Notes under the pieces: generated by a model
The model's input: the letters and a program-made list of their open reading frames with translations, nothing else
What the model was told of the DNA's origin: nothing
The model's database searches: none
Shown here: one piece after another, positions 1-64,000 of the stretch
Layout of the letters: every line of letters begins with the position of its first letter
Position numbering within the stretch: position 1 is the stretch's first letter
Origin: Bacteroidia bacterium
GTDB lineage: Bacteria; Bacteroidota; Bacteroidia; J057
Assembly: GCA_019695295.1 (NCBI GenBank)
Contig: JAIBAH010000008.1
Coordinates: 1 to 64,000, forward strand
Reading direction: 5' to 3'
DNA: 64,000 bases
Translations under genes and position numbers: made by a program

Positions 1-257
1 TTAATGAGATGACAAAACGGGAAATTGAGGCTGAAATAGACAATGATTTCCGTATTGCACTGGAAGGGATTAAAAAATTACCCATGAATTCCCGCCTCGG
101 AGTATATGTTGCCTATGTTTATTACGTAAAACTCCTGGATAAAATCAGAAATACCCCTCCACAGAAAGTAATGCAGGTAAGAATCCGGGTGCCCAATTAC
201 CTGAAGGTTTGGCTATTATTCAAGTCCTCTTACCGGTATTACACCAATTTATTTTAA
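1..257 (+). CDS. crtB: Phytoene/squalene synthase, C-terminal fragment
   Basis: Only the last ~84 codons are inside the window; the reading frame is open to the left edge (frame of codon 3-5), so the true start lies outside. Phytoene synthase condenses two geranylgeranyl diphosphates head to head to make phytoene, the first committed carotenoid step. The visible part matches the C-terminal helical end of Bacteroidota CrtB proteins as I remember them: an acidic stretch ending IDNDF, the GIKKLP segment, SRLGVYVAYVYY, and an RIRVPN motif before a basic tail. The Asp-rich catalytic motifs are in the missing part, so the assignment rests on the tail alone. A strong hairpin terminator follows 60 bp after the stop. 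Confidence 0.75.
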   Translation, partial: NEMTKREIEAEIDNDFRIALEGIKKLPMNSRLGVYVAYVYYVKLLDKIRNTPPQKVMQVRIRVPNYLKVWLLFKSSYRYYTNLF

Positions 258-320
258 GTACCTGACCATAATAAACTGTTCTGAAAGAAAGAACAAATCA
301 AGGGTTTTTGACGGTTTCTT

Positions 321-358
321 TATCCTTGCAATATGGGAACAATTGTAAGGATATTTTT
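321..358 (+). terminator. Rho-independent terminator after crtB
   Basis: A 12-bp stem (321-332 with 342-353, one G-U wobble), a 9-nt loop and a five-T run read on the plus strand. It ends about 10 bp before the convergent acetyltransferase gene. Confidence 0.8.
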
Positions 359-368
359 GTCTTATTTC

Positions 369-803
369 TTAGTGCTTAGGATTCCATACAGCGACAATTT
401 CTTCTCCTAATTCGGTGTTTACGGGTTCAAATCCAAGACTGAAAAATAATTTTTGAGCGGCAATGTTTTCTACGGAAAAACTCGTCCTTATTTCCTTATC
501 GGAAGATTTGCGGGAAAGGTGTTCGAGTAGTAGTTTTAACGCATTGCGGGCAATTCCTTTTCTCTGAAACCGAAAATCCACTGCCAAACGATTTATCCAG
601 TAAATCCCTGTAAAATCCCCGTACATGATAAATCCGGCCGGAGCATCATTGTAATTGATTCCAAAAGCCACGATATTTTCGAAATAAGCCTGAGCAAGGG
701 AATACAAAAAAGAGGGACAAAACTTCCCCTGTTCAGGGGATATCTCTACGGAAAGATAGTTTTCCCAGTTAAACCGGTTGAGTAAAATCAGAGAAGTTTC
801 CAT
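369..803 (-). CDS. GNAT family N-acetyltransferase
   Basis: A 144-residue acetyl-CoA-dependent N-acetyltransferase. The start was placed at the ATG at 803 because the protein then begins METSLILLNRFNWENYL, the normal N-terminus of the diamine acetyltransferase-like (BltD/PaiA-type) group; a longer frame up to 902 adds 33 residues that match nothing. Visible family features: a VEISPEQ..F segment near residue 22, the SLAQAYF helix, the INRLAVDFRFQRKG strand with the acetyl-CoA pyrophosphate loop (RFQRKGIAR), and a C-terminal AAQKLFFSLGF helix with FEPV. Polyamine-type substrates are typical of this subgroup, but the real substrate cannot be read here. It is a single gene between the crtB terminator and the dcw terminator. 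Confidence 0.8.
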   Translation of the reverse strand: METSLILLNRFNWENYLSVEISPEQGKFCPSFLYSLAQAYFENIVAFGINYNDAPAGFIMYGDFTGIYWINRLAVDFRFQRKGIARNALKLLLEHLSRKSSDKEIRTSFSVENIAAQKLFFSLGFEPVNTELGEEIVAVWNPKH

Positions 804-917
804 ATTTATTGCTTTATTTTTCCCGAAAAATACTACAACCCGGGGAATAAACCAAATAAAGCCCGAGAATTCTGACAAAGTTTTTATTCCTTTTTGATTC
901 ATCCGGCGACCCTGTTA

Positions 918-956
918 AATAAAAAGGAAACCCGCCCTGTCGCAGGGTGAGTTTCC
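918..956 (-). terminator. Terminator of the dcw operon, after ftsZ
   Basis: On the minus strand a 14-bp stem (943-956 with 926-939, one G-U and one mismatch) closes a CGA loop and is followed by a T-rich run. It lies 83 bp downstream of the ftsZ stop and marks the end of the long dcw transcript. Confidence 0.8.
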
Positions 957-1038
957 GGATTTGTTTGGGCAAACAAAATTGTAGTCAATACGTCTGAATT
1001 ATTCGTTCCGACGTATAAACTTATATGAAAAATCAATC

Positions 1039-2406
1039 TTAATCTACGTTATCATGCAGGAACGGATTATGTTCCCTGATTTTATACTTTCCGTCTTTCC
1101 CTTCTTCCATGGAGGTTCCGGAGAGTTTGGTATGACTTACTTTCCCGGTATTATCCTCAAGCGTTACCTTCTTACGCAGGTAAGCAGGCTGATTTTCCAG
1201 CTTTTGGAGGCTTTCAGGGTCATGAATATCATATACCTTGGAGTTCAGTTTTTTGATTCTTTCTTCTCTTTCCTTTTGATTCAGACGGCGAAGTGTTTCT
1301 CTTTCCGTTTCGGTCATATTGGACTCGTAAGGCAGGTCAAAAGTTTCTTCTTCAAGGTCTTTCTGGAAAAACTTACTGTCTTTTTTCTCTTTGGACTGCG
1401 GTTTTTTCGCATTCAGAGAAGCAAGCTCAAGCGGCTTTCTTTGTCCGTCTTCTTCAAAACGGGTTGCAATCACTGTAACTCTGAGGTCATTCGCCATCTC
1501 GTCGTCATATACAATACCGTAAATGATATTGGCGTCAATCCCGGCGGTTTCCTGAATATACTCTACAATCTGAGTCGTTTCTTCCATACCCAGCGTATCA
1601 GTAGAAGCGGTAATATTCACAATGATGGCGCGGGAGCCCTGAATTCCCATACTATTCAGTAAAGGAGAATTGATAGCGGCCTCAGCAGCCTTTAACGCTC
1701 TGTCATCTCCGGCAGCCACTGCGGTTCCCATAAGTGCACGGCCACCGTCTCTCATTACGGTACATACGTCGGCAAAGTCCACGTTTACATATCCCTCAGT
1801 CATGATGATTTCGGCAATGCCTTTGGCAGCGTTGCACAATACATTATCCGCTTCACGGAAAGCATTAATCATAGAAACCTTGTTTCCAAGAATTTTCAGG
1901 AGATTATTATTATCAATCACGATTAAGGTATCCACCATTTTTTCGAGTTCGATGATTCCTTCCATTGCCTGCTGAATGCGCTTAGGCCCTTCAAACTTAA
2001 AGGGAACGGTAACGATTCCTACGGTGAGCACACCCATTTCCTTGGCCATAGCGGCAATAACGGGAGCAGCACCTGTACCGGTTCCACCGCCCATACCGGC
2101 AGTAATAAAGGCCATTCTTGCATTTTCCTTCAGTAATGCACGCACTTCTTCCAGGCTCTCCACTGCTGCTTTTTTACCTACTTCAGGATTGGCACCTGCA
2201 CCCAGCCCTTCTGTCTGATTTACGCCGAGGCGCACTTTCATCGGTACAGGGCTTTTTTTCAGCGCCTGAACGTCAGTATTACAAATAACGAAGTCCACCC
2301 CGTCAATTCCTTTGAGGAACATGTTGTTCACGGCGTTTCCACCACCGCCACCGACTCCGATTACTTTTATGATTGAATTTTGATTTTTGGGAAATTCGAA
2401 TTGCAT
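1039..2406 (-). CDS. ftsZ: Cell division protein FtsZ
   Basis: The tubulin-like GTPase that polymerises at midcell into the Z ring and recruits the divisome. The 455-residue protein shows the nucleotide loop [12 protein letters not shown] near residue 18, the tubulin signature GGGTGTG at residues 106-112, and the synergy-loop segment NVDFADV near 209, which supplies the catalytic Asp of the neighbouring subunit. The globular core ends near residue 320; a charged linker of about 115 residues follows, ending in NPFLHDNVD, the Bacteroidota form of the C-terminal peptide that binds FtsA and other partners. It is the last gene of the dcw operon, 50 bp after ftsA, with a terminator behind it. ATG start. 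Confidence 0.99.
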
Positions 2407-2456
2407 AATCTTTACAATTTTTAAAATTTAAACGATAGGTTAATATAATCTGAGGT

Positions 2457-3785
2457 TTATTCGATAAAATCTCCGGTATTGCTAAGTGTATTTTCAAACC
2501 AGGATTTTACTTTTCCCAGAAAACCAATATTATTATTTTTATCCGCCTCTTTATGGGCGTAGGGCGTTCTGTTTTCGTCTGCATTCGTTACCTGCTGCTG
2601 AAGGCTTGTCAGTTTTGCCGGGCGCTGAAGGTATTCTATTGCGTCAAGGCCCATGATGACAAGTCCTGTCCCGGTTGCGTACATCGGGAAATTTACTTCA
2701 TCCACCATTCCGCTCGCAAGGTGCTCTCCCGGCAAACCGATACGGGTATCAATACCGGTTACAAACTCCACCAATTGTTTGATGTGCTGTAACTGTGCTC
2801 CGCCACCGGTAATGACGATACCTGCCACGAGTTTATCTTCAAATCCGGAGTTTTTGATTTCTGCTGCTACAAACTCCATGATTTCTTCCATTCTGGACTG
2901 AATAATCTGAGCCAGCATTTTTTGGCTGATTTCCTTAGCGGCTCTGTCTCTTGGTCCCGGAATGCTGATGATAAGCTCTTCGGTGATGGCTTCTGCCAGT
3001 GCACTTCCGTACTGGGTTTTGAGTAATTCAGCATGGCGCTTCATCACTTTACACCCTTGTTTGATATCTTCGGTTACGATATTTCCCCCGAAAGGCACAA
3101 CTGCTGTATGACGGATAATATTATTTTCCCATATAGCAATATCTGTAGTTCCGCCCCCGATATCTACAAGACAAACGCCTGCTTCTTTTTCTTCCTCTGT
3201 AAGTACCGCTGCACTGGAAGCCAAAGGCTCAAGGATAAGTTCCGCTACTTCAAGTCCGGCTCTTACCACACAACGGTAAATATTATTCGCTGCCGTTGTC
3301 TGTCCGGTAACGATATGGAAGTTGCCCTCAAGACGGACACCCGACATTCCTACCGGCTCAAAGATACCAATCTGATTGTCAACGGTATATTCCTGAGGTA
3401 AAACATGGATAATCTCAGTACCCGGCTGGGTAGCGATTTTAAACATTTCATTGTGTAAACGGGAAACATCCTCACGGGTGATTTCCAGATCCGGGTGATT
3501 CAGGGTGATAATCCCTTTGTGTTGCATGCTTCGTACATGTTCTCCGGCAATCCCTACATGTACCACTTCGATTTTAATTCCGGATTGTTTTTCAGCGTCA
3601 GCGATAGCTTCACGGATAGATTGAACGGTTTTTTCAATATTTACCACTATTCCGCGGTTTACTCCGTCTGAATCTGCCTTACCAATTCCAAGAATGTTAA
3701 TTTTACCAAACTCATTACGCTTGCCCACGATAGCGCAGATTTTGGTAGTTCCGATGTCGAGTCCGACTACAATTTTGTCATTCAT
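2457..3785 (-). CDS. ftsA: Cell division protein FtsA
   Basis: An actin-like ATPase that tethers FtsZ filaments to the inner membrane and signals to septal wall synthesis. The 442-residue protein has the actin-fold phosphate 1 motif VGLDIGTTKICA at the N-terminus, the phosphate 2 motif VDIGGGTTDIAIW near residue 208 and the adenosine motif ITGGGAQLQ near residue 322. The SHS2/1C region replaces actin subdomain 1B. The C-terminus has a short amphipathic stretch (FLGKVKSWFENTL) that fits the known membrane-targeting helix. It lies between ftsQ and ftsZ in the operon. ATG start at 3785. Confidence 0.98.
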   Translation of the reverse strand: MNDKIVVGLDIGTTKICAIVGKRNEFGKINILGIGKADSDGVNRGIVVNIEKTVQSIREAIADAEKQSGIKIEVVHVGIAGEHVRSMQHKGIITLNHPDLEITREDVSRLHNEMFKIATQPGTEIIHVLPQEYTVDNQIGIFEPVGMSGVRLEGNFHIVTGQTTAANNIYRCVVRAGLEVAELILEPLASSAAVLTEEEKEAGVCLVDIGGGTTDIAIWENNIIRHTAVVPFGGNIVTEDIKQGCKVMKRHAELLKTQYGSALAEAITEELIISIPGPRDRAAKEISQKMLAQIIQSRMEEIMEFVAAEIKNSGFEDKLVAGIVITGGGAQLQHIKQLVEFVTGIDTRIGLPGEHLASGMVDEVNFPMYATGTGLVIMGLDAIEYLQRPAKLTSLQQQVTNADENRTPYAHKEADKNNNIGFLGKVKSWFENTLSNTGDFIE

Positions 3786-3872
3786 TTCTCAAAAAATTAA
3801 TAATGTAAAAACTCTGTGTTAATTAGTTGGTTTTTCTTTTTTTCCTCCGGATTACTCCGGCATTCATTTTTT

Positions 3873-4778
3873 TTATATTTTTTTTGCTACCACCTGGCCT
3901 TTAAATTTTACGCTGAATCCTTTGTATTTATTCCAGCCTACTTCTTTAATTACCTGGTCGTAAAAGCGTTTCATATCCTCAAATTTTTCTTTTATCCTTT
4001 TAGGTTCGCCAAATTCTATAAAAATATTGCCAATCTGCGGATAAAAAATCAACTCGTTTGACTGTGTGATATAGATTTCGGAAATCTGAGAGTTCCAGAA
4101 TTTATCCGAATCTATATATTTAATCACGGGCATTGCATTTTTGACCAACTCGCAGTGGAACGAATCCCTGGGTGCCAGATTTTCATACAATGCTCCCCTG
4201 ATTAAGGGCACATTGGAAGAATGACGGTTTGCCGTAGGGAACTTAATCCCGTCTTTATCCAGATAAATTGAAGTGCCATCCGAATTCATAATTCTTGCAA
4301 CAGGCTCTCTTAACTTTACCGAGATATTCAGTTTACCGCCGAAAGACTTTGAAACCTGAGCGTCAGAGATATAAGGACTTCCCTTAAGAATCACCTCCAT
4401 TTTTTTGAGGTTAATGCTCCCCATATTTACTCCGACTACCTTACTTTCATATCCTTCCTCAATCATTTTTTCAATTTCACTCTTACTCAAAAAAGCGTCC
4501 TTATTGTCACTGATAAAGGTAATATTCAGTTCTTTGCAAATCTGACCTGACCTGTACCGGTTTACCACACCCAGTAAAATGAGGAAGAAAGCAGCCACTA
4601 AGGCATACTGTACAGACCTTTTGAGACGCAGTCGGGGGAAAAGAACCGGAAGCTTTGGGGGTGAACCCTTTTTTTTCTTTTTTACTTCCTGTTTTTGGTT
4701 TTCCAGTTCCTTTTCCCGCTGAATTTCTTCAAAAGTCCGGTTTCTTCTTTCTTTATTAGGAGTAGGACGTTGATTCAA
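3873..4778 (-). CDS. ftsQ: Cell division protein FtsQ (POTRA domain)
   Basis: A bitopic divisome protein that links the cytoplasmic ring with the septal synthase FtsWI. Residues 1-58 are strongly basic and cytoplasmic (a run of Lys near 33-38), one membrane helix follows (about 60-78, YALVAAFFLILLGVV), then a periplasmic POTRA-type region and beta domain. The only in-frame start is a TTG at 4778; an in-frame stop lies 15-17 nt upstream, so no longer start is possible. At 301 residues it is of usual length. The 87-bp gap to ftsA is the largest inside the operon apart from those around mraZ. Identity rests on the topology and the position between murC and ftsA, since FtsQ sequences diverge strongly. 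Confidence 0.92.
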   Translation of the reverse strand: MNQRPTPNKERRNRTFEEIQREKELENQKQEVKKKKKGSPPKLPVLFPRLRLKRSVQYALVAAFFLILLGVVNRYRSGQICKELNITFISDNKDAFLSKSEIEKMIEEGYESKVVGVNMGSINLKKMEVILKGSPYISDAQVSKSFGGKLNISVKLREPVARIMNSDGTSIYLDKDGIKFPTANRHSSNVPLIRGALYENLAPRDSFHCELVKNAMPVIKYIDSDKFWNSQISEIYITQSNELIFYPQIGNIFIEFGEPKRIKEKFEDMKRFYDQVIKEVGWNKYKGFSVKFKGQVVAKKI

Positions 4779-4795
4779 TTTTTTATTTTTCTTTT

Positions 4796-4810
4796 AATCG
4801 TTAATGGTTA
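4796..4810 (-). repeat. Intercistronic motif copy 1 (murC-ftsQ)
   Basis: The minus-strand sequence TAACCATTAACGATT starts with the murC stop codon and ends 18 nt before the ftsQ start. The 13-nt core TAAC(C/G)ATTAACGA recurs at the murD-ftsW and lipoprotein-mraY junctions. Confidence 0.55.
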
Positions 4811-6181
4811 ATAATTTATTATAAAATTTTTTACTTTTTCAACTTCTCTGTCAATATCTCCGGCTCCGGCCATCAGAATCACTGCGGGAACTGAGATATA
4901 TTCCTTTAGCGTAGCAATCAAATGTTCTTTTGTACAAACCGATTTCAGTACTGCCCCCATTTCATTCAGAATCATTTCTGCATTTACTCCGGGTATTGGC
5001 TCTTCTCTTGCCGGATATACAGGCAGCAAAATCACTGCGTCTGATGTGGAGAGCGCCTCTGCAAATCCCTGATAGAAATCCCGGGTTCTGGAAAAGAGAT
5101 GTGGCTGAAATACGGTAATCAGCTGCCTCTCCGGAAACAGGGATTTTGCGGTTTGCACTGCGGCCTCCAGTTCAGTGGGATGATGTGCGTAATCATCTAC
5201 CAATGACAAAGTCTCACTGTGATGTATCACTTCAAACCTTCTGTATATGCCTTTGAAACCTTCAAGGGTTTCTTTTACTTTTGTCATATCTCCTCCGGCT
5301 TTCAGGGTTAATGTAATGGCAGCAGTTGCATTCAGTACATTGTGCTTTCCCGGAATCGGAAGAAAGATATTTGGAATCACCACTTCGGCACTCTGATAGT
5401 CAAAGAACGTTCCCAGCCTGTCAAACCGGATATTGGCAGCTCTGTACTCTCCGCTTTCTATCCCGTATGTGCTAAACTCTCTGCCCCAGTCAAAGCCTTT
5501 TGCGTCTTCATGTATCAGCAAAAAACCGGTAACCAGTGCCGCAAACTCCCGGTAACTGTTTTTTACTTCCTCCTCTGTACCATAAATATCCAGATGGTCA
5601 GCGTCAATAGAAGTAATTGCGGCCATTTCGGGCGAAAGCCTGAGAAAAGAACGGTCAAATTCATCGGCTTCCACTACACAAAATCCGGAATTTCCGAAGG
5701 CAAAGTTACCATTGAGGTTTCTCGAAATTCCTCCCAGAAATGCAGTGGGTTCGAGACCGCAACCTTTCATCAGCCATGCAAGCATAGAAGAAGTCGTGGT
5801 TTTGCCATGCGTTCCCGCAACGCCCAGTGTACGGTATCCTTTACTGATAATACCCAGTGCTTCTGAACGTTTCATTACCGGAATTCCTCTGGACTCAGCC
5901 TCTGCAAACTCAGGATGATTTTTAATCGCCGGGGTATAAATCATTGCCGTTACCGTTTCCAGATGATTGATATCCGGTTCAAAAAACACGTTTATCCCTT
6001 CACTCTCCAAAGCGTCAGTGACAATAGAAGGCGTTTTATCATATCCTGACACTTTCAGGCCTCTCAGCCGGAAATACCTTGCAAGGGCACTCATTCCAAT
6101 TCCTCCTATTCCCAGAAAATAAATATGGTTTTCCGGTTCTGGGGAAAATAATGAATCAGGGATATGATTATCTTTTTTCAT
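4808..6181 (-). CDS. murC: UDP-N-acetylmuramate--L-alanine ligase MurC
   Basis: A cytoplasmic ATP-dependent ligase that adds L-Ala to UDP-MurNAc, the first amino acid of the stem peptide. The 457 residues follow the three-domain Mur ligase plan: an N-terminal UDP-binding Rossmann domain with FLGIGGIGMSALARY (residues ~23-37), a central ATPase with the P-loop AGTHGKTTTSSML near 121 and the VVEADEFDRSF metal/nucleotide segment near 169, and a C-terminal domain with DDYAHHPTE near 328. The YAHHP motif and the EADEFDRSF segment are typical of MurC rather than MurD, E or F. It follows murG by 20 bp and precedes ftsQ. ATG start. Confidence 0.98.
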   Translation of the reverse strand: MKKDNHIPDSLFSPEPENHIYFLGIGGIGMSALARYFRLRGLKVSGYDKTPSIVTDALESEGINVFFEPDINHLETVTAMIYTPAIKNHPEFAEAESRGIPVMKRSEALGIISKGYRTLGVAGTHGKTTTSSMLAWLMKGCGLEPTAFLGGISRNLNGNFAFGNSGFCVVEADEFDRSFLRLSPEMAAITSIDADHLDIYGTEEEVKNSYREFAALVTGFLLIHEDAKGFDWGREFSTYGIESGEYRAANIRFDRLGTFFDYQSAEVVIPNIFLPIPGKHNVLNATAAITLTLKAGGDMTKVKETLEGFKGIYRRFEVIHHSETLSLVDDYAHHPTELEAAVQTAKSLFPERQLITVFQPHLFSRTRDFYQGFAEALSTSDAVILLPVYPAREEPIPGVNAEMILNEMGAVLKSVCTKEHLIATLKEYISVPAVILMAGAGDIDREVEKVKNFIINY

Positions 6182-6201
6182 CTGTCAGAGCGTTTTGTAT
6201 G

Positions 6202-7302
6202 CTAAATACGTATCGTTTTTTCTATTTCATCTACAATTTCTTTTGCAGAATCATGCTTCTCAAAATCCTGAATATTCTTTTTCAGTGTATTCATTCTTTC
6301 GGTATTTTCCAGAATATTTTTCAATTCCGGTATCAGTTTTTCCTGAGCCTCAGCGTCTTTCACCAATACAGCGGCTCCTGCATTGACGAGTGAAAGTGCG
6401 TTTTTGGTCTGATGGTCTTCCGCCACATTGGGCGAAGGCACCAAAAGCCCAACTTTGGATAATTGTATCATTTCAGAGATTGTGCTTCCGCCCGCTCTGC
6501 TGATAATAATATCTGCCGCACTGTACACTAAAGCCATGTCTTCAATAAAAGCCTGCATTTTCAGGTTCGGATGCTTCTCCACCCGCTGATTCAGGTCATT
6601 GAAGTAGAATTTTCCGGTTTGCCAGATGAGTTGAATTCCACTGTCAAGGATTTCCTTCAGATGACTTTCCAGTACATTATTAATTTTCAAAGAGCCTAAA
6701 CTCCCTCCCAGACTCAGCACAACCGGCTTATCGGGGTTTAACCCAAGCTTTACGATTGCGTCCCGGCGGTCGGTGAGTACAAAACTTCTTACCGGGTTTC
6801 CGGTAACGACACATTTCTGAGCGTCGAAGTATTTCAAAGCGTCTGCATTTCCCAGTAATATCCTCGAAGCTTTGGAAGACAGCCAGCGGTTGGTAATACC
6901 CGGAAAAGCATTCTGCTCGCAAATCACAAGCGGAATGGATTTCCAGCCTGCCACCCTTCCCAAAGGCCCGCTTGCATATCCACCCACCCCAATCACACAA
7001 TCCGGCTGAAAGCGGGCAAGGATACGATACGCCTGCCAAAGACTTACAAAGAACTTCACCGGAAAAAGCAGATTCCGGAAAATATTTTTTATACTCAGCT
7101 GCCTTTGAATTCCGCTAATCCATACTCCTTCTATTCTGAATCCATTTTTAGGCACTAAGTTCATCTCCATCCCTCCTTTGGCTCCCACATATAAAATTTC
7201 GGCGTCCGGAAATCTTTTCTGGATTTCTTTTCCGATAGAAACGGCCGGGAAAATATGCCCTCCTGTTCCTCCTCCTGAAATGATAAATCTTCTCCTTTTC
7301 AT
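6202..7302 (-). CDS. murG: UDP-GlcNAc:lipid I GlcNAc transferase MurG
   Basis: A peripheral inner-membrane glycosyltransferase (GT28) that adds GlcNAc to lipid I to form lipid II. The 366-residue protein starts with the GGGTGGHIFPAV loop (first G-loop, residues ~10-21), has the second glycine loop VLSLGGSLGSLKIN near 193, and the sugar-nucleotide pocket SRAGGSTISEMIQL with the Ser/Gly-rich turn near 268. A PSPNVAEDHQTKNA segment follows, the family's acceptor/donor motif ending in HQ..NA. It lies 5 bp after ftsW and 20 bp before murC, so translational coupling is likely. ATG start. Confidence 0.98.
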   Translation of the reverse strand: MKRRRFIISGGGTGGHIFPAVSIGKEIQKRFPDAEILYVGAKGGMEMNLVPKNGFRIEGVWISGIQRQLSIKNIFRNLLFPVKFFVSLWQAYRILARFQPDCVIGVGGYASGPLGRVAGWKSIPLVICEQNAFPGITNRWLSSKASRILLGNADALKYFDAQKCVVTGNPVRSFVLTDRRDAIVKLGLNPDKPVVLSLGGSLGSLKINNVLESHLKEILDSGIQLIWQTGKFYFNDLNQRVEKHPNLKMQAFIEDMALVYSAADIIISRAGGSTISEMIQLSKVGLLVPSPNVAEDHQTKNALSLVNAGAAVLVKDAEAQEKLIPELKNILENTERMNTLKKNIQDFEKHDSAKEIVDEIEKTIRI

Positions 7303-7307
7303 CTATA

Positions 7308-8477
7308 TTAAGTCCGGATAATTTTACCTGGGTCCACTTTCATATTATTATTCAGCTTATTCTCCATTGCGTCCCGGCTCACACTCAGAATCAGCCCGAA
7401 AGAAAAACCTGTGAACAAAATCGAGGTTCCTCCCATACTAATCCAGGGAAGCGTAAGTCCCGTAACCGGCAGAAGGCCGACCGTTACTCCCATATTGATA
7501 AACGCCTGAAGAACAATCATAAATGCAAGACCGGATGCGACAAGTGCGCCATAGGTTTTACTGACCGTTACAATCATTACCGTTCGGAAGAGCAGTGTCA
7601 GATACAGGCACAAAACCACTAATCCGCCGAGCAAACCGTATTCTTCAATAATAATCGCGAATACGAAATCTGAAAATGCGAGCGGAAGATAATTTCGCTG
7701 AATACTCCTCCCCGCCCCTTTTCCAAAAAAGCCTCCGGTTGCCACAGCTATATTGGACTGTAAAGCCTGATAACTCCCTTCGTAAGTCCCGTCCTCATGC
7801 GCTACGAGTTGCTCTTTATAGGCTTTTAACCTTGAACTCCAGGTTGTAGCCCTTTTTGCAGTTGCAAACAAGAGCATGATTCCAAACATCCCGATCAGCA
7901 AAAGCAATCCGATATACTTAATTTCTACTCCTGAAATAAACATCACTACAAGGCTCGCCGTAAACAAAACCATTGCTGTACTCAGGTTTGTAGGGGCGAT
8001 GAGTCCGCAGATAATGCATACCCAGAAAATTGCCGGCAAAAATCCTTCTGTAAAATCCCTGATTACGCCCTGACGTAAAGTCAGCAGTTTAGCGAGGTAC
8101 ATAATCAGCGCGATTTTGGCCAGATCCGATGGCTGAAAGGATTGTCCGAATACATTAATCCAGCGGGATGCTTCATTTACTTCTCTTCCACTCACTACGG
8201 TGTACATCAGCAGGGGGACAGAAATCAGCAGCAGCGTATTGGTAATGCGTGCAAAAATCCGGTAATTTATCAGATGAACGACATAAATTATCAGCACTCC
8301 CAGAAAAAGCAAAAGCGTATGCCTTAAAAGGTAGGACTCTGTATTTCCGGCTTTCATCCTGAATGCAAGCGAACTTGAAGCACTGTAAACTGCTACAATA
8401 CTCACAAGCGACAGGAGAAAAATCAAAATCCAGATGATTTTGTCGCCTTTTAATTTATTTAAAATCCATGCAAACAC
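7308..8477 (-). CDS. ftsW: SEDS glycosyltransferase FtsW
   Basis: A polytopic SEDS-family peptidoglycan polymerase that works with FtsI at the septum. The 389 residues contain about ten membrane helices, beginning with IIWILIFLLSLVSIVAVYSAS. Family signatures are visible: SRWINVFGQSFQPSDLAK near residue 108 and, in the C-terminal third, the FVFAIIIEEYG, NMGVTVGLLPVTGLTLPWISMGGTS block (~310-335), where LPVTGLTLPFxSxGGxS is diagnostic. The reading frame begins with GTG at 8477; upstream codons run into a stop without any ATG, so the GTG start is well supported. Its place between murD and murG favours FtsW over RodA. Confidence 0.97.
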   Translation of the reverse strand: MFAWILNKLKGDKIIWILIFLLSLVSIVAVYSASSSLAFRMKAGNTESYLLRHTLLLFLGVLIIYVVHLINYRIFARITNTLLLISVPLLMYTVVSGREVNEASRWINVFGQSFQPSDLAKIALIMYLAKLLTLRQGVIRDFTEGFLPAIFWVCIICGLIAPTNLSTAMVLFTASLVVMFISGVEIKYIGLLLLIGMFGIMLLFATAKRATTWSSRLKAYKEQLVAHEDGTYEGSYQALQSNIAVATGGFFGKGAGRSIQRNYLPLAFSDFVFAIIIEEYGLLGGLVVLCLYLTLLFRTVMIVTVSKTYGALVASGLAFMIVLQAFINMGVTVGLLPVTGLTLPWISMGGTSILFTGFSFGLILSVSRDAMENKLNNNMKVDPGKIIRT

Positions 8478-8485
8478 TTTTGTAT

Positions 8486-8499
8486 TTCGTTAATGGTTA
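8486..8499 (-). repeat. Intercistronic motif copy 2 (murD-ftsW)
   Basis: The minus-strand sequence TAACCATTAACGAA begins with the murD stop codon and ends 8 nt before the ftsW GTG start. It shares the 13-nt core with the copies before ftsQ and mraY. Confidence 0.55.
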
Positions 8500-9822
8500 T
8501 CGTAAATTCATTACATTTTCTTTAAATTGCTTCCCTCTGTCTTCGTAGTTTTTGAATAAATCAAAACTGGCACAACAGGGAGAGAGCAGCACACAATCGC
8601 CCGATTCCGATACAGCACCTGCCATTTCTATGGCCTCTTTCATTCCGGAAGCCATCAGAATCCGGGGGACTTTTCCCTCAAAGGAAGCCTGTAGCTTTTC
8701 GGTATAAGGCCCTAAAATGATGAGTGCTTTCACTTTTTCCTCTGCCAAAGGAATCAGACTTGCATAATCATTGCCTTTATCTACTCCGCCTGCAATCCAT
8801 ATCACCGGCTGAGACATACATTCCAGTGCGTACCAGGCAGAATCTACGTTAGTAGCCTTTGAGTCATTGATGTAAAGGACTCCTTTTACGGTTGCTACTT
8901 TTTCGATTCTGTGCTCAATCGGCTCAAAAGAAGGAAGATGTTCCCGGATTTGAGCGGAAGTCAGCCCGGCTGCCCTCACCGCAAGAATCGCTGCCATTGT
9001 ATTGGCTGCATTGTGCTTCCCGACAATCTGCATTGAGGAGTAATCAAAGTCTGCATCCATCATTTTCAGCAGCCCTGATTCTTCATATATCAAAGAACTT
9101 TTATTTTCATTCATACTGAATGCCTGTTTTTGAGCAGATATTCTGTATTCAGGCATTTCCTGATTCGTTACGGAATCATCAGCATTGTATATAAAAATAT
9201 CGTTTGCTGTCTGATACCGGCAGATATTAAATTTACTGGCTGCATACTTTTTCAACTGATAATCATATCTGTCGAGATGGTCCTCCGTGATATTGGTAAG
9301 TACGGCGATATCCGGACGGAAAGTTTCTAAATCATCGAGTTGAAAGCTACTCAGTTCCAGTACATAAACCGGCTTTGGATTTCGGGCAACCTGCCACGCA
9401 AAACTCTTTCCGATATTTCCGCCCAATCCTACTTCCACACCTGCTTTTTCCATCAGATGAAAAATCAGGGAAGTGGTGGTCGTTTTCCCGTTGGAGCCCG
9501 TAACTGCAATGATTTTGGCATTGGTAAATCCATAAGCAAATTCGATTTCGGATATGATTTTTTTGTTTTTTTTGCGTAACTCCTTCACGATATCTGCCTT
9601 TTCCGGAATGCCGGGGCTTTTCATTATAATATCTGCTTCAAAGAACTTTTCTACTGTATGTCCGTTCTCCTCAAAAGGGATATTCTCCGCTTCAAGAATA
9701 CTTTTATATTTCGGGGCAATTTCCTTAGCGTCTGAGAGCCATACCTCAAACCCTTTGTCTTTTGCCAGAATTGCCGTTCCTACTCCACTCTCGCCTGCAC
9801 CCAGAATTGCTATTTTACTCAT
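8497..9822 (-). CDS. murD: UDP-MurNAc-L-alanine--D-glutamate ligase MurD
   Basis: A cytoplasmic ligase that adds D-Glu to UDP-MurNAc-L-Ala. The chain begins with the Rossmann motif AILGAGESGVGTA, has the P-loop TGSNGKTTTTSLI near residue 110, and shows the MurD-type segments ELSSFQLDDLETF, TNITEDHLDRYD and INDSKATNVDSAWYALE (near 320). The NDSKATN motif distinguishes MurD from its paralogues. The start was set at the ATG at 9822 (MSKIAIL); another ATG two codons upstream is possible. The upstream unknown gene overlaps it by 8 bp, so the two are probably translationally coupled. Confidence 0.98.
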   Translation of the reverse strand: MSKIAILGAGESGVGTAILAKDKGFEVWLSDAKEIAPKYKSILEAENIPFEENGHTVEKFFEADIIMKSPGIPEKADIVKELRKKNKKIISEIEFAYGFTNAKIIAVTGSNGKTTTTSLIFHLMEKAGVEVGLGGNIGKSFAWQVARNPKPVYVLELSSFQLDDLETFRPDIAVLTNITEDHLDRYDYQLKKYAASKFNICRYQTANDIFIYNADDSVTNQEMPEYRISAQKQAFSMNENKSSLIYEESGLLKMMDADFDYSSMQIVGKHNAANTMAAILAVRAAGLTSAQIREHLPSFEPIEHRIEKVATVKGVLYINDSKATNVDSAWYALECMSQPVIWIAGGVDKGNDYASLIPLAEEKVKALIILGPYTEKLQASFEGKVPRILMASGMKEAIEMAGAVSESGDCVLLSPCCASFDLFKNYEDRGKQFKENVMNLR

Positions 9823-10546
9823 ACACATTCATCTCTTTTTTATACATTTCCAACTCATTTCTGATTCTTAAAGAATCTTTGATTTGCATTATTCTGTATT
9901 TTTCACATTCTTTTTCAGTTTCAAACAACTCCGAACAGGCATAATAGCGCATATTCCATTGCTCATTAAAGATAGCTTTCAGTTTACGAATGGCATCTGA
10001 TCTGAATGAAAATCCTTCTTTTCTGTCCATTTTCGCTGAAATCTTTGGTCTGGACTCTATATGATTACAATCTAAACATATCGCAAAAGCCTGAACCGGT
10101 TTATGAAGGCTATCATACAGAACTACTGCTATACCAGGCTCAAAACAGGCAGCTCCATATAAGCCGTAACTTGTTTTGTCATTTAATATTGAAAAGAACT
10201 GATTCAACTCTGATTTTTCCAGACGTTTCTCCTGAAAGCGATACCGCGTAAAAGCCTGTTCTTCCTCTCCTCCTTCGGCTGAACCTTTGATTCTGTAAAC
10301 CATTCCGTAGTCAAAGGAGTGAAAAGGAACTATGCCTGTAGTATCTTTTATCGTTTGACTGAATCCTTCCCACTCCATTCTGCCCTTCTTCATCCATTTC
10401 GGGAGCTTAGGTCCAGCCGTTTTTTTTGCCTCTGCTTTACTTTTCAGATGATGCTTCCATTGAATAACCGGAAAAAGCAAGGCGGTAAACATTATTGTAA
10501 TAATAATCAGTACCAAACCTGTTGCAACGCCTCTTTTATTACTCAT
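9815..10546 (-). CDS. Membrane-anchored protein of unknown function in the dcw operon
   Basis: The 243-residue protein is not recognised as a named family. A short basic N-terminus (MSNKRG) is followed by one hydrophobic helix (~8-28), a lysine-rich segment, and a soluble domain that should face the periplasm. The soluble part has four cysteines (around YGAACFEPG, CLDCN and YYACSE), so disulphides or metal binding are possible. The CFEPGIAVVLYD...ICLDCN pattern recalls small uncharacterised Bacteroidota proteins I have seen, but no function follows from it. It begins 3 bp after the DUF1569 gene and overlaps murD by 8 bp, so it is co-transcribed with wall synthesis genes. A role in the envelope is inference only. 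Confidence 0.85.
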   Translation of the reverse strand: MSNKRGVATGLVLIIITIMFTALLFPVIQWKHHLKSKAEAKKTAGPKLPKWMKKGRMEWEGFSQTIKDTTGIVPFHSFDYGMVYRIKGSAEGGEEEQAFTRYRFQEKRLEKSELNQFFSILNDKTSYGLYGAACFEPGIAVVLYDSLHKPVQAFAICLDCNHIESRPKISAKMDRKEGFSFRSDAIRKLKAIFNEQWNMRYYACSELFETEKECEKYRIMQIKDSLRIRNELEMYKKEMNVYE

Positions 10547-10549
10547 CCT

Positions 10550-11011
10550 TTAAGCACCAAACTGTTTTAAATGATGATCTGTATGTATATACATCTGCCT
10601 TCCCCAATCTTCTTTTGAAAATACTCCCAGAATCGGATGCTCGGGAGAAGGGACAGAATCTGCTTTTTCAGAATACACCTTCATTATTTCAAGTAACTTC
10701 TTTTTATCTTCCTCAAAACCGGCGGGCTTAGTGCCGTCTTTCATTGGATTTACTTCTTTTGCTGTTTCTACTTTCGCTTTCGGGAAGGTATCTTTACGCA
10801 GAATATATTTTTTAAACCACTTCATTCTCGTAATAAAATTTCCAATATGCTTTGGTCTGACCTCTCCCATTGCTACTTTTGCAGAATCATATAAATGACA
10901 AAGCATTTGGTTCACATTCATCTTTCCCCAAAGGGGTTTTGCTTCCGGAGAAAGCGCTTCAATTCTTTTGATAAGACTTTCCCTGTCATCCGGATTGAAG
11001 AAATTTTTCAT
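10550..11011 (-). CDS. DUF1569 (DinB-like fold) protein
   Basis: A 153-residue cytoplasmic protein matching DUF1569, a branch of the DinB/YfiT-like four-helix metalloprotein superfamily. The expected His positions are visible: NVNQMLCHLYDS (His near residue 39) and the C-terminal YIHTDHHLKQFGA, whose H..HH..Q arrangement fits a metal site. A GTKPAGFEEDKKKLLE segment precedes the last helices. The family's reaction is unknown; relatives include thiol- or metal-dependent transferases. It is placed between mraY (1-bp gap) and the one-TM protein (3-bp gap), an unusual location that suggests shared expression but not a known role in wall synthesis. Confidence 0.85.
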   Translation of the reverse strand: MKNFFNPDDRESLIKRIEALSPEAKPLWGKMNVNQMLCHLYDSAKVAMGEVRPKHIGNFITRMKWFKKYILRKDTFPKAKVETAKEVNPMKDGTKPAGFEEDKKKLLEIMKVYSEKADSVPSPEHPILGVFSKEDWGRQMYIHTDHHLKQFGA

Positions 11012-11012
11012 T

Positions 11013-12455
11013 TTAGCGTAACTTTAATGTAGCGAAACATAATACACAAAGTAAAATACACACAATAAAAAAGCGCATAACGATTTTGGATTCGTGCATA
11101 CCGCCCAGTTCATAATGATGATGTAAAGGCGACATTCTGAAAAGCCGGTTTGCTTTAGCGTATTCGATTCCTTTGGTTCTTTTCAGGTATTTAAAATAAG
11201 TAACCTGAGAAATCACCGAAAGACTTTCTACCAGAAAGATTCCGCACATAATAGGAATCAGCAGTTCTTTTTTGACCATCAGCGAGATGATTGCAATCGC
11301 ACCGCCAAGAGCAAGGCTTCCGGTATCACCCATAAATACCTGAGCAGGATAAGTATTGTACCACAAGAAGCCCACACACGCTCCTACCAAAGCCGCTGCA
11401 TATACAATGAGTTCGGAGGAAAGTGGTATATAACTGATATTCAGGTAGTCAGAAAGAATAGAGTTTCCTGATATATAAGCAAATACGCCCAGTGTAGTTC
11501 CTACAATCGCCGAAGTTCCAGCTGCAAGCCCATCGATTCCGTCTGTAATATTTACGCCGTTGGATACTGCTGTAATAATAAAAATAACCATCAGCACATA
11601 TACTATCTTTCCCAGTAAATCATTATTAATGATATTTTTCAGTCCCCATATCTGAGAATAATCAAATACATAATTTTTCATCAGTGGCAAATTGGTCCGG
11701 TAAACGAAACTTTTATCCTTGGGTCCAAAAATCTCTCTTGCAATTTCATACCTTTTATCCTGAGAGACTTTTACTTCTATGATTTTCTTTACTTCTTTTC
11801 CGTCAAGGAGGATTCTCCGCTCTACGGTGTAAGTTTCGATATCTGCGTATAAATGTCCTTCGGGAAATCCATTGAGTTTAAAATTATTGACCTTGATAAG
11901 TTTATCTCCATTGACAAAGCCTGCGTCCGCAATTTGCTGAGTGGTTTTAATCATATTCAGCTGCGTAATATTTGCCCGGCTTCCCATAAAATCGGGGTCA
12001 GTAATCATGATAATTCCCACAATCAGCCCCAGCGTAACCTGTCCGATAATTTTGAATCTTCCCTTCAGGCCTTCTTTATCCTTTTTAAAGACTTTGATAT
12101 AATCATCTGTAAATCCAATAACTCCCATCCAGATTACTGCCATCAGCGCAACCCATACATAGGCATTTCTGATATCTCCCCACATCATAACCGGAATAAC
12201 GATTCCCGCAATGATAATCAACCCGCCCATTGTAGGAGTTCCTTTTTTGGATTTGTGGCTTTCCGGTCCTAATTCCCGTATGCTTTCACCGATTAATTTA
12301 CTCCTGAGGATATCAATAATTTTTCCTCCAATCAAAAGAGAAATAATCAGAGAAAACACAAGTGCAAGGATAGCCCGAAAGGTCAGATAGCGGAAAACTC
12401 CGAATCCGGGAATATCATAAGTAGTATCTAACCAGTTAAACAGGTAGTAAAGCAT
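11013..12455 (-). CDS. mraY: Phospho-MurNAc-pentapeptide transferase MraY with periplasmic insertion
   Basis: An integral membrane enzyme that moves phospho-MurNAc-pentapeptide to undecaprenyl phosphate, making lipid I. Catalytic elements are intact: HKSKKGTPTMGG (67-78), GFTDDYIKV with the Asp pair (117-118), NITDGIDGLA (302-311), MGDTGSLALGG (375-385) and SPLHHHYELGG (442-452). At 480 residues it is much longer than the ~360 of E. coli. The extra length lies in the periplasmic loop between the fourth and fifth membrane helices, residues ~155-280. Part of it (~172-232) reads like a PDZ fold: AGFVNGDKLIKVNNFKL, then RRILLDGKEVKKIIEV. Bacteroidota MraY proteins usually carry some extra loop here, but this one is larger. 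It lies 13 bp after a lipoprotein gene. Confidence 0.97.
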   Translation of the reverse strand: MLYYLFNWLDTTYDIPGFGVFRYLTFRAILALVFSLIISLLIGGKIIDILRSKLIGESIRELGPESHKSKKGTPTMGGLIIIAGIVIPVMMWGDIRNAYVWVALMAVIWMGVIGFTDDYIKVFKKDKEGLKGRFKIIGQVTLGLIVGIIMITDPDFMGSRANITQLNMIKTTQQIADAGFVNGDKLIKVNNFKLNGFPEGHLYADIETYTVERRILLDGKEVKKIIEVKVSQDKRYEIAREIFGPKDKSFVYRTNLPLMKNYVFDYSQIWGLKNIINNDLLGKIVYVLMVIFIITAVSNGVNITDGIDGLAAGTSAIVGTTLGVFAYISGNSILSDYLNISYIPLSSELIVYAAALVGACVGFLWYNTYPAQVFMGDTGSLALGGAIAIISLMVKKELLIPIMCGIFLVESLSVISQVTYFKYLKRTKGIEYAKANRLFRMSPLHHHYELGGMHESKIVMRFFIVCILLCVLCFATLKLR

Positions 12456-12457
12456 CT

Positions 12458-12471
12458 TTCGTTAATCGTTA
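12458..12471 (-). repeat. Intercistronic motif copy 3 (lipoprotein-mraY)
   Basis: The minus-strand sequence TAACGATTAACGAA begins with the stop codon of the lipoprotein gene and ends 2 nt before the mraY ATG. It shares the 13-nt core found before ftsQ and ftsW, with one C/G difference. Confidence 0.55.
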
Positions 12472-12939
12472 CTTTTGTAATAAAATATATTCATTACTAT
12501 TGGTTCTGTCTATCGTTACTCCATTGATTTTACAGGTTTTGAGGGTATTTAAATAGCATTTGCATTTCCCTTCGTTGTAATCCCCATTCAGCTGAATATC
12601 CGTAATCCTGTATTTATAATCATAGGTACCATTACCGTCGATGAGATAATCAAAGCTCTCAAAATCTGATTCTATTTCCCCCAGAATAAAAGCGAACTCA
12701 CCGGAAGCCTGTGCAACCGTGTCCACCGCATTCACCGTATCGCCTTTTGCGAATCGCAGGATATATGCATTACTGCCAATTTCAGCAGAGGAAAACTGTC
12801 CTGATGCCGTATCAAAACGAATGAAAAAAGCAGTATCATAAATATCATCCAGGCATTCACACTTGCGGCAACCTGTGCTCATCAATGCAATCAGAATAGC
12901 TACAGAAGCAGAAAGTAGTAAAAAATTGATTCTTTTCAT
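12469..12939 (-). CDS. Small lipoprotein A (paralogue of the next gene) in the dcw operon
   Basis: A 156-residue protein with a lipoprotein signal peptide: hydrophobic core LLLSASVAILIALM followed by the lipobox STGC (Cys ~24). After a Cys-rich start (CRKCEC) the mature part is about 130 residues. It is clearly homologous to the gene just upstream: both contain a FDSFDYLIDGNGTYDYKYRI-like strand (here ESFDYLIDG), then CKCYLNTLKTCKINGV and a DR.NS.EYILLQK ending. The paired Cys in C.CY.NT.KTCK may form disulphides. No family is recognised. Gaps of 14 and 13 bp to its neighbours place it firmly in the operon between murE and mraY. Confidence 0.85.
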   Translation of the reverse strand: MKRINFLLLSASVAILIALMSTGCRKCECLDDIYDTAFFIRFDTASGQFSSAEIGSNAYILRFAKGDTVNAVDTVAQASGEFAFILGEIESDFESFDYLIDGNGTYDYKYRITDIQLNGDYNEGKCKCYLNTLKTCKINGVTIDRTNSNEYILLQK

Positions 12940-12953
12940 TTTTTATTTATCTA

Positions 12954-13430
12954 TCAAGGTTTAAATAATACTATGTAATCCATTGAACCACTTCTGTCGT
13001 AAATCATTCCGTTTACCTTACAGGTTTTTTGAGTATTGTAGTAACAGGAGCTGCACTTATTTTTGAATTCTTCTCCGCCCACTGCCAAATCGGTAATTTC
13101 AAACCGGAAAGTACCACCTTCATTGGTGAGTACATAATCGTAGTTTTTGAAATCCTGATTATCATCATCCCCCAGAAGGGTTACGATATCGGCATTTGCT
13201 CTTGAAATAACCGGAGAATTAAGCCCGTTTTTGGGGTATTTATCCAGATATATTTTTTGCAGCTCGGGGCCAGTAAAAGCCTTTCCCAGCAATGAGTCTG
13301 TATTGAGTGCCAGATAAAAAGTATCTTCAAACCCTCCGGGATGCGCACTGCAGAAAGATTTATCGCAGCAGCTTTGCAGCCCCAGAGTGAGGATAAAAAG
13401 CATGATTATATAAAGCAAACTCTTTTTCAT
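12954..13430 (-). CDS. Small lipoprotein B (paralogue of the gene downstream) in the dcw operon
   Basis: A 158-residue lipoprotein: signal peptide SLLYIIMLFILTLGLQSC with Cys ~21 as the acylation site, followed by a second Cys. The domain resembles lipoprotein A over most of its length (KNYDYVLTNEGGTFRFEITDL, CSSCYYNTQKTCKVNG, DRSGSMDYIVLF), so the two arose by tandem duplication and then diverged a good deal. It starts 3 bp after the murE stop. An envelope location is well supported; function is unknown, and the operon position only suggests a link with cell wall or outer-membrane assembly during growth. Confidence 0.85.
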   Translation of the reverse strand: MKKSLLYIIMLFILTLGLQSCCDKSFCSAHPGGFEDTFYLALNTDSLLGKAFTGPELQKIYLDKYPKNGLNSPVISRANADIVTLLGDDDNQDFKNYDYVLTNEGGTFRFEITDLAVGGEEFKNKCSSCYYNTQKTCKVNGMIYDRSGSMDYIVLFKP

Positions 13431-13433
13431 ATT

Positions 13434-14894
13434 TTATTTTTTCGTTGAATCCAAATAATTTTTTACTGTTTCTTTATCGTCAAAAGGATATTTCACTCCT
13501 TCTATTTCCTGATAGGTTTCGTGCCCTTTTCCTGCAATGAGAATGATATCAGCCGGTTTTGCGAGCCTTACCGCCACTCCAATCGCTTCTTTTCTGTTCT
13601 CAATCTGAAACACGTTCCGTTTTAGCTCCAGCGGAACTCCTGCGCTCATTTCAGCAAGAATCTCATCCGGTTTTTCAAAACGCGGATTATCCGAAGTAAG
13701 AATAACCGTATTTGAATTTTCGGCTGCTATTTTTGCCATTACCGGGCGCTTTGTCTTATCCCTGTTTCCACCACAACCCACAACGGTTAGCACATTTCCC
13801 CTTGTCTGATTGATTTCATTAATTGTATCCAGGACGTTTTTGAGTGCATCCGGAGTGTGCGCATAATCTACAATTGCAGTAATGCTTCCGTCAGGAGAGT
13901 AAATCGCTTCAAATCTGCCGCTTACCCCTTTCTGAGCACTCAACACACTCAAAGCCGCTTCACTTTCAATACCCAAAGCGGTCATCGCGGCATACACTGC
14001 AAGCAAATTACTGGCGTTGAACCGTCCTACAAGCCGAAACCAGACTTCAGTACCATTGATATCCAGCAGCAACCCTTCGAAAGTATTTTCCAGCACTTTT
14101 GCCCTGAAATCCGTTTCTCTCTGTAAAGAATACCGGAGAACATTTGCTTTACAGTTCTGTACCATTACGTTTCCGTTTTTATCATCGGCATTGATGATTG
14201 CGGTTGCTTTATTGTCCAAATTGTCAAAGAGCTTCTTTTTGGCTTTGAGATAAGCCGCAAAAGTAAGGTGATAGTCCAGGTGATCATGAGTGAGGTTGGT
14301 AAAAGCCGCTACCTCAAACCGGATTCCTTCTACTCTTTTCTGCTCCAGTGCATGACTGCTCACTTCCATAAAGCAAAATACACAACCCGCTTCAACCATT
14401 TCCGCAAAAATGCGGTGTAATTGTTTTGGGTCGGGAGTAGTATGAGAAGACGCCCTCTCTTCCATCCCTATTTTGTAACTGATAGTAGAAATCAAGCCTG
14501 ATTTATACCCCAGTTCGTTCATGCATTTCCACAGTAATGTGGCTGTCGAGGTTTTTCCGTTTGTACCGGTTATCCCCGTTATTCTTAGCTTAGCGGCAGG
14601 GTTACCATAAAAATTGGCGGAGATAAAGGCAAGTGCCGCAGCACTGTCTTCCACCTGAATATAAGTAACTCCTTCCGCAAATGATTCCGGCAAATCTTCA
14701 CAGACAACGGCAACGGCTCCGGCAGATTGCGCTACACCAATGTACTGATGTCCGTCGGTCTGTGTACCTTTCAGTGCGATAAAGAGGCTCCCGATTCTGG
14801 CCTGACGTGAGTCAAAACAAAAATCCGTGATTTCTACTTCAGTGCTTCCTGAATGAATTTGATATTTTACGTTTTGTAAAATTTTTTTCAACAT
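13434..14894 (-). CDS. murE: UDP-MurNAc-tripeptide synthetase MurE
   Basis: A cytoplasmic ligase that adds the third stem-peptide residue, expected to be meso-diaminopimelate in this phylum. The N-terminal domain has DSRQARIGSLFIALKGTQTDGHQY; the P-loop is GITGTNGKTSTATLLW; NLTHDHLDYHLT and the carbamylated-Lys region KAKKKLFDNL follow; and the C-terminal domain has DYAHTPDAL and the GCGGNRDKTKRPVM loop. The segment TSDNPRFEKPDEI supplies the DNPR motif that in MurE selects diaminopimelate rather than lysine. The start was placed at the ATG at 14894 (MLKKIL) instead of a TTG four codons earlier. It follows ftsI closely. Confidence 0.98.
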   Translation of the reverse strand: MLKKILQNVKYQIHSGSTEVEITDFCFDSRQARIGSLFIALKGTQTDGHQYIGVAQSAGAVAVVCEDLPESFAEGVTYIQVEDSAAALAFISANFYGNPAAKLRITGITGTNGKTSTATLLWKCMNELGYKSGLISTISYKIGMEERASSHTTPDPKQLHRIFAEMVEAGCVFCFMEVSSHALEQKRVEGIRFEVAAFTNLTHDHLDYHLTFAAYLKAKKKLFDNLDNKATAIINADDKNGNVMVQNCKANVLRYSLQRETDFRAKVLENTFEGLLLDINGTEVWFRLVGRFNASNLLAVYAAMTALGIESEAALSVLSAQKGVSGRFEAIYSPDGSITAIVDYAHTPDALKNVLDTINEINQTRGNVLTVVGCGGNRDKTKRPVMAKIAAENSNTVILTSDNPRFEKPDEILAEMSAGVPLELKRNVFQIENRKEAIGVAVRLAKPADIILIAGKGHETYQEIEGVKYPFDDKETVKNYLDSTKK

Positions 14895-14911
14895 ATATTT
14901 GCCCAAACCTT

Positions 14912-17026
14912 TTAATCTAAATATAAAGTAACCGATGTCCCTTTCCAGAGTTTTGTCCCCGGAGCGAGCGATTGTCTTTGAACTTTCCCCACTCCTGAAA
15001 CCCTTACCGAAACTTTCATTTGCTCCAGCAGATTTACGGCATCCCTTCCTGACATTCCCCTCATATCCGGCATAAGCCCTGAAGGAGTAAATTCCCTGAA
15101 ACTAATCTGATGTCCGTCGTTCCCTTTTGAAGCAATCCATTCAGACTGAGGGATTCCGGAAGTTTCGATATTCATATCAGTATAAAACTCCTGAGCCACC
15201 TCCGAACGCAAAATCCTGGGAGCAGGTTTTGTAATGGGTTCCGGGGATATTTTTTCCAGTTTTCCCAGTACTTCCCGGTCAAGAGTATATACTTTTTCGG
15301 CGATTTCCCTGAATACAGGAGCCGAAACATCAGCTCCGTAAATACTTCCTCCTGCGGGTTCATCTACTATCACAATACAGGAATATACAGGATTGTCTGC
15401 CGGAAAATAGCCTACGAAAGATGCTCTGTATCTCGAGACGTACTGCCCGTTTACTGATTTTCTTGCGGTACCGGTTTTCCCGGCTATCTTAAACGGAGTC
15501 CCATTGATATCCTTTGCTGTTCCGTACTCCACAACCGCTTCCATCATTGATTTCAGTTTCGGGATATTTGCATGACTGCAAATCTGAACCGGATACTGCT
15601 TTGGGGTAAGGTTTTCGATTACCACAGAGTTGTCTATCACTTTGGAGAGCAGGTAAGGCTTAATATACTTTCCTTCATTGGCAACTGCATTGTAGAAGGT
15701 CAGTAACTGAAGCGGAGTAACCAGTACAGAATACCCGATTGACATTGAAGGCAAAGCAGAACCACTCCAAAGCGGCGTTCCGGGTCTTGTCAGTACAGGA
15801 GTGGGTTCGCCTTTAAACTGAGGAATAACCGGGTCCTTAAACCCGAATTTATCCAGATAGTCAATGAACTTCTGGGGTTTTGACTCAAACCCTTTCATCG
15901 CTGTCATCGAAATCCCGACATTACTTGATTTGGCAAAAATTGTTTCATAGGTAACTTTCCCAATCGGGTGGTCATCCTTGATTTCCTTGTCACCAAATTT
16001 TACAATTCCCTCTCCTGTATCCACAGAATCAGCAGGGGAAACCGTATGCTCTTCGAGTGCTGCGAGGGCAGAAGCAAGTTTGAAAGTAGATCCCGGCTCG
16101 ATTAATTCTGCAATTGCATGATTGTACTTTTCAGGATAATTTGCAATCGCTTTGATTTTACCGGTTTTTACCTCCATCAATACTGCCGTTCCCCATTTGG
16201 CCTGATTGGATAATACTCCTTTTTCGAGTGCCCTTTCCACAATATCCTGAAGGTCTTCCTCAATCGTCGTCACTACATCATAGCCATCTTCAGAATCGGC
16301 CTTACTGTAATCATCAATAGGTACATAATGATTTCCTGCAATTTTGTGCGCCATAAAATAACCGTCTTTCCCCTGAAGATACTGATTACAGGCAAATTCC
16401 ACCCCTCTGATTCCGGCGGAGTCATTAGACATCGTACCCAGGGTAACCTTTGCCATTTCGCCATAAGGATAAAATCGTTTATTATTAAACTTTTCAACGA
16501 TAATGCCTCCTCCCTCTTTTCTTTTTCTGTTCAGAACCGGAAAAGTAATTGCGGCTTTGAATTCCTTGTAATTCAGAATTCTCCTTACGACAAAAACGTG
16601 ACGGCTTTTGATTTTCATGGCCTCCCGGATTCTTTTGTAATAAAACAGAGAATCCATATGCAGGGCCGTATCTTTTTCGCCTTCGTATTTACCAATTAAA
16701 TGATATAAATTATGAGAAAGAACTTTGAGTGAGTCATCAAAACTCACAAATTTCGTTGTATCAATAATTCCGGGGTCAAGTGCTATCTTGTAAAAAGGTA
16801 AACTTGTCGCCAGAATAGTACCATTCGATGAGAGAATATTGCCCCTGTCAGCTGAAATTTTCTGAAGGGAAAACCGCTCTTCCTTGTCAATTCTGTCCCA
16901 TTGGTCACTGTTGATTTGCAGGTAAAAAACCCTTGAAATCAAAACCAGCCCGAAAAACATAAATACTCCAAAGAGTAAATATATCCTGAACAATATCCTG
17001 TTTGAAACTCCAGTCTTCTTTGTCAT
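14912..17026 (-). CDS. ftsI: Septal transpeptidase FtsI (PBP3) with PASTA domain
   Basis: A class B penicillin-binding protein that cross-links septal peptidoglycan and partners FtsW. One N-terminal membrane anchor (about residues 10-33, FRIYLLFGVFMFFGLVLISR) is followed by the pedestal domain starting DRGNILSSNGTILA. The transpeptidase domain has the three active-site motifs: STFK (in EPGSTFKLASA), SSN (AKSSNVGIS) and KTG (AGKTGTARKS). A C-terminal PASTA domain (last ~60 residues, from MPDMRGMSGRDAVNLLEQ) ends the 704-residue chain, which may bind wall fragments. The ATG at 17026 lies 2 nt after the ftsL stop; an earlier TTG is possible but overlaps ftsL. Confidence 0.97.
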   Translation of the reverse strand: MTKKTGVSNRILFRIYLLFGVFMFFGLVLISRVFYLQINSDQWDRIDKEERFSLQKISADRGNILSSNGTILATSLPFYKIALDPGIIDTTKFVSFDDSLKVLSHNLYHLIGKYEGEKDTALHMDSLFYYKRIREAMKIKSRHVFVVRRILNYKEFKAAITFPVLNRKRKEGGGIIVEKFNNKRFYPYGEMAKVTLGTMSNDSAGIRGVEFACNQYLQGKDGYFMAHKIAGNHYVPIDDYSKADSEDGYDVVTTIEEDLQDIVERALEKGVLSNQAKWGTAVLMEVKTGKIKAIANYPEKYNHAIAELIEPGSTFKLASALAALEEHTVSPADSVDTGEGIVKFGDKEIKDDHPIGKVTYETIFAKSSNVGISMTAMKGFESKPQKFIDYLDKFGFKDPVIPQFKGEPTPVLTRPGTPLWSGSALPSMSIGYSVLVTPLQLLTFYNAVANEGKYIKPYLLSKVIDNSVVIENLTPKQYPVQICSHANIPKLKSMMEAVVEYGTAKDINGTPFKIAGKTGTARKSVNGQYVSRYRASFVGYFPADNPVYSCIVIVDEPAGGSIYGADVSAPVFREIAEKVYTLDREVLGKLEKISPEPITKPAPRILRSEVAQEFYTDMNIETSGIPQSEWIASKGNDGHQISFREFTPSGLMPDMRGMSGRDAVNLLEQMKVSVRVSGVGKVQRQSLAPGTKLWKGTSVTLYLD

Positions 17027-17028
17027 TA

Positions 17029-17382
17029 TCAACGTTTTACGGGATTTTTCAGGAGTTTAAACGGTGCTTTCTGAGGCCTGTATAAACCCATAGAGTCCAG
17101 ATTTGCAATCATATTGGTATATCGGGTATTGGCACTGAGGTCGGCTTTTCTCATATAGTACTCAGCTTTCAGTGTTTTTACCTCGGCTTTCAGTTTATCT
17201 CTTTCCCGGATTTTGTTGTCTGCATGATGCGCATTCCAGATATAGATGATTGCAACCACGGCCAAAAACAGGACAAAACGAAGATACTCATCTATTTTTC
17301 GAATAGAAATCCAACCGGTTTTTCCCTTATTCTTTTTAAGGGGGTCTTCGGCAGGGTCCAGAAGATGAGGCACTTTACGCAT
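17029..17382 (-). CDS. ftsL: FtsL-like divisome protein
   Basis: A 117-residue bitopic protein in the position normally held by ftsL, between rsmH and ftsI. A basic cytoplasmic N-terminus of ~45 residues is followed by one membrane helix (~49-66, LRFVLFLAVVAIIYIWN) and then a charged heptad-like helix (KIRERDKLKAEVKTLKAEYY) that could form the coiled coil with FtsB-like partners. It ends in a short Pro/Lys tail. FtsL sequences are poorly conserved; in Bacteroidota these are often named FtsL-like. Position plus topology carry the assignment. Its stop lies 2 nt before the ftsI start. Confidence 0.88.
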   Translation of the reverse strand: MRKVPHLLDPAEDPLKKNKGKTGWISIRKIDEYLRFVLFLAVVAIIYIWNAHHADNKIRERDKLKAEVKTLKAEYYMRKADLSANTRYTNMIANLDSMGLYRPQKAPFKLLKNPVKR

Positions 17383-17418
17383 TGACTACTTTTTATACAA
17401 ATACAATTCTACTATTTT

Positions 17419-18315
17419 TTATTTTTTTTCAGCTACCCTTAACCTTGCACTTCTTGCTCTTGGATTAGCAATAATTTCGGTTTCAGAAGGCTGAATCGCT
17501 TTTTTAGTGATTAATTTCCAGGGAGTAAGGATATTCCCATAAAAATCTTTCTCTAATTTATCTTCCATATTACCGGAGCGGAAAAAGTGTTTTACCATCC
17601 TGTCTTCTAATGAATGATAGGAGATAATACTGATTCTTCCTTCTTTTTTCAGCAGGCGTACTGCACTGCCGAGCAAAGCAAAGAGCGAGTCCAGTTCACG
17701 GTTTACCTCAATTCTCAATGCCTGATACACCTGCGCCAGATACTTACTCCTGTCTTTGAAGGGAATACAATCTGAAATAGCCTGTTCAAATCCAAAAGTG
17801 GTAACGATTTTGTCGGCTTTTCTCTTTTCCGTAATCATTACACTTAACCGTTTTGCATTTGGCACTTCACCGTACTCCGAGAACATTTTCTGAAGCTCAG
17901 CGGCAGAATAGGTATTGAGCACATCCGCCGCAGAAAGTGCAAGCCCGGGGTCCATCCTCATATCCAGTGTGGCATTGAACCGAAAGCTAAATCCTCTTTC
18001 CGGAGTATCAAACTGATGAGAAGAAACTCCCAGATCTGCCAGAATCCCATCCAGCTGAGCAACTCCATATTGCTCCAACGCTTTTTCAATGAACTGAAAA
18101 TCAACAGGTAGCAGCACAAACCTATCGTCATCCGGCGCATTTTTGTAAGCCTGAGGGTCCCTGTCAAATGCATACAACCGCCCATTCTCTCCAAGTCTGC
18201 TCAGGATTGACCTTGTATGCCCGGCACCGCCCATCGTTACATCTGCATATATCCCATCCGGTTTTATATTCAGCCCATCAACACTCTCATTTAATAATAC
18301 CGGAATATGGTACAT
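17419..18315 (-). CDS. rsmH: 16S rRNA (cytosine1402-N4)-methyltransferase RsmH
   Basis: An SAM-dependent enzyme that methylates N4 of C1402 in the ribosomal P site (also called MraW). The 298 residues begin with YHIPVLLNESVDGL, contain the SAM-binding loop DVTMGGAGHTRSIL (~25-38), ILADLGVSSHQFD near residue 92 (the DLGVSS motif diagnostic for RsmH), the ERGFSFRFNATLDMRM segment, and ISYHSLEDRMVKHFF near 232. It is the second gene of the dcw operon, 61 bp after mraZ. ATG start at 18315. Confidence 0.98.
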   Translation of the reverse strand: MYHIPVLLNESVDGLNIKPDGIYADVTMGGAGHTRSILSRLGENGRLYAFDRDPQAYKNAPDDDRFVLLPVDFQFIEKALEQYGVAQLDGILADLGVSSHQFDTPERGFSFRFNATLDMRMDPGLALSAADVLNTYSAAELQKMFSEYGEVPNAKRLSVMITEKRKADKIVTTFGFEQAISDCIPFKDRSKYLAQVYQALRIEVNRELDSLFALLGSAVRLLKKEGRISIISYHSLEDRMVKHFFRSGNMEDKLEKDFYGNILTPWKLITKKAIQPSETEIIANPRARSARLRVAEKK

Positions 18316-18376
18316 ACATTATAATATTATAAGAACTTTACTGTTTTTCTTCTGTATTCCAGAAAATATCAGCGAT

Positions 18377-18823
18377 TTATTTTTTACCCATTACATTTTC
18401 TGCCAGTTGAGCAATATCAAAACCCGGGTTTTCTATCCATTTTTCATAAACTTCTTTATCCCAGATTTCTATTCGGTCCAGCTGAGCAAGAAGAATAATA
18501 TCTCTGTTCAGCCCTGCTTTCTCCATCAGATTTTTAGGGATTAGCATCCGGTCGCTCCCATCAAGTGAAACTTCCACTGCCCCACTTAAAAAAATCCTTG
18601 CAAATGTCCGGTTCTGCGTTTCATACATATTGAGGGACTGAATTTTTTCCAGTTCCTGCTGCCATACCGTTGCCGGATACATCATCAGACACTGATCCAA
18701 CCCTTTATTCAGCACAAAATCCGTCTGTTCATTTTCGGGTAATTGCTTACGTAATGCAGAAGGAATGAGGAATCTCCCTTTTGCATCCAGTGTACAAGCA
18801 TATTCTCCGATAAGTAATTTCAT
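18377..18823 (-). CDS. mraZ: Transcriptional regulator MraZ
   Basis: A double AbrB/SpoVT-like DNA-binding protein that heads the dcw operon; in E. coli it represses its own promoter and forms ring-shaped oligomers. The 148 residues hold two MraZ repeats: the first begins GEYACTLDAKGRFLIPSALRK, the second GAVEVSLDGSDRMLIPKNLMEKAG. The DxxGR pattern is clear in the first repeat and changed to DGSDR in the second. Upstream (18871-18900) lie three perfect 10-bp repeats that match the spacing of known MraZ boxes, so autoregulation is very likely. ATG start. Confidence 0.97.
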   Translation of the reverse strand: MKLLIGEYACTLDAKGRFLIPSALRKQLPENEQTDFVLNKGLDQCLMMYPATVWQQELEKIQSLNMYETQNRTFARIFLSGAVEVSLDGSDRMLIPKNLMEKAGLNRDIILLAQLDRIEIWDKEVYEKWIENPGFDIAQLAENVMGKK

Positions 18824-18870
18824 GTTTACAGATTTACGGACATTAAATTTTGCGTAAAATTAAAAACTTT

Positions 18871-18900
18871 TTCCCACTTTTTCCCACTTTTTCCCACTTT
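18871..18900 (-). promoter_or_regulatory. Triple MraZ box upstream of mraZ
   Basis: On the minus strand three identical 10-bp units (AAAGTGGGAA) follow each other without a gap, giving TGGGA cores exactly 10 bp apart, i.e. 5-nt boxes with 5-nt spacers. This is the arrangement known for MraZ operators in E. coli. They lie 48-77 bp upstream of the mraZ ATG. A looser GTGAG copy occurs at 18916-18920, out of the 10-bp phase. Binding by this MraZ is inference from position and motif. Confidence 0.85.
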
Positions 18901-19300
18901 TTTTTATTTTTTTTTCTCACTTTTTTTGACTACTAAAATAATTATGCAAATAATGGATTATAAATTTAAATATACAAATTTTTTTAGTATTTTTTATAAT
19001 AATTTTAGATTTTTTTTGCGATAGTCTTATAATCAACATTTTATAGCGGTGGGAACAAAAAGCATATCGGGTTATTCTATGAGATTTTTTGCCTGTCCTG
19101 AATTTTTATAAAAAATTATCTGAGCATAAAATTTATTTTTTGCAATAATTACCACCCAAAAGGATTTATCTGTGTGGATTATTTCTCCATAGTCAGATAC
19201 AGGCAAAAACCAGAAAACAGGCTATCCTGTAAGGGCGGACAAATGATTTTCGGGATATAGTTTATAGTGCTCTCTAATTCCGGCAATTTAGATTTTGAGC

Positions 19301-19333
19301 AAAAAAAAACAGACAGAACCGGAGTCCTGCCTG
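19301..19333 (-). terminator. Terminator of the 1588-residue T9SS protein gene
   Basis: On the minus strand a 10-bp stem (19324-19333 with 19310-19319, two G-U pairs), a TCCG tetraloop and nine T residues. It is 28 bp after the stop codon. Confidence 0.88.
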
Positions 19334-19361
19334 CCTGAAGTGCTTTATTTTTATCTGTTTA

Positions 19362-22300
19362 TTATTCTTTGATTATTTTTCCGCTGTAGGTTTTCTGCCC
19401 GTCAGTCAGTTTATAGAAATAAATCCCACTGATAAGGCTTGAAATATCCATCGTTCTGAGGGCATTTCCGGTTTCTTTTGTGTAATCCGTCAAAACCACC
19501 TGCCCGAGTTCGTTATACAGACGAAATATCAACTCACTTCCATTTAGCCCCTGAAGATTCAGCGTCAGACTTTTAGTGGCGGGATTGGGATAAAGTGAAT
19601 ATTGGAATCCAGTGGGGTAATTGGATATCTGAACTACGTGGGAGTAGGTATAGTGTCCGTCATTATCTACTTTTTTCAGTCGGTAGAAATTATTGCCGGT
19701 TAGCGGGAAATTATCTGCAAAGTGGTAAGATTCCAGATTTTCTGCAGGTACCCGCCCTATTTCAGCGAAAGAGTATAAATCTCCGGAACGCTGAAGTTCA
19801 TAGTGAGACAGGTTGGTTTCAGTCTTTACTTTCCACTTCAAAAGATTCATGCTTCCATGGTTTTCTCCGTTAAACTCCATCAACTCTACCGGTAAAGGCC
19901 CGGGCAGATTAATTCCGGAGCCGCCACCGCCACCGGAAAAGGAGGTAACCGCATAGTCTGCATAATACGCTCCGGTAATGGCATCTGTACTCAAAGACCA
20001 TGTAGTTGTAGTAGGCGCCCCCCCCGGAAGATAAATCTGAATCTGAGGAGTCGTTACCCCGGCATGATCAGCGGGCAGGCTCGGGTCTAACCCGGTAATC
20101 AGCTTATAGAACTCAAAGTTGCTTAATACGTGCCCTGTGGGGGTAGTTACGTCGTTTTCGTCAATGGTATTGAAGAAGAAACGGACTACATTTGAGCCGG
20201 AAGGGATTTGATTTGCGGGATGTACGAGCACATTCCATGTCCTGTGCATGACGTACCATCCGTCAGGATTCTGGACATAAGGAGCGGAAGGTGCAGTGAT
20301 AAATGTTCCGGTACCTGAGCCATATCCTGATAATACATCCAGCTTTACCGCCATCTCGGTAGCATTCGCCGGAGTTCCGCTCACAAGATTCACTCCCGGT
20401 GGAATAGAATAATCCGAAGCCATCAGCAATGTCTGACTTCCGGCCTGATAGAAGTAATTCATCCCGCTCACCGGATCAAAACAATAAGCATCTGCGTAAT
20501 ATGTCTGATTGGTTGCAAGCGGGGTTGGGGGATTGGGGATATGTGTCCATAGATTTCCCATTCCTACATTTACGGTAGAAGCATTGGAAACGCCGCTAAT
20601 ACATCCTCCGACGTTTTCGAAAGCATAGTACGTATTACTGGAGGTCGTATTAAAAGGGGTTCCGGTACCTACAGGAATTCCTGTACCGGTATTATTGGTG
20701 TACCAGTTAATTGTTCCGGTAACAGAATTTGTAACGGATAAAGTAGCACTATTACAATAATCAGTTTGAACCACATCCGGGGTAACCGGTTCAAGAACGG
20801 TTAAAGTAACCGGCTTATTCGTTACACAACCCGTTGCCACTTCGGTAATCTGAACATTATAGATAGTTGTAGAAGACGGAGGCGTAAGAACGGGGTCATG
20901 GCTAACAGTATTACTGATACCCGCAGCAGGAGACCATAGGTAGGTATGTGTGGCAAGTACACCGGAAACAAACCGCCAGCCCTCATTGATTGCAGTCCAT
21001 GTTGTGGAATTCCTTCCGGGTACAACTGTAGCCAGTGTCCCGTTACTGTTCTCCACTCCCATAGTCTGTCCTCCGGAGCCACCAATATCGGTAGCATGAA
21101 TTTCAATGATATTGGTTCCTTCGTAAAGTAAAATCTGAGCAGTAGCGTCAAGCAAGGCATTCACACCGCAGCAGGGGTTTATCATAGTATAATTCACTAC
21201 CAAAATCCGGTTGGGAGCAATGCCCGTAGTAAAATACTCAATACTTCCTCCGGCAGGGGGGTAGAGGTCATCCCAGTTGGCAGCGATGAGGTCATTGGGG
21301 TCTGAAACATTGGGCACAACCTGACCGGAACAGCAACCACTTCCGGATGCAGGATTGAAGGTAATGAACCCGTTGGAAGAGATATAAAAATTAGAATAGG
21401 TATTTCCGTAAAAGGTAAAATTAAAACCTACAGGTAAAGCACCACTCACCTGGTCATCCCCCAGAATAACGGGGGTTCCTGAGCCTGCAACCGGCGAAAA
21501 TGGAATAGACATTACAGAATACGGGCCATTTCCGTTATAGGATACTATTGAAACCGGGCTTGCATTCAACTGAACAGGAGTCGCACTTCCGCTACAAATC
21601 GAGTCAGGGGTTGCAATGGCAGTAGCGATATTACTTAATGTATTATCAGTATTGATTACAACGGTGGAAGACCCAGTACATCCTTCAGTGCTTGTAATGG
21701 TAACCGTATAAACTGTATCAATCAGGGCTGAGATAACCGGATTATAGATATTTACAGCACTCAAATTAGTTGAAGGGGACCATGAATAGGTGTAAGAAGT
21801 AGTCAGTGAAAAACGCCACCCTTCATTGGTAGCAGTCCACGTAGTGGAATTTCTTCCGGGTACCACCGTAGCCAACGTCCCGTTACTATTCTCAATTCCC
21901 ATTGTCTGCCCCCCGGATCCACCGATATCGGCAGCATGAATTTCAATAATATTGGTTCCTTCGTAAAGCAAAATCTGAGCAGTAGCGTCGAGTGCAGCAT
22001 TCACACCACAACAGGGGTTTATCATAATATAATTCACCACTAAAATCCGGTTGGGAGCAATACCCGTAGTAAAATACTCAATACTTCCTCCGGCCGGGGG
22101 GTAAAGGTCATCCCAATTGGCAGCGATGAGGTCATTGGGGTCAGAGGCATTGGGCAAAACCTGACCGGAACAGCAACCACTTCCGGATGCAGGGTTGAAA
22201 GTGATGAATCCGTTGGAAGAGATATAAAAATCAGAATAGGTATTTCCGTAAAATGTAAAATTAAACCCTATCGGTAAAACACCACTCACCTGGTCATCTC

Positions 22301-24128
22301 CCAGTGTAACAGTAGTACCCGAGCCTGCAATCGGGGCATACGGGATAGAAGTAACATCATATCCTGACGCTAAAGGGGTATTGGGAGAAGCCGTTAATTG
22401 TACCGGGCCGCCCCCAAGACACATCGCTGAAGGAGTAGAAACCGCTGCAGTCGCCAGAATAGTGGACTGGACTACTGTTGTCACATCTGTGGCTATACAC
22501 CCTCCACCGGGGGTTGTATAGGTAAGCGTATAGGTTTGAGGAAAAGAACCGGGGGTAGCAACAGGATTTGCGATATTGGTTGCACTCAGCCCATTTCCGG
22601 CCCACGAATAAGTCCCCCCGGAAGTCCCGTTTACTGTTGCGTTCAGTTGAATGGGTTTAGGTGCGCAAATAACTGAATCACTGGTAAATGCATTTACAGT
22701 TGTGGCACCCTGTATGATTTGTATCTCATCAGTAGCATTGCAGCCCGCGATATCATAACTTACGGTATAAGTACTGGGCACGCTTGTGGGGGTAACTACC
22801 GGGTTAGCGATATTACTGGCACTCAGCCCCTGTCCTGTCCATGCATAAATCCCTCCACTGGCGCCTACTATATTTGTATTTAATTGTACGGAGCTTCCAA
22901 GTGTACAAATTGCGGTATCGGTGGTAGTAATATCAATCCCTAAAACATAAATCACAATATTCATGCTGATAAGGCTTGGTATCGGACAATTTCCATCGGT
23001 AAAAGAAATCGAAAAAGAATTGGTACCAATAGATGCCGGCGTAGGTGTCCAGTTAAAAGTAAGTACTTTAGGATTGTTTCCCGTCCCGGTAAGTACTGAG
23101 CCCGGTATTGAGGTTACATTTGTCGAGGTATGAGTAATAATGGTAGCCGGATTAGGGTCAGAGGCTGTAACCTGAAATGACATCGGTGTTCCTACACAGG
23201 CAGAAAAAACATTTGCCTGGCCGGGAACAAGGGAAGCGCCTGATATACCGGAAAGGGGAGCGACTGTAGAAGAGCCATTGGAGGCGTTCAGGATGACCAT
23301 CTGAATATCTCTCATTACAGAACCAATCAGTACCCCTGCCCTGTATTCCTCTACCTTTACTGCCATTACTGCATTCTGAATCATGTTTGGCGTAAAAGTC
23401 ATCTGACCGGTTACGGGGTTGAACGGGAATGTACCGGTAGAGGTAGAAAGCGGATAAGCAGAGGAATAGGGAGCATTAAAAGTAACAGGAACCCCCGCAT
23501 TATCGAAAGGACTAACCAAAGAATACACCAGTACATCTCCGTCTATTTCTACAGTTGCATGTGAATAGGTTTGTGCCTGATTCATTCCAAAATAAGGTAC
23601 GGGTTTCGTAGTAAAGTCCGGAGAACTATTCCCAGCAACTGTCAGATTATTCAGCGTTGCCTCCAGATAAATTCCGGCAAACGAAGGATTAGTAATGGTC
23701 GTTATCGCTCCATTACGACAGCAGTCATACCACGAAAAGACCCAATCGGAACAGGCCATTGGCAGAGTGGTCACGGATGAATAAACATATTCCTGTACTC
23801 CTGGCAAAGAAGCACTGCCTGTACCACAGGTTGTATTGACTATCTGAGCCGGACAAATTGCTGATACCTCAATCGGATAACCCGGCTCCAGGTTTACCAC
23901 AAGCGAATAGGACTGCACGCAGGAAGCGGATGAAACCGAAACAGAAGCAAACGCCGAGGGCGTAATCCCTGAGCAGTCCCGGTATTCGGTAAGCTTAATC
24001 CGGTATTGATTCCCGCCCAAATGCTGATAAGTTAAATCTCCTCCCATCACATGAGAGCCTAAAACAAAGTTAACTCCAGATAAAGATAATAATAAGAACA
24101 AGATACACAAACGTAAAGAATATGTCAT
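19362..24128 (-). CDS. Large secreted T9SS cargo protein with duplicated module
   Basis: A 1588-residue surface or secreted protein. A signal peptide (1-24) leads into an N-terminal domain beginning SHVMGGDLTYQHLGGNQYRIKLTEYRDC in two pieces, a start typical of large Bacteroidota adhesin-like proteins. Several short Ig/PKD-like strands follow (SGGIYAWTGQGLSA, SGGTYSWAGNGLSA). Two near-identical ~183-residue modules (about 590-771 and 870-1051) contain FYISSNGFITFNP, GCCSG and NPCCGVN and look like nidogen-type beta sandwiches. The last ~85 residues (from YPNPATKSL to YSGKIIKE) form the T9SS sorting domain that directs export through the outer membrane and cleavage. Composition is Thr/Ser/Asn/Gly rich with many Cys. 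A TATCTTTG promoter element lies 45 bp upstream and a terminator follows. Function beyond the cell surface is unknown. Confidence 0.9.
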   Translation of the reverse strand: MTYSLRLCILFLLLSLSGVNFVLGSHVMGGDLTYQHLGGNQYRIKLTEYRDCSGITPSAFASVSVSSASCVQSYSLVVNLEPGYPIEVSAICPAQIVNTTCGTGSASLPGVQEYVYSSVTTLPMACSDWVFSWYDCCRNGAITTITNPSFAGIYLEATLNNLTVAGNSSPDFTTKPVPYFGMNQAQTYSHATVEIDGDVLVYSLVSPFDNAGVPVTFNAPYSSAYPLSTSTGTFPFNPVTGQMTFTPNMIQNAVMAVKVEEYRAGVLIGSVMRDIQMVILNASNGSSTVAPLSGISGASLVPGQANVFSACVGTPMSFQVTASDPNPATIITHTSTNVTSIPGSVLTGTGNNPKVLTFNWTPTPASIGTNSFSISFTDGNCPIPSLISMNIVIYVLGIDITTTDTAICTLGSSVQLNTNIVGASGGIYAWTGQGLSASNIANPVVTPTSVPSTYTVSYDIAGCNATDEIQIIQGATTVNAFTSDSVICAPKPIQLNATVNGTSGGTYSWAGNGLSATNIANPVATPGSFPQTYTLTYTTPGGGCIATDVTTVVQSTILATAAVSTPSAMCLGGGPVQLTASPNTPLASGYDVTSIPYAPIAGSGTTVTLGDDQVSGVLPIGFNFTFYGNTYSDFYISSNGFITFNPASGSGCCSGQVLPNASDPNDLIAANWDDLYPPAGGSIEYFTTGIAPNRILVVNYIMINPCCGVNAALDATAQILLYEGTNIIEIHAADIGGSGGQTMGIENSNGTLATVVPGRNSTTWTATNEGWRFSLTTSYTYSWSPSTNLSAVNIYNPVISALIDTVYTVTITSTEGCTGSSTVVINTDNTLSNIATAIATPDSICSGSATPVQLNASPVSIVSYNGNGPYSVMSIPFSPVAGSGTPVILGDDQVSGALPVGFNFTFYGNTYSNFYISSNGFITFNPASGSGCCSGQVVPNVSDPNDLIAANWDDLYPPAGGSIEYFTTGIAPNRILVVNYTMINPCCGVNALLDATAQILLYEGTNIIEIHATDIGGSGGQTMGVENSNGTLATVVPGRNSTTWTAINEGWRFVSGVLATHTYLWSPAAGISNTVSHDPVLTPPSSTTIYNVQITEVATGCVTNKPVTLTVLEPVTPDVVQTDYCNSATLSVTNSVTGTINWYTNNTGTGIPVGTGTPFNTTSSNTYYAFENVGGCISGVSNASTVNVGMGNLWTHIPNPPTPLATNQTYYADAYCFDPVSGMNYFYQAGSQTLLMASDYSIPPGVNLVSGTPANATEMAVKLDVLSGYGSGTGTFITAPSAPYVQNPDGWYVMHRTWNVLVHPANQIPSGSNVVRFFFNTIDENDVTTPTGHVLSNFEFYKLITGLDPSLPADHAGVTTPQIQIYLPGGAPTTTTWSLSTDAITGAYYADYAVTSFSGGGGGSGINLPGPLPVELMEFNGENHGSMNLLKWKVKTETNLSHYELQRSGDLYSFAEIGRVPAENLESYHFADNFPLTGNNFYRLKKVDNDGHYTYSHVVQISNYPTGFQYSLYPNPATKSLTLNLQGLNGSELIFRLYNELGQVVLTDYTKETGNALRTMDISSLISGIYFYKLTDGQKTYSGKIIKE
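20974..21520 (-). repeat. Internal DNA repeat, copy 1
   Basis: About 547 bp inside the large T9SS gene that recurs with a constant 840-bp offset at 21814-22360. Stretches of tens of bases are identical with scattered third-position changes, and the reading frame is kept. It encodes residues ~870-1051. Confidence 0.85.
21814..22360 (-). repeat. Internal DNA repeat, copy 2
   Basis: Partner of the repeat at 20974-21520, offset by exactly 840 bp (280 codons). It encodes residues ~590-771 of the same protein. The high nucleotide identity points to a fairly recent duplication or to gene conversion. Confidence 0.85.
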
Positions 24129-24172
24129 TTAAAAAAGTTGTTTTAAAAAAATTAAAAATTATATACCCCGCA

Positions 24173-24180
24173 CAAAGATA
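24173..24180 (-). promoter_or_regulatory. -7 promoter element of the large T9SS gene
   Basis: TATCTTTG on the minus strand, an exact match to the Bacteroidota -7 element TAnnTTTG, ends 44 bp before the ATG. No clear -33 TTG at the usual spacing. Confidence 0.55.
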
Positions 24181-24196
24181 AATAGTTTATTACAAT

Positions 24197-24237
24197 AAAA
24201 AAACGTTCTTTTCTGTTTTCCCCAGAAAAGAACGTTT
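24197..24237 (-). terminator. Terminator of the vWA lipoprotein gene
   Basis: A perfect 15-bp stem (24201-24215 with 24223-24237), a 7-nt loop and T7 on the minus strand, 18 bp after the stop. The near-symmetric arms make weak bidirectional action possible. Confidence 0.88.
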
Positions 24238-24255
24238 AATGTTAGAAAATACGCA

Positions 24256-25674
24256 TTATTTCTTTTTTTTCATCTGATAATTCGCATCTTTGGAAGACTT
24301 TTGCATTACTTTTTGATCTTCTATCGGCATACTTTCCATTTCTTCCAGTTTAGAATTGTACCCTGAAACATTGGATTTTTGTTTTTCAAAGCGGTCAGAG
24401 AACCTTGAGTCTGAGTTATTCAACATATACTCATCCAGCTTTTTTCCTTTTTCTTTTGCTTTTTCAAAATTTCCCGAATCCGCTTCTTTCATTACTTCGT
24501 CAAATAAATCCGTGGATTCAAAAAGAACAATATTTTCTTTTACCACTAAATCCTCGCCCTGTTTATACGCCTGTTCATCTGAAGTAGGCCGAAGGGTTAC
24601 CGACTGTTTTACTTTATTTTCATTTAAAGAGCTGGCGTCGGTATAGGATAAATGGCATATAAAATCTGCCTGCTTTTCCAGTTTTCCTTTTACCTCAAAT
24701 TTTAAGAGGATGGCTTTCTCTTCTTTTGCATAAACATCATTCAGATTCACCATAATTTCGTCATTTTCGATGTAGTGAGGGTATCCAAACACTTTGACGA
24801 GATTCAGCTGATTTGTCGGATAGTTGATTCTCACTTTAGTACTTTGACTTACAACGGAGAGCAGCCCCTCCAGTTCTTTGGCAAAAATTCCGGGGATTTT
24901 GTCCGGATTATCAATAAAATAATAATTTGCGCCTCCGTTTTCAGCTATTCCGGTCATCAGGTTCTCATTATAATCCGCCCCAACTCCAAAGGTAGAAGTT
25001 GCCACGCCGTCTTCCCTGAAATTTTTCTGGGCAATTTTTTCAATTTGGGCGGGCTCTGTAATTCCTACATTGGCAAGGCCATCGGAAAGCAGCAAAACCC
25101 GGTTGATATAATTGCTTTTCTTTGCAGATTTCACCTGAACATATCCTTCCTGCATTCCTCCGCACAGATTCGTGGAACCTCCGGTTTGTATTGACTCTAC
25201 TTTTTTATGTAATACCTCTTTATTGTTGAGGGGTGCAGAGGACGAAACCACCTGAACTGCATCGTCATATTGTATTATGGATAATATATCTTCCTGAGTG
25301 AGCTGATTTATCACAAAACCAATGGCTTTTTTGGCATACTTTAGCTTATCGCCTGACATAGAGCCGCTTCGGTCAAGTACCAAAGATAAATTCAGCGGAG
25401 CTCTTTTTTTATCTGTTTTTGCTTCTCCCCCTTTTACTTCGAGGTAAAGATAAACAAATTTTTTATCTCCTTCTGTAAGATAATAGGGATTGTCCAGACG
25501 AATATCCCACTTTAAAGGAGCATTGTCACTGACTGTAAGCGGAGCATCGTATTTCACCGGAATATCATTCTCTCCGGTTTTTTTCTCATCAGAATCAGCG
25601 ACACAGGCAATCATTAAGAAACTACCCAGCAAGATACCCAAAAGGGGAAACATTTTTTTTGACAATGACTTCAT
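24256..25674 (-). CDS. vWA-domain lipoprotein
   Basis: A 472-residue lipoprotein with a von Willebrand factor A domain. From the ATG at 25674 the signal peptide is KKMFPLLGILLGSFLMIAC, with the lipobox MIAC (Cys ~24); a longer frame adds 15 unlikely residues in front. The vWA domain (about residues 85-265) has the metal site DRSGSMSG (DxSxS) near 97, a later Thr in QTGGSTNLCGGM and LLLSDGLANVG with its Asp, so the MIDAS is complete. A C-terminal part follows with an acidic/Lys-rich helical region (NSDSRFSDRFEKQKSN) and ends YQMKKKK. Such proteins occur across Bacteroidota as secreted YfbK-like vWA proteins; ligand unknown. It is single, with its own terminator. Confidence 0.9.
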   Translation of the reverse strand: MKSLSKKMFPLLGILLGSFLMIACVADSDEKKTGENDIPVKYDAPLTVSDNAPLKWDIRLDNPYYLTEGDKKFVYLYLEVKGGEAKTDKKRAPLNLSLVLDRSGSMSGDKLKYAKKAIGFVINQLTQEDILSIIQYDDAVQVVSSSAPLNNKEVLHKKVESIQTGGSTNLCGGMQEGYVQVKSAKKSNYINRVLLLSDGLANVGITEPAQIEKIAQKNFREDGVATSTFGVGADYNENLMTGIAENGGANYYFIDNPDKIPGIFAKELEGLLSVVSQSTKVRINYPTNQLNLVKVFGYPHYIENDEIMVNLNDVYAKEEKAILLKFEVKGKLEKQADFICHLSYTDASSLNENKVKQSVTLRPTSDEQAYKQGEDLVVKENIVLFESTDLFDEVMKEADSGNFEKAKEKGKKLDEYMLNNSDSRFSDRFEKQKSNVSGYNSKLEEMESMPIEDQKVMQKSSKDANYQMKKKK

Positions 25675-25912
25675 TTCGTTTATTGGCTTATGGTGAAAAT
25701 TAAGGTATAGCACTCTCACACCCTCTTTTGATATGGGGTTTATAATAAGATGATATTTTTATTTTTTTCCACAAAGAAAAACAGAATAAATTTTTATTCA
25801 TTTATAATACTCCCCTGATTCCGGACTTTTGGTGTTCATTCGTCAGGAAAGTCCCTGAAATAAGGACTGGATTCAATCAGGATAAAATAGAAGGATTTCA
25901 GGAAAAAATTTT

Positions 25913-25920
25913 TACTTTTG
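25913..25920 (+). promoter_or_regulatory. -7 promoter element of the MBL-fold gene
   Basis: TACTTTTG, an exact TAnnTTTG match, ends 16 bp before the ATG at 25937. This implies a very short leader. Confidence 0.5.
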
Positions 25921-25936
25921 CCAAAAAAAAGAAAGC

Positions 25937-26779
25937 ATGAAACTATACTCTATTGAAACAGGAAAGTTCCGTCTGGATGGAGGAGCAATGTTTGGCGTTG
26001 TGCCGAAGGTAATCTGGAATAAAACGAACCCGGCTGACGAAAAAAACCGGATAGATATGGCAATGCGATGCCTTTTGATAGAAGATGAAAGCCGGCTGAT
26101 ATTGGTTGATAACGGGATTGGTCATAAATACAACGACAAATTCCGGGATTTATATGCCCTCAATCACGAAAATACGCTGGAAAAATCGCTGGAAGCACTG
26201 GGATTTAACCGGGAGGATATCACCGATATTTTCCTGACTCATCTTCATTTTGACCATTGCGGAGGCTCTACCGAGTGGAATTCTGTAAAAGAAAGGTATG
26301 AGCTTGTATTTAATAATGCGATTCACTGGGTACAAAAAAAGCATGTGGAATGGGCACTGAAACCCAATCCCCGCGAAAAAGCCAGTTTTTTTAAAGAAAA
26401 CATATTGCCTATAGTAGAAAGCGGCAATCTGAGAATGCTTGAAGGAGATACAGAATTATTTCCGGAGATTGACATTAAAGTGTTTAACGGACATACAGAA
26501 TCGCAGCAATTACCGCTGATTCAGTATAAAGGAAGAAAAATATTGTTTGCAGCAGATTTGTTTCCTTCATACGGGCATATTCCGCTCCCTTACGTAATGG
26601 GTTATGACACCCGTCCCCTTCTGACCCTTGAAGAAAGAGAAGAATGGCTGCCCCGCATCGTTTCTGAAAATATCGTTCTTTTTTATGAGCATGACCCGTA
26701 TAATGAATGCGGGACAGTGGTTATGAACGAAAAAGGAGGGTATCAAAGCGGAGAAGTATTCCGCCTTTCCGATTTGTAA
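25937..26779 (+). CDS. Metallo-beta-lactamase-fold hydrolase
   Basis: A 280-residue cytoplasmic enzyme with a complete di-zinc site of the metallo-beta-lactamase superfamily: THLHFDHCGGS (HxHxDH, near residue 99), His in FNGHTESQ near 182, Asp in FAADLFPS near 203 and His in FYEHDPYN near 255. The overall layout resembles the lactonase-like YtnP/AttM branch that cleaves N-acyl homoserine lactones or related esters, but residue evidence for that substrate is not decisive. It is monocistronic: promoter element just upstream, and the convergent TonB receptor gene ends 31 bp downstream. Confidence 0.9.
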   Translation: MKLYSIETGKFRLDGGAMFGVVPKVIWNKTNPADEKNRIDMAMRCLLIEDESRLILVDNGIGHKYNDKFRDLYALNHENTLEKSLEALGFNREDITDIFLTHLHFDHCGGSTEWNSVKERYELVFNNAIHWVQKKHVEWALKPNPREKASFFKENILPIVESGNLRMLEGDTELFPEIDIKVFNGHTESQQLPLIQYKGRKILFAADLFPSYGHIPLPYVMGYDTRPLLTLEEREEWLPRIVSENIVLFYEHDPYNECGTVVMNEKGGYQSGEVFRLSDL

Positions 26780-26810
26780 GATATTTTTCCGGCTGCTTTA
26801 TTACAGTCTG

Positions 26811-29225
26811 TTAAAACTCAAAATCCCATGTAATGGAAGGAATAACCGGAAAGACCACCACTTTCATTGCTTTGGTTTCCAGTACGCCGCTTGGGCTAAG
26901 ATCCTGTGGGAAGTAGTAGAAATAAGGGTTAAACCGGTTGTAGGCATTATAAACGGAGATTACCCAGTTGGAACGGAATTTTTTATTGGTTTTGCCGTGC
27001 AGCGTCATAGAAATATCTGCCCGGTGATAATCCTGCATCCGGGCACTGTTTCTGTCTCCGAAAACCGTATAAAACTGAACCAGTGACAGAAGCCCTGCAT
27101 AAGATGTAGGAGGGGTAAAGGCATTGCCCGTTCCGTAAACGAATACTCCCGAAAGCGTTACGGGTCTTGGATATATTTTCAGGCCTCCGATTTGTATTTT
27201 TTCCATCTCGTATGTAGCGACAAAGGAGACATTGTGACGTCTGTCATAGGTATAAGGGAAGGGATCTCCTCCATTGAGGATACCAAAAGGGCGGGTAGAA
27301 TCATTGAATACCCTGAAGGTCCGGGCAAGCGTATAACCCAGCCAGCCGGTAAGGCGGCCTTTGGTTTTCTGTAAAAACAATTCCATCCCATAAGACTGTC
27401 CTAAACCATACACAAACTCCCTTTCATAGTCCGATCTGATATCAAATGTATAGTTTTCGTTATACTCTACCTGATTGCGCATTTTGCGGTAAAATAATTC
27501 AACCGATATCTCATACATATTTTTATTCAGATTCTGAAAATACCCGATAGAGTACTGCTCTCCTCTCTGCGGGCGAATCGTCTCTGAACTGGGTACCCAA
27601 AAATCAGAGGGGAAAGACCCGTTTACAGAAACCATGTGTACATACTGACTATTTTCATTGAAAGAGGCCTTTATGGAACTTTGAGTATTGATTGCATAGC
27701 GGACGGAAATCCTCGGTTCAAATCCGGCGTAGGCAATTACATTCTGAAAACTATTGTAGGTAACGGTATCTTTTGCTTCTCCGTCTATGTTATAAATGGG
27801 TTTTTTGTAAGGTCCGATATGCTGAAAAGCGGACAAACGAAGACCGGCATTAACCCTGAGTTTATCGGTGATGTCAAATTCATCCTGTACATATACTGCA
27901 TATTCCATATTGTATTTCCGGAAACGGTCTGTACGGTTGATTTCCAGCGTATCAATCTGAATATACAATCCGTTGGGGTCAAAAGTATGATGAATGGCGT
28001 TTGCCCCAAACTTGATTCTGTGGCGGGTATTGGGATAATAATCAAAATTCCATTTTGCATTATAGTCCCTGACGTGAGAGGAAAGCCTGAATTTAAACGA
28101 ACGGAATTCTATATTGGATTTAAAGTCATAATCACTGAAAATCAGGGTAGTATTCATGAACAATTTGTCATTGAATAAATGATTCCAGCGTACAGTGGCA
28201 GTGGTATTTCCCCATGGGGTGCTGAATTTAAACCCGGTTTCCTTGCTGTTGAAGGAAAAAATATCTCTGCCGAGATACCCGCTGATGAGAATCCTGTCCT
28301 TGTTGGAAATGATATAGTTTGCTTTTGCGGTCAGGTCATAGAAATAATATCCTGAGCCTTTGAAAGGGGAAGTACTTTTTACGAAAGGCTGAGCAAGTGC
28401 GTCTGCATAAGTTCTTCTTCCTGAAATAATAAAAGAAGCTTTGTCCTTTGCAATCGGGCCTTCAAGGGTAAAGCGGGAAGCGATAAGTCCTACTCCTCCC
28501 TTTCCGTGAAATGACTGATTGTTTCCGTCTCTCATGGACACATCTACTACTGAAGCCAGGCGTCCTCCATACTGAGCCGGCATATTTCCTTTATATAATG
28601 TAAAGTCTTTCACTGCGTCTCCGTTAAACACCGAAAAGAAGCCCAGAAGGTGGCCCGGATTATACACAGGGGCTTCATCGAGAAGAATCAGATTCTGGTC
28701 GGGTCCTCCCCCTCTTACATAAAGGCCTGTAGTACCTTCGGCAGCCTGAACGCCCGGCAGAAGCTGAATCGTTTTCATAATATCTACCTCTCCCAGCAAA
28801 ACCGGAAGTTTTTTCACGGTTTCTATATTCATTTCCACCTTTCCCATTTCCGTGCTTTTTACGTTCTCATCCCTTCTCTGATCGGTAATCAGAACTTCGC
28901 CTTCGGTAAGGTCTTCCGTTTCCATCTTCACGTTCAAGGAGACATCTTTAGTTAGTGATACCGGAATTTTCTGTGTTTTATATCCTAAATTTTCTATAAT
29001 CAGCACATACTCTCCCTGTGGAGCAGAAAGAGAAAAGAATCCATAATCATTGGTATAAATCCCGTATTCTGTATTTTCCAGAAACAAGGCCGTTCCCACC
29101 ATCACTTCCCCGGATTTAGCCTCTTTTACATATCCGCTGACTGTGTATGAAGTCTGAGCAAAAACAACAGGCTGAAAAAGAATCCCTAAAAAGAAAAAAA
29201 GAACAATTCCTATAAGTCTGTACAT
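26811..29225 (-). CDS. TonB-dependent outer membrane receptor
   Basis: An 804-residue outer membrane transporter. A signal peptide (1-23, ending FAQ) precedes a carboxypeptidase-regulatory-like beta sandwich (~26-110, TVSGYVKEAKSGEVMVGTALF), the usual N-terminal extension in Bacteroidota. The plug spans about 125-235 with VRGGGPDQNLILLDEAPVYNP split over 158-178 and MPAQYGGRLASVVDVSMRDG near 207. The rest alternates aromatic strands and loops as expected for a 22-strand barrel and ends in Phe (WDFEF). No SusD partner lies next to it, so a SusC-type glycan system is not supported; substrate unknown. Confidence 0.93.
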   Translation of the reverse strand: MYRLIGIVLFFFLGILFQPVVFAQTSYTVSGYVKEAKSGEVMVGTALFLENTEYGIYTNDYGFFSLSAPQGEYVLIIENLGYKTQKIPVSLTKDVSLNVKMETEDLTEGEVLITDQRRDENVKSTEMGKVEMNIETVKKLPVLLGEVDIMKTIQLLPGVQAAEGTTGLYVRGGGPDQNLILLDEAPVYNPGHLLGFFSVFNGDAVKDFTLYKGNMPAQYGGRLASVVDVSMRDGNNQSFHGKGGVGLIASRFTLEGPIAKDKASFIISGRRTYADALAQPFVKSTSPFKGSGYYFYDLTAKANYIISNKDRILISGYLGRDIFSFNSKETGFKFSTPWGNTTATVRWNHLFNDKLFMNTTLIFSDYDFKSNIEFRSFKFRLSSHVRDYNAKWNFDYYPNTRHRIKFGANAIHHTFDPNGLYIQIDTLEINRTDRFRKYNMEYAVYVQDEFDITDKLRVNAGLRLSAFQHIGPYKKPIYNIDGEAKDTVTYNSFQNVIAYAGFEPRISVRYAINTQSSIKASFNENSQYVHMVSVNGSFPSDFWVPSSETIRPQRGEQYSIGYFQNLNKNMYEISVELFYRKMRNQVEYNENYTFDIRSDYEREFVYGLGQSYGMELFLQKTKGRLTGWLGYTLARTFRVFNDSTRPFGILNGGDPFPYTYDRRHNVSFVATYEMEKIQIGGLKIYPRPVTLSGVFVYGTGNAFTPPTSYAGLLSLVQFYTVFGDRNSARMQDYHRADISMTLHGKTNKKFRSNWVISVYNAYNRFNPYFYYFPQDLSPSGVLETKAMKVVVFPVIPSITWDFEF

Positions 29226-29536
29226 ACTTTAAATTTTTCTCTTAAACTAAACCGAACCTAATTTGTTACAATAATTTCAAAAAAAACACCCCTGAATTTC
29301 AACGTCAGGCCGTTTTTTACAATCGTTCTGGTAAACCCTGAAATTCACTGTCTGCTCCCGGATTGCCCCCGAAAAAAAATCCGCATTCCTTTTTCCGGAA
29401 TATCATTTTTTGACCGGTCAATCGTTTTAAATCAGTACAGGAGAAAAACCAAACGATAATAAAACCGTAAAAAACGTATTATTATCTATCTTTGTACGCT
29501 GAAAGCTAAAAAAATAATCTTCTTTCAAAGTATTTT
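29226..29536. other. Divergent intergenic region
   Basis: 311 bp between two divergently transcribed genes, with A-runs and no open frame of note. It holds a plus-strand -7 element at 29487-29494. No minus-strand TAnnTTTG was found for the TonB receptor. Confidence 0.5.
29487..29494 (+). promoter_or_regulatory. -7 promoter element of the 414-residue secreted protein gene
   Basis: TATCTTTG, an exact consensus match, ends 42 bp before the ATG at 29537. No TTG at -33 is visible. Confidence 0.55.
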
Positions 29537-30781
29537 ATGAAAAAATTATTGTTGTTTTTGTGGATTGCGGGGTTTTATACCGTGTCCTATTCTCAGGAAA
29601 AGTTTGCGAAAGCTGAAAAGGAATTAAAAAAAATGGCCTTTGAAATTCTGAATCATGACTCTCTTGAGCATAAGATTTCTGTGAACAAAAAATTTACGGA
29701 AAAATTACTGGATATTTTACGCAATCCGGAAAGTTTCAATTACCGTTTTGACTCACTTCAGACCATTTCCATATTAAATGCTGAAGACAAAAGTTTCCGT
29801 ATCTTTACATGGTATATCGTAGATAAAAACTACCGGGAGATGTATGGAGAGCAATATCATTATTATTTCGGGCTGATTCAGCGGAATGTACCCAACCCCA
29901 AAAAACCAGGCGAACTGATAATAATCCCCCTGATACAGCAGGGCAAAATTCAGGCTTCCGTAGAGAATGAGCCTTTGACCAATATGAACTGGATTGGAGC
30001 ACTGTACTATCCCATCAAAGGAGAGTCGGGTCTTCCGGTTTATAAGATAAAATACTATGAAAAGGCTAAACAGATGTTTTCTGAAAAAATAATCGAAAAC
30101 TATAATAAAAGCAGAAAAACCGGGAAGCCTCAGAAATTCAAAGGAGAGAAACAAAAAGCGCAGAAAAAGAATTTTTATTTATTGCTGGGCTGGAACGGAG
30201 GCGATAATACCTGTAATTATAAAATGGTGGATTTGCTCCACTTCGACGAAAAAGACCCTACCGTTGCGAAATTTGGGGCTGATGTGTTTTATTTTGATTT
30301 TATTCCCAAGTTCCGGGCTGTATTTAAATACTCCGAGTATGCTCCTTTTTCGCTGAATATGGGTAAAGTAAAACGAGGGCCTTTCAGCACTTTTGACAAA
30401 GACATGCTTGTATATGATCACCTGGCGGTTCCGCTGAAATCAAAGGAAATGAAGCAGGTGTGGGATTTGGGTCCGGATGGCTCCTATGATGCACTGGGAT
30501 TCTATAACCGGCTGGGAAGCAGAGGGATTTTTGAGTGGTATAAAAATATCACGCTGGCCGATGGTTCTTCTACCAAAATCTCAGCAGCCCAAAAGAAAAA
30601 AATCGAAGAAGCCCGGGAACAGGCAGCCAAGGACTTGTACGGAGATAAATACAAGGAATTTCTCAGAGGGAATGAAGACCTCAACCGGAAAATGACTGCA
30701 AAGGAAATCCGCAAGCGGGAAGAAGAAGAAAAAAGAAAGCTGAAAGAGGCAGGAATTAACCTCGATAAGCCCAAAAAGTAA
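29537..30781 (+). CDS. Secreted protein of unknown function
   Basis: A 414-residue protein with a signal peptide (1-19, ending SYS before QEK). The mature domain (about 25-340) is mixed alpha/beta with many aromatic residues, including a WYIVDKNYREMYG strand, YYFGLIQRN, and LLLGWNGGDNTCNYKMVDLL near residue 215. The last ~75 residues are a highly charged Lys/Glu helix (from KISAAQKKKIEEAR), probably a long coil. The family is common among uncharacterised Bacteroidota periplasmic proteins as far as I recall, but no function is known to me. Monocistronic, with a promoter element 42 bp upstream and a hairpin after the stop. Confidence 0.85.
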   Translation: MKKLLLFLWIAGFYTVSYSQEKFAKAEKELKKMAFEILNHDSLEHKISVNKKFTEKLLDILRNPESFNYRFDSLQTISILNAEDKSFRIFTWYIVDKNYREMYGEQYHYYFGLIQRNVPNPKKPGELIIIPLIQQGKIQASVENEPLTNMNWIGALYYPIKGESGLPVYKIKYYEKAKQMFSEKIIENYNKSRKTGKPQKFKGEKQKAQKKNFYLLLGWNGGDNTCNYKMVDLLHFDEKDPTVAKFGADVFYFDFIPKFRAVFKYSEYAPFSLNMGKVKRGPFSTFDKDMLVYDHLAVPLKSKEMKQVWDLGPDGSYDALGFYNRLGSRGIFEWYKNITLADGSSTKISAAQKKKIEEAREQAAKDLYGDKYKEFLRGNEDLNRKMTAKEIRKREEEEKRKLKEAGINLDKPKK

Positions 30782-30793
30782 CACGAATACGGG

Positions 30794-30821
30794 AAAAACC
30801 TACACGTTTATAGGTTTTTTT
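30794..30821 (+). terminator. Terminator after the 414-residue gene
   Basis: A 9-bp stem rich in A-T (30794-30802 with 30811-30819), an 8-nt loop, and T residues running through the 3' arm. Moderately strong. Confidence 0.6.
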
Positions 30822-30900
30822 CGTCTTCAATTAACCTAAGAGAAAAAAAACTGTCTAAAAGATATAGTTTAAAAATTAATTTTCAAATTTAATTGTAAAT

Positions 30901-31434
30901 ATGAGAACATTAAAATTCGTATTGATTGCTTCTTTGTTAATGGTTATGAGCACTTCTGTATTTGCTCAGAAAGGCGGGAAAGGAAAAGGAAAGGGAAAAG
31001 GAAATGTAGAACAGGGACAAGGACAACCTCAGAAGTCTCCTGAAGCGCGTGCAAAAACCAGAACTGCCTGGATGGTAAAACATCTGTCCCTGTCAGGTCA
31101 GCAGGAAACACAGGTATATGATGTATTACTGACCTCCTTTAATAAAGCTCTGGATATCAAACAAACGGTAAAAGGTCCCGAAAGAAAAAATCTGATGGAT
31201 GAAATCAAGACAAAAAGGGAGGAAAGCATTAAAGCGATTCTTACCCCTCAACAATACGCTCAGTATCAGAAACTCAAGGAAGAAAAGCGTCAGAACGGCG
31301 AAGACAGGGATGATGATGATGATGAGCAATCTGAAAAAGGAGGTGGAAAAAACACCTATGAGCCGGCAAATCAATCTTCCGGAGGAGCAGTAAAAGGTCA
31401 GAGCAGCACAGGACAAACGAAAGGAAAAAAATAA
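30901..31434 (+). CDS. Small secreted Spy/CpxP-like charged protein
   Basis: A 177-residue periplasmic protein: signal peptide 1-22 (ending VFAQ), then a Gly/Lys repeat (GKGKGKGKGKG, ~25-35), a helical core (~50-130) and a disordered acidic/Gly-rich tail with a run of five Asp. The helical core has the layout of the LTXXQ-type Spy/CpxP fold: LSLSGQQETQVYDVLL early and ILTPQQYAQYQKLKEE late, as in many Bacteroidota proteins of this kind. Spy-like proteins act as periplasmic chaperones; here that is inference. A strong terminator follows. Confidence 0.8.
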   Translation: MRTLKFVLIASLLMVMSTSVFAQKGGKGKGKGKGNVEQGQGQPQKSPEARAKTRTAWMVKHLSLSGQQETQVYDVLLTSFNKALDIKQTVKGPERKNLMDEIKTKREESIKAILTPQQYAQYQKLKEEKRQNGEDRDDDDDEQSEKGGGKNTYEPANQSSGGAVKGQSSTGQTKGKK

Positions 31435-31466
31435 TTGCTGAAAAAATAAGGGAAGTAAGCATTCAA

Positions 31467-31497
31467 AAAGCCCGGAGGTTTCCGGGCTTTCTTTTTT
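31467..31497 (+). terminator. Strong terminator between convergent genes
   Basis: A perfect 10-bp GC-rich stem (31467-31476 with 31481-31490), a GGTT loop, then a CTTTTTT run on the plus strand. The A-run on the other side allows it to serve the convergent lipoprotein gene as well. Confidence 0.88.
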
Positions 31498-31520
31498 ATC
31501 TTTGAGGGAGAAAATTCCCG

Positions 31521-32417
31521 TTAAAAGTTTTTCTCCCATTTATTTTGAATATAGGTTCTGATTTCTTCAGAAACCCCATTCCAGCTATCTCCCAGAAAAT
31601 TCCCGTCCTCATCCTTTACTGGCGAAGCCCCGTTCACAGCCTGATACTTAAATTGCCTTCCGTTTTCAATCATATAAATTTTATTGGTGTAGGAAGTATT
31701 CTCTCCTTTACAACCGTTTTTGTATGCAAAAGAAACTTCAGCAGAATTGTCATTGTCTAAATCGGTAACAGAAATGCTGTTTTTCAGAAAATTACAATGC
31801 AATTCAAACTCACAGCGACTAACGAAATCATGGATTTTCCATACCTGAGCATAGTTTTCGTCTTCATTACTACTATTTCTGTAAAGATAGGCATACACTT
31901 CAGCGTCTTTCCCGTCGATATCTGAATCGTAGGCACCGGTTTCGGTAAAAAATAAAAGGAACTCACCGGATTTACTTTCCCATTTCGTTCCGTGAATTAT
32001 TTTTCCGGTATATTTTATGGACGCAGGGATTTTACTTTTGTCAAAAGAAAGAAAGTTAATCTTTCCGGGAGCTATGGCTTTGGCTTTTTTGGAGGAAGGC
32101 CTGGATTTGGCAACCGGTTTCTCTGTATTTTCACCACCATTTTCTGATGTATTTTTCACTTTTTTAATTTCAGAATTCCCGGACGGCTTTTCAACCGGAT
32201 TTTTTGCCCCGGCACTTTTCTTCTCCTCCTTCTTTTCTTTTTTAGCATCTGCCTCCGCAAGTGCTTTGGGTTCAACCATCAGTTCCTTCGACATTGGGAG
32301 AGCAGCAGTATCTGTAGCAACTACTGCATTTTGGGTTACCGGACTTTTCTGTTTCGCTCCACAACTCCATAATAGTAAAATCAGTATGTACAAAAAGGAA
32401 ATTTGAAGTAACTTCAT
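31521..32417 (-). CDS. Lipoprotein with Lys/Glu-rich linker (paralogue of next gene)
   Basis: A 298-residue lipoprotein: signal peptide with lipobox LWSC (Cys ~19), a low-complexity Lys/Glu/Ala/Pro linker of ~90 residues (about 45-115), then a folded domain of ~180 residues. The domain is homologous to the gene upstream: LSFDKSKIPASIKYTGKI, YAQVWKIHDFVSRC, and ISVTDLDNDNSAEVSFAYKNGCKG. The VTDLD.DN..EV segment is the best-conserved part. It resembles a Bacteroidota family that databases label M949_RS01915-type surface polysaccharide biosynthesis protein (memory, low certainty). The linker probably spans from the membrane to a partner or to the wall. Confidence 0.85.
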   Translation of the reverse strand: MKLLQISFLYILILLLWSCGAKQKSPVTQNAVVATDTAALPMSKELMVEPKALAEADAKKEKKEEKKSAGAKNPVEKPSGNSEIKKVKNTSENGGENTEKPVAKSRPSSKKAKAIAPGKINFLSFDKSKIPASIKYTGKIIHGTKWESKSGEFLLFFTETGAYDSDIDGKDAEVYAYLYRNSSNEDENYAQVWKIHDFVSRCEFELHCNFLKNSISVTDLDNDNSAEVSFAYKNGCKGENTSYTNKIYMIENGRQFKYQAVNGASPVKDEDGNFLGDSWNGVSEEIRTYIQNKWEKNF

Positions 32418-32487
32418 ATTATTTTAATTTTTTATATTTATTCAAAAAAACAAGGACCATTCATTTCTTCCCCTGAGTAAGAAGTGA

Positions 32488-33183
32488 TTAGAATTCCTTT
32501 TCAAATTTTTTCCACTGGGTTTCTGCATAAGTCAGGAGCTGAGGTGCAACCTGCTTCCAGGCATCGTCCTTCTTGTAGGAACCCTGTTCTTTTGCGCCTT
32601 CTATATCAATCGTAGTCGTACCTCTCAGGGCAAGCTTCACCGGGCCTTCATGCATAATCAGTTTTTGGGTAGAGGGACTCACATCACTCCGGCAGGCAAG
32701 TCTGTATATCAGCATGGATTCACCAGTATTGTTTCCATCAAGGTCGGTGACAGTCAGTGCACCGGGCACAAAATCACACTGAATATCCAAAGGACACTCT
32801 CTTACATAATCCTGAATTTTCCATAATTCTGTCCATGAATTTTCTTTTTTGATAAAACACGAAGCGTATAATTCGGCTTCCATATCCTGAGGCTCATCTT
32901 TATTGGTTTTGCCCGTGGGAAAAGGCTCTACAATACTGACAACCAATACGTTTTCTCCATTTTTATCTATCCAGCATGCTCCATCCGTTATTTTTCCCTT
33001 TACGGAAATTCCTGACGGAATCCTGGACTTATCAAAAGGCAGCACCTTAAGCCCGGCGCTTACGTCCTGCGTCTTTTCAACCGGAGGAGTATTCGGCTGA
33101 GTACTCTCTCCGGTTTGCTTTTCGTTACCGGAGCATCCCAAAAGGAAAAAAACCAAAATCAGGGGAGCCGCTATTTTTTTCAT
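32488..33183 (-). CDS. Lipoprotein, shorter paralogue of the downstream gene
   Basis: A 231-residue lipoprotein. The start was set at the ATG at 33183, giving a clean lipoprotein signal (KKIAAPLILVFFLLGC, Cys ~17); a frame reaching 33222 would add a Lys/Tyr-rich stretch in front. The folded domain contains LPFDKSRIPSGISVKGKI, LWKIQDYVRECPLDIQC, and LTVTDLDGNNTGESMLIYRLACRSDVS, matching the paralogue 70 bp downstream. It lacks the long charged linker of that protein. The RLACRSDVSP...KLIMHEG pattern recalls the M949_RS01915-type family (low certainty). Function unknown; outer membrane or periplasmic leaflet location is likely. Confidence 0.85.
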   Translation of the reverse strand: MKKIAAPLILVFFLLGCSGNEKQTGESTQPNTPPVEKTQDVSAGLKVLPFDKSRIPSGISVKGKITDGACWIDKNGENVLVVSIVEPFPTGKTNKDEPQDMEAELYASCFIKKENSWTELWKIQDYVRECPLDIQCDFVPGALTVTDLDGNNTGESMLIYRLACRSDVSPSTQKLIMHEGPVKLALRGTTTIDIEGAKEQGSYKKDDAWKQVAPQLLTYAETQWKKFEKEF

Positions 33184-33244
33184 ATTTTTTAATATTTTTT
33201 TATATTTATATTTTAATATCAAAGAAATTTAAATCGGTGGTTAA

Positions 33245-33589
33245 TTATTTTTTCCGGGACTTTACCTCTCCTTTCTGAGCAAATTCAATCCCCAGCCTGA
33301 GCCATTCGCTCAACGCAGCTTCGCTTTCAAATCCCTCTTCAGCAACGAAAAGGAATCCTTTCATGGGTTTTCCGGTAAAATCCATCTGCCTTGCAAAGGG
33401 TTTTTGAAGTGCTTCCTCAAACCTTTCAGGCAGTACCCTGACCATCAGTTCATCCTTTACAATTCCACAAGCCATTTTTTCCTGAATCATAAAAGCAATT
33501 CCGCCAAACATTTTCTTTTCTACAAAGTCCGTATTCAGCGCAACAAGTGTATCATGAACAATTTTAGCAAGATTTTCATTATAAGGCAT
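33245..33589 (-). CDS. TfoX N-terminal domain protein
   Basis: A 114-residue protein made only of the TfoX N-terminal domain. The start was placed at the ATG at 33589 (MPYNENLAKIVHDTL), where the family normally begins; a frame extending to 33655 adds 22 unmatched residues. Diagnostic parts: KKMFGGIAFMIQEKMACGIVKDELMVRVLPE and, later, MKGFLFVAEEGFESEAALSEWLRLGIEFA (each described from segments). In gamma-proteobacteria TfoX controls competence, but single-domain homologues in Bacteroidota have no established role. A TATATTTG element lies 77 bp upstream. Confidence 0.88.
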   Translation of the reverse strand: MPYNENLAKIVHDTLVALNTDFVEKKMFGGIAFMIQEKMACGIVKDELMVRVLPERFEEALQKPFARQMDFTGKPMKGFLFVAEEGFESEAALSEWLRLGIEFAQKGEVKSRKK

Positions 33590-33665
33590 ACATTTTAGCT
33601 TACATTTATTTACGAAAAAGCAGATGTTTACAAACCGTAAATTACATAAAAACAAAATACCTTCG

Positions 33666-33673
33666 CAAATATA
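33666..33673 (-). promoter_or_regulatory. -7 promoter element of the TfoX-domain gene
   Basis: TATATTTG on the minus strand, an exact TAnnTTTG match, ends 76 bp before the chosen ATG. It supports a transcript start inside the longer frame's upstream region. Confidence 0.45.
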
Positions 33674-33747
33674 TTCATTCTTTGAGATATATTAGTCTGT
33701 TTTTTTAAAAATATTATAAATACTAAAAAATTCTACCTGAAATGGGT

Positions 33748-33786
33748 AAAAAAAACCGGTAAACTCCCTTAATGGGAATCTACCGG
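33748..33786 (-). terminator. Terminator of the LysM-caspase gene
   Basis: On the minus strand an outer 6-bp stem (CCGGTA/TACCGG) and an inner CCC/GGG stem with a small internal bulge, followed by eight T residues; 24 bp after the stop. Confidence 0.85.
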
Positions 33787-33810
33787 CAAATCTATTCAGT
33801 CAAAAAAAAT

Positions 33811-34965
33811 TTACTTTGCTGGTTCCGGTTTGTAAAAAATCACCGGTTTCTCACCCGGGTAGTTACGAATTCTTTTAGGGTGCTGGGTTTTTCTTTTTAA
33901 CATACCCGCCAGTTCAGGCATAAGTTTCAGCAGGTCAGAATAAACCCCCTCCAGTGAGCCGTCTTTGCAGCTTTTGTAATACTGATTGTTCATTATGATT
34001 TCCATTGCTCGAACAAAAACGGAGCCGTGTATTCTATCGCCTTCAAGTGCCTGCTCAGAACTGTCACATGCTGAAATCACGGATAGATTCAGTCTGTCAC
34101 TCAACCCTCTGTTCGCTAATGGCCAGCCAAATGTATTGGCGTTACAGACATCAAGCATTACTAAAATATTGCTTTCTTTGTTATCCTCCCGGTAAAAAGC
34201 AGAATACAAATTTTCGACGGAAATCGCACAATCCAGATGACTGTCAACGATTTCTTGCGACTGATTGAAATCTGAAGGACAAAGGAATGCCTTTCCATCA
34301 TACCCTACAGCAGAATGTCCGCCGAAGTAGATGAACAACTGATCCTGTGGTCTCATCATATCCCGGATTTTCTGGATAGAGTCCAGTACTTTTGCCTTTA
34401 CTACGTTTCCGCACAAAACAATAGATTTAACACTGTCATATACCACGCCCTGCTGACTCTCAATCAGATTGGCGATGCGTACTGCCGAGGAGTCTCCAAA
34501 TTTTAAACTATCAAGTCCTCCTACAGAATAAACCCGAATTCCAACTGCAAGAATATAAGTTATAGAAGGAGACTCCGTTCTTTGATTTTCATTAGCTGAG
34601 GGAGCAACGGCCAAAACGTTCGAAGCCTCAGTTACCAAAGCAACAGTTTTGTTATTCAATGTAAGTAATGATTTGGGAATCCTGATTTCAGTTTCAGGAT
34701 AGATTCTATAGGGGGGCTTAATATTATTAAACCTGTAAAAGGCCTCCTTATCGGCAATTTTGAAACTATCAGCAATTCCATACATAGTTTCTCCCTTTTT
34801 TACAATATGGATATAATAGTCCGCTTCTAAAACTGCCGGATTCCCCCTCTCTGCAGAAGTTACGGCAACAGATTTCCCGTTGGCCAGCAATTGAAATATA
34901 AAGTCCTGAGCATCTGTTAATTCAAAACACAAGCATACAATAGCAAAAAGTAAAATCTTTTTCAT
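33811..34965 (-). CDS. Secreted LysM-caspase (peptidase C14-like) protein
   Basis: A 384-residue secreted protein. A signal peptide (1-19, ending TDA) is followed by a LysM-type domain (~50-98: YIHIVKKGETMYGIADSFKI, IYPETEIRIPKSL), a short linker and a caspase-like domain (~135-370). The catalytic pair is visible: His in FIYFGGHSAVGYDG near residue 238 and Cys in VMLDVCNANTFG near 290. The start of the fold, YILAVGIRVYSVGGLDSLKFG, matches the first strand of peptidase C14 proteins. LysM suggests binding to peptidoglycan or chitin-like glycan, so the protease should act in the periplasm or at the surface. No death-domain or adaptor is adjacent. Target unknown. Confidence 0.85.
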   Translation of the reverse strand: MKKILLFAIVCLCFELTDAQDFIFQLLANGKSVAVTSAERGNPAVLEADYYIHIVKKGETMYGIADSFKIADKEAFYRFNNIKPPYRIYPETEIRIPKSLLTLNNKTVALVTEASNVLAVAPSANENQRTESPSITYILAVGIRVYSVGGLDSLKFGDSSAVRIANLIESQQGVVYDSVKSIVLCGNVVKAKVLDSIQKIRDMMRPQDQLFIYFGGHSAVGYDGKAFLCPSDFNQSQEIVDSHLDCAISVENLYSAFYREDNKESNILVMLDVCNANTFGWPLANRGLSDRLNLSVISACDSSEQALEGDRIHGSVFVRAMEIIMNNQYYKSCKDGSLEGVYSDLLKLMPELAGMLKRKTQHPKRIRNYPGEKPVIFYKPEPAK

Positions 34966-35531
34966 AACAATTTGGTTTCTAATAATTAAAGTAGTTTCAC
35001 AAAAAGTACATTAAATGTCTGAAAACTGTTCAGACAATATCAGTTGGAATTACAATACAATACGGCCGGTGGATGAAGTAATCCGGCACCTGGTCCCCCT
35101 TTAGCAAAATTAAAACAATGAGCAATAATTTTTTTATACCATAGGCTAACTATTTTTAAAAATTAAATTACAGAAAAAAAATGAACATTCTGCAAATAAA
35201 AAGTCAATTTAATACCCCTAAAAGACCTTGTTAAATTAAGTACGGGATACAGAAATAAATGTTACCTTTTACTTTCTCCATTCAGGCAAAGCGACCTCCA
35301 AAAGGCAACAGAATAAATACACAAAGTTATAATCTTATAACAATAAATATCTTCTCCATGAACAGTAATTAAACCAGAATATCTGTTCCATTTTGCAACA
35401 ATCGCCTTTTTTACAATCTGAATAGTAAAAAAAACTATAATACTATTTATATATATTTCGGTAATCGCATTAATTTAAATCAATAAAATAATATTCTCTG
35501 CTTATATGAAATTTACATGTTTGTGTAGTAC

Positions 35532-35570
35532 TTTTTTCCTCCCGCCGGCAATCACAGCGGGAGGAAAAAA
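35532..35570. repeat. 14-bp perfect palindrome of unknown role
   Basis: Arms 35532-35545 (T6 then CCTCCCGC) and 35557-35570 (GCGGGAGG then A6), loop 11 nt. The T and A runs are on the inner-promoter side, i.e. T first and A last, the reverse of a rho-independent terminator, on both strands. Confidence 0.7.
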
Positions 35571-35613
35571 ACGATAGGCATTCATAAATAAATACGGAAT
35601 TCATTTTCATTTT

Positions 35614-35692
35614 ACTTACAGAAAAACTACGTTCGTAGCGCCGGGCACATCAAAACTGACCAAATTAATTTTCACGATACTTACAGAAAAAA
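35614..35692 (+). repeat. Direct repeat ACTTACAGAAAAA
   Basis: A 13-bp direct repeat, copies at 35614-35626 and 35679-35691, 65 bp apart, each preceded by TTTTCA. The second lies directly against the -33 element of the promoter downstream, so a regulator site is possible. Confidence 0.5.
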
Positions 35693-35693
35693 G

Positions 35694-35724
35694 TTGGAGG
35701 ATGCAATAAAAAGCGGTATCTTTG
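35694..35724 (+). promoter_or_regulatory. Complete Bacteroidota-type promoter
   Basis: TTG at 35694-35696 and TATCTTTG at 35717-35724 with a 20-bp spacer, matching the -33/-7 promoter of this phylum. Expected transcript start ~35731, about 65 nt before the small gene. Confidence 0.75.
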
Positions 35725-35795
35725 ACGTTGATTAAAGCGGAGATTCCCATTCCGGGTATATTCCGGCTAAGTTTTCATCTTAATTTTTCTCATCA

Positions 35796-35993
35796 ATGGA
35801 AGGACTTACAAATCAGGAATTATTACAGAAACTACAGGAATATGAGGCAATTATAAGAGATCAGCAAGTGCTGATTCAGCAGTTGCTGGATTATAATAAA
35901 AAATTGACGGAAATTGCCGCTACTCAGAAGGAAACCATTACCTCCATGCGTCTCATGATGGGCGGCTCTATGAATCCCCCTCATAATCAGTAA
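35796..35993 (+). CDS. Small coiled-coil protein
   Basis: A 65-residue cytoplasmic protein with no family recognised. After MEGLTNQELLQ it runs as one continuous helix with Leu/Ile at heptad spacing (LLQKLQEYEAIIRDQQVLIQQLLDYNKKLTEIA, read as segments), then a Met-rich, Pro-containing tail (MRLMMGGSMNPPHNQ). Gln and Glu are frequent, as in a parallel dimeric or trimeric coil. A well-formed promoter 72 bp upstream and normal codon use support it as real. It could be a small adaptor or regulator; function unknown. Confidence 0.65.
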   Translation: MEGLTNQELLQKLQEYEAIIRDQQVLIQQLLDYNKKLTEIAATQKETITSMRLMMGGSMNPPHNQ

Positions 35994-36099
35994 TCTGTAC
36001 TTTTCCCATTTTAGTACTGGGTACGGATGCTGCGGGCTTTTGCTGTTGGTACAGAAACAAATTCCCTGCTTATTCTGTTTTCAGTAAAATATTTCTTTT

Positions 36100-36669
36100 A
36101 TGCAATGTAAATTGTGTGTGTGCCTTTTGCTTTTCCTGTTTCCGGCTTTGCTGAATGCGCAAAACAATCCGGTTACGGAAGACCTGCCCGAAAAACTGAA
36201 AACGCAATTAAAAAACAGTAGTACCCCGGCGCTGATTTACCGGAAAGAAGTCGTTGATCTTACCCAAAATCCGGTAAAAGTAGAAACTCAAACCTTTACG
36301 GCTGATACACTGAACCGGTTGATGCTCTCCGAAACAGACTATGCACTCGCTTATTTTGCAGGAAGCCCCAAATTAAAGCCTTATTTTGACGAGACCCGTG
36401 TCAATGATACGATACATTATAAAATAAAGACTGCGGAATACGAAAAAAGCCCGCTCAAAGTTCAGAAAATCCTCAGAAATCCTCAGAATAATATTATCTA
36501 CTGGGAAAGCCACTGTATTACCGGTAATTTTCTCTACAGGAAGGAGATAAATATTAAAGTCTATTTTGATTCCCGGGGAAAATACTCCCATCATTTTCTG
36601 AAAATCTACCTGAGAATGGAGGTAATCAATCAGATATTTCATACTTTGATTAGCGGAAGCCGAAAATAA
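36100..36669 (+). CDS. Secreted protein of unknown function
   Basis: A 189-residue protein with a signal peptide (1-20, CLLLFLFPALLNA then QNN). The mature part is mostly polar alpha/beta without Cys pairs apart from one Cys near 140 (ESHCITGNFLYRKE). No motif or family is recognised. The compact domain with strands at TALIYRKE, DYALAYFAG and INIKVYFDSRG could be a small binding or assembly domain. It stands alone between the coiled-coil gene and the convergent D/R/E-repeat gene. Confidence 0.75.
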   Translation: MQCKLCVCLLLFLFPALLNAQNNPVTEDLPEKLKTQLKNSSTPALIYRKEVVDLTQNPVKVETQTFTADTLNRLMLSETDYALAYFAGSPKLKPYFDETRVNDTIHYKIKTAEYEKSPLKVQKILRNPQNNIIYWESHCITGNFLYRKEINIKVYFDSRGKYSHHFLKIYLRMEVINQIFHTLISGSRK

Positions 36670-36698
36670 AAAAGCCCGCAGGATTACCCCGCAGACTT
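36668..36698 (-). terminator. Terminator of the D/R/E-repeat gene
   Basis: On the minus strand an 11-bp stem with three G-U wobbles (36688-36698 with 36672-36682), a GTAAT loop and T6. Read on the plus strand the wobbles become mismatches, so it works mainly for the minus-strand gene. Confidence 0.75.
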
Positions 36699-36732
36699 TT
36701 GCAATTTATATTAAATGATAGGAGTGTAAGCA

Positions 36733-37062
36733 TCAACGTCTTCTGTCTCTGCGGTCTTCGCGGCGGTCTCTGACATCTTCTTTTCTGTCGATATAATCCT
36801 CTCTTCTGTCCCGGACATCTTCCTTTCTGTCCTTTATGTCTTCCAGTTTGTCGAGAGGGCCTCCGTTATGCTGAGCATCAATAATATCCTCCCGGCGATC
36901 CCGGACATCTTCCCTACGGTCTTTTCTGTCTTCTTTACGGTCCAGAACATCTTCCCGGTGGTCTCTGACATCTTCGGCACGGTCTCTTAACTGAGCGTTT
37001 GCAACAGGTGCTACACACATAAACAAAGCAAGAACGAATGAACTAATCAATCCTTTTTTCAT
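36733..37062 (-). CDS. Secreted Asp/Arg/Glu-repeat protein
   Basis: A 109-residue protein: signal peptide 1-23 (ending ANAQ) and then almost only charged residues in repeats of DRxEDxxD type, such as RDHREDVLDRKED and KEDVRDRRED (at least six copies), interrupted by a short AQHNGGPLDKLED stretch. The alternation of acidic and basic residues at i to i+4 spacing predicts a single stable alpha helix in the periplasm. Repeat units are not identical at the DNA level, so the sequence is old. No function is known; it may act as a spacer, ion or polymer binder. A terminator lies 35 bp downstream. Confidence 0.75.
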   Translation of the reverse strand: MKKGLISSFVLALFMCVAPVANAQLRDRAEDVRDHREDVLDRKEDRKDRREDVRDRREDIIDAQHNGGPLDKLEDIKDRKEDVRDRREDYIDRKEDVRDRREDRRDRRR

Positions 37063-37208
37063 AATATTTTATTCTTTTTTAAAGGGTGAAAACGTAAATA
37101 AATTTTGTTTTATACTCCTTTGAGCGAAAAAAAGAACGGAGGTTTAATCCTGAAAATCAACTTTTGTCTGATATTGAGTATTCGTGTTTTCCGGCTGAAT
37201 ATTCGTGT

Positions 37209-37245
37209 ATAAAAAGCCCTCTCTCATATTCTGAAAGAGGGCTTT
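37209..37245 (-). terminator. Terminator of the SOUL gene
   Basis: A perfect 10-bp stem (37236-37245 with 37213-37222), a 13-nt loop, and five T residues on the minus strand, 27 bp after the stop. Confidence 0.82.
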
Positions 37246-37271
37246 ACGGATGATTTTGATTTATATGCCGG

Positions 37272-37886
37272 CTATTCCTGAAATCCCGTCAGTTCAACCA
37301 GTACTTCGTTTTTTCTGCCAAATAATTGAAACGGCGGGTTATAATAAAGATACTGAACATTTCCACTGGGAGAAAGGCCTTCTTTTTTGAGCAGCTCCAG
37401 TAAAGCCTCCGATTTCCTGTCCATTTTCTCTTTATTGGCAAATCCTCCAAATGTGAGGGAAGCGGTATAAACAGGCTCTGTTTCCCGGAATTGAATATGA
37501 GAAGCGTTGGGCTTGGGTTTGCTTTCGAGCTTAAACCCTTCGGGCATGACAAAAGTAATTTCGCCGGAGCCTTTCTCATCCAGTACCGATTTTACGGGAG
37601 CTGTCATGGCAATTTTTTGTTTTTCTTCATTTCCACCGAAGATATAGCCCGCCAAATCCCGGAAGCCATTGTTCATCATTTGTTTGTATTCGCCGTTTTT
37701 TTGTACACTTGCCTCTATCGCAGACGGATAAAAGCGAATTTCCATTTCGCCGGATTTTTTCACCAGACGATAAGGTTGAGTGGGAGTCTGTGCCATAATA
37801 AAATAAGTTTGAAAACCGGAATAAGCCAGTAAAACAGTTACCAGCAAAACTCCTGTGATTTTTTTAAAAATAAGTAAACTAACCAT
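37272..37886 (-). CDS. SOUL-family heme-binding protein
   Basis: A 204-residue protein of the SOUL/HBP family. From the ATG at 37886 it starts with a hydrophobic segment (VSLLIFKKITGVLLVTVLLAYSG) that is a signal peptide or anchor; a frame starting at 37958 adds 24 improbable residues. Family landmarks: YRLVKKSGEMEIRFYP (strand 1), RDLAGYIFGGNEEKQKIAMTAPV (with IAMTAPV, the hallmark), EITFVMPEGF, and the C-terminal YYNPPFQLFGRKNEVLVEL. Heme binding is known for animal homologues; bacterial members may bind tetrapyrroles or act in envelope stress. Monocistronic with its own terminator. Confidence 0.92.
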   Translation of the reverse strand: MVSLLIFKKITGVLLVTVLLAYSGFQTYFIMAQTPTQPYRLVKKSGEMEIRFYPSAIEASVQKNGEYKQMMNNGFRDLAGYIFGGNEEKQKIAMTAPVKSVLDEKGSGEITFVMPEGFKLESKPKPNASHIQFRETEPVYTASLTFGGFANKEKMDRKSEALLELLKKEGLSPSGNVQYLYYNPPFQLFGRKNEVLVELTGFQE

Positions 37887-38031
37887 GATTTTGTGTTGAT
37901 TTTCAAAACAAACGGAGACAGTGTAGAAATGTTTTGGAAATACATGGTTTTTTTTCATTGAAAACCCACTGACAATCAGGAAACAAGAGTAACGGTAACA
38001 GAAAAGGACAAAGAGAAAAACACTTTACTCC

Positions 38032-39171
38032 TCAGAAGCTAATATCATACAGTTTTTTGAATTGAAGCCTGCTGAAACTTTCCGGAATCAACCGGAAGAG
38101 AAAATTCCGGAGTGTTGCCAAAATCGGATTCCGGGTTTGTGCTAAGCTACCGAGATTTCGGGAAGTATTTATAATGTAACGGGTTCTTGCCAGCCTTTTT
38201 TGCTCATACAGACGAAAAACTGCCGGCAAATCAGGGTTTTGTTTCAATATCGCTCCAAGGGTTACAGCGTCCTCTATTGCCTGACATGCTCCCTGACCCA
38301 TATTGGGTGTTGTGGCATGCGCTGCGTCTCCCACAAGCAATATTCTACCGTAAGCAAAACGGTTCAGGGGCTTTATATCCAGAATATCATTATGAATCAG
38401 TGCTTCATCTGAAGTTTCCCAAAGTATATCCGGGACAGCCGGATGAAAGTGTTTAAAATGAATCCGGAGGTCAGAGACACCCATTTTTTTCATTTTCAGG
38501 TCATTTTCAGGTGCATTGATACATGCAAACCAGTAAATTTTATTTCCCTTAAGCGGAACAATTCCAAACCGGCCCTCAACGCCCCAGGTTTCAGAGGTTT
38601 CTGTAATTTTCAGCCGGGAATTATCGATCACTGCCCTCCAGCAGGTATAGCCGGCATATCTTGGGGTGGAGCCGGGAATTAATTTTTGCCGTATTGCGGA
38701 ATGTATGCCGTCAGCCACTATCAGAAAATCGGTTTCGAGCTGAGCACCATCTTTAAAATGAATGATGACGGAATCCGGCTTTTGGATAAAATCGACTGCC
38801 TGCCGGTTTAAATTGATGGAAAGATTTTTGGCTTTGGAGAGAAGCACCGCATGTAAATCGGCCCGGTGAATGGTAAAATTGTCTGTTCCGTACTTTTGGG
38901 ATAAAGAAATGCTGTCAGTTTTCAAAATGACTTTTCCTCCGGAATCATATATGACAAAAGCAGGCAATGCGTTTCCTCTTTCAATTATCTCACTTTCAAT
39001 GCCGATATGCTTAAGTGCCTTCATGGCATTGGCAGCAAGTACAAGCCCTGCTCCTACAGCCCTGATTTGGGGTGCAGCTTCAAATATTTCAGGCTGAAAG
39101 CCTGCCTGCTTCAGAGCGATTGCGGTCGTAAGCCCCGCTATTCCGCCACCAATAATTGCAATTTTTACCAT
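38032..39171 (-). CDS. FAD-dependent monooxygenase
   Basis: A 379-residue class A flavoprotein monooxygenase of the UbiH/TetX/zeaxanthin-epoxidase type. It has the three FAD/NAD(P)H fingerprints: IAIIGGGIAGLTTAIALK (residues ~4-21, GxGxxG), the DG motif FLIVADGIHSAIRQKL near 150, and the GD motif ILLVGDAAHATTPNMGQGA near 285. Substrate is not evident; similar enzymes hydroxylate aromatic or polyene compounds, tetracyclines included. It could fit the carotenoid context at the start of the window, but the distance is 38 kb, so this is only a thought. ATG at 39171; no terminator was found. Confidence 0.92.
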   Translation of the reverse strand: MVKIAIIGGGIAGLTTAIALKQAGFQPEIFEAAPQIRAVGAGLVLAANAMKALKHIGIESEIIERGNALPAFVIYDSGGKVILKTDSISLSQKYGTDNFTIHRADLHAVLLSKAKNLSINLNRQAVDFIQKPDSVIIHFKDGAQLETDFLIVADGIHSAIRQKLIPGSTPRYAGYTCWRAVIDNSRLKITETSETWGVEGRFGIVPLKGNKIYWFACINAPENDLKMKKMGVSDLRIHFKHFHPAVPDILWETSDEALIHNDILDIKPLNRFAYGRILLVGDAAHATTPNMGQGACQAIEDAVTLGAILKQNPDLPAVFRLYEQKRLARTRYIINTSRNLGSLAQTRNPILATLRNFLFRLIPESFSRLQFKKLYDISF

Positions 39172-39359
39172 ACAAATGATTTAACTATTCGTTCAATCTG
39201 AAATAATGAACTAATAAGCAGTTAGTTTTGATTGATTTCCACAGAAAATACTTAAAAAAACAACTACCTTTCAGAACTACTTCTGATAGTTTAATCGATT
39301 CATTTATCCGGTTATATGCAGGAAATACGAAAAACAGCCCCCCGAAAAGGAAACTGCTT

Positions 39360-40133
39360 TCAGCTTTCTTTTTTCAGATTTTTGGCAAGGGTAATAAATT
39401 CCGGAATGCCCAGCGCTTCCGCTCTCAGGGTATAAAGATGTTCATCGCCTTCGAAGGACTCAAAAACCAAAGGCTTGAGTGCATTTCTGAGGGTTTTTCG
39501 TCTTTGATTAAAAGCGGTTTTTACTACATTTTTTAATACTGAAAAATCGACTTCTTCTTCCGGTCTGTCCTTTCTTACCATACGGATTACGGCACTCATT
39601 ACTTTGGGAGGGGGCGAAAAAACAGAGGGAGGCACAGAAAATTCGTATTTTATATCGAAGTAGTATTGCAATAAAACGCTGAGAATCCCATAGGTTTTAT
39701 TTCCTTTTGCAGCACAGATTCGCTCCGCTACTTCTTTTTGAATCATAAAAACCCCTTCTTTTACATATTTTCTGTTTTCGATAATATGAAAAAAAATCGG
39801 CGAGCTGATATTGTAGGGTAAATTCCCGATTAAAAAGCTATCCGGAAGTAATGTAGCGGCAGGATTCCACTTCAGTACGTCCTGAAAAATAATCCGTTCG
39901 GATAGTTCAGGGAAAGTACTTTTGAGGTAATTTACAGCGTCAGGGTCCACTTCTACTACCCTCAACTGCGGATACAGGGGTAAGAGATACTGAGTAAGCA
40001 CTCCCATTCCGGGGCCTATCTCAGCCACTACCGAATCCTGAGTAGCCTGAAGTGTCCGTACTATTTTTTGCGCCAGTTGTTTATCGGTAAGAAAATGCTG
40101 ACCAAGATGTTTTTTGGGAGATAATTTCTCCAT
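39360..40133 (-). CDS. rsmA: 16S rRNA dimethyladenosine transferase RsmA (KsgA)
   Basis: An SAM-dependent enzyme that dimethylates two adjacent adenines (A1518, A1519) near the 3' end of 16S rRNA, a checkpoint in 30S assembly. The 257 residues begin KKHLGQHFLTDKQLAQKIV, carry the SAM motif VAEIGPGMGVLTQYLL near 37, VVEVDPDAV near 59 and the catalytic NLPYNISSPI (~104-113, N-x-P-Y). A FSPPPKVMSAVIRM segment and the C-terminal RRKTLRNALK helix are as usual. It is in one direction with the UPF0173 gene, 30 bp downstream of it. ATG start. Confidence 0.97.
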   Translation of the reverse strand: MEKLSPKKHLGQHFLTDKQLAQKIVRTLQATQDSVVAEIGPGMGVLTQYLLPLYPQLRVVEVDPDAVNYLKSTFPELSERIIFQDVLKWNPAATLLPDSFLIGNLPYNISSPIFFHIIENRKYVKEGVFMIQKEVAERICAAKGNKTYGILSVLLQYYFDIKYEFSVPPSVFSPPPKVMSAVIRMVRKDRPEEEVDFSVLKNVVKTAFNQRRKTLRNALKPLVFESFEGDEHLYTLRAEALGIPEFITLAKNLKKES

Positions 40134-40163
40134 AAGTATGTGTATTGGTGTAAAAACAGGAAA

Positions 40164-40847
40164 TTAATCTATCGTTAGCGTTTCTCCTATTTTTAACAAA
40201 TGTAATTGTTTTTCTTTTTCCCGGAAGGTCTCAATGGCTTTCTCATGATTGATAACAATAAAGCCAAAAGTATCATAATGCATTCCGATAATGGTATCAC
40301 ATTGAATGAATTCTGCGGCAACTGCGGCATCTTCTACACCCATTGTAAAATTATCCCCCAGACAAAGCATTGCGAATTTCAAATCGTACAGCGCACCAAT
40401 CAGTTTCATGTCGTATGTAAGGGCGGTATCTCCGGAGAAGTAAAAATCGCCCTCATCGGTACTAATCACAAATCCCCCGGGATTTCCTCCGCTGCTTCCG
40501 TCAGGCAACGTCGAAGAATGAACGGCATTTACATATTTCACAGTACCAAAATCAAATTTCCATTGTCCTCCGTGGTTCATCGGATGATTATTCTTAATTC
40601 CTTTTTTCTCAAACCAGGAAACAATCTCATAATTGGAGATGACTTTGGCACCCGTTCTTTTGGCAATAACCTCTACATCTGCCACATGATCCCCGTGTCC
40701 ATGGGAAATTAAAATATAATCCGCAGGAACCGATTGTATATCAATCGCTTTTGCCTTATCATTTGGCGTAATAAAGGGGTCAAAAAGCAAATGAACGCCT
40801 TTAATTTCCACTCCAAGACAAGCATGCCCGTAATAAGTAACTTTCAT
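40164..40847 (-). CDS. UPF0173 metal-dependent hydrolase
   Basis: A 227-residue metallo-beta-lactamase-fold enzyme of the UPF0173 (UlaG-like) group. The start was set at the ATG at 40847 (MKVTYYGHACLGVEIKG), which is the exact family N-terminus; the frame to 40898 adds 17 unmatched residues. The metal motif is ISHGHGDHVAD near residue 51, with YFSGDTALT near 137 giving the bridging Asp and IGMHYDTFGFI near 189 giving a final His. The substrate of the family is unknown. It is followed at 30 bp by rsmA and is divergent from the patatin gene. Confidence 0.93.
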   Translation of the reverse strand: MKVTYYGHACLGVEIKGVHLLFDPFITPNDKAKAIDIQSVPADYILISHGHGDHVADVEVIAKRTGAKVISNYEIVSWFEKKGIKNNHPMNHGGQWKFDFGTVKYVNAVHSSTLPDGSSGGNPGGFVISTDEGDFYFSGDTALTYDMKLIGALYDLKFAMLCLGDNFTMGVEDAAVAAEFIQCDTIIGMHYDTFGFIVINHEKAIETFREKEKQLHLLKIGETLTID

Positions 40848-40927
40848 ATTTTTAGTCGGTTTCAGTAAAAAATTTAATTCAGGGTTTAAAATTAACAACT
40901 TTTATCCGATAATTTATGTTTTTTCCC

Positions 40928-40935
40928 TATCTTTA
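40928..40935 (+). promoter_or_regulatory. Near-consensus -7 element before the membrane patatin gene
   Basis: TATCTTTA (last base differs from TAnnTTTG) ends 20 bp before the ATG at 40956. Suggestive only. Confidence 0.35.
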
Positions 40936-40955
40936 CAAAAAAAGATTCACAGAAA

Positions 40956-43259
40956 ATGACTTCTATTAGAAAGCAAAAAATCCTTAATGTAAAAAGAAAA
41001 CTAAAAATCCAGCAATACTGGGAAGCCTTTTTTTATTCTTTTCCTGTCCGGCTGATTGCACTTCAGCTCAGGCAACATCCCTTCCTGATTCTCACATGGC
41101 TGTTTGTATATGCCGTTATGGGCGGAGGTATTCTGAGTAGTATGGGAGGCCGGTATCAGGTACTTGAAGCTGAGTATCTCGGAGGAGTAGGCTTCAAAAG
41201 TTTTCTGTTGATGGGGGCGGCTTTCGGGTCTTTTATTTTTGCCTACCTTATTACATTATACATCAATGCAAGTTATAAATTTCATTTTCTGGTTCTTCGG
41301 CGGGCACCTTTTTTTACATTTGCCCTGAACAACTCTATCATTCCCGGCATTTTTCTCCTCATGTTTGCCTATAATTTCACGGAATGGACCGGAAATTTAT
41401 ATGGATACAGCTGGGAATTCTGGAAAAGAGCCATGGGATTTATCGGAGGAAGTTCATTGGTTTTTTTGATTCTTTCCTCTACTTTTTTTGCCACTACCAA
41501 AAACATTTTTACCTACTTCGGTGAAAGTATTCAGCATGAATTTGAGAAACAAAAAAAATTCAGAAGAGGGCGACTACTCGTTGGAAAGGCCAAAGACAGT
41601 GTCAGTCATCCTGACAGGGTGGATAATTATCTGGGGATTTATCCGTTGGGAATCAGAAAAGTCAAAGATGTACAATTGCTCAGTGTCCCCAAGGTATTGC
41701 AGGTGCTGAATCAGAATCACGGAAACCTGTTGTTTCTTCAGTTGCTTTTTTTATTTTTACTCATCGGGCTGGGTTTTTTCAGCGATTATCCCATTTGTCA
41801 GATACCCTTAGGGGCTACCGGTTTTCTTGCACTCGCTTTGGCAATGATGATATCCGGCGCATTGACCTTCTGGGTACGGAAAATCGGATTTGTGACCTTT
41901 ATCATCCTTTTCGGATTAATCTATGGATACTACAAGGTAGATTTTTTAAGGGAAAGAAACAGTGCGTTCGGGATGAATTACGAAGTTACTCCGGCTGAAT
42001 ATACACTTCAACGGCTCAATCAACTGGTTTCTTCGGAAAATATTCAGGCAGATAAAGAAGAAACTTTATCTATTTTGAATGCATGGAAGGCAAAGTATCA
42101 GCAAAAATATGGTCAGAACGCAAAACCATTTGCTGTTTTTGTATGTACAACAGGGGGAGGAATGCGTTCTTCTTTATGGTCTATCTCGGTACTCCAGCAT
42201 CTTGATACACTAACCAACGGAAAACTTACGGACGAAATCAGACTTATGACGGGGGCTTCAGGAGGGATGATGGGAACGGGCTACTTCCGGGAGTTAATTT
42301 CGAAAAAAAGAAAAGGCGAAATTCCTTCTCTTGCTGACCCCAAACTCAATGAGCCAATCGTAAAAGACTTAATCAACCGGGTTTTTTTCCAGGCTCTTAC
42401 TGACGCATGCTTTCCCAATCTGACTTTTAAAATAGGAGAAAAACAGTATGAAAAAGAAAAAGGATATGCTTTTGATAAGCAATTAATGAATAACGTACCG
42501 GAATTTAAAGGAAAAAGGATGGGTGATTACCGCGAAGCAGAATTAAAAGCGGAAATCCCTCAGATGATTTTAACCCCTGCCATTACCAATCAGGCCAAGA
42601 TGTTGTATATTTCTCCTGTAGGTACCTCTTATCTTGCTGCGCCTACTCATATTGCAGATAAATATACCGCTAAAACTCCCGGGATTGAGTTCCGGCGGTT
42701 TTTTGAGAAACAGGAAGCCGATAGCCTTTGGTTCGTTACTGCATTAAGAATGAATGCGACTTTCCCCTATGTGCTTCCCTTAGTGGCACTGCCAAGTAAA
42801 CCCGAAATGCGTACGATAGATGCAGGAGCACTCGAAAATTTCGGTATCAGTACCGCTGTAAAATATATTTATTCTTTTGAAGATTGGCTCGAAGAAAATA
42901 CGGAAGGGATTATATTTGTAACGATAAGAGATACCGAAAAGGAAGACCCTATCGAAGATGTTACAAAAGCGGGTGTCGTTTCCCAGATTTTTGCCCCGTT
43001 GGGGAGCGCAGTAAATTCTATGAAACAGGGAAATGATTTTGGAAATGACTTTTTATTACAGTATTTTAAATATTGGTACAAAGGCAAAATGCACATCGTT
43101 TCCTATGAATATCCATGGAATGAACTCCCGAATCCGGCTTCACTCAGTTTTCATCTTTCCGAAATCGAAAAGAAAAAACTCCCGGAATCTTTGCTTCATC
43201 CTCATAATATAGAACAGACAGAAATCATTCGCCAAATCTATCAATCCCCCTCAAAATGA
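40956..43259 (+). CDS. Membrane-anchored patatin-like phospholipase
   Basis: A 767-residue protein: about seven membrane helices in the first ~330 residues (starting LILTWLFVYAVMGGGIL) followed by a patatin-like domain. The hydrolase motifs are present: oxyanion hole TTGGGMRSSLW near residue 397, nucleophile elbow MTGASGGMMG (GxSxG, Ser ~430) and the DAG dyad (TIDAGALENFG near 620). Catalytic Ser-Asp geometry is thus intact. Patatins cleave membrane acyl lipids; the membrane anchoring makes endogenous phospholipid the likely substrate. Between the TM part and the patatin domain lies a charged helical linker (~345-390). No recognised immunity or transport partner is nearby. ATG start. Confidence 0.88.
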   Translation: MTSIRKQKILNVKRKLKIQQYWEAFFYSFPVRLIALQLRQHPFLILTWLFVYAVMGGGILSSMGGRYQVLEAEYLGGVGFKSFLLMGAAFGSFIFAYLITLYINASYKFHFLVLRRAPFFTFALNNSIIPGIFLLMFAYNFTEWTGNLYGYSWEFWKRAMGFIGGSSLVFLILSSTFFATTKNIFTYFGESIQHEFEKQKKFRRGRLLVGKAKDSVSHPDRVDNYLGIYPLGIRKVKDVQLLSVPKVLQVLNQNHGNLLFLQLLFLFLLIGLGFFSDYPICQIPLGATGFLALALAMMISGALTFWVRKIGFVTFIILFGLIYGYYKVDFLRERNSAFGMNYEVTPAEYTLQRLNQLVSSENIQADKEETLSILNAWKAKYQQKYGQNAKPFAVFVCTTGGGMRSSLWSISVLQHLDTLTNGKLTDEIRLMTGASGGMMGTGYFRELISKKRKGEIPSLADPKLNEPIVKDLINRVFFQALTDACFPNLTFKIGEKQYEKEKGYAFDKQLMNNVPEFKGKRMGDYREAELKAEIPQMILTPAITNQAKMLYISPVGTSYLAAPTHIADKYTAKTPGIEFRRFFEKQEADSLWFVTALRMNATFPYVLPLVALPSKPEMRTIDAGALENFGISTAVKYIYSFEDWLEENTEGIIFVTIRDTEKEDPIEDVTKAGVVSQIFAPLGSAVNSMKQGNDFGNDFLLQYFKYWYKGKMHIVSYEYPWNELPNPASLSFHLSEIEKKKLPESLLHPHNIEQTEIIRQIYQSPSK

Positions 43260-43360
43260 GGCACTAACCCATAAGCCCAGCTCCCTGTTTCCCCATCCGG
43301 AAGCCTTTTTGCTGTTACCAAACAGGTTTTTTTTTCCATTTATTATACTGACATCCGCTT

Positions 43361-43368
43361 TACTTTTG
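43361..43368 (+). promoter_or_regulatory. -7 promoter element of radC
   Basis: TACTTTTG, an exact consensus match, ends 30 bp before the radC ATG. Confidence 0.55.
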
Positions 43369-43398
43369 TACCGTTAAACTACAAATTATCAAAAAAAA

Positions 43399-44091
43399 AT
43401 GGGATATCAGTCTGAATTTAAATCAATTAAGGAATGGGCAGTAGAAGACAGGCCCAGAGAAAAAATGCTAACCAAAGGCGTCGAAGCGTTAACCGACGCA
43501 GAATTACTCGCTGTTTTACTTGCAACCGGTACAAGAGAGATGTCTGCACTGGATCTGGCAAAAAAAATCATTCAGGATTTGGGGGGATTTGGACAGGTAG
43601 CAAGAGCAAGTGCCAAAAAACTCATGACGATTAAAGGCATCGGGGAAGCCAAAGCCCTCACGATTACTGCTGCTCTGGAACTGGGACGAAGAAAAGCACG
43701 GGAAGAAGTATTTTCTCTGCAAATCAAAAGTTCTGAAACCGCCGCCCGCTATCTCATGGAAAAAATCGGTGACAGTGAGCAGGAAATTTTTTATGTATTG
43801 TTTCTGGACCGGAAAAACGCCATCAAATCAGAAAAAATGATTTCACTGGGAAGTATTTCCGCAACCCTGATAGATACAAGGGTAGTCATGAAGGAAGCAG
43901 TTCAACACCTGGCTTCTTCCATGATTGTCTCTCATAATCACCCTTCAGGCAATCTTCAGCCTTCGCAGGCAGACATTGAGATTACCAAAAAACTCAAGGA
44001 GGCCGGCAAAATCTTTGACATTCCCATAATTGACCATATCATTGTATCTTCAAAAGGATATTACTCTTTCGCCGACAATGGCTCTCTGTAA
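43399..44091 (+). CDS. radC: RadC family JAB-domain protein
   Basis: A 230-residue protein of the RadC family. An N-terminal helix-hairpin-helix part (LMTIKGIGEAKALTITAALELGRR, residues ~75-98, read as a segment) precedes a JAB metalloprotease domain with the metal ligands in SHNHPSGNLQPSQAD (His-x-His plus Asp, ~176-190) and a Glu in VVMKEAVQHLA. The early idea that RadC acts in DNA repair was not confirmed; its role is uncertain. Chromosomal genes like this are common in Bacteroidota, so the gene alone does not mark a mobile element. Promoter element 30 bp upstream. ATG start. Confidence 0.95.
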   Translation: MGYQSEFKSIKEWAVEDRPREKMLTKGVEALTDAELLAVLLATGTREMSALDLAKKIIQDLGGFGQVARASAKKLMTIKGIGEAKALTITAALELGRRKAREEVFSLQIKSSETAARYLMEKIGDSEQEIFYVLFLDRKNAIKSEKMISLGSISATLIDTRVVMKEAVQHLASSMIVSHNHPSGNLQPSQADIEITKKLKEAGKIFDIPIIDHIIVSSKGYYSFADNGSL

Positions 44092-44132
44092 ACAAATACC
44101 TCAGGGAAAAACTCAGCACGAACTCCTGAGCT

Positions 44133-44159
44133 CCAGGCAGGTGAAAAACACCTGCCTGG
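44133..44159. repeat. 11-bp perfect hairpin after radC
   Basis: Arms CCAGGCAGGTG and CACCTGCCTGG around an AAAAA loop. There is no T-run behind it, so it is not a canonical terminator. It lies in a 177-bp gap between convergent radC and the glycosyltransferase gene, next to the TTCGACAGGTTCAG-like sequence at 44197-44212. Confidence 0.6.
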
Positions 44160-44268
44160 GCCAACGGAAAGCCCACCTTTCGAATGGCTTCACGCCTTCG
44201 ACAGGTTCAGCCAAAAAAGAAATCGTTTCGAGAATTTTCAACCACTCGAATGGTAGTATATAAAAACA

Positions 44269-45306
44269 TCAGATAGCCCTGTGTATAAACTCCCGGTACT
44301 CGTCTATCGTCCGGCTGATTTCATATACAAAAGGGGTATAATCCGGCTTCGGTAAAGATAGCCAGTATTTCGCCTGCGTAACCAAAGCATTTATCTCTTC
44401 AGAAGCAAAAGTTTTGGGGGTATCCGGTAGATAACCCACCGGCTTTGCCACGATGTAGCAGCCACAGGCAAGCGCCTCCCAGTAAGCTACTCCCTGACCT
44501 TCATACTCAGAAGTGTGCAGCAGAATCCTGCTGTTCCTTAGCTGTTCATACACCTGCTCATGCCCCAAACGGCCTGCCAAAACGACATTATCCGACAGCC
44601 CGGCTATATCAATCTGACGCTGAAGCGCTTCCCTTTCCGGGCCATCACCCATGATTAATGCCCGTATTGACGGAAAATCTGCTTTTAATACTCCCACTAT
44701 CTCCACGAATTGCTCATAATGTTTTAAACGAGTCAATGACCCCAAACCCACAACATCAATAGTCCTTTGAGGATTCACTCCCGAAAAGGCAGGGATTGAA
44801 AGCCCAAGCGGAATAAGTGCTGACGGTTTTAGACGGTGATTTGCCTCAAAATCTCTGGCAAGTGACGGAGAAATCGCTATATAAAATGTATTTTTTTTAA
44901 AAATAAATTCAGGATAACGGTTTTCCTTTTTCGCATCCTGGCCAAATATCCAGCTATCATGCGGAATACGGAATAACCGTCCTGCCAAAGAGCCCATAAA
45001 CGAAGCCTCAGTAACCCAAAAGGAGCTAATCCGCTCAAAAGGGCTTTGCCGGTTCCACCTGAATGCCTGAATCAAAATCCTGAACCAAATCAGAATCCGG
45101 AATGGAAACCGGCGGTTTTTTCCTCCTGCTGCATATACTTCTATTCCATTCCAGTAATAATGCTTTGGGGTGTAAGGATACTGAAAGGTGATAATTTTTA
45201 TTTCAAAAAAACGGGAAGCCTCTTTCACCCAAACCTGAAGATACGGTACACAGGTAGTATCTGACTCATCCTGAGGAAAACCGGGGGTAAGCAGAAGCAA
45301 ACGCAT
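44269..45306 (-). CDS. Glycosyltransferase family 4 (GT-B)
   Basis: A 345-residue cytoplasmic GT-B glycosyltransferase. N-terminal part with LLLLTPGFPQDESDT; C-terminal donor-binding part with VGLGSLTRLKHYEQFVEIV near 190, DGPEREALQRQI near 220, AGRLGHEQVYEQLRNSRILLHTSEYEGQGVAYWEALACG, read as segments, which includes the E-x7-E motif of GT4 (SEYEGQGVAYWEA). Such enzymes build surface polysaccharides or lipid-linked sugars; the acceptor is unknown. It follows murF-alr by 41 bp on the same strand, so the two may form one transcript, but a functional link is only inference. Confidence 0.9.
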   Translation of the reverse strand: MRLLLLTPGFPQDESDTTCVPYLQVWVKEASRFFEIKIITFQYPYTPKHYYWNGIEVYAAGGKNRRFPFRILIWFRILIQAFRWNRQSPFERISSFWVTEASFMGSLAGRLFRIPHDSWIFGQDAKKENRYPEFIFKKNTFYIAISPSLARDFEANHRLKPSALIPLGLSIPAFSGVNPQRTIDVVGLGSLTRLKHYEQFVEIVGVLKADFPSIRALIMGDGPEREALQRQIDIAGLSDNVVLAGRLGHEQVYEQLRNSRILLHTSEYEGQGVAYWEALACGCYIVAKPVGYLPDTPKTFASEEINALVTQAKYWLSLPKPDYTPFVYEISRTIDEYREFIHRAI

Positions 45307-45347
45307 AAAAATTATTTATTTTTAATGATTCCTGTTAATTCCATTTT

Positions 45348-47789
45348 TTACTCCCTCACATAAACCCTTCTGACCCTTGGACTTATCCGCGTCAGGATTT
45401 CATAGGGTATTGTATTTGCCGCCCGCGCCACCTCCGATACAGAACGAAAAGTATTTCCGCTTTGTCCAAACAAAAGCACTTCATCTCCCTCTTTCGCCTC
45501 AGGTATATCCGTAATATCAATCATCATCATATCCATGCAGATTCTGCCAAAAACCGGAGCCGGCTTGTCGTGGACATATAATACTAATTTCCCATTACTC
45601 AGTGACCGGAAAATTCCGTCTGCATATCCGATGGGAATTGTCGCAATACGGGAATTCCGCTCCGTATATTGAGAACGTCCGTATCCAATACTGGTTCCTG
45701 CCGGATACTCATGAATTTGAGAAATCGTGGTAAGCAAAGATCCGATTTCCTTTAAGTCAAAAGGAGTATCTACCGGATTAATCCCATACAAACCAATTCC
45801 AAGCCTTACCATCTCCATAGCATGCTCCGGGAAATGAAGAATTCCGGGAGAATTCAATACATGACGCAACGGATAAATCCCGGTTTGGTCTGAGAAACCC
45901 GAACAGATATCCCTGAAAATCCGGATTTGTTGGAGGGTAAAATCACTCGCATCCTTTTCATCGGCAGCCGCCAGATGTGTCATCAATGAAATTACCTGCA
46001 AATCAGGATATTGAACCAGATAAGTCACTATTTTATCCAAATCCTTTTCCAGAAAGCCCAGCCGCCCCATTCCCGTATCAAACTTGAGGTGTACCGGAAA
46101 CCGGCTTAGTCCTGAAAGGCGGGCTGCACGGATATAGCGGTCCAGCAACCCAAAATCGTAAATTTCCGGCTCAATATTATAACGGGTAAGTGCCTCCATA
46201 CTTTCTCCGTCTGGATTCATCACCATGATGGGCAACTGCACCCCCTTTTCCCTTAACTCAATCCCTTCCGAGGCATAAGCCACAGCCAGATAATCCACTC
46301 CCTCTTTTTCAAGTACCTCAGCGATTTCCCATGTACCACTCCCATAGGAAAAAGCCTTCACCATACACATCATTTTGGTGTTTTTGGGAAGAAGACCCCG
46401 GAAAAAACGGAGATTATGAATCAGTGAATCCAGATTAATCTTAAAAACAGAAGCATTCAGCTTATGATTCATATAGGGGATAATTCTTTCCAGACCGAAC
46501 TGCCTTGCACCTTTTAGTAAAACCGTACTATTCCGAAAATCCTCATACCGGAAAGCCTGAATAAAATCTTCCGTTCTTAAAAAGGCATGGGGAATTGCTT
46601 CATTGACCGGGTTACGCTGATGATAAAAGGTCTCCCCTATTGTATAAATATTTTCTTCCCCGAATATCCCTTCTGCCAGTTTCAATACCTGAATATGCTG
46701 CTGAGTGTGCTGACTTCCCTGATGAAGCATATCTGTCAGAATGAGTTTTTTCTTTTTATGGACAATAGTCTTTTTCAGAATCTCAAATGCATTCATTACA
46801 GAATCAAAATCAGAATTGTAACTATCGTTGATGAGTGTAATTTCCGGATTATCCGTAATCATCTCAGTCCGCATCTGAACCGGATGCAAAAGCATAAGCC
46901 GCTCCTGAATCTGTGAAATATCCATCCCCAGCATTTTTGCCATCAAAATACACAAAGCGGCATTTTCTCTGTCGGCAGCTGTTTTAAACATTTGTGTAAG
47001 CTGAAGTCCGCTAAGGTCTATTTTCCCGTTTTCCCGTATGTAATCTTCAAATGTAACCGGAGGCCTCAGCCCATCTCCGGAAACCACCTTGTTTACGCTT
47101 TCCTGCTCTCCCGAACACACCCACTGAGACACATACGCAAAAAGAGAAATCTTTTGGCGTATCTTCTCCTCCATGGACGGAAAACCATCAGCATGAGCCG
47201 TACCCATATGCGTAAGTATCCCCATCGTAGGCTGAATCATTTCCCTGAGAATTTCCATTTCGCCCATACGGGAAATTCCGGCTTCAATAATTGCAACCTG
47301 TGCCTGAAAATTCATTTGAAGAAGTGAAACAGGAACTCCCAGCTGACTATTGTAGCTCATCGGGCTTTTCACTACCTGAAATACACCCTCTATCAGCGTA
47401 GTCAACCACTCTTTTACGGTTGTTTTCCCGTTACTTCCGGTAATAGCAATTACAGGATAGTGAAATCTCATACGGTGAAAATGTGCCCATACCTGAAGGC
47501 TGTCAATCGTATTTTCTACGAGTATATAATTAATCCCTCTTACTTCAGGCACTTTATCCACAATGAAATTCCTTACTCCTTTTTCATACGCATTATAAAT
47601 AAAATCGTGTCCGTCCCGGTTTTGGGTCCGTATTGCGATAAACAGCGTCCGGTTTCCGTACTGAATATACCTGCTGTCAAATGAAAGATACTGAAGGGCC
47701 TCCTGCTCCGGATAACCCTGAAATAAATCTTTGGCAGATACGACCTGTGCTATCTCAGGAAGGGTATATGGAACACCTATTATACTCAT
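45348..47789 (-). CDS. murF-alr: Bifunctional MurF ligase / alanine racemase
   Basis: An 813-residue fusion. Residues ~1-440 are MurF, which adds D-Ala-D-Ala to the tripeptide: N-terminal FDSRYIQYGNRTLFIAIR, P-loop AITGSNGKTTVKEWL near 115, and NDSYNSDFDSVMNAFE near 317. Residues ~445-813 are a PLP-dependent alanine racemase: MVKAFSYGSGTWE with the PLP Lys near 482, and RSQYTERNSRIATIPIGYADG with the catalytic Tyr near 715. The fusion is known in Bacteroidota and couples making D-Ala with using it. It complements the dcw operon, which lacks murF. ATG at 47789; no promoter element was identified. Confidence 0.97.
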   Translation of the reverse strand: MSIIGVPYTLPEIAQVVSAKDLFQGYPEQEALQYLSFDSRYIQYGNRTLFIAIRTQNRDGHDFIYNAYEKGVRNFIVDKVPEVRGINYILVENTIDSLQVWAHFHRMRFHYPVIAITGSNGKTTVKEWLTTLIEGVFQVVKSPMSYNSQLGVPVSLLQMNFQAQVAIIEAGISRMGEMEILREMIQPTMGILTHMGTAHADGFPSMEEKIRQKISLFAYVSQWVCSGEQESVNKVVSGDGLRPPVTFEDYIRENGKIDLSGLQLTQMFKTAADRENAALCILMAKMLGMDISQIQERLMLLHPVQMRTEMITDNPEITLINDSYNSDFDSVMNAFEILKKTIVHKKKKLILTDMLHQGSQHTQQHIQVLKLAEGIFGEENIYTIGETFYHQRNPVNEAIPHAFLRTEDFIQAFRYEDFRNSTVLLKGARQFGLERIIPYMNHKLNASVFKINLDSLIHNLRFFRGLLPKNTKMMCMVKAFSYGSGTWEIAEVLEKEGVDYLAVAYASEGIELREKGVQLPIMVMNPDGESMEALTRYNIEPEIYDFGLLDRYIRAARLSGLSRFPVHLKFDTGMGRLGFLEKDLDKIVTYLVQYPDLQVISLMTHLAAADEKDASDFTLQQIRIFRDICSGFSDQTGIYPLRHVLNSPGILHFPEHAMEMVRLGIGLYGINPVDTPFDLKEIGSLLTTISQIHEYPAGTSIGYGRSQYTERNSRIATIPIGYADGIFRSLSNGKLVLYVHDKPAPVFGRICMDMMMIDITDIPEAKEGDEVLLFGQSGNTFRSVSEVARAANTIPYEILTRISPRVRRVYVRE

Positions 47790-48137
47790 GTGTGATAGAA
47801 GTGAAACGGATAATATATTAAAGAAAATATCTTTTTTGTGCGTTTTTTAGAGAAAATCAATGCAAAAACCCCAAAGAACTGATTTTTCCCCTTGCAATTT
47901 TTCTCCTAAACATCAATGATACTGTAAAAGTATATTTTTTTAAGAATGAATACGAAAAAAATAATATAAAAATAAAGATTTCATTCACAAAGTCAAGTCA
48001 TAATATGCAAAAAGACAAATTCCATTGTATAGTTTCTTATCATAATTAATTTTGAGGACATCTCAACAGCCAATAAAATCAATCGTATGAAAAAATAATT
48101 ATGTACTTTTGCAGTGCCTATTTTTAAATGAATCCAT
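47790..48137. other. Divergent intergenic region between murF-alr and ACR3
   Basis: 348 AT-rich bp. It contains the plus-strand -7 element at 48104-48111. Nothing else structured was seen. Confidence 0.5.
48104..48111 (+). promoter_or_regulatory. -7 promoter element of the arsenic-type genes
   Basis: TACTTTTG, an exact consensus match, ends 26 bp before the ACR3 ATG. Confidence 0.55.
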
Positions 48138-49181
48138 ATGAATCCAAAACTGAAATTTATTGACAGATATTTAACCCTTTGGATATTTCTCGCAATGATA
48201 ACCGGAGTACTGACAGGTTATTTATTCCCGGAAGTTGCCAGATTTATTGACATTCTTTCCTCAGGCACAACCAATATTCCATTAGCAGTCGGACTGATTC
48301 TGATGATGTACCCCCCGCTTGCAAAAGTAGATTTCAGGAAAATTCCGCTCATATTCAAAAAACCCGGATTACTCCTGACCTCCCTGTTTATCACCTGGAT
48401 TGCAGGCCCCTTTTTAATGTTTTTACTCTCCATTCTCTTCCTCAAAGACTACCCCGAATATATGACAGGCCTTATCATTATCGGCCTTGCCCCCTGTATT
48501 GCGATGGTAATTGTATGGAATGACCTCGCAGGAGGAGACCGAGAGTTTTGTGCCGGATTAGTGGGAATCAACAGCCTTTTACAGGTTTTCTTTTTCAGTT
48601 TGTATGCCTATTTTTACCTTGAAATCATGCTTCCTCTGTTTGGAATCAAGGGTTTATCCATTGATATTACAATCGTAGATATTGCCAAAACCGTAGGCCT
48701 CTACCTGGGATTGCCATTTGCTTTGGCAGTACTGAGCAGAATTATGTTAATCAGAGTTAAGGGCGAAACCTGGTTTAACAGAGCCTTTATTCCCAGAATA
48801 TCACCGATTACTCTCTATGCATTATTATTTACGATTGTAGTAATGTTTAGCCTCAAGGGAGCCATGATTGTCCGGATTCCCATGGACGTAATCAGAGTAG
48901 CGATTCCTCTTGTCATATTTTTTCTTATAATGTTCTTTTTGATGTTCTGGGTCAGTAAATCCCTCGGAGCGTCTTATAAAGAAACCGCTACCGTATCATT
49001 TACTGCATCAGGAAACAATTTTGAACTTGCAATTGCCGTGGCTATCGGTGTATTCGGCGTGAACAGCGGTCAGGCTTTTGCCGGTGTAATTGGCCCTTTG
49101 GTAGAAGTTCCCGTTTTAATCCTGCTGGTAAAAGTCTCCCTGTACTTAAAAGACAAGTACTTTCATCCTGTCTCTCAATAA
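48138..49181 (+). CDS. acr3: ACR3-family arsenite efflux permease
   Basis: A 347-residue inner membrane protein with ten expected helices that exports As(III)-type oxyanions. It has the ACR3 start KLKFIDRYLTLWIFLAMITGVLTGYLFP, a Pro-rich LMMYPPLAKVDF turn, APCIAMVIVWNDLAGGD with the conserved Cys (residue ~117), and ASGNNFELAIAVAIGVFG near 290, read as segments. The Cys and the WN.LA motif are those of functional ACR3 proteins. The next gene is a low-molecular-weight phosphatase-type arsenate reductase, 17 bp away. No ArsR repressor is encoded in the window next to it, so the control is unknown. ATG at 48138, an out-of-frame ATG lies ten bases upstream. Confidence 0.92.
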   Translation: MNPKLKFIDRYLTLWIFLAMITGVLTGYLFPEVARFIDILSSGTTNIPLAVGLILMMYPPLAKVDFRKIPLIFKKPGLLLTSLFITWIAGPFLMFLLSILFLKDYPEYMTGLIIIGLAPCIAMVIVWNDLAGGDREFCAGLVGINSLLQVFFFSLYAYFYLEIMLPLFGIKGLSIDITIVDIAKTVGLYLGLPFALAVLSRIMLIRVKGETWFNRAFIPRISPITLYALLFTIVVMFSLKGAMIVRIPMDVIRVAIPLVIFFLIMFFLMFWVSKSLGASYKETATVSFTASGNNFELAIAVAIGVFGVNSGQAFAGVIGPLVEVPVLILLVKVSLYLKDKYFHPVSQ

Positions 49182-49198
49182 GCATAAAACAGAAAAAT

Positions 49199-49810
49199 AT
49201 GATGTTTGAAAAACTCCGGAATAGCATTAACGGCCTCGAAAAAAGCCTTATTACTCCAGAACGAAAAGCGGTTTTAAGGCCTTTGATTGAATATATTCAG
49301 ACCAAAAAAGACAGAGATGAGGCTATTCGCCTGAATTTCATCTGTACCCACAATTCCCGAAGGAGTCATTTATCCCAGATATGGGCGCAGACAATGGCTT
49401 ATCATGTTGGACTCAAAAATATCTTTTGCTACTCAGGCGGAACAGAAGCGACAGCAATGTTTCCCAAAATAGCTGAAACCTTAACTCTTCAGGGATTTCA
49501 GATTCAAAAACTAAGCGAAGGCGAAAATCCCGTTTATGCCATCAAATTTTCCCCGAACGAAAGCCCCGTAATTGGTTTTTCAAAAGTGTACAGCAGCGAC
49601 TTTAACCCCCGTACTCTGTTTGGCGCAATCATGACCTGCGACAATGCGGATGAAGGCTGCCCTTTTGTAATTGGTGCAGAAGCCCGTTTTCCGGTAAAGT
49701 ACAATGACCCGAAAGCCTTTGACGGCACCGAACTGATGGACAGTAAGTACGCAGAACGAAGTCTGGAAATTGCTCAGGAAATGCTATACGTTTTTTCCTG
49801 TATCCACTGA
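49199..49810 (+). CDS. Arsenate reductase-like low-MW phosphatase
   Basis: A 203-residue protein of the low-molecular-weight tyrosine phosphatase fold, a common partner of ACR3 in Bacteroidota. The N-terminal ~45 residues form an extension with an RLNFICTHNSRRSHLSQIWAQ loop: the Cys-x5-Arg signature (CTHNSRR) supplies the catalytic Cys and the phosphate/arsenate-binding Arg. A second Cys in FCYSGG (~80) and one in MTCDNADEGCPF (~145) could take part in thiol relay, as in Bacillus ArsC. It follows acr3 by 17 bp, so coupled expression is likely. Arsenate reduction is inferred from fold and neighbour. Confidence 0.88.
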   Translation: MMFEKLRNSINGLEKSLITPERKAVLRPLIEYIQTKKDRDEAIRLNFICTHNSRRSHLSQIWAQTMAYHVGLKNIFCYSGGTEATAMFPKIAETLTLQGFQIQKLSEGENPVYAIKFSPNESPVIGFSKVYSSDFNPRTLFGAIMTCDNADEGCPFVIGAEARFPVKYNDPKAFDGTELMDSKYAERSLEIAQEMLYVFSCIH

Positions 49811-49837
49811 TTTTGGAAACGTTAGTACTTCAACAGA

Positions 49838-50215
49838 ATGAAAGCATTATTTGCGGTTTTTTCCCTGCTTCTTCTTTTCGCCTGTGGGAATCAGCCCGCC
49901 CGTAAAAACGAAAATACGCATTTCCCCGTCAAAGATACTGCCGGGCTTCGGCTACTTATTACCGGTATCCCGCCCGTTCCTGAGTATGAAAATGCCCGTG
50001 ATACAATCGCCCGAAAATGGGGAATTCAATTTATATGGGTTGCCGGATGTATCGTTTCAGAAAAGCTCGCCGATAGCATTGACCGTTGCAATCTGGAAAT
50101 GGAAAAAAGAATGCAGGAAAAATACGGAAAAGACTGGTATCTGCAGTTTGATAAAGATATCCGGAATCAAATCATAGCGGATAGTCTCAGAAATCATATC
50201 AGTAAAAAACTTTAA
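49838..50215 (+). CDS. Small lipoprotein downstream of arsenic genes
   Basis: A 125-residue lipoprotein: signal KALFAVFSLLLLFAC with lipobox LFAC (Cys ~16). The mature part has one later Cys pair (VAGCIVSE and DRCNLEME) that could bind thiol-reactive metals, and ends in a charged helix (DKDIRNQIIADSLRNHISKKL read as segments). No family is recognised. It lies 27 bp after the arsenate reductase gene in the same direction, so it is probably part of the same transcript. A role in periplasmic arsenite or phosphate handling is a guess; it could equally be unrelated. Confidence 0.75.
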   Translation: MKALFAVFSLLLLFACGNQPARKNENTHFPVKDTAGLRLLITGIPPVPEYENARDTIARKWGIQFIWVAGCIVSEKLADSIDRCNLEMEKRMQEKYGKDWYLQFDKDIRNQIIADSLRNHISKKL

Positions 50216-50346
50216 CTTTTTATTGTTTTTTTGGGTGAAAACCGGAAATTACTCCTACTTTCTATATCCCGGACTTCATAAAATCCTCAAACCGGATTTC
50301 TCTCAGGAAAATGCCCCTTTCTATAAACCAATTCAAAAAATATGTT

Positions 50347-50354
50347 TACTTTTG
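50347..50354 (+). promoter_or_regulatory. -7 promoter element that decides the GNAT start
   Basis: TACTTTTG, an exact consensus match, ends 29 bp before the ATG at 50384 and overlaps the first codons of a longer open frame starting at 50342. It therefore supports the downstream start. Confidence 0.55.
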
Positions 50355-50383
50355 TGCATCGTAAACTATTAGCAATAACAGAA

Positions 50384-50836
50384 ATGCTTGAGTGGATAAA
50401 AACAACCTCTGAAAATGAAGACTTTGGAAAATTAGTCAGGGAACTGGATGCTGACCTCAGGATTCGGGACGGAGAAGAACATGCTTTTTATGCGCAATTT
50501 AATAAAACGGCTTCCATTAAACATGTAATTGTAGCGTATGACCAGAATATTGCTGTGGGTTGCGGTGCAATAAAAGTATTTTCAGAAGATACTATGGAGG
50601 TGAAAAGAATGTATGTTCTGCCTGAAAGAAGAGGCGAGGGCATTGCTTCCATTATACTGGCTGCCCTCGAAGAGTGGTGTAAATCACTGGGATATTACAG
50701 ATGTGTACTGGAAACCGGAAAGAAACAACCCGAAGCAATCAGACTCTATCAAAAAAACGGATATCATCTGATACCCAATTACGGACAATATCTGAATGTG
50801 GAAAACAGCGTTTGCTTTGAAAAACGAATCCTTTAA
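50384..50836 (+). CDS. GNAT family N-acetyltransferase
   Basis: A 150-residue acetyltransferase. Start at 50384 (MLEWIKTTSENEDFGKLV), because the -7 promoter box lies inside the longer frame. The acetyl-CoA site is in VKRMYVLPERRGEGIASIILAAL (residues ~70-92), with the R/Q-x-x-G-x-G/A pattern RRGEGIA. The strand HVIVAYDQNIAVGCGAIK and the C-terminal CVLETGKKQPEAIRLYQKNGY are typical of GNAT. Substrate unknown. The DUF1801 gene follows 10 bp after the stop, so the pair probably shares a transcript. Confidence 0.88.
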   Translation: MLEWIKTTSENEDFGKLVRELDADLRIRDGEEHAFYAQFNKTASIKHVIVAYDQNIAVGCGAIKVFSEDTMEVKRMYVLPERRGEGIASIILAALEEWCKSLGYYRCVLETGKKQPEAIRLYQKNGYHLIPNYGQYLNVENSVCFEKRIL

Positions 50837-50846
50837 ATTATACGAA

Positions 50847-51242
50847 ATGATGAACGCGGTATTCAATACTATTGATGAATATATCCTCAGCTTTCCGCCT
50901 GAGATACAAAACCGGCTCACAGAAGTCCGGAAGACAATTCAGGAAGCGGCACCCGAAGCAACAGAAGCGATAAAGTATGCTATCCCTACTTTTGTTCTGA
51001 ACGGAAATCTTGTGCATTTCGCCGCCTTCAAAAATCATATCGGATTTTATCCGGTCCCTTCCGGACTCAGTGCCTTTCAGGAAGAACTCTCCCTGTACAA
51101 GCAAGGAAAAGGCTCCGTTCAGTTTCCACTCAATCAGCCTTTGCCTTTGGACCTGATTACGAGAATCGTACAATTCAGGGTAGCGGAAAACGCAGAAAAA
51201 GCCAAACATAAAAAGCCGTTCAAAGGCAAACAATCGATTTAA
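50847..51242 (+). CDS. DUF1801 protein
   Basis: A 131-residue protein of the DUF1801 (YdhG-like) family, small alpha/beta proteins of uncertain role; some have been proposed as iron-binding. Start at the ATG at 50847 (MMNAVFNTIDEYIL); a longer frame would overlap the GNAT gene by 40 bp. Typical parts: EIQNRLTEVRKTIQEAAPEATEAIKYAIPTFVLNG read as segments, NHIGFYPVPSGL and the KGSVQFPLNQPLPLDLITRIVQFRV stretch with the conserved GS.QFP motif. The Lys-rich tail is common. It precedes a second DUF1801 gene, 13 bp away. Confidence 0.9.
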   Translation: MMNAVFNTIDEYILSFPPEIQNRLTEVRKTIQEAAPEATEAIKYAIPTFVLNGNLVHFAAFKNHIGFYPVPSGLSAFQEELSLYKQGKGSVQFPLNQPLPLDLITRIVQFRVAENAEKAKHKKPFKGKQSI

Positions 51243-51255
51243 TACAGTTGAAATT

Positions 51256-51669
51256 ATGGCAAAAAATCAAAAGCCTTCTCAGCCGGAAACGGTAGCTGAG
51301 TTTTGCGCACGGATAGAACATCCTTTGATAGAAGCAATCCTGACGCTGAGGGAAATTATCCTTGGTACGGATACGGAAATAGAGGAACATATAAAATGGA
51401 ACTCTCTTGCTTTTTACTATAAAGGCGAGATGAAGCCTTTTGCTCCCCGTGAATATAAAAGAGACATCGTGGTTTTTAATCTTCATAAAAATGAATTCAT
51501 TTTACTGATTTTCCCCACAGGTGCAAAGATAGAAGATACAAGCGGCCTTCTTCAGGGAAACTTTCCGGACAGCAGAAAGGTCATCCGGTTTACGTCCTCA
51601 GAAGAAGTCAGTGCAGGAGCAGAAGCCTTACAAAATATTCTCAGGAAATGGCTTTCCATGATTGATTAA
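51256..51669 (+). CDS. DUF1801 protein, divergent copy
   Basis: A 137-residue protein of the same family as the gene before it but only distantly similar. Recognisable features: VAEFCARIEHPLIEAILTLREIILG, EEHIKWNSLAFYYKGEM in place of the usual KYAIP segment, and DTSGLLQGNFPDSRKVIRFTSSEEV. The two are not recent duplicates. The gene is 13 bp after the first one. Function unknown; cytoplasmic. Start at the ATG at 51256. A convergent terminator follows. Confidence 0.85.
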   Translation: MAKNQKPSQPETVAEFCARIEHPLIEAILTLREIILGTDTEIEEHIKWNSLAFYYKGEMKPFAPREYKRDIVVFNLHKNEFILLIFPTGAKIEDTSGLLQGNFPDSRKVIRFTSSEEVSAGAEALQNILRKWLSMID

Positions 51670-51687
51670 TAAACCTATTTCCAGGTG

Positions 51688-51750
51688 AAAAAAATCCGCT
51701 GACATCTGAATGGAAACGATAACCGTACTCCCATTTCAGAAATCAGCGGA
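51688..51750 (-). terminator. Terminator of the transaldolase gene
   Basis: On the minus strand an imperfect ~19-bp stem (51731-51750 with 51695-51713, one bulge and a few mismatches) around a 17-nt loop, followed by seven T residues. It serves the gene at 51788-52435 and separates it from the convergent DUF1801 pair. Confidence 0.7.
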
Positions 51751-51787
51751 AAAAATATTTCCGTATCTGGCCCTTTTCGAATCAGTT

Positions 51788-52435
51788 TTAGCTGTTTGCT
51801 TTTTTATGGTCAGCGAGGAATTTTTCAAGTCCGATATCTGTAAGCGGATGTTTAATCATGGACTGAATCACACTGAAAGGCATAGTCACCACATCGGACC
51901 CGGCCAAAGCACAGGCAAGCAGATGTTGATTATGACGTACGCTTGCTGCCAGAATTTCGGTCTGAATCATATAATTATCAAATATCTGACGAATTTCGTT
52001 GATTAAATGCATGCCGTCATGGCCTACATCATCCAGCCTTCCGATAAAAGGGCTTACATAAGTTGCTCCCGCCTTCGCCGCTACCAGTGCCTGAATGGCA
52101 GAAAAAACCAGTGTACAATTGGTTTTGATTCCCTCGGAAGTAAGGGTACGGATTGCCTTCACCCCTTCTTTAATCATTGGAATTTTCACTACAATATTGG
52201 GGTGTAATTTTGCGAGGGCTCTTCCTTCTCTCATCATTCCTTCATAATCCGTAGAGATTACCTCTGCACTCACGTCTCCCTCTACGATATTGCATATTGC
52301 AAGATAATGTGCATTAACGTCTTTCACTCCCACTTTTGCCATCAGACTGGGGTTTGTCGTTACCCCGTCCAGTACGCCCATAGCACTTGCTTCGCGAATT
52401 TCGTTCAAATCAGCAGTATCAATAAAAAATTTCAT
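51788..52435 (-). CDS. tal: Transaldolase, small (TalB-like/FSA-type) subfamily
   Basis: A 215-residue Schiff-base aldolase of the small decameric transaldolase/fructose-6-phosphate aldolase family. The Schiff-base Lys is in [11 protein letters not shown] (~85). The residue that separates the two activities sits in [13 protein letters not shown] (~130): Phe is typical of transaldolase, Tyr of FSA, so transfer of dihydroxyacetone in the pentose phosphate pathway is more likely than free cleavage. N-terminus [16 protein letters not shown] and the C-terminal [10 protein letters not shown] are standard. Promoter element TACCTTTG 34 bp upstream; own terminator. The name FSA is also used for such genes. 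Confidence 0.9.
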
Positions 52436-52469
52436 ATTCTTGTTTTCTTAAATGGTTCTGAAACTCCCG

Positions 52470-52477
52470 CAAAGGTA
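52470..52477 (-). promoter_or_regulatory. -7 promoter element of the transaldolase gene
   Basis: TACCTTTG on the minus strand, an exact TAnnTTTG match, ends 34 bp before the ATG. Confidence 0.55.
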
Positions 52478-52594
52478 AGGAGAAAATATGATTCCTTAAA
52501 CCGTTTTTTTCTGAACCTTTATTCCGGGGCCCGCTATTCATCTGGATTTGAGGGAATTTCAGCGGAGAGAAAGTAGTTCCTGAAAGAGTGGTAT

Positions 52595-52628
52595 AAAAAA
52601 CCCTCCGTTGAGATTTTCAACAGAGGGT
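52595..52628 (-). terminator. Terminator of the SdrD-repeat gene
   Basis: On the minus strand a 12-bp stem (52617-52628 with 52600-52611, one G-U pair), a 5-nt loop and six T residues, 23 bp after the stop. Confidence 0.88.
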
Positions 52629-52650
52629 AATATAAACGGAATCAATCCTT

Positions 52651-55600
52651 TTACTCTTTAATAATTTTGAAGGTCACACCGGGTTTATCGGAGTAGATAT
52701 TTACGTGATAAATACCCGAAGCCCAAGTATGTGTATCCACCTGCACGGAATAGGGTCCATCCGTTACTCCTCTGAGTGTATTACTGAAAATTACCTGCCC
52801 GAGACTATTGGAAATCTGGATATCAGCCCATTTTACATTATAGAACTGACAATCAATTCTCAACATATCTGAAACCGGGTTTGGATAAGCCGTGGTGTAG
52901 ATTGGAATTTCCTTTTCATTCAGTCTTAACTGAACGGTATTACTATACTTAAAGGAGCCGTCAATATCCATCATTTTCAAACGATAAAAGACTACTTCCT
53001 CTGAAATACCTGTTACATTATAATCCGGGAACTGATACTCTTTTTTCTCAATCGAGTTACCCGCAGCATCCACTACCCCAATCTGACCAAAAGACATTCC
53101 TCTGTCCAGTGAGCGTTCAATGATAAAATGGCTACTGTTTACTTCGGTATTGGTAACCCACTGCAACCATCCGTCTTCGCCTACAAGAGACGCTTTGAAA
53201 GATAGCAACTCAATCGGGAAAGGAGGAGGAGGCAGGTATCCTGCGCTATTATTCAGGCTAAGCTGACCTGCTGCGAAAGGAGTTACAAAAGTAATCCGGC
53301 TGTTGGAAGGATCTACGTCGCTGTCAACTGCGTCATTTCCTCCATTCTGAGTGGTAAAGTTTCTGCCCGGCAGTTCCATAAACTCGAGAGAATAGGTTGT
53401 ATTAGGCGCAAGATTTTCGAAAGAATACTGACCGTCAAGGTAAGTATAATACGTTCTTAATCTTACATTGGAAGCATTATAGAGATTGATATATACTTTT
53501 CCGATAGTAGTATCCGGAGCACCAAACAAGCCATCCTGATTTATATCCGAGAAGGTAAGCCCGTTTACGGTAGCGGTTGGCTGGAACCCAATATCCGGAC
53601 CTGCTGTCTCAGAGAAGCAGCTTACCACTACGGTTCCTGCGTCTCCGGAAGGAGTAATATCGCTGTCTGAAGCGTCGGCTCCTACGTCCTGAAATGTATA
53701 TTCATGTCCGAGTGGTCTGTTTGTTGCACGTACCCTGTAGGTTCCGGGAGGAATATTTTTAAATAAATATTTACCATTTGCATCACTTACCGTATTGACA
53801 ACCGGGCTATTCGTTGCGTCATCAAAAAGACGAATGGTAAGCCCTGACATTGGTTTTTCGCCAGGATCCTGCTGTCCGTTAAAGGTTTGATCCACCCAAA
53901 CAAATCCTTCCAGCGAGCCTGAGCAGTATTCGATAAGACCCGCATCAATATCCAACTGTACTGTACCTTTATCTACTGTAAATACAGCCGTTCTTCCGGT
54001 AGAAGGCTCCACGTCGCTGTCATTGGCAGCAGGAGAACCTGAAATATTTTTGGTAGTAAAATAGGCTCCTTCCGGCAAGTCACTAAAGGAAATATAGTAA
54101 GTACCCGGTAAAACATTCATGAAGGCATAGCGGCCTTTTCCATCAGAAATACAAGACGACACTACCTGATTTACAGCGTTAAATAACTTCACAGTAACAC
54201 CACTCACCCCTGTTTCAGATACATCATATATCCCATTTTTATTTTGGTCAAACCATACAGAGTTTCCGATTGCAGCTCTTACGCTAAAGAAGCCGGCATC
54301 CTGATCTTCATTCACTGTGGGCGAAAGTACAATATTAAAAGTTTTACCATCATCCATATTGGGGTCACTGTTGGTTGCTACTGTAGCATTCAATGCTCTC
54401 TGTGAAGTAAAGCTGAAGCCATGAGGCAAGTTACTGAAACCCACTTTATAGGTACCTGCTGAAAGGTGAGGGAACAAATAAAATCCTTTCTCATCGGATT
54501 GCGTTGCGCTTAAAAGAGCTCCGGCATTGTCATAGAGGGTAACCGAGATTCCGGGAAGCGGCGGCTCAGAGGCATCCATGATTCCGTTTTTGTTTACATC
54601 CATCCACACATAATCCCCAATTACAGAGGTATTCACACTTGTATAGGTAAGCCCTGCATCTAAATTAATATTTGTTTCTCCTTCCAGCAATGAAAACAAT
54701 CCGGTTCTTCCTGTACCGGGATTAATATCACTGTCAATATCAGGAGCACCGGCGTTTTGAGCTACGAGAGCGAAGTTTAAGGGTACAGTAATACCCAGAC
54801 AATAATTTCCTGCAGGAATTTCATTAAAAATATATCTTCCTTTAATGTCAGTACGGGTAGCGGCTACGATTGTAACGCAATCCGAAGCATAAAGTGTAAC
54901 TGTCACTCCCTGAATACCCGGCTCATCTGCTTCCTGAATGGCATTACCATTTAAGTCATCCCATACTAAATCCCCGATTGTAGCCAGTCCTCCGGATTTC
55001 AGTTCTGTAATTAATCCACAGTCAATATCATATACTGAGGCTGCTGCTACAGCAAACAGATTGGTAATCCCTCCGCTACCGTCTGGAACATCACTGTCTG
55101 CTGAGGTTAGCCCCTGAAATGCAGTTGTAAAGCCTAACCCTTCAGGAAGATTTGCAAATTGCAGTTTATAGTTGCCGGGAGCTATATTTACAAAGATAAA
55201 AAAGCCGGTCGCATCTGTGGTAGTTTTATCAAGAACTGTATTACCAGCGTCTAAAAGATAGACAGAAACCCCCCGAACTCCCAGTTCTCCTATATCCTGC
55301 ATTCCGTTGGAATTGGTATCAAACCATACAAAGTCTCCTACTTTTGCTGTTCCAAGAATAGCAGTAGGAACCAGGCCAAGGTCAATATCCATTACCAAAT
55401 CTCCCCCTGAAAAAGAAATCGTATCGCTTTTTCCGGTAAGTACACCGAAATCTGAATCAACTCTGTCATTTGCTCCGGCATTGGCGGTAGCAATCGTATA
55501 TCCAACAGGAGTAGTGACCTGTACAAAATAGTAACCGGCAGGGATATTAGGGAAAATATAGTTTCCAAATCCGTCGGTTTTTGTAATCGCAATCTGATTG

Positions 55601-58443
55601 CCTTCAAAATCGTAAAGAGAGAGGGTTACCCCCGGTATTCCCGGCTCGTCGCTATCCTGCACTCCATCTGAATCCATATCTTTCCATACCCTGTCCCCAA
55701 TACTGACGAGCGTGTCAGCCGCTTTGTATATACCGGCATCAACAGACAATTCCTGTACTCCATTCACAAGCGCAATCACACCTGTATTGCCCGTAACTCC
55801 ACTGTAAATGATATCAGAGTCTTTATCATCAGTGGTGGCATTGGAAGGACTAAACATATGACCGGCCGGTAGCAAAATATTAATCTTGTAATTTCCTGCT
55901 GCTAATCCTGTAAATTTGTAGTTTCCAATTTTATCTGATGTAGTAGAGGAAATAATATTTCCGGAAACATCGGTAAGGTTGATATTGACATCTGACATCC
56001 CTTTTTCATTCAGGTCCTGAATTCCATTGGCATTAATATCATACCATATATAATTTCCAATTGCACCATTACTCTTAGGGGAATAATGAAGTCCCGCGTC
56101 TTTGTTGAGAATAGATTCATTGGCGTTCAGTGTAAACAAATCTGTGCGGCCTTTATTTACACCGGATATATTAATGTCGCTGTCCATATCTGGATTTCCT
56201 CCCTGTGATTTGGGAGAGAAGGTATAATCAATCGGTAATCCCACTTCCAGCTTGTAGATTCCGGCACTTAAGCCACTAAAAGTATATGAGCCATAAGCGT
56301 CGGTGATAGTTGAGCTGATAAAGTTATTTGCATTATTGAGTAATATAACCTTTACTCCTGCTATCCCAACCTCGCCTGCGTCCTGAATTCCATTATAGTT
56401 TTCATCCAGCCATACAGTATTGCCGATTGCTCCTGATGGAGCCGAAAAAGTTTCTATATCTCCTGTTCCGTTTGCATTACCGAAATATCCTGCTGTAGCA
56501 CTGCTGTTATAAAGCCTGTATCCGTGGAAAGCCGAAAGGAATTCGCTTGAAGGACGGTTGGAAAAATCCAGGTGGGCTCTTCTTCCCGTAGTATTGTTAA
56601 GCCAGATAATTCCGGAAGAGTTATCAGTAGAGGTAGGATTACTGGCTCCCATCATGATTTCATCAGAACCAGGTCTTAACGCCAAACCGCCTGAGGTAAT
56701 TTCGTCAAAGGTATGAGTCGCATTGGGATTACAAGGGTCAAAGGTATTGCGGTCTCCCCAGTAATACTCACCGCCCCCGGGACCTTCATTGTTTCCCTGC
56801 CCGGATATAAACAGACCCGGAGTAGTACAGTCCGGATACTGAGCCAGAGTTCCTCCTGCAGAAGCATTATTTTCCAGTGCATATTCATTGTTTATAATTC
56901 CGATTCTCAAAACATCTCCGGCGGTTACTCCTCTGAAAAGGGTATTATCTCCAAAAGTAGTATTATAATTATCAAATCCTGACTGATGACCATTTCTGTC
57001 CATAAGGGCTACAATCATACTGCCATCCATATCAAACTCGATATCCGAAAGAATTGGCTGCGGGTAAACAACCGCAGTATTCATTGCGTTGGTTGTAAAA
57101 GTACTTGCCCACGGCATCCATCTTGCATTATTGGTCATTAAAGGCGGAACGCCTCCGGCATTACCCCGGTTGTAATCCAGACGGAAAGAATAAACCACTG
57201 AAAAACTGGTACTGTTTAACTCCATAATGGTAGCGTAAAGATCGGCCTGATTCTGAGAAGTCTCTGCAGAACACACTACCCCGATATATACTTTTCCATT
57301 ATAACATTTTACTGCCCAGGGACGGAAATTGTTTCCGGAACAGCCCGGATTAGGAACTTTGATAGCTCTCACAAAAACAGGTGCACCGGAAGAGATATTA
57401 ATCTCAACGAGTTCCCTGTCAAAAAGGCTCATTACATACATTGTATTGCCATCTTCAGTGATATCCAGACCACCAAGAGACCGTTTTCCAACAGCATCAT
57501 AGGCATCACTGTCCCAGGATGGATTGGTTACAGCTGCCGGCAACTCGTTTACGTTATCTACCGGAGGTACAGTAGCAACCCTTCCGGAAGCCCCTACATT
57601 GCTTACCATTGTTTGTACATTGGCAAACAGTGTCGCTGATGGTGAGCCTGTATTTAAATCGATTTTATAGATACCCCCTAATCCACCAGGGCCAAAACCT
57701 GAATGCCTTTTATAAAATGCAGAAGTATAAAGCGCATTTTGTTTTTTGTTATAAGCTACCCCCCATACCGAGCCCATCTGACTTGCAGGAAGCGTATTGG
57801 AGGGAGGAGTAGTTTCGCCGGTATTGCTGGCATTAAACCATACAAACCCAGCCTGAGTACCGGAGGTGCCTCCCGCAAGCGGGTCTCCATTCACATATAA
57901 AGGAGTGGCCAACAGCTGAGTTACCGGATAATCCAGGGCTTTAGGGCCTACAGGAGGGGTATAATGAGCAGGCTTGTAGCCAGCGTCCAGTGTATTATTA
58001 TTTTTATTTACTCCTACTCCCAGGATATCAATCGTTATAACCGGCGTGTACCCATTTGCATCCGCATCACTATTCAGGTCGGTTGCAGGCGTTGCCGTTT
58101 GGTTGGTAAGATTATTAAATCCTGCTACTACCGGGAATCTCAGATAAAAAGTGCCGGATGAAAAGATAGAAAACCGGAAAAAACCCGGATTTCCCCCATT
58201 ATTAGCAGAAGTAGTGGTTGCCTGAAGCACATCGTCCCCGCCACCAAAAGCGCCATTGGGACCCACATTCCATAACTCAACGGTCACACCGTTGATTCCG
58301 TTTACGGGCAATTCATCCTGAATCCCATTTTCGTTCTCATCCTTCCAGATGTAGTTACCAATTGTCCCTACCTGAGCGAATAGCGACACCTTTGTCAAAA
58401 CAAAAACCAAGAAAATAAATAATTTTTGTCTGGAATCTATCAT
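52651..58443 (-). CDS. Giant SdrD-B repeat T9SS surface protein
   Basis: A 1930-residue secreted protein. A signal peptide (1-24) is followed by an SdrD-B-type domain (TIGNYIWKDENENGIQDE, ~27-150), then a ~500-residue region (about 165-665) with repeated strand patterns (YKIDLNTGSPSATLF, GNTMYVMSLFDRELVEINIS) that may be a beta-propeller, then nine more SdrD-B domains about 120 residues apart (starts near 671, 794, 914, 1034, 1156, 1274, 1393, 1513, 1628). Each has a DxNxNG calcium-type loop after IG(N/D)..W.D; the ninth and tenth overall are degenerate. A fibronectin-like strand region and a C-terminal T9SS sorting domain (from TAYPNPVSDML to TFKIIKE, ~1845-1930) end it. Probably a long rigid adhesin or surface stalk. 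Confidence 0.9.
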   Translation of the reverse strand: MIDSRQKLFIFLVFVLTKVSLFAQVGTIGNYIWKDENENGIQDELPVNGINGVTVELWNVGPNGAFGGGDDVLQATTTSANNGGNPGFFRFSIFSSGTFYLRFPVVAGFNNLTNQTATPATDLNSDADANGYTPVITIDILGVGVNKNNNTLDAGYKPAHYTPPVGPKALDYPVTQLLATPLYVNGDPLAGGTSGTQAGFVWFNASNTGETTPPSNTLPASQMGSVWGVAYNKKQNALYTSAFYKRHSGFGPGGLGGIYKIDLNTGSPSATLFANVQTMVSNVGASGRVATVPPVDNVNELPAAVTNPSWDSDAYDAVGKRSLGGLDITEDGNTMYVMSLFDRELVEINISSGAPVFVRAIKVPNPGCSGNNFRPWAVKCYNGKVYIGVVCSAETSQNQADLYATIMELNSTSFSVVYSFRLDYNRGNAGGVPPLMTNNARWMPWASTFTTNAMNTAVVYPQPILSDIEFDMDGSMIVALMDRNGHQSGFDNYNTTFGDNTLFRGVTAGDVLRIGIINNEYALENNASAGGTLAQYPDCTTPGLFISGQGNNEGPGGGEYYWGDRNTFDPCNPNATHTFDEITSGGLALRPGSDEIMMGASNPTSTDNSSGIIWLNNTTGRRAHLDFSNRPSSEFLSAFHGYRLYNSSATAGYFGNANGTGDIETFSAPSGAIGNTVWLDENYNGIQDAGEVGIAGVKVILLNNANNFISSTITDAYGSYTFSGLSAGIYKLEVGLPIDYTFSPKSQGGNPDMDSDINISGVNKGRTDLFTLNANESILNKDAGLHYSPKSNGAIGNYIWYDINANGIQDLNEKGMSDVNINLTDVSGNIISSTTSDKIGNYKFTGLAAGNYKINILLPAGHMFSPSNATTDDKDSDIIYSGVTGNTGVIALVNGVQELSVDAGIYKAADTLVSIGDRVWKDMDSDGVQDSDEPGIPGVTLSLYDFEGNQIAITKTDGFGNYIFPNIPAGYYFVQVTTPVGYTIATANAGANDRVDSDFGVLTGKSDTISFSGGDLVMDIDLGLVPTAILGTAKVGDFVWFDTNSNGMQDIGELGVRGVSVYLLDAGNTVLDKTTTDATGFFIFVNIAPGNYKLQFANLPEGLGFTTAFQGLTSADSDVPDGSGGITNLFAVAAASVYDIDCGLITELKSGGLATIGDLVWDDLNGNAIQEADEPGIQGVTVTLYASDCVTIVAATRTDIKGRYIFNEIPAGNYCLGITVPLNFALVAQNAGAPDIDSDINPGTGRTGLFSLLEGETNINLDAGLTYTSVNTSVIGDYVWMDVNKNGIMDASEPPLPGISVTLYDNAGALLSATQSDEKGFYLFPHLSAGTYKVGFSNLPHGFSFTSQRALNATVATNSDPNMDDGKTFNIVLSPTVNEDQDAGFFSVRAAIGNSVWFDQNKNGIYDVSETGVSGVTVKLFNAVNQVVSSCISDGKGRYAFMNVLPGTYYISFSDLPEGAYFTTKNISGSPAANDSDVEPSTGRTAVFTVDKGTVQLDIDAGLIEYCSGSLEGFVWVDQTFNGQQDPGEKPMSGLTIRLFDDATNSPVVNTVSDANGKYLFKNIPPGTYRVRATNRPLGHEYTFQDVGADASDSDITPSGDAGTVVVSCFSETAGPDIGFQPTATVNGLTFSDINQDGLFGAPDTTIGKVYINLYNASNVRLRTYYTYLDGQYSFENLAPNTTYSLEFMELPGRNFTTQNGGNDAVDSDVDPSNSRITFVTPFAAGQLSLNNSAGYLPPPPFPIELLSFKASLVGEDGWLQWVTNTEVNSSHFIIERSLDRGMSFGQIGVVDAAGNSIEKKEYQFPDYNVTGISEEVVFYRLKMMDIDGSFKYSNTVQLRLNEKEIPIYTTAYPNPVSDMLRIDCQFYNVKWADIQISNSLGQVIFSNTLRGVTDGPYSVQVDTHTWASGIYHVNIYSDKPGVTFKIIKE

Positions 58444-58966
58444 ATATTTAGCATTTAAATTATATAAAACTTTTTAAGAAAAATATCAGGTTCTTATTGT
58501 TTATCTTATTATTACTATGTGTATTTAAACATTGGAATAACAAATTCAATGCCTGATATTACAAATCTTCATTTTTTATCATATAAAATATTTCAAAAAA
58601 ATAAAATTTTAACAGTTAACTATCCGGAATCTATTTATTTTTTATATTAATTATTTAATAATCAACGACAAATACAAAAAACATTAACATTAACTTATCT
58701 TCAAATAAAAATAAACATTTTTCAAAACTATGAATAAAACAAGATATTTCGAACCAAAGTAAATGATTAATTTTTACAAAAACAAATAAAAATCCGGATT
58801 TTTCATACATTGTCTTTTTCTATCCAAATAACACTGCGTATTTAATATTTAACATTTCATTCACAAAATTTAAGCAACATTTTAAAATTTCATTCGTATT
58901 TTTGAGGAAAATTTAATTATTCAATTTCTATATTTTAAATTTAACAAATTACAGATAAATCCAATT
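58444..58966. other. AT-rich divergent intergenic region
   Basis: 523 bp between the giant SdrD-repeat gene and the thioredoxin-domain gene. Very AT-rich with many A and T runs and no convincing short gene. The plus-strand -7 element at 58897-58904 lies at its right end; no TAnnTTTG was found for the minus-strand gene. Confidence 0.55.
58897..58904 (+). promoter_or_regulatory. -7 promoter element of the thioredoxin-domain gene
   Basis: TATTTTTG, an exact TAnnTTTG match, ends 62 bp before the ATG at 58967. Several other T-rich matches are nearby, so the call is tentative. Confidence 0.4.
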
Positions 58967-60466
58967 ATGAATCATTTTAAAGGGATTTTGGTTTTCCTGC
59001 TTTCTTTAACCGCATTTCTTGTATCTGCTCAGAATAATAAGGGATACGATATTAAATTCAAAATCAACAACTTCAATGGGAAGAATGCCTTGCTTGCCTA
59101 TCATTTTGGTGACAAGCAATACATTCTCGATACGCTGGAGAGAACCCCTTCGGGCTACTTTCAGTTCAAGGGAGATACCACGATCAGAGGAGGGCTGTAT
59201 TTATTTGTATTACCTCCCAAAAATAATTATTTTGAATTTATCATTGACAATAAAGAGAGTCAGAATTTTACCCTCGAATCCGATAGCACAGATTTGATTA
59301 ATAAAATGAAAGTAACCGGCTCCAGGCAAAATGAACTCTTCTTTGGAGATATTCGCTTTATCTCTGAAAAAAGAAAATTAGCGGACGACCTTCAGAAAAA
59401 AATCAAAGAAGCCGCTGCTGACTCAGCTCAGATAAAAAAACATCAGACTGCTCTTAAAGGAATTGACAATGAGGTAGTAAGTGCAAGGGAAAAATTAGTC
59501 AAAGAGAACCCGGGAATGTTGTACAGTGCGATTCTCAAAGCGACCAAAGACCCCGAAATTCCTGAAACACCCAAAGACAAGGACGGAAAACCCGTTGATT
59601 CTTTGTTTGCATACAAATATTATAAGTCTCATTTTTGGGATAATATCAATTTCAACGACGAACGGATTCTCCTCACTCCCGTATTTATCGGAAAAATCAA
59701 TCAGTATCTGGACAAAGTGTGCTCTCAGGCCAATGACTCTCTCATCAAAGAAACGGAGTGGCTTATCAGCAAAACCCGTGGCAATAAAGAGATGTTTAAA
59801 TACATGGTGGTAACCACGCTGAACAAATATGCGAATGATAAAATCATGGGACACGACGCCGTTTATGTTGCTATTGCTGAAAATTACTATTGCAGCGGCC
59901 TGGCATTAGCCTGGACTGATACAGAGCAGTGTACCAAAATCTGTGACAGAGCAGTCAAGTTAAGCCCTACAATCTTAGGAAGAAGAGCACCTGAAGTAAG
60001 AATCATGGATGAAAACGACAAATGGGTTTCTCTTTCTGATGTCAACTCGGATTACACTGTTCTTTATTTCTGGGACTACGACTGCGGGCATTGTAAAAAA
60101 GTAACCCCGAAATTAATGCAGGTAGCCAATGCTTATCTTGACAAAGGCGCTAACGTAAAATTCTACACTGTCGAAATCAATGGTACAAGAGAGGAGTGGA
60201 AGAAAAAGCTACAGGACTATAAAATGACAAGAGAAGGCGTAATCAATACTGCCGACCCCGGAAGAGTCACCGGATTTGACAAGAAATATGACCTGTTGAG
60301 TACACCCAGAATTGTCATTCTGGACAAGGACAAAAAAATCATTGCCAAATACATTAGTTCCAAGCAAATGGATGAAATCCTCAATCATTATATCTATGGA
60401 AAAAATGAGCCAATGGTGATTTTTGAAGAAGACTCAGAACCGCACGAAGGGGACGATAAACATTAA
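58967..60466 (+). CDS. Secreted thioredoxin-fold protein with DUF4369-like N-terminus
   Basis: A 499-residue protein with a signal peptide (1-21, ending VSA), an N-terminal DUF4369-like beta domain (~25-120), a helical middle of DUF5106 type (~130-320) with several KDP.IPE-type loops, and a C-terminal thioredoxin domain (~330-480). The redox pair is in YFWDYDCGHCKKVTPKLM (CGHC, ~373-376), followed by a cis-Pro site in LLSTPRIVILDKDKK (TP). The order is common in Bacteroidota periplasmic or outer-membrane-associated TlpA/ResA-like proteins that probably act in disulphide exchange. The end is acidic (EEDSEPHEGDDKH). Monocistronic, with a bidirectional terminator behind it. Confidence 0.88.
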   Translation: MNHFKGILVFLLSLTAFLVSAQNNKGYDIKFKINNFNGKNALLAYHFGDKQYILDTLERTPSGYFQFKGDTTIRGGLYLFVLPPKNNYFEFIIDNKESQNFTLESDSTDLINKMKVTGSRQNELFFGDIRFISEKRKLADDLQKKIKEAAADSAQIKKHQTALKGIDNEVVSAREKLVKENPGMLYSAILKATKDPEIPETPKDKDGKPVDSLFAYKYYKSHFWDNINFNDERILLTPVFIGKINQYLDKVCSQANDSLIKETEWLISKTRGNKEMFKYMVVTTLNKYANDKIMGHDAVYVAIAENYYCSGLALAWTDTEQCTKICDRAVKLSPTILGRRAPEVRIMDENDKWVSLSDVNSDYTVLYFWDYDCGHCKKVTPKLMQVANAYLDKGANVKFYTVEINGTREEWKKKLQDYKMTREGVINTADPGRVTGFDKKYDLLSTPRIVILDKDKKIIAKYISSKQMDEILNHYIYGKNEPMVIFEEDSEPHEGDDKH

Positions 60467-60491
60467 TTTTCTTCCCTGTCGATTATAAATG

Positions 60492-60528
60492 AAAAATACC
60501 GCCGGAAAATCTCCTGCGGTATTTTTTG
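60492..60528. terminator. Bidirectional terminator between convergent genes
   Basis: A perfect 11-bp stem (60492-60502 with 60516-60526) around a 13-nt loop with a further GG/CC pair; T-run on the plus strand and A-run on the other side serve both the thioredoxin-domain gene and the zinc-ribbon gene. Confidence 0.85.
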
Positions 60529-60550
60529 TTCGGTATTTCCGGATATCTGA

Positions 60551-61243
60551 TTACTGTTTCAATCCGGACTGCTCTTTCAGGTATTGCTTCAGCCACTCCC
60601 CTTCCTCCGTTGAAATTCCTTCAAAACACACTATTTTTTGTGTTTCGGTTTTGATGACGAGGGAATCTTTCATAGTGGTATTCGATTGGCTTTTGGAGTT
60701 CTGAAGTACGAATCCCCTGTATTCCTCTTTCTGAAATGCAATGGAACGCAATTCAGGTGTGAAAAAAGAAAACCGTTTCGGAAAAGGAAAAAAATCTTTA
60801 CGGACTTCGATTTTTCCGTCTTTTATTACAATAGACTGGCTTCCTATGATATTGTTGAGCAATAAACCCGCCATGCCAATCCCTACGAGCCAGAACGGAA
60901 TGGAAAAAGCGGCAAACAACAGCGAAGCCTGAGAGGCTCCCCATGTCCAGAAACTGATAAATCCCAGCCAGAAAGTAGTAAATACTCCCAGCCCGATTGT
61001 TTCCAGCCCAAAGCCTTTCGGGGGCAGAATGATTTTTACCTGTCCCGAATCCAGCTCTTCTTCCATGCGGATTTTGCCGTAGGCCGGCGGAAAAGGCTCA
61101 TATTGCTGAATACTGTTTTGGAGCTTCATTAACTCCTCCAGTTTCCAGATTTCGTTGCATTCATGACACTTTGCAAGGTCTTTTTCGAGCACGATATCAG
61201 TAGCAGGAATGATATTATGACAATTTGGACAGGTAATTTGCAT
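60551..61243 (-). CDS. Zinc-ribbon two-TM membrane protein
   Basis: A 230-residue protein with an N-terminal zinc ribbon (CPNCH at ~5-9 and CHEC at ~27-30), a charged segment, two membrane helices (~83-103 and ~108-132: FTTFWLGFISFWTWG and LLFAAFSIPFWLVGIGMAGLLL) and a C-terminal cytoplasmic beta-rich domain that resembles bacterial PH-like domains. The first Cys pair plus the second forms a four-Cys site. Function is unknown; zinc-ribbon-plus-TM proteins often sit in membrane quality control or sensing, but nothing here proves it. Convergent with the thioredoxin-domain gene. ATG at 61243. Confidence 0.8.
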   Translation of the reverse strand: MQITCPNCHNIIPATDIVLEKDLAKCHECNEIWKLEELMKLQNSIQQYEPFPPAYGKIRMEEELDSGQVKIILPPKGFGLETIGLGVFTTFWLGFISFWTWGASQASLLFAAFSIPFWLVGIGMAGLLLNNIIGSQSIVIKDGKIEVRKDFFPFPKRFSFFTPELRSIAFQKEEYRGFVLQNSKSQSNTTMKDSLVIKTETQKIVCFEGISTEEGEWLKQYLKEQSGLKQ

Positions 61244-61284
61244 GTCTTTTTTTTTATTGGAATAATGAGATATCCGGCAAAAAG

Positions 61285-61848
61285 TTACAAAGAATAATTG
61301 CGGGGAGTACAGATTCTCGATGGACTTAGAGAAAGTGCCGTTTCGAGTGACGCTTTTTCTTCTTCATAAAGACTCAGCAAAGGCTGAATATCTGCATTTT
61401 CCCGGATGGTATTCCCGGCATTTCCCAAAGGAGAAAGCGGGTTATCTGAAAAAAGCGTAATATACTCAATCTCAAACTGTTTTCTTGCGGCCTGAGCCAT
61501 TTCTTTTGCTGAAACCAAAGTCTGCACTCCCTCTTTTTTTACAATAGGTCCCAGAATAAGGAGAGGAATCGGAGAAAGTAGCTTCCGGATTTTTGAAGCG
61601 GACGCTATCAGCTCTCCATTTTCAAAATAATAAAAATCTCTTTGTGAAGCCGGAAAGGCATGATTATGAACCATGGACTCGCTCAGCAGGGATGAAATTC
61701 TTTTGGTTACAAAAACCGAGTCCTGAATGGTATCTCCGAATGCTTCATGCAGAATCAGCGTTGGAGTCTGAAATTTGAAATTATTGACAAAATCCCTGAT
61801 AAAAAGCCGGTCTTTCAGATTGGCGAGGGATAAATAAATCAGATTCAT
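61285..61848 (-). CDS. Hypothetical protein adjacent to tsaD
   Basis: A 187-residue cytoplasmic protein. I do not recognise the family with certainty. It has a start MNLIYLSLANLKDRLFIRDFV, a hydrophobic strand LSPIPLLILGPIVKKEGVQTLVSAKEMAQAA near 90-120 and a C-terminal polar stretch. The alternation of short hydrophobic strands and helices gives an alpha/beta fold that vaguely recalls the N-terminal half of amino acid kinases, but the nucleotide glycine motif is missing. It starts 10 bp after the tsaD stop, so it is co-transcribed and might be linked to tRNA modification or be merely downstream. Confidence 0.7.
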   Translation of the reverse strand: MNLIYLSLANLKDRLFIRDFVNNFKFQTPTLILHEAFGDTIQDSVFVTKRISSLLSESMVHNHAFPASQRDFYYFENGELIASASKIRKLLSPIPLLILGPIVKKEGVQTLVSAKEMAQAARKQFEIEYITLFSDNPLSPLGNAGNTIRENADIQPLLSLYEEEKASLETALSLSPSRICTPRNYSL

Positions 61849-61858
61849 ATTGTTGAAT

Positions 61859-62857
61859 TTATATTTCGCGTGTGTATGGAGTAACGCTCAGGTCGGCAAA
61901 ATTCTGGTCCAGATACCGGAAATACCCCGCAATAGCAATCATACCTGCGTTATCTGTACAATACTCAAAATCCGGTATAAATGTTTTCCATCTGTTTTTT
62001 TCTCCTGCCTCCCGGAATCTTTTCCGAAGCGCTGAGTTGGCAGAGACTCCGCCCGCAATTGCGATTTGTTTTACTTTGTATTGCTTTGCTGCCTTCTCTA
62101 ATTTTTTAATCAAAATACTGACAATTCTGTGCTGATAGCTTGCACACACATCTTCAAGATGCTGACTGAGAAAATCCGGGTTTTGCTGTATTTCTTTTTG
62201 GAGATAATAAAGCAACGACGTTTTGATTCCGCTAAAACTAAAATTAAGGCCCTCTACTTCAGGCTCTGGAAAAAGATGAAAGGCGGGATTCCCTGACCGG
62301 GCTAATTTATCAATAACGGGCCCGCCCGGATATGGTAGTCCGATGAGTTTAGCCGCCTTATCAAATGCTTCGCCCGCTGCGTCATCTATCGTATGCCCCA
62401 CAATTTCCATTTCCGAAAGGCTTTTTACATACACAAGCTGAGTATGTCCGCCTGAAACCGTAAGGCACAGAAACGGACATTCCGGCGGTTCAGGGCTCAG
62501 AAAATTGGCCAGAACGTGTGCCTGCATATGATTAACGGTAATCACAGGAATATCCAGCGCCATTGCATAGGCCTTGGCAAACGACACCCCTACCAGCAAA
62601 GCACCCAACAGACCCGGGCCCTGCGTAAATGCCACTGCGCTCAGCTCCTCCTGAGTCACTCCCGCTTTGGAAAGGGCCGCTTCAACCACCCGGACGATTT
62701 GCTGCTGATGAAGACGGGACGCAAGCTCCGGAATTACCCCTCCGTACCGCTCATGCTCAAGCTGAGAAGCAATGATATTGGACAATATTTCCCCGTTTCT
62801 GCAAACAGCAGCCGAGGTTTCATCGCAGGAGGATTCTATCGCAAGTATTACCGGCAT
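61859..62857 (-). CDS. tsaD: tRNA threonylcarbamoyladenosine transferase subunit TsaD
   Basis: The catalytic ASKHA-fold subunit that moves threonylcarbamoyl to A37 of tRNAs reading ANN codons, working with TsaB and TsaE. Start at the ATG at 62857 (MPVILAIESSCDETSAAV), exactly the family N-terminus; a frame up to 62977 would add 40 residues and pass over the promoter. Metal ligands are in VNHMQAHVLA (HxxxH, ~110-119), the nucleotide loops in TVSGGHTQLVYVKS near 133 and GGVSANSALR near 272, and the metal Asp in CTDNAGMIAIAGY near 303. The gene is 332 residues long, normal for the family. Confidence 0.98.
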   Translation of the reverse strand: MPVILAIESSCDETSAAVCRNGEILSNIIASQLEHERYGGVIPELASRLHQQQIVRVVEAALSKAGVTQEELSAVAFTQGPGLLGALLVGVSFAKAYAMALDIPVITVNHMQAHVLANFLSPEPPECPFLCLTVSGGHTQLVYVKSLSEMEIVGHTIDDAAGEAFDKAAKLIGLPYPGGPVIDKLARSGNPAFHLFPEPEVEGLNFSFSGIKTSLLYYLQKEIQQNPDFLSQHLEDVCASYQHRIVSILIKKLEKAAKQYKVKQIAIAGGVSANSALRKRFREAGEKNRWKTFIPDFEYCTDNAGMIAIAGYFRYLDQNFADLSVTPYTREI

Positions 62858-62908
62858 GAAATGAGGATTAATGAGGAAAATATTCTGTAGTTTACTGAAT
62901 TTCTGCTG

Positions 62909-62916
62909 CAAAAGTA
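62909..62916 (-). promoter_or_regulatory. -7 promoter element of tsaD
   Basis: TACTTTTG on the minus strand, an exact consensus match, ends 51 bp before the chosen ATG and lies inside the longer open frame, supporting the downstream start. Confidence 0.55.
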
Positions 62917-62986
62917 CGGAAAAAACAAAAGCAAAAAACGACAACCCCTGTACCAGAGGCTGCCGTTCCACCACCATTTATACTAA

Positions 62987-63352
62987 TTACACTGTAACTG
63001 TTTCAGAGGAAGACTCTTCAGCTTTCACTTCTTCCGCTTTTGCTACCGGTTGTGTGATGCCTAATTTTGCTTCGATAGCCTCGATACGCGCAATCAGGTG
63101 AGCCAAATCGTTCGTTTCATTTCCGCGACCAAATTTTCCAACAACATCTTCAGTTGCTTTTTTGATTTTTTCTTCAAATTCTTCGCGCTTGTGTTCGGTT
63201 GATTTGAAAAAATCGTCAATGATTTTTTTACCATCGATTTCAGAGAGTTTCCCTTTCTCGATTAATTCTTTTACAACTGCTTCTACTTTTTCGGCTGCGA
63301 TTGCTGTAAGGCCAATTCCTGCATACAGCACTTTTTTAAACATGTCTTCCAT
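62987..63352 (-). CDS. Phasin-like (polyhydroxyalkanoate granule-type) protein
   Basis: A 121-residue helical protein of the PhaF/PhaI-type phasin superfamily. Residues 1-25 form a hydrophobic helix (KVLYAGIGLTAIAAEKVE), followed by a long amphipathic helix with KGKLSEIDGKKIIDDFFKS and the family's typical E/K-rich stretches, then an IARIEAIEAKLGI helix and an Ala/Glu/Ser tail. Phasins coat polyester granules; in Bacteroidota such small proteins are often found without any PHA synthase, so here the role may be general, for example in membrane or stress binding. No phaC lies in the window. ATG at 63352. Confidence 0.82.
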   Translation of the reverse strand: MEDMFKKVLYAGIGLTAIAAEKVEAVVKELIEKGKLSEIDGKKIIDDFFKSTEHKREEFEEKIKKATEDVVGKFGRGNETNDLAHLIARIEAIEAKLGITQPVAKAEEVKAEESSSETVTV

Positions 63353-63551
63353 GATACACTAAAATTAAATTGTGAAACTATATTTTTTTAATAACCTACA
63401 AATTGTCAATTGGATTTCAACTTTCTGTGACTTGAATATGGCATTTCCTGTGCCAAAAATAGTATGCTTGCATAACATTTTTAAGAATTTCGGGAAAAAT
63501 GAAATAATAATCTCCTGATATACAGATAGTTAAAAAGTAGAAAATATTTAT

Positions 63552-63589
63552 AAAAAAATAAAACGTACCTTCAGGGGAAGATACGTTTT
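63552..63589 (-). terminator. Terminator of the ECF sigma factor gene
   Basis: On the minus strand a 13-bp stem (63577-63589 with 63560-63572, one U-G pair) with a four-base loop and a T-rich run. A second small inverted repeat (63589-63607) overlaps its 5' edge. It lies 48 bp after the sigma factor stop. Confidence 0.8.
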
Positions 63590-63636
63590 GTCAGTATTAC
63601 CCTGACAATCTGATATTTATAATATGACACTTTGTC

Positions 63637-64000
63637 TCAGGCCATTGTTTTTACAGGAATTCTCTCCGTCAGGTTCACGCGGTTTTGCATTTCTTTCCTC
63701 GCAAGGTGAATTCTGTTTTTTACGGTCCCGATCGGGAGGTTAAGCATTGCTGCGATTTCTTCGTATTTGTACCCCTCGAAATGCATCATGAAAGGCGTCG
63801 AGTGACGGGTATCCACCTTTTCAAAATGAATATTCAGCTCGTTGCATCCGATATTGGACACCCCTTCATTATAGGATAAAAAACGTTCGGGGCTGTATGA
63901 ATCGAAAGACTTTGCACTGTCCACATACTGAATGCTCTTTTTACGGCGGTATTCATTGATAAAAATATTACGCATAATTGTGTATATCCATCCCTTGAGG
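63637..64000 (-). CDS. ECF-type sigma-70 factor, C-terminal part
   Basis: The gene runs off the right edge: the visible 120 codons begin with LKGWIYTIMRNIFINEYRRKK, the end of sigma region 2 (FINEYRR), so the N-terminus lies beyond 64000. Region 4 follows: PFMMHFEGYKYEEIAAMLNLPIGTVKNRIHLARKEMQ, in segments, which includes the helix-turn-helix with IGTVKNRIH that binds the -35-like promoter element. The chain ends LTERIPVKTMA. Such sigma factors are numerous in Bacteroidota and direct RNA polymerase to stress or surface genes. Its regulon cannot be read from the sequence; no anti-sigma gene is visible on this side. Confidence 0.9.
   Translation of the reverse strand, partial: LKGWIYTIMRNIFINEYRRKKSIQYVDSAKSFDSYSPERFLSYNEGVSNIGCNELNIHFEKVDTRHSTPFMMHFEGYKYEEIAAMLNLPIGTVKNRIHLARKEMQNRVNLTERIPVKTMA

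Follow-up and report, generated by a model that had tools for sequence, protein, structure and literature searches.

We describe a protein of an uncultured Bacteroidota bacterium in which a putative leader peptide, a LysM domain and a caspase domain, identified as such through its relatives and through structural models and divergent in sequence, are joined in one chain. The main new point is a change in its S1 pocket that, among 37 aligned caspase domains, is confined to proteins of this LysM-caspase architecture. The gene occupies positions 33811..34965 on the minus strand of the stretch of DNA analysed, 64,000 nucleotides in length and here termed the window. From its sequence and modelled fold we think it probable that the product is a protease tethered to the cell wall in the periplasm, an estimate that does not extend to its biological purpose.

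The ORF was confirmed and has homologues; it encodes 384 residues, begins with ATG and ends with a stop codon at 33811-33813. Residues 1-19 (34909..34965, minus strand), read by eye, constitute a leader, MKKILLFAIVCLCFELTDA, followed by Gln-Asp, with cleavage predicted between Ala19 and Gln20; no lipobox was seen in it by eye. In the four LysM-caspase relatives a hydrophobic stretch is likewise visible by eye, followed by Ala or Ser and then Gln, in two of the four after a longer N-terminus. The LysM domain (residues 53-97; 34675..34809, minus strand) belongs to its family by the Pfam model PF01476 (E 8.8e-8; score 32.4 bits, cut-off 20.9). A linker leads from it to a caspase-fold domain that starts near residue 134 and runs to the C-terminus (about residues 134-383; 33817..34566, minus strand), with limits drawn from a profile match (NF047832, residues 139-345), fold matches (residues 132-383) and a model of the domain. 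A sequence-only reading of this DNA had proposed a signal peptide, a LysM domain and a caspase-like protease in one chain, with an intact His (in GGHS) and an intact Cys (in DVCNA). Both proposals are borne out, and the two residues are His217 (codon at 34315..34317, minus strand) and Cys274 (codon at 34144..34146, minus strand).

The caspase domain has diverged far enough that the Pfam caspase model, PF00656, does not match the window protein directly. Its best curated profile match is NF047832 (caspase, EACC1-associated type), found weakly (E 6.1e-7) and at 29.1 bits far under the NCBIfam cut-off of 140, so that the protein is not a member of that family. Searched against PDB sequences it returned no caspase and LysM only (E 0.019); with a profile of the five LysM-caspases the E-value was 0.051 for yeast Metacaspase-1 and about 0.8 for TbMCA2, a metacaspase of known structure. 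Relatives from the same genus gave firmer matches: a same-genus protein is 31% identical over residues 129-368 (E 4.2e-32), and two paralogues from the same genome match with E-values of 1.3e-17 and 1.3e-9. Both paralogues pass PF00656 as well as PF01476, and of these two models L007, the nearest relative, passes PF01476 alone; homology to family C14 of clan CD is thus established by way of an intermediate, the paralogue matched at 1.3e-17 that itself passes PF00656. When the five LysM-caspases are aligned, His217, Asp272 and Cys274 are invariant, with the other four 20-27% identical to the window protein.

Structural models agree with this assignment. AlphaFold2 models built from two-row alignments were of low confidence, both for the full chain (mean pLDDT 46.4, pTM 0.53) and for residues 128-384 alone (mean pLDDT 60.1, pTM 0.69), with residues 327-384 under a pLDDT of 50 in both. 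Searched with Foldseek, the low-confidence full-chain model nevertheless placed fungal metacaspases at the top (7qp1, E 5.2e-7, probability 1.0; Yca1, 4f6p, 2.1e-6), followed by MALT1, caspases, GSU0716 and TbMCA2. Rescoring by VIA, which is a second look at the list returned by Foldseek and hence no independent search, gave the full-chain model a Z of 14.4 with AtMC4 (rmsd 3.3, 203 aligned) and of 14.1 with the bacterial GSU0716 (3.3, 186), and the domain model values of 14.4 (rmsd 3.5, 194 aligned) and 14.3 (3.7, 185). Among the matches listed (the best 50, Foldseek and VIA) all have the caspase fold, comprising caspases, metacaspases, paracaspases, legumains, the GPI transamidase subunit K and GSU0716; legumains score close behind the leading VIA matches of the domain model, and the models therefore do not separate metacaspase from legumain topology. 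To our knowledge no LysM domain occurs among the metacaspases of known structure or in GSU0716. In the full-chain model His217 lies near the end of a strand (residues 209-220) and Cys274 directly follows another (266-273), and the domain model places them likewise. In the available text of PMC4357240, a His/Cys dyad at the C-terminal ends of strands beta3 and beta4 is the rule for clan CD, an arrangement shared, with the fold, by Yca1, the C. glabrata metacaspase, AtMC4, TbMCA2 and Geobacter GSU0716. Both low-confidence models thus show the clan CD pattern, and a Cys displaced from the active-site position, the outcome that the sequence-only reading had named as its own refutation, was not found. 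Because near relatives, fold matches and dyad placement agree, we regard the domain as a caspase domain despite the Pfam miss.

To compare individual positions we used 37 aligned caspase domains from the loci collected, after 7 of 44 domain hits had been removed by hand: L033 (a duplicate of the protein L066), the pair L019 and L046 (a single protein), L055 (cut by a contig end), two pieces of the broken L065, and L032 (the weakest). Where the removed hits cover a position in question they carry Asp at 160, His-Gly and Asp-x-Cys, and the counts are not contradicted by them. The catalytic His and the catalytic Cys are each present in 35 of the 37 domains. Two proteins from related bacteria, L052 and L064, have neither dyad residue, with Arg/Phe and Leu/Ser at the dyad positions, and on these sequences are likely pseudoproteases. 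The residue two before the catalytic Cys (Asp272 in the window protein; 34150..34152, minus strand) is Asp in all 37; it stands where TbMCA2 has Asp211 in its S1 pocket, an equivalence anchored on the catalytic Cys213 of that enzyme (title of entry 4afr).

The first helix is different. At window-protein position 160 the residue is Asp in 34 of 37 domains, and the three exceptions are the window protein itself (Ser160; 34486..34488, minus strand), its sister in the same-genus genome G002 (Ser) and a paralogue on contig C10 of its own genome (Gly), so that every domain lacking the helix-1 Asp is a LysM-caspase; the paralogue on contig C199 retains this Asp. The alignment runs free of gaps from Leu154 to Ala161, on either side of this column, and is firm here for that reason. 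We take the column, from a reading of the motif and without structural superposition, to correspond to Asp95 of TbMCA2. According to the passages available from PMC4357240, the S1-pocket residues of TbMCA2 are Cys92, Asp95 (helix 1), Ser156 and Asp211, metacaspases prefer Arg or Lys, and gingipain R uses an Asp of helix 1 to hold the P1 Arg. In place of the acidic pocket of C14B type the window protein has Asp272 together with Ser160; with the helix-1 Asp replaced, we do not file it as an Arg/Lys-specific metacaspase, and the loss of one S1 acid makes such a specificity uncertain. Asp158, two residues before the altered column, could stand in for the missing acid (Asp occurs there in 10 of 37 domains). 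Gly157 of the window protein is where the pocket Cys of TbMCA2 would lie, and in other members changing this Cys lowers activity, as reported in the available text of PMC5756287. A second alteration lies at the active site: Gly follows the catalytic His in 33 of 37 domains, and the four exceptions, among them the window protein (Ser218), are all LysM-caspases, the G002 sister of the window protein being the one that keeps the Gly. Read from the alignment, the changes at His-Gly and at the helix-1 Asp could lower activity, and the branch of the window protein probably lacks a plain Arg/Lys preference or is less active; the pocket and His-Gly changes together predict an altered P1 preference or reduced activity.

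The same changes raise the question of whether the caspase domain still cuts at all, or has become a wall-bound module for binding or sensing. The loss of both the helix-1 S1 Asp and the Gly after the His would fit such a pseudoprotease, as would the long branch on which the window protein sits (2.32 changes per column in a tree of 33 domains), and the accessible part of PMC5756287 cautions that an intact dyad by itself is no proof of activity. We nonetheless consider this unlikely, since His and Cys are invariant in all five LysM-caspases despite the low identity of the others to the window protein, the Asp at Cys-2 is retained in all 37 domains, and decay, where it has taken place, looks as it does in L052 and L064, which lost both dyad residues.

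The location of the protein was judged from sorting signals. The window protein carries no match to the T9SS C-terminal sorting domain (PF18962/TIGR04183) in Pfam or NCBIfam and so does not classify as T9SS cargo. The T9SS route seems, from sequence, to be in use in the source genome, as the sorting domain is present on two other proteins of the same window (19362-24128, PF18962, 4.7e-13; 52651-58443, TIGR04183, 4.7e-14) and on a third, encoded some 5 kb away from the paralogue on contig C199. By known sorting rules a leader and a LysM domain without a T9SS tail indicate the periplasmic sacculus rather than the surface, and we infer that a sacculus-bound location is the better reading. The sequence-only reading had instead suggested that a secreted, glycan-anchored form could cleave surface or wall-associated proteins or act in competition, and the alternative considered here is export past the outer membrane for a role at the surface or against competitors. 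LysM domains in general could bind the peptidoglycan of another cell, which would suit that role; yet the protein has no T9SS tail or other delivery domain (Pfam, NCBIfam) and no lipobox by eye, cargo bearing the tail is encoded in the same window, the adjacent genes scanned include no immunity-like partner, and the LysM itself suggests binding to the sacculus. A role beyond the outer membrane accordingly appears improbable to us.

That reading had also stated that bacterial caspase-like proteins are mostly cytoplasmic, a generalisation that needs a caveat, as exported, wall-binding homologues are in print. The available text of PMC3501461 describes 46 single-domain caspase homologues with an N-terminal helix, maybe a signal peptide, and reports that 11 of 671 caspase homologues carry a putative peptidoglycan-binding domain; that of PMC3355149 describes a leader-caspase-YARHG protein of Bradyrhizobium. 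Like the window protein, these combine a caspase-type domain with a module proposed to bind the wall in a single chain, and their authors show or suggest that they are exported; the window protein differs in its N-terminal LysM module, in having escaped PF00656 and in its S1 change. A literature search, with most subscription papers outside its scope, turned up no LysM-caspase fusion. Exported wall-binding caspases with other binding domains are therefore already known, and the LysM form and the S1 change appear to be new. Closer to hand are leader-bearing caspases with repeats from the same bacterial family (of the L003/L068 type), found in the same genome, with a leader by eye and repeats that look beta-propeller-like by eye; they lack LysM and, unlike the window protein, keep both the helix-1 Asp and the His-Gly pair.

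LysM-caspases were found in two genomes of one genus. The source genome (G000; 223 contigs, 97.4% complete) has three leader-LysM-caspase genes, the window copy and those on contigs C10 and C199. G002, another species of the genus (86% complete), has two, one of them nearest to the window copy and the other 61% identical to the C199 copy. G001, also of this genus (93% complete), yielded none; its best match, L042, is a caspase ORF without the LysM stretch. With profile A1, no other match spanning both domains was obtained in 13 genomes of the family or in 22 of the order (these 13 included), and none elsewhere among 395 genomes of the class (scoring limited to 5 candidates in each genome, E <= 1e-25); a search of 395 genomes of the phylum with L007 by itself (E <= 1e-8) gave a match in 1 of 395, the own genome. 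Scans of genome contigs yielded 62 pattern matches and no relative with the window protein, and 44 matches including five relatives with A3, of which L069 alone matched over its full length and the others over the LysM part; the viral contigs scanned contained no relative. In these surveys a LysM-caspase was judged by how far the profile matches extended rather than by a scan of each ORF for the two domains, and the apparent absence elsewhere is provisional.

Phylogenetic trees of the caspase domains gave differing pictures. In a first tree (37 rows), in which row L049 contained its LysM part by mistake and row L017 was overlong, the LysM-caspases required two changes and formed one clade in 0% of 200 bootstrap trees. 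In a second tree (33 domains) all five form one clade (93/87, unstarred) within a fork (92/89, unstarred) that also holds the exported caspases with repeats. Since L049 and L017 were mended and the long-branched L064, L052, L001 and L022 dropped at the same time, the trees neither establish nor refute one common origin for the LysM-caspases.

The surroundings of the gene suggest that it is transcribed apart from what follows it. A predicted intrinsic terminator (33755..33787, minus strand) with a 14-pair stem, a 5-base loop and a T7 tail lies directly 3' of the coding sequence and has the longest stem of four terminator-like sites in the region (shuffled mean 2.1). It separates the caspase gene from genes downstream on the same strand that encode a TfoX N-domain protein and then two NF046077 proteins. 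The latter (31521-33222, minus strand; M949_RS01915 family surface polysaccharide biosynthesis protein) adjoin one another and look like a tandem duplication. On account of the terminator and of the identity of these neighbours, we rejected an operon or a cognate partner as likely. The neighbouring genes scanned include no apparent inhibitor or target, as the sequence-only reading had noted, and with the terminator right after the gene, substrate and regulator are probably encoded elsewhere.

Upstream, about 830 bases (34966-35795) hold no convincing gene, followed by a possible 65-residue coiled-coil-like ORF (35796-35993, plus strand) and a 189-residue exported ORF (36100-36669); in three of the four relatives, too, the next ORF taken on that side lies 619-856 bases away, the C10 copy being the exception. 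Beyond lies a gene (36733-37062, minus strand) for a 109-residue exported protein composed mostly of highly charged DRREDVRDRRED-like repeats, with no Pfam match over cut-off and no NCBIfam match. The Bacteroidota-type promoter motif TAnnTTTG occurs twice in the 1135 bases upstream of the LysM-caspase, neither time with a TTG spaced as is usual; matches of sigma-70 type do not exceed those in shuffles (7 against a mean of 9.4), and Rfam at gathering thresholds found nothing in the window.

Some of the relatives have regulatory neighbours. A Reg_prop/Y_Y_Y histidine kinase, a LuxR-type response regulator and the C10 LysM-caspase follow one another on the same strand (L074:6494-11536, plus strand), the caspase gene beginning 165 bases (174 to the first ATG) behind the regulator, and the C10 protein may be controlled by this pair. 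Another such kinase lies two genes from the copy on contig C306 of G002; among the ORFs listed around the window copy, viewed by eye and in a few cases scanned by profile, no such kinase or regulator was seen. The C199 and C306 genes both have near them a xerD-like tyrosine-recombinase gene, together with a gene for a small exported protein that looks similar by eye at the two loci and has no Pfam match.

A narrower version of a periplasmic role is that the protein acts on the envelope of its own cell as an effector of self-lysis or abortive infection. Known defence caspases work in the cytoplasm, together with a sensor linked to them; the window protein has a leader, and the terminator parts its gene from the next ones. 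A weak match to the PADLOC 'caspase' model (E 8.3e-5) points the other way, and in the available text of PMC3501461 the authors tie caspase homologues, extracellular ones too, to cell death. We hold this special case to be quite improbable.

The reading we prefer is therefore that of a cysteine endopeptidase of caspase fold (clan CD, C14-like) in the periplasm. The leader would direct Sec export, and leader peptidase would free the protein at Ala19-Gln20; the LysM domain, recognised by profile, would then hold it on the glycan strands of peptidoglycan. There the His217/Cys274 dyad, placed by sequence and by low-confidence models, would cut one or a few envelope proteins, and the loss of the helix-1 Asp seen in the alignment would relax or change the preference for Arg or Lys at P1. 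In favour of this reading are the LysM match above cut-off, the dyad in all five LysM-caspases, the fold matches, leaders in all five by eye, three paralogues in one genome, the terminator and the missing T9SS tail; against it are the weak models, the lack of a direct PF00656 match, the altered His-Gly and helix-1 positions and a location argued from sorting signals only. Its most likely use would be envelope proteolysis during stress, remodelling or self-lysis.

Bacterial caspase homologues are commonly assumed to cut after Arg or Lys and to be mostly intracellular. A wall-tethered set with up to three copies per genome and a changed pocket in one branch offers a compact test of both where such proteins act and what they cut. 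As a more speculative proposal, to which we give a limited chance, these would be genus-specific, sacculus-tethered periplasmic caspases, one branch of which has a remodelled S1 pocket and prefers at P1 a residue other than Arg/Lys and other than Asp, with envelope proteins of the producing cell as substrates. The window protein, judged from its sequence, may cleave proteins of the cell envelope at unusual positions; should it be active, it would represent a caspase of the periplasm whose anchor is defined, and the search for its substrates would be narrowed to the proteins of the envelope.
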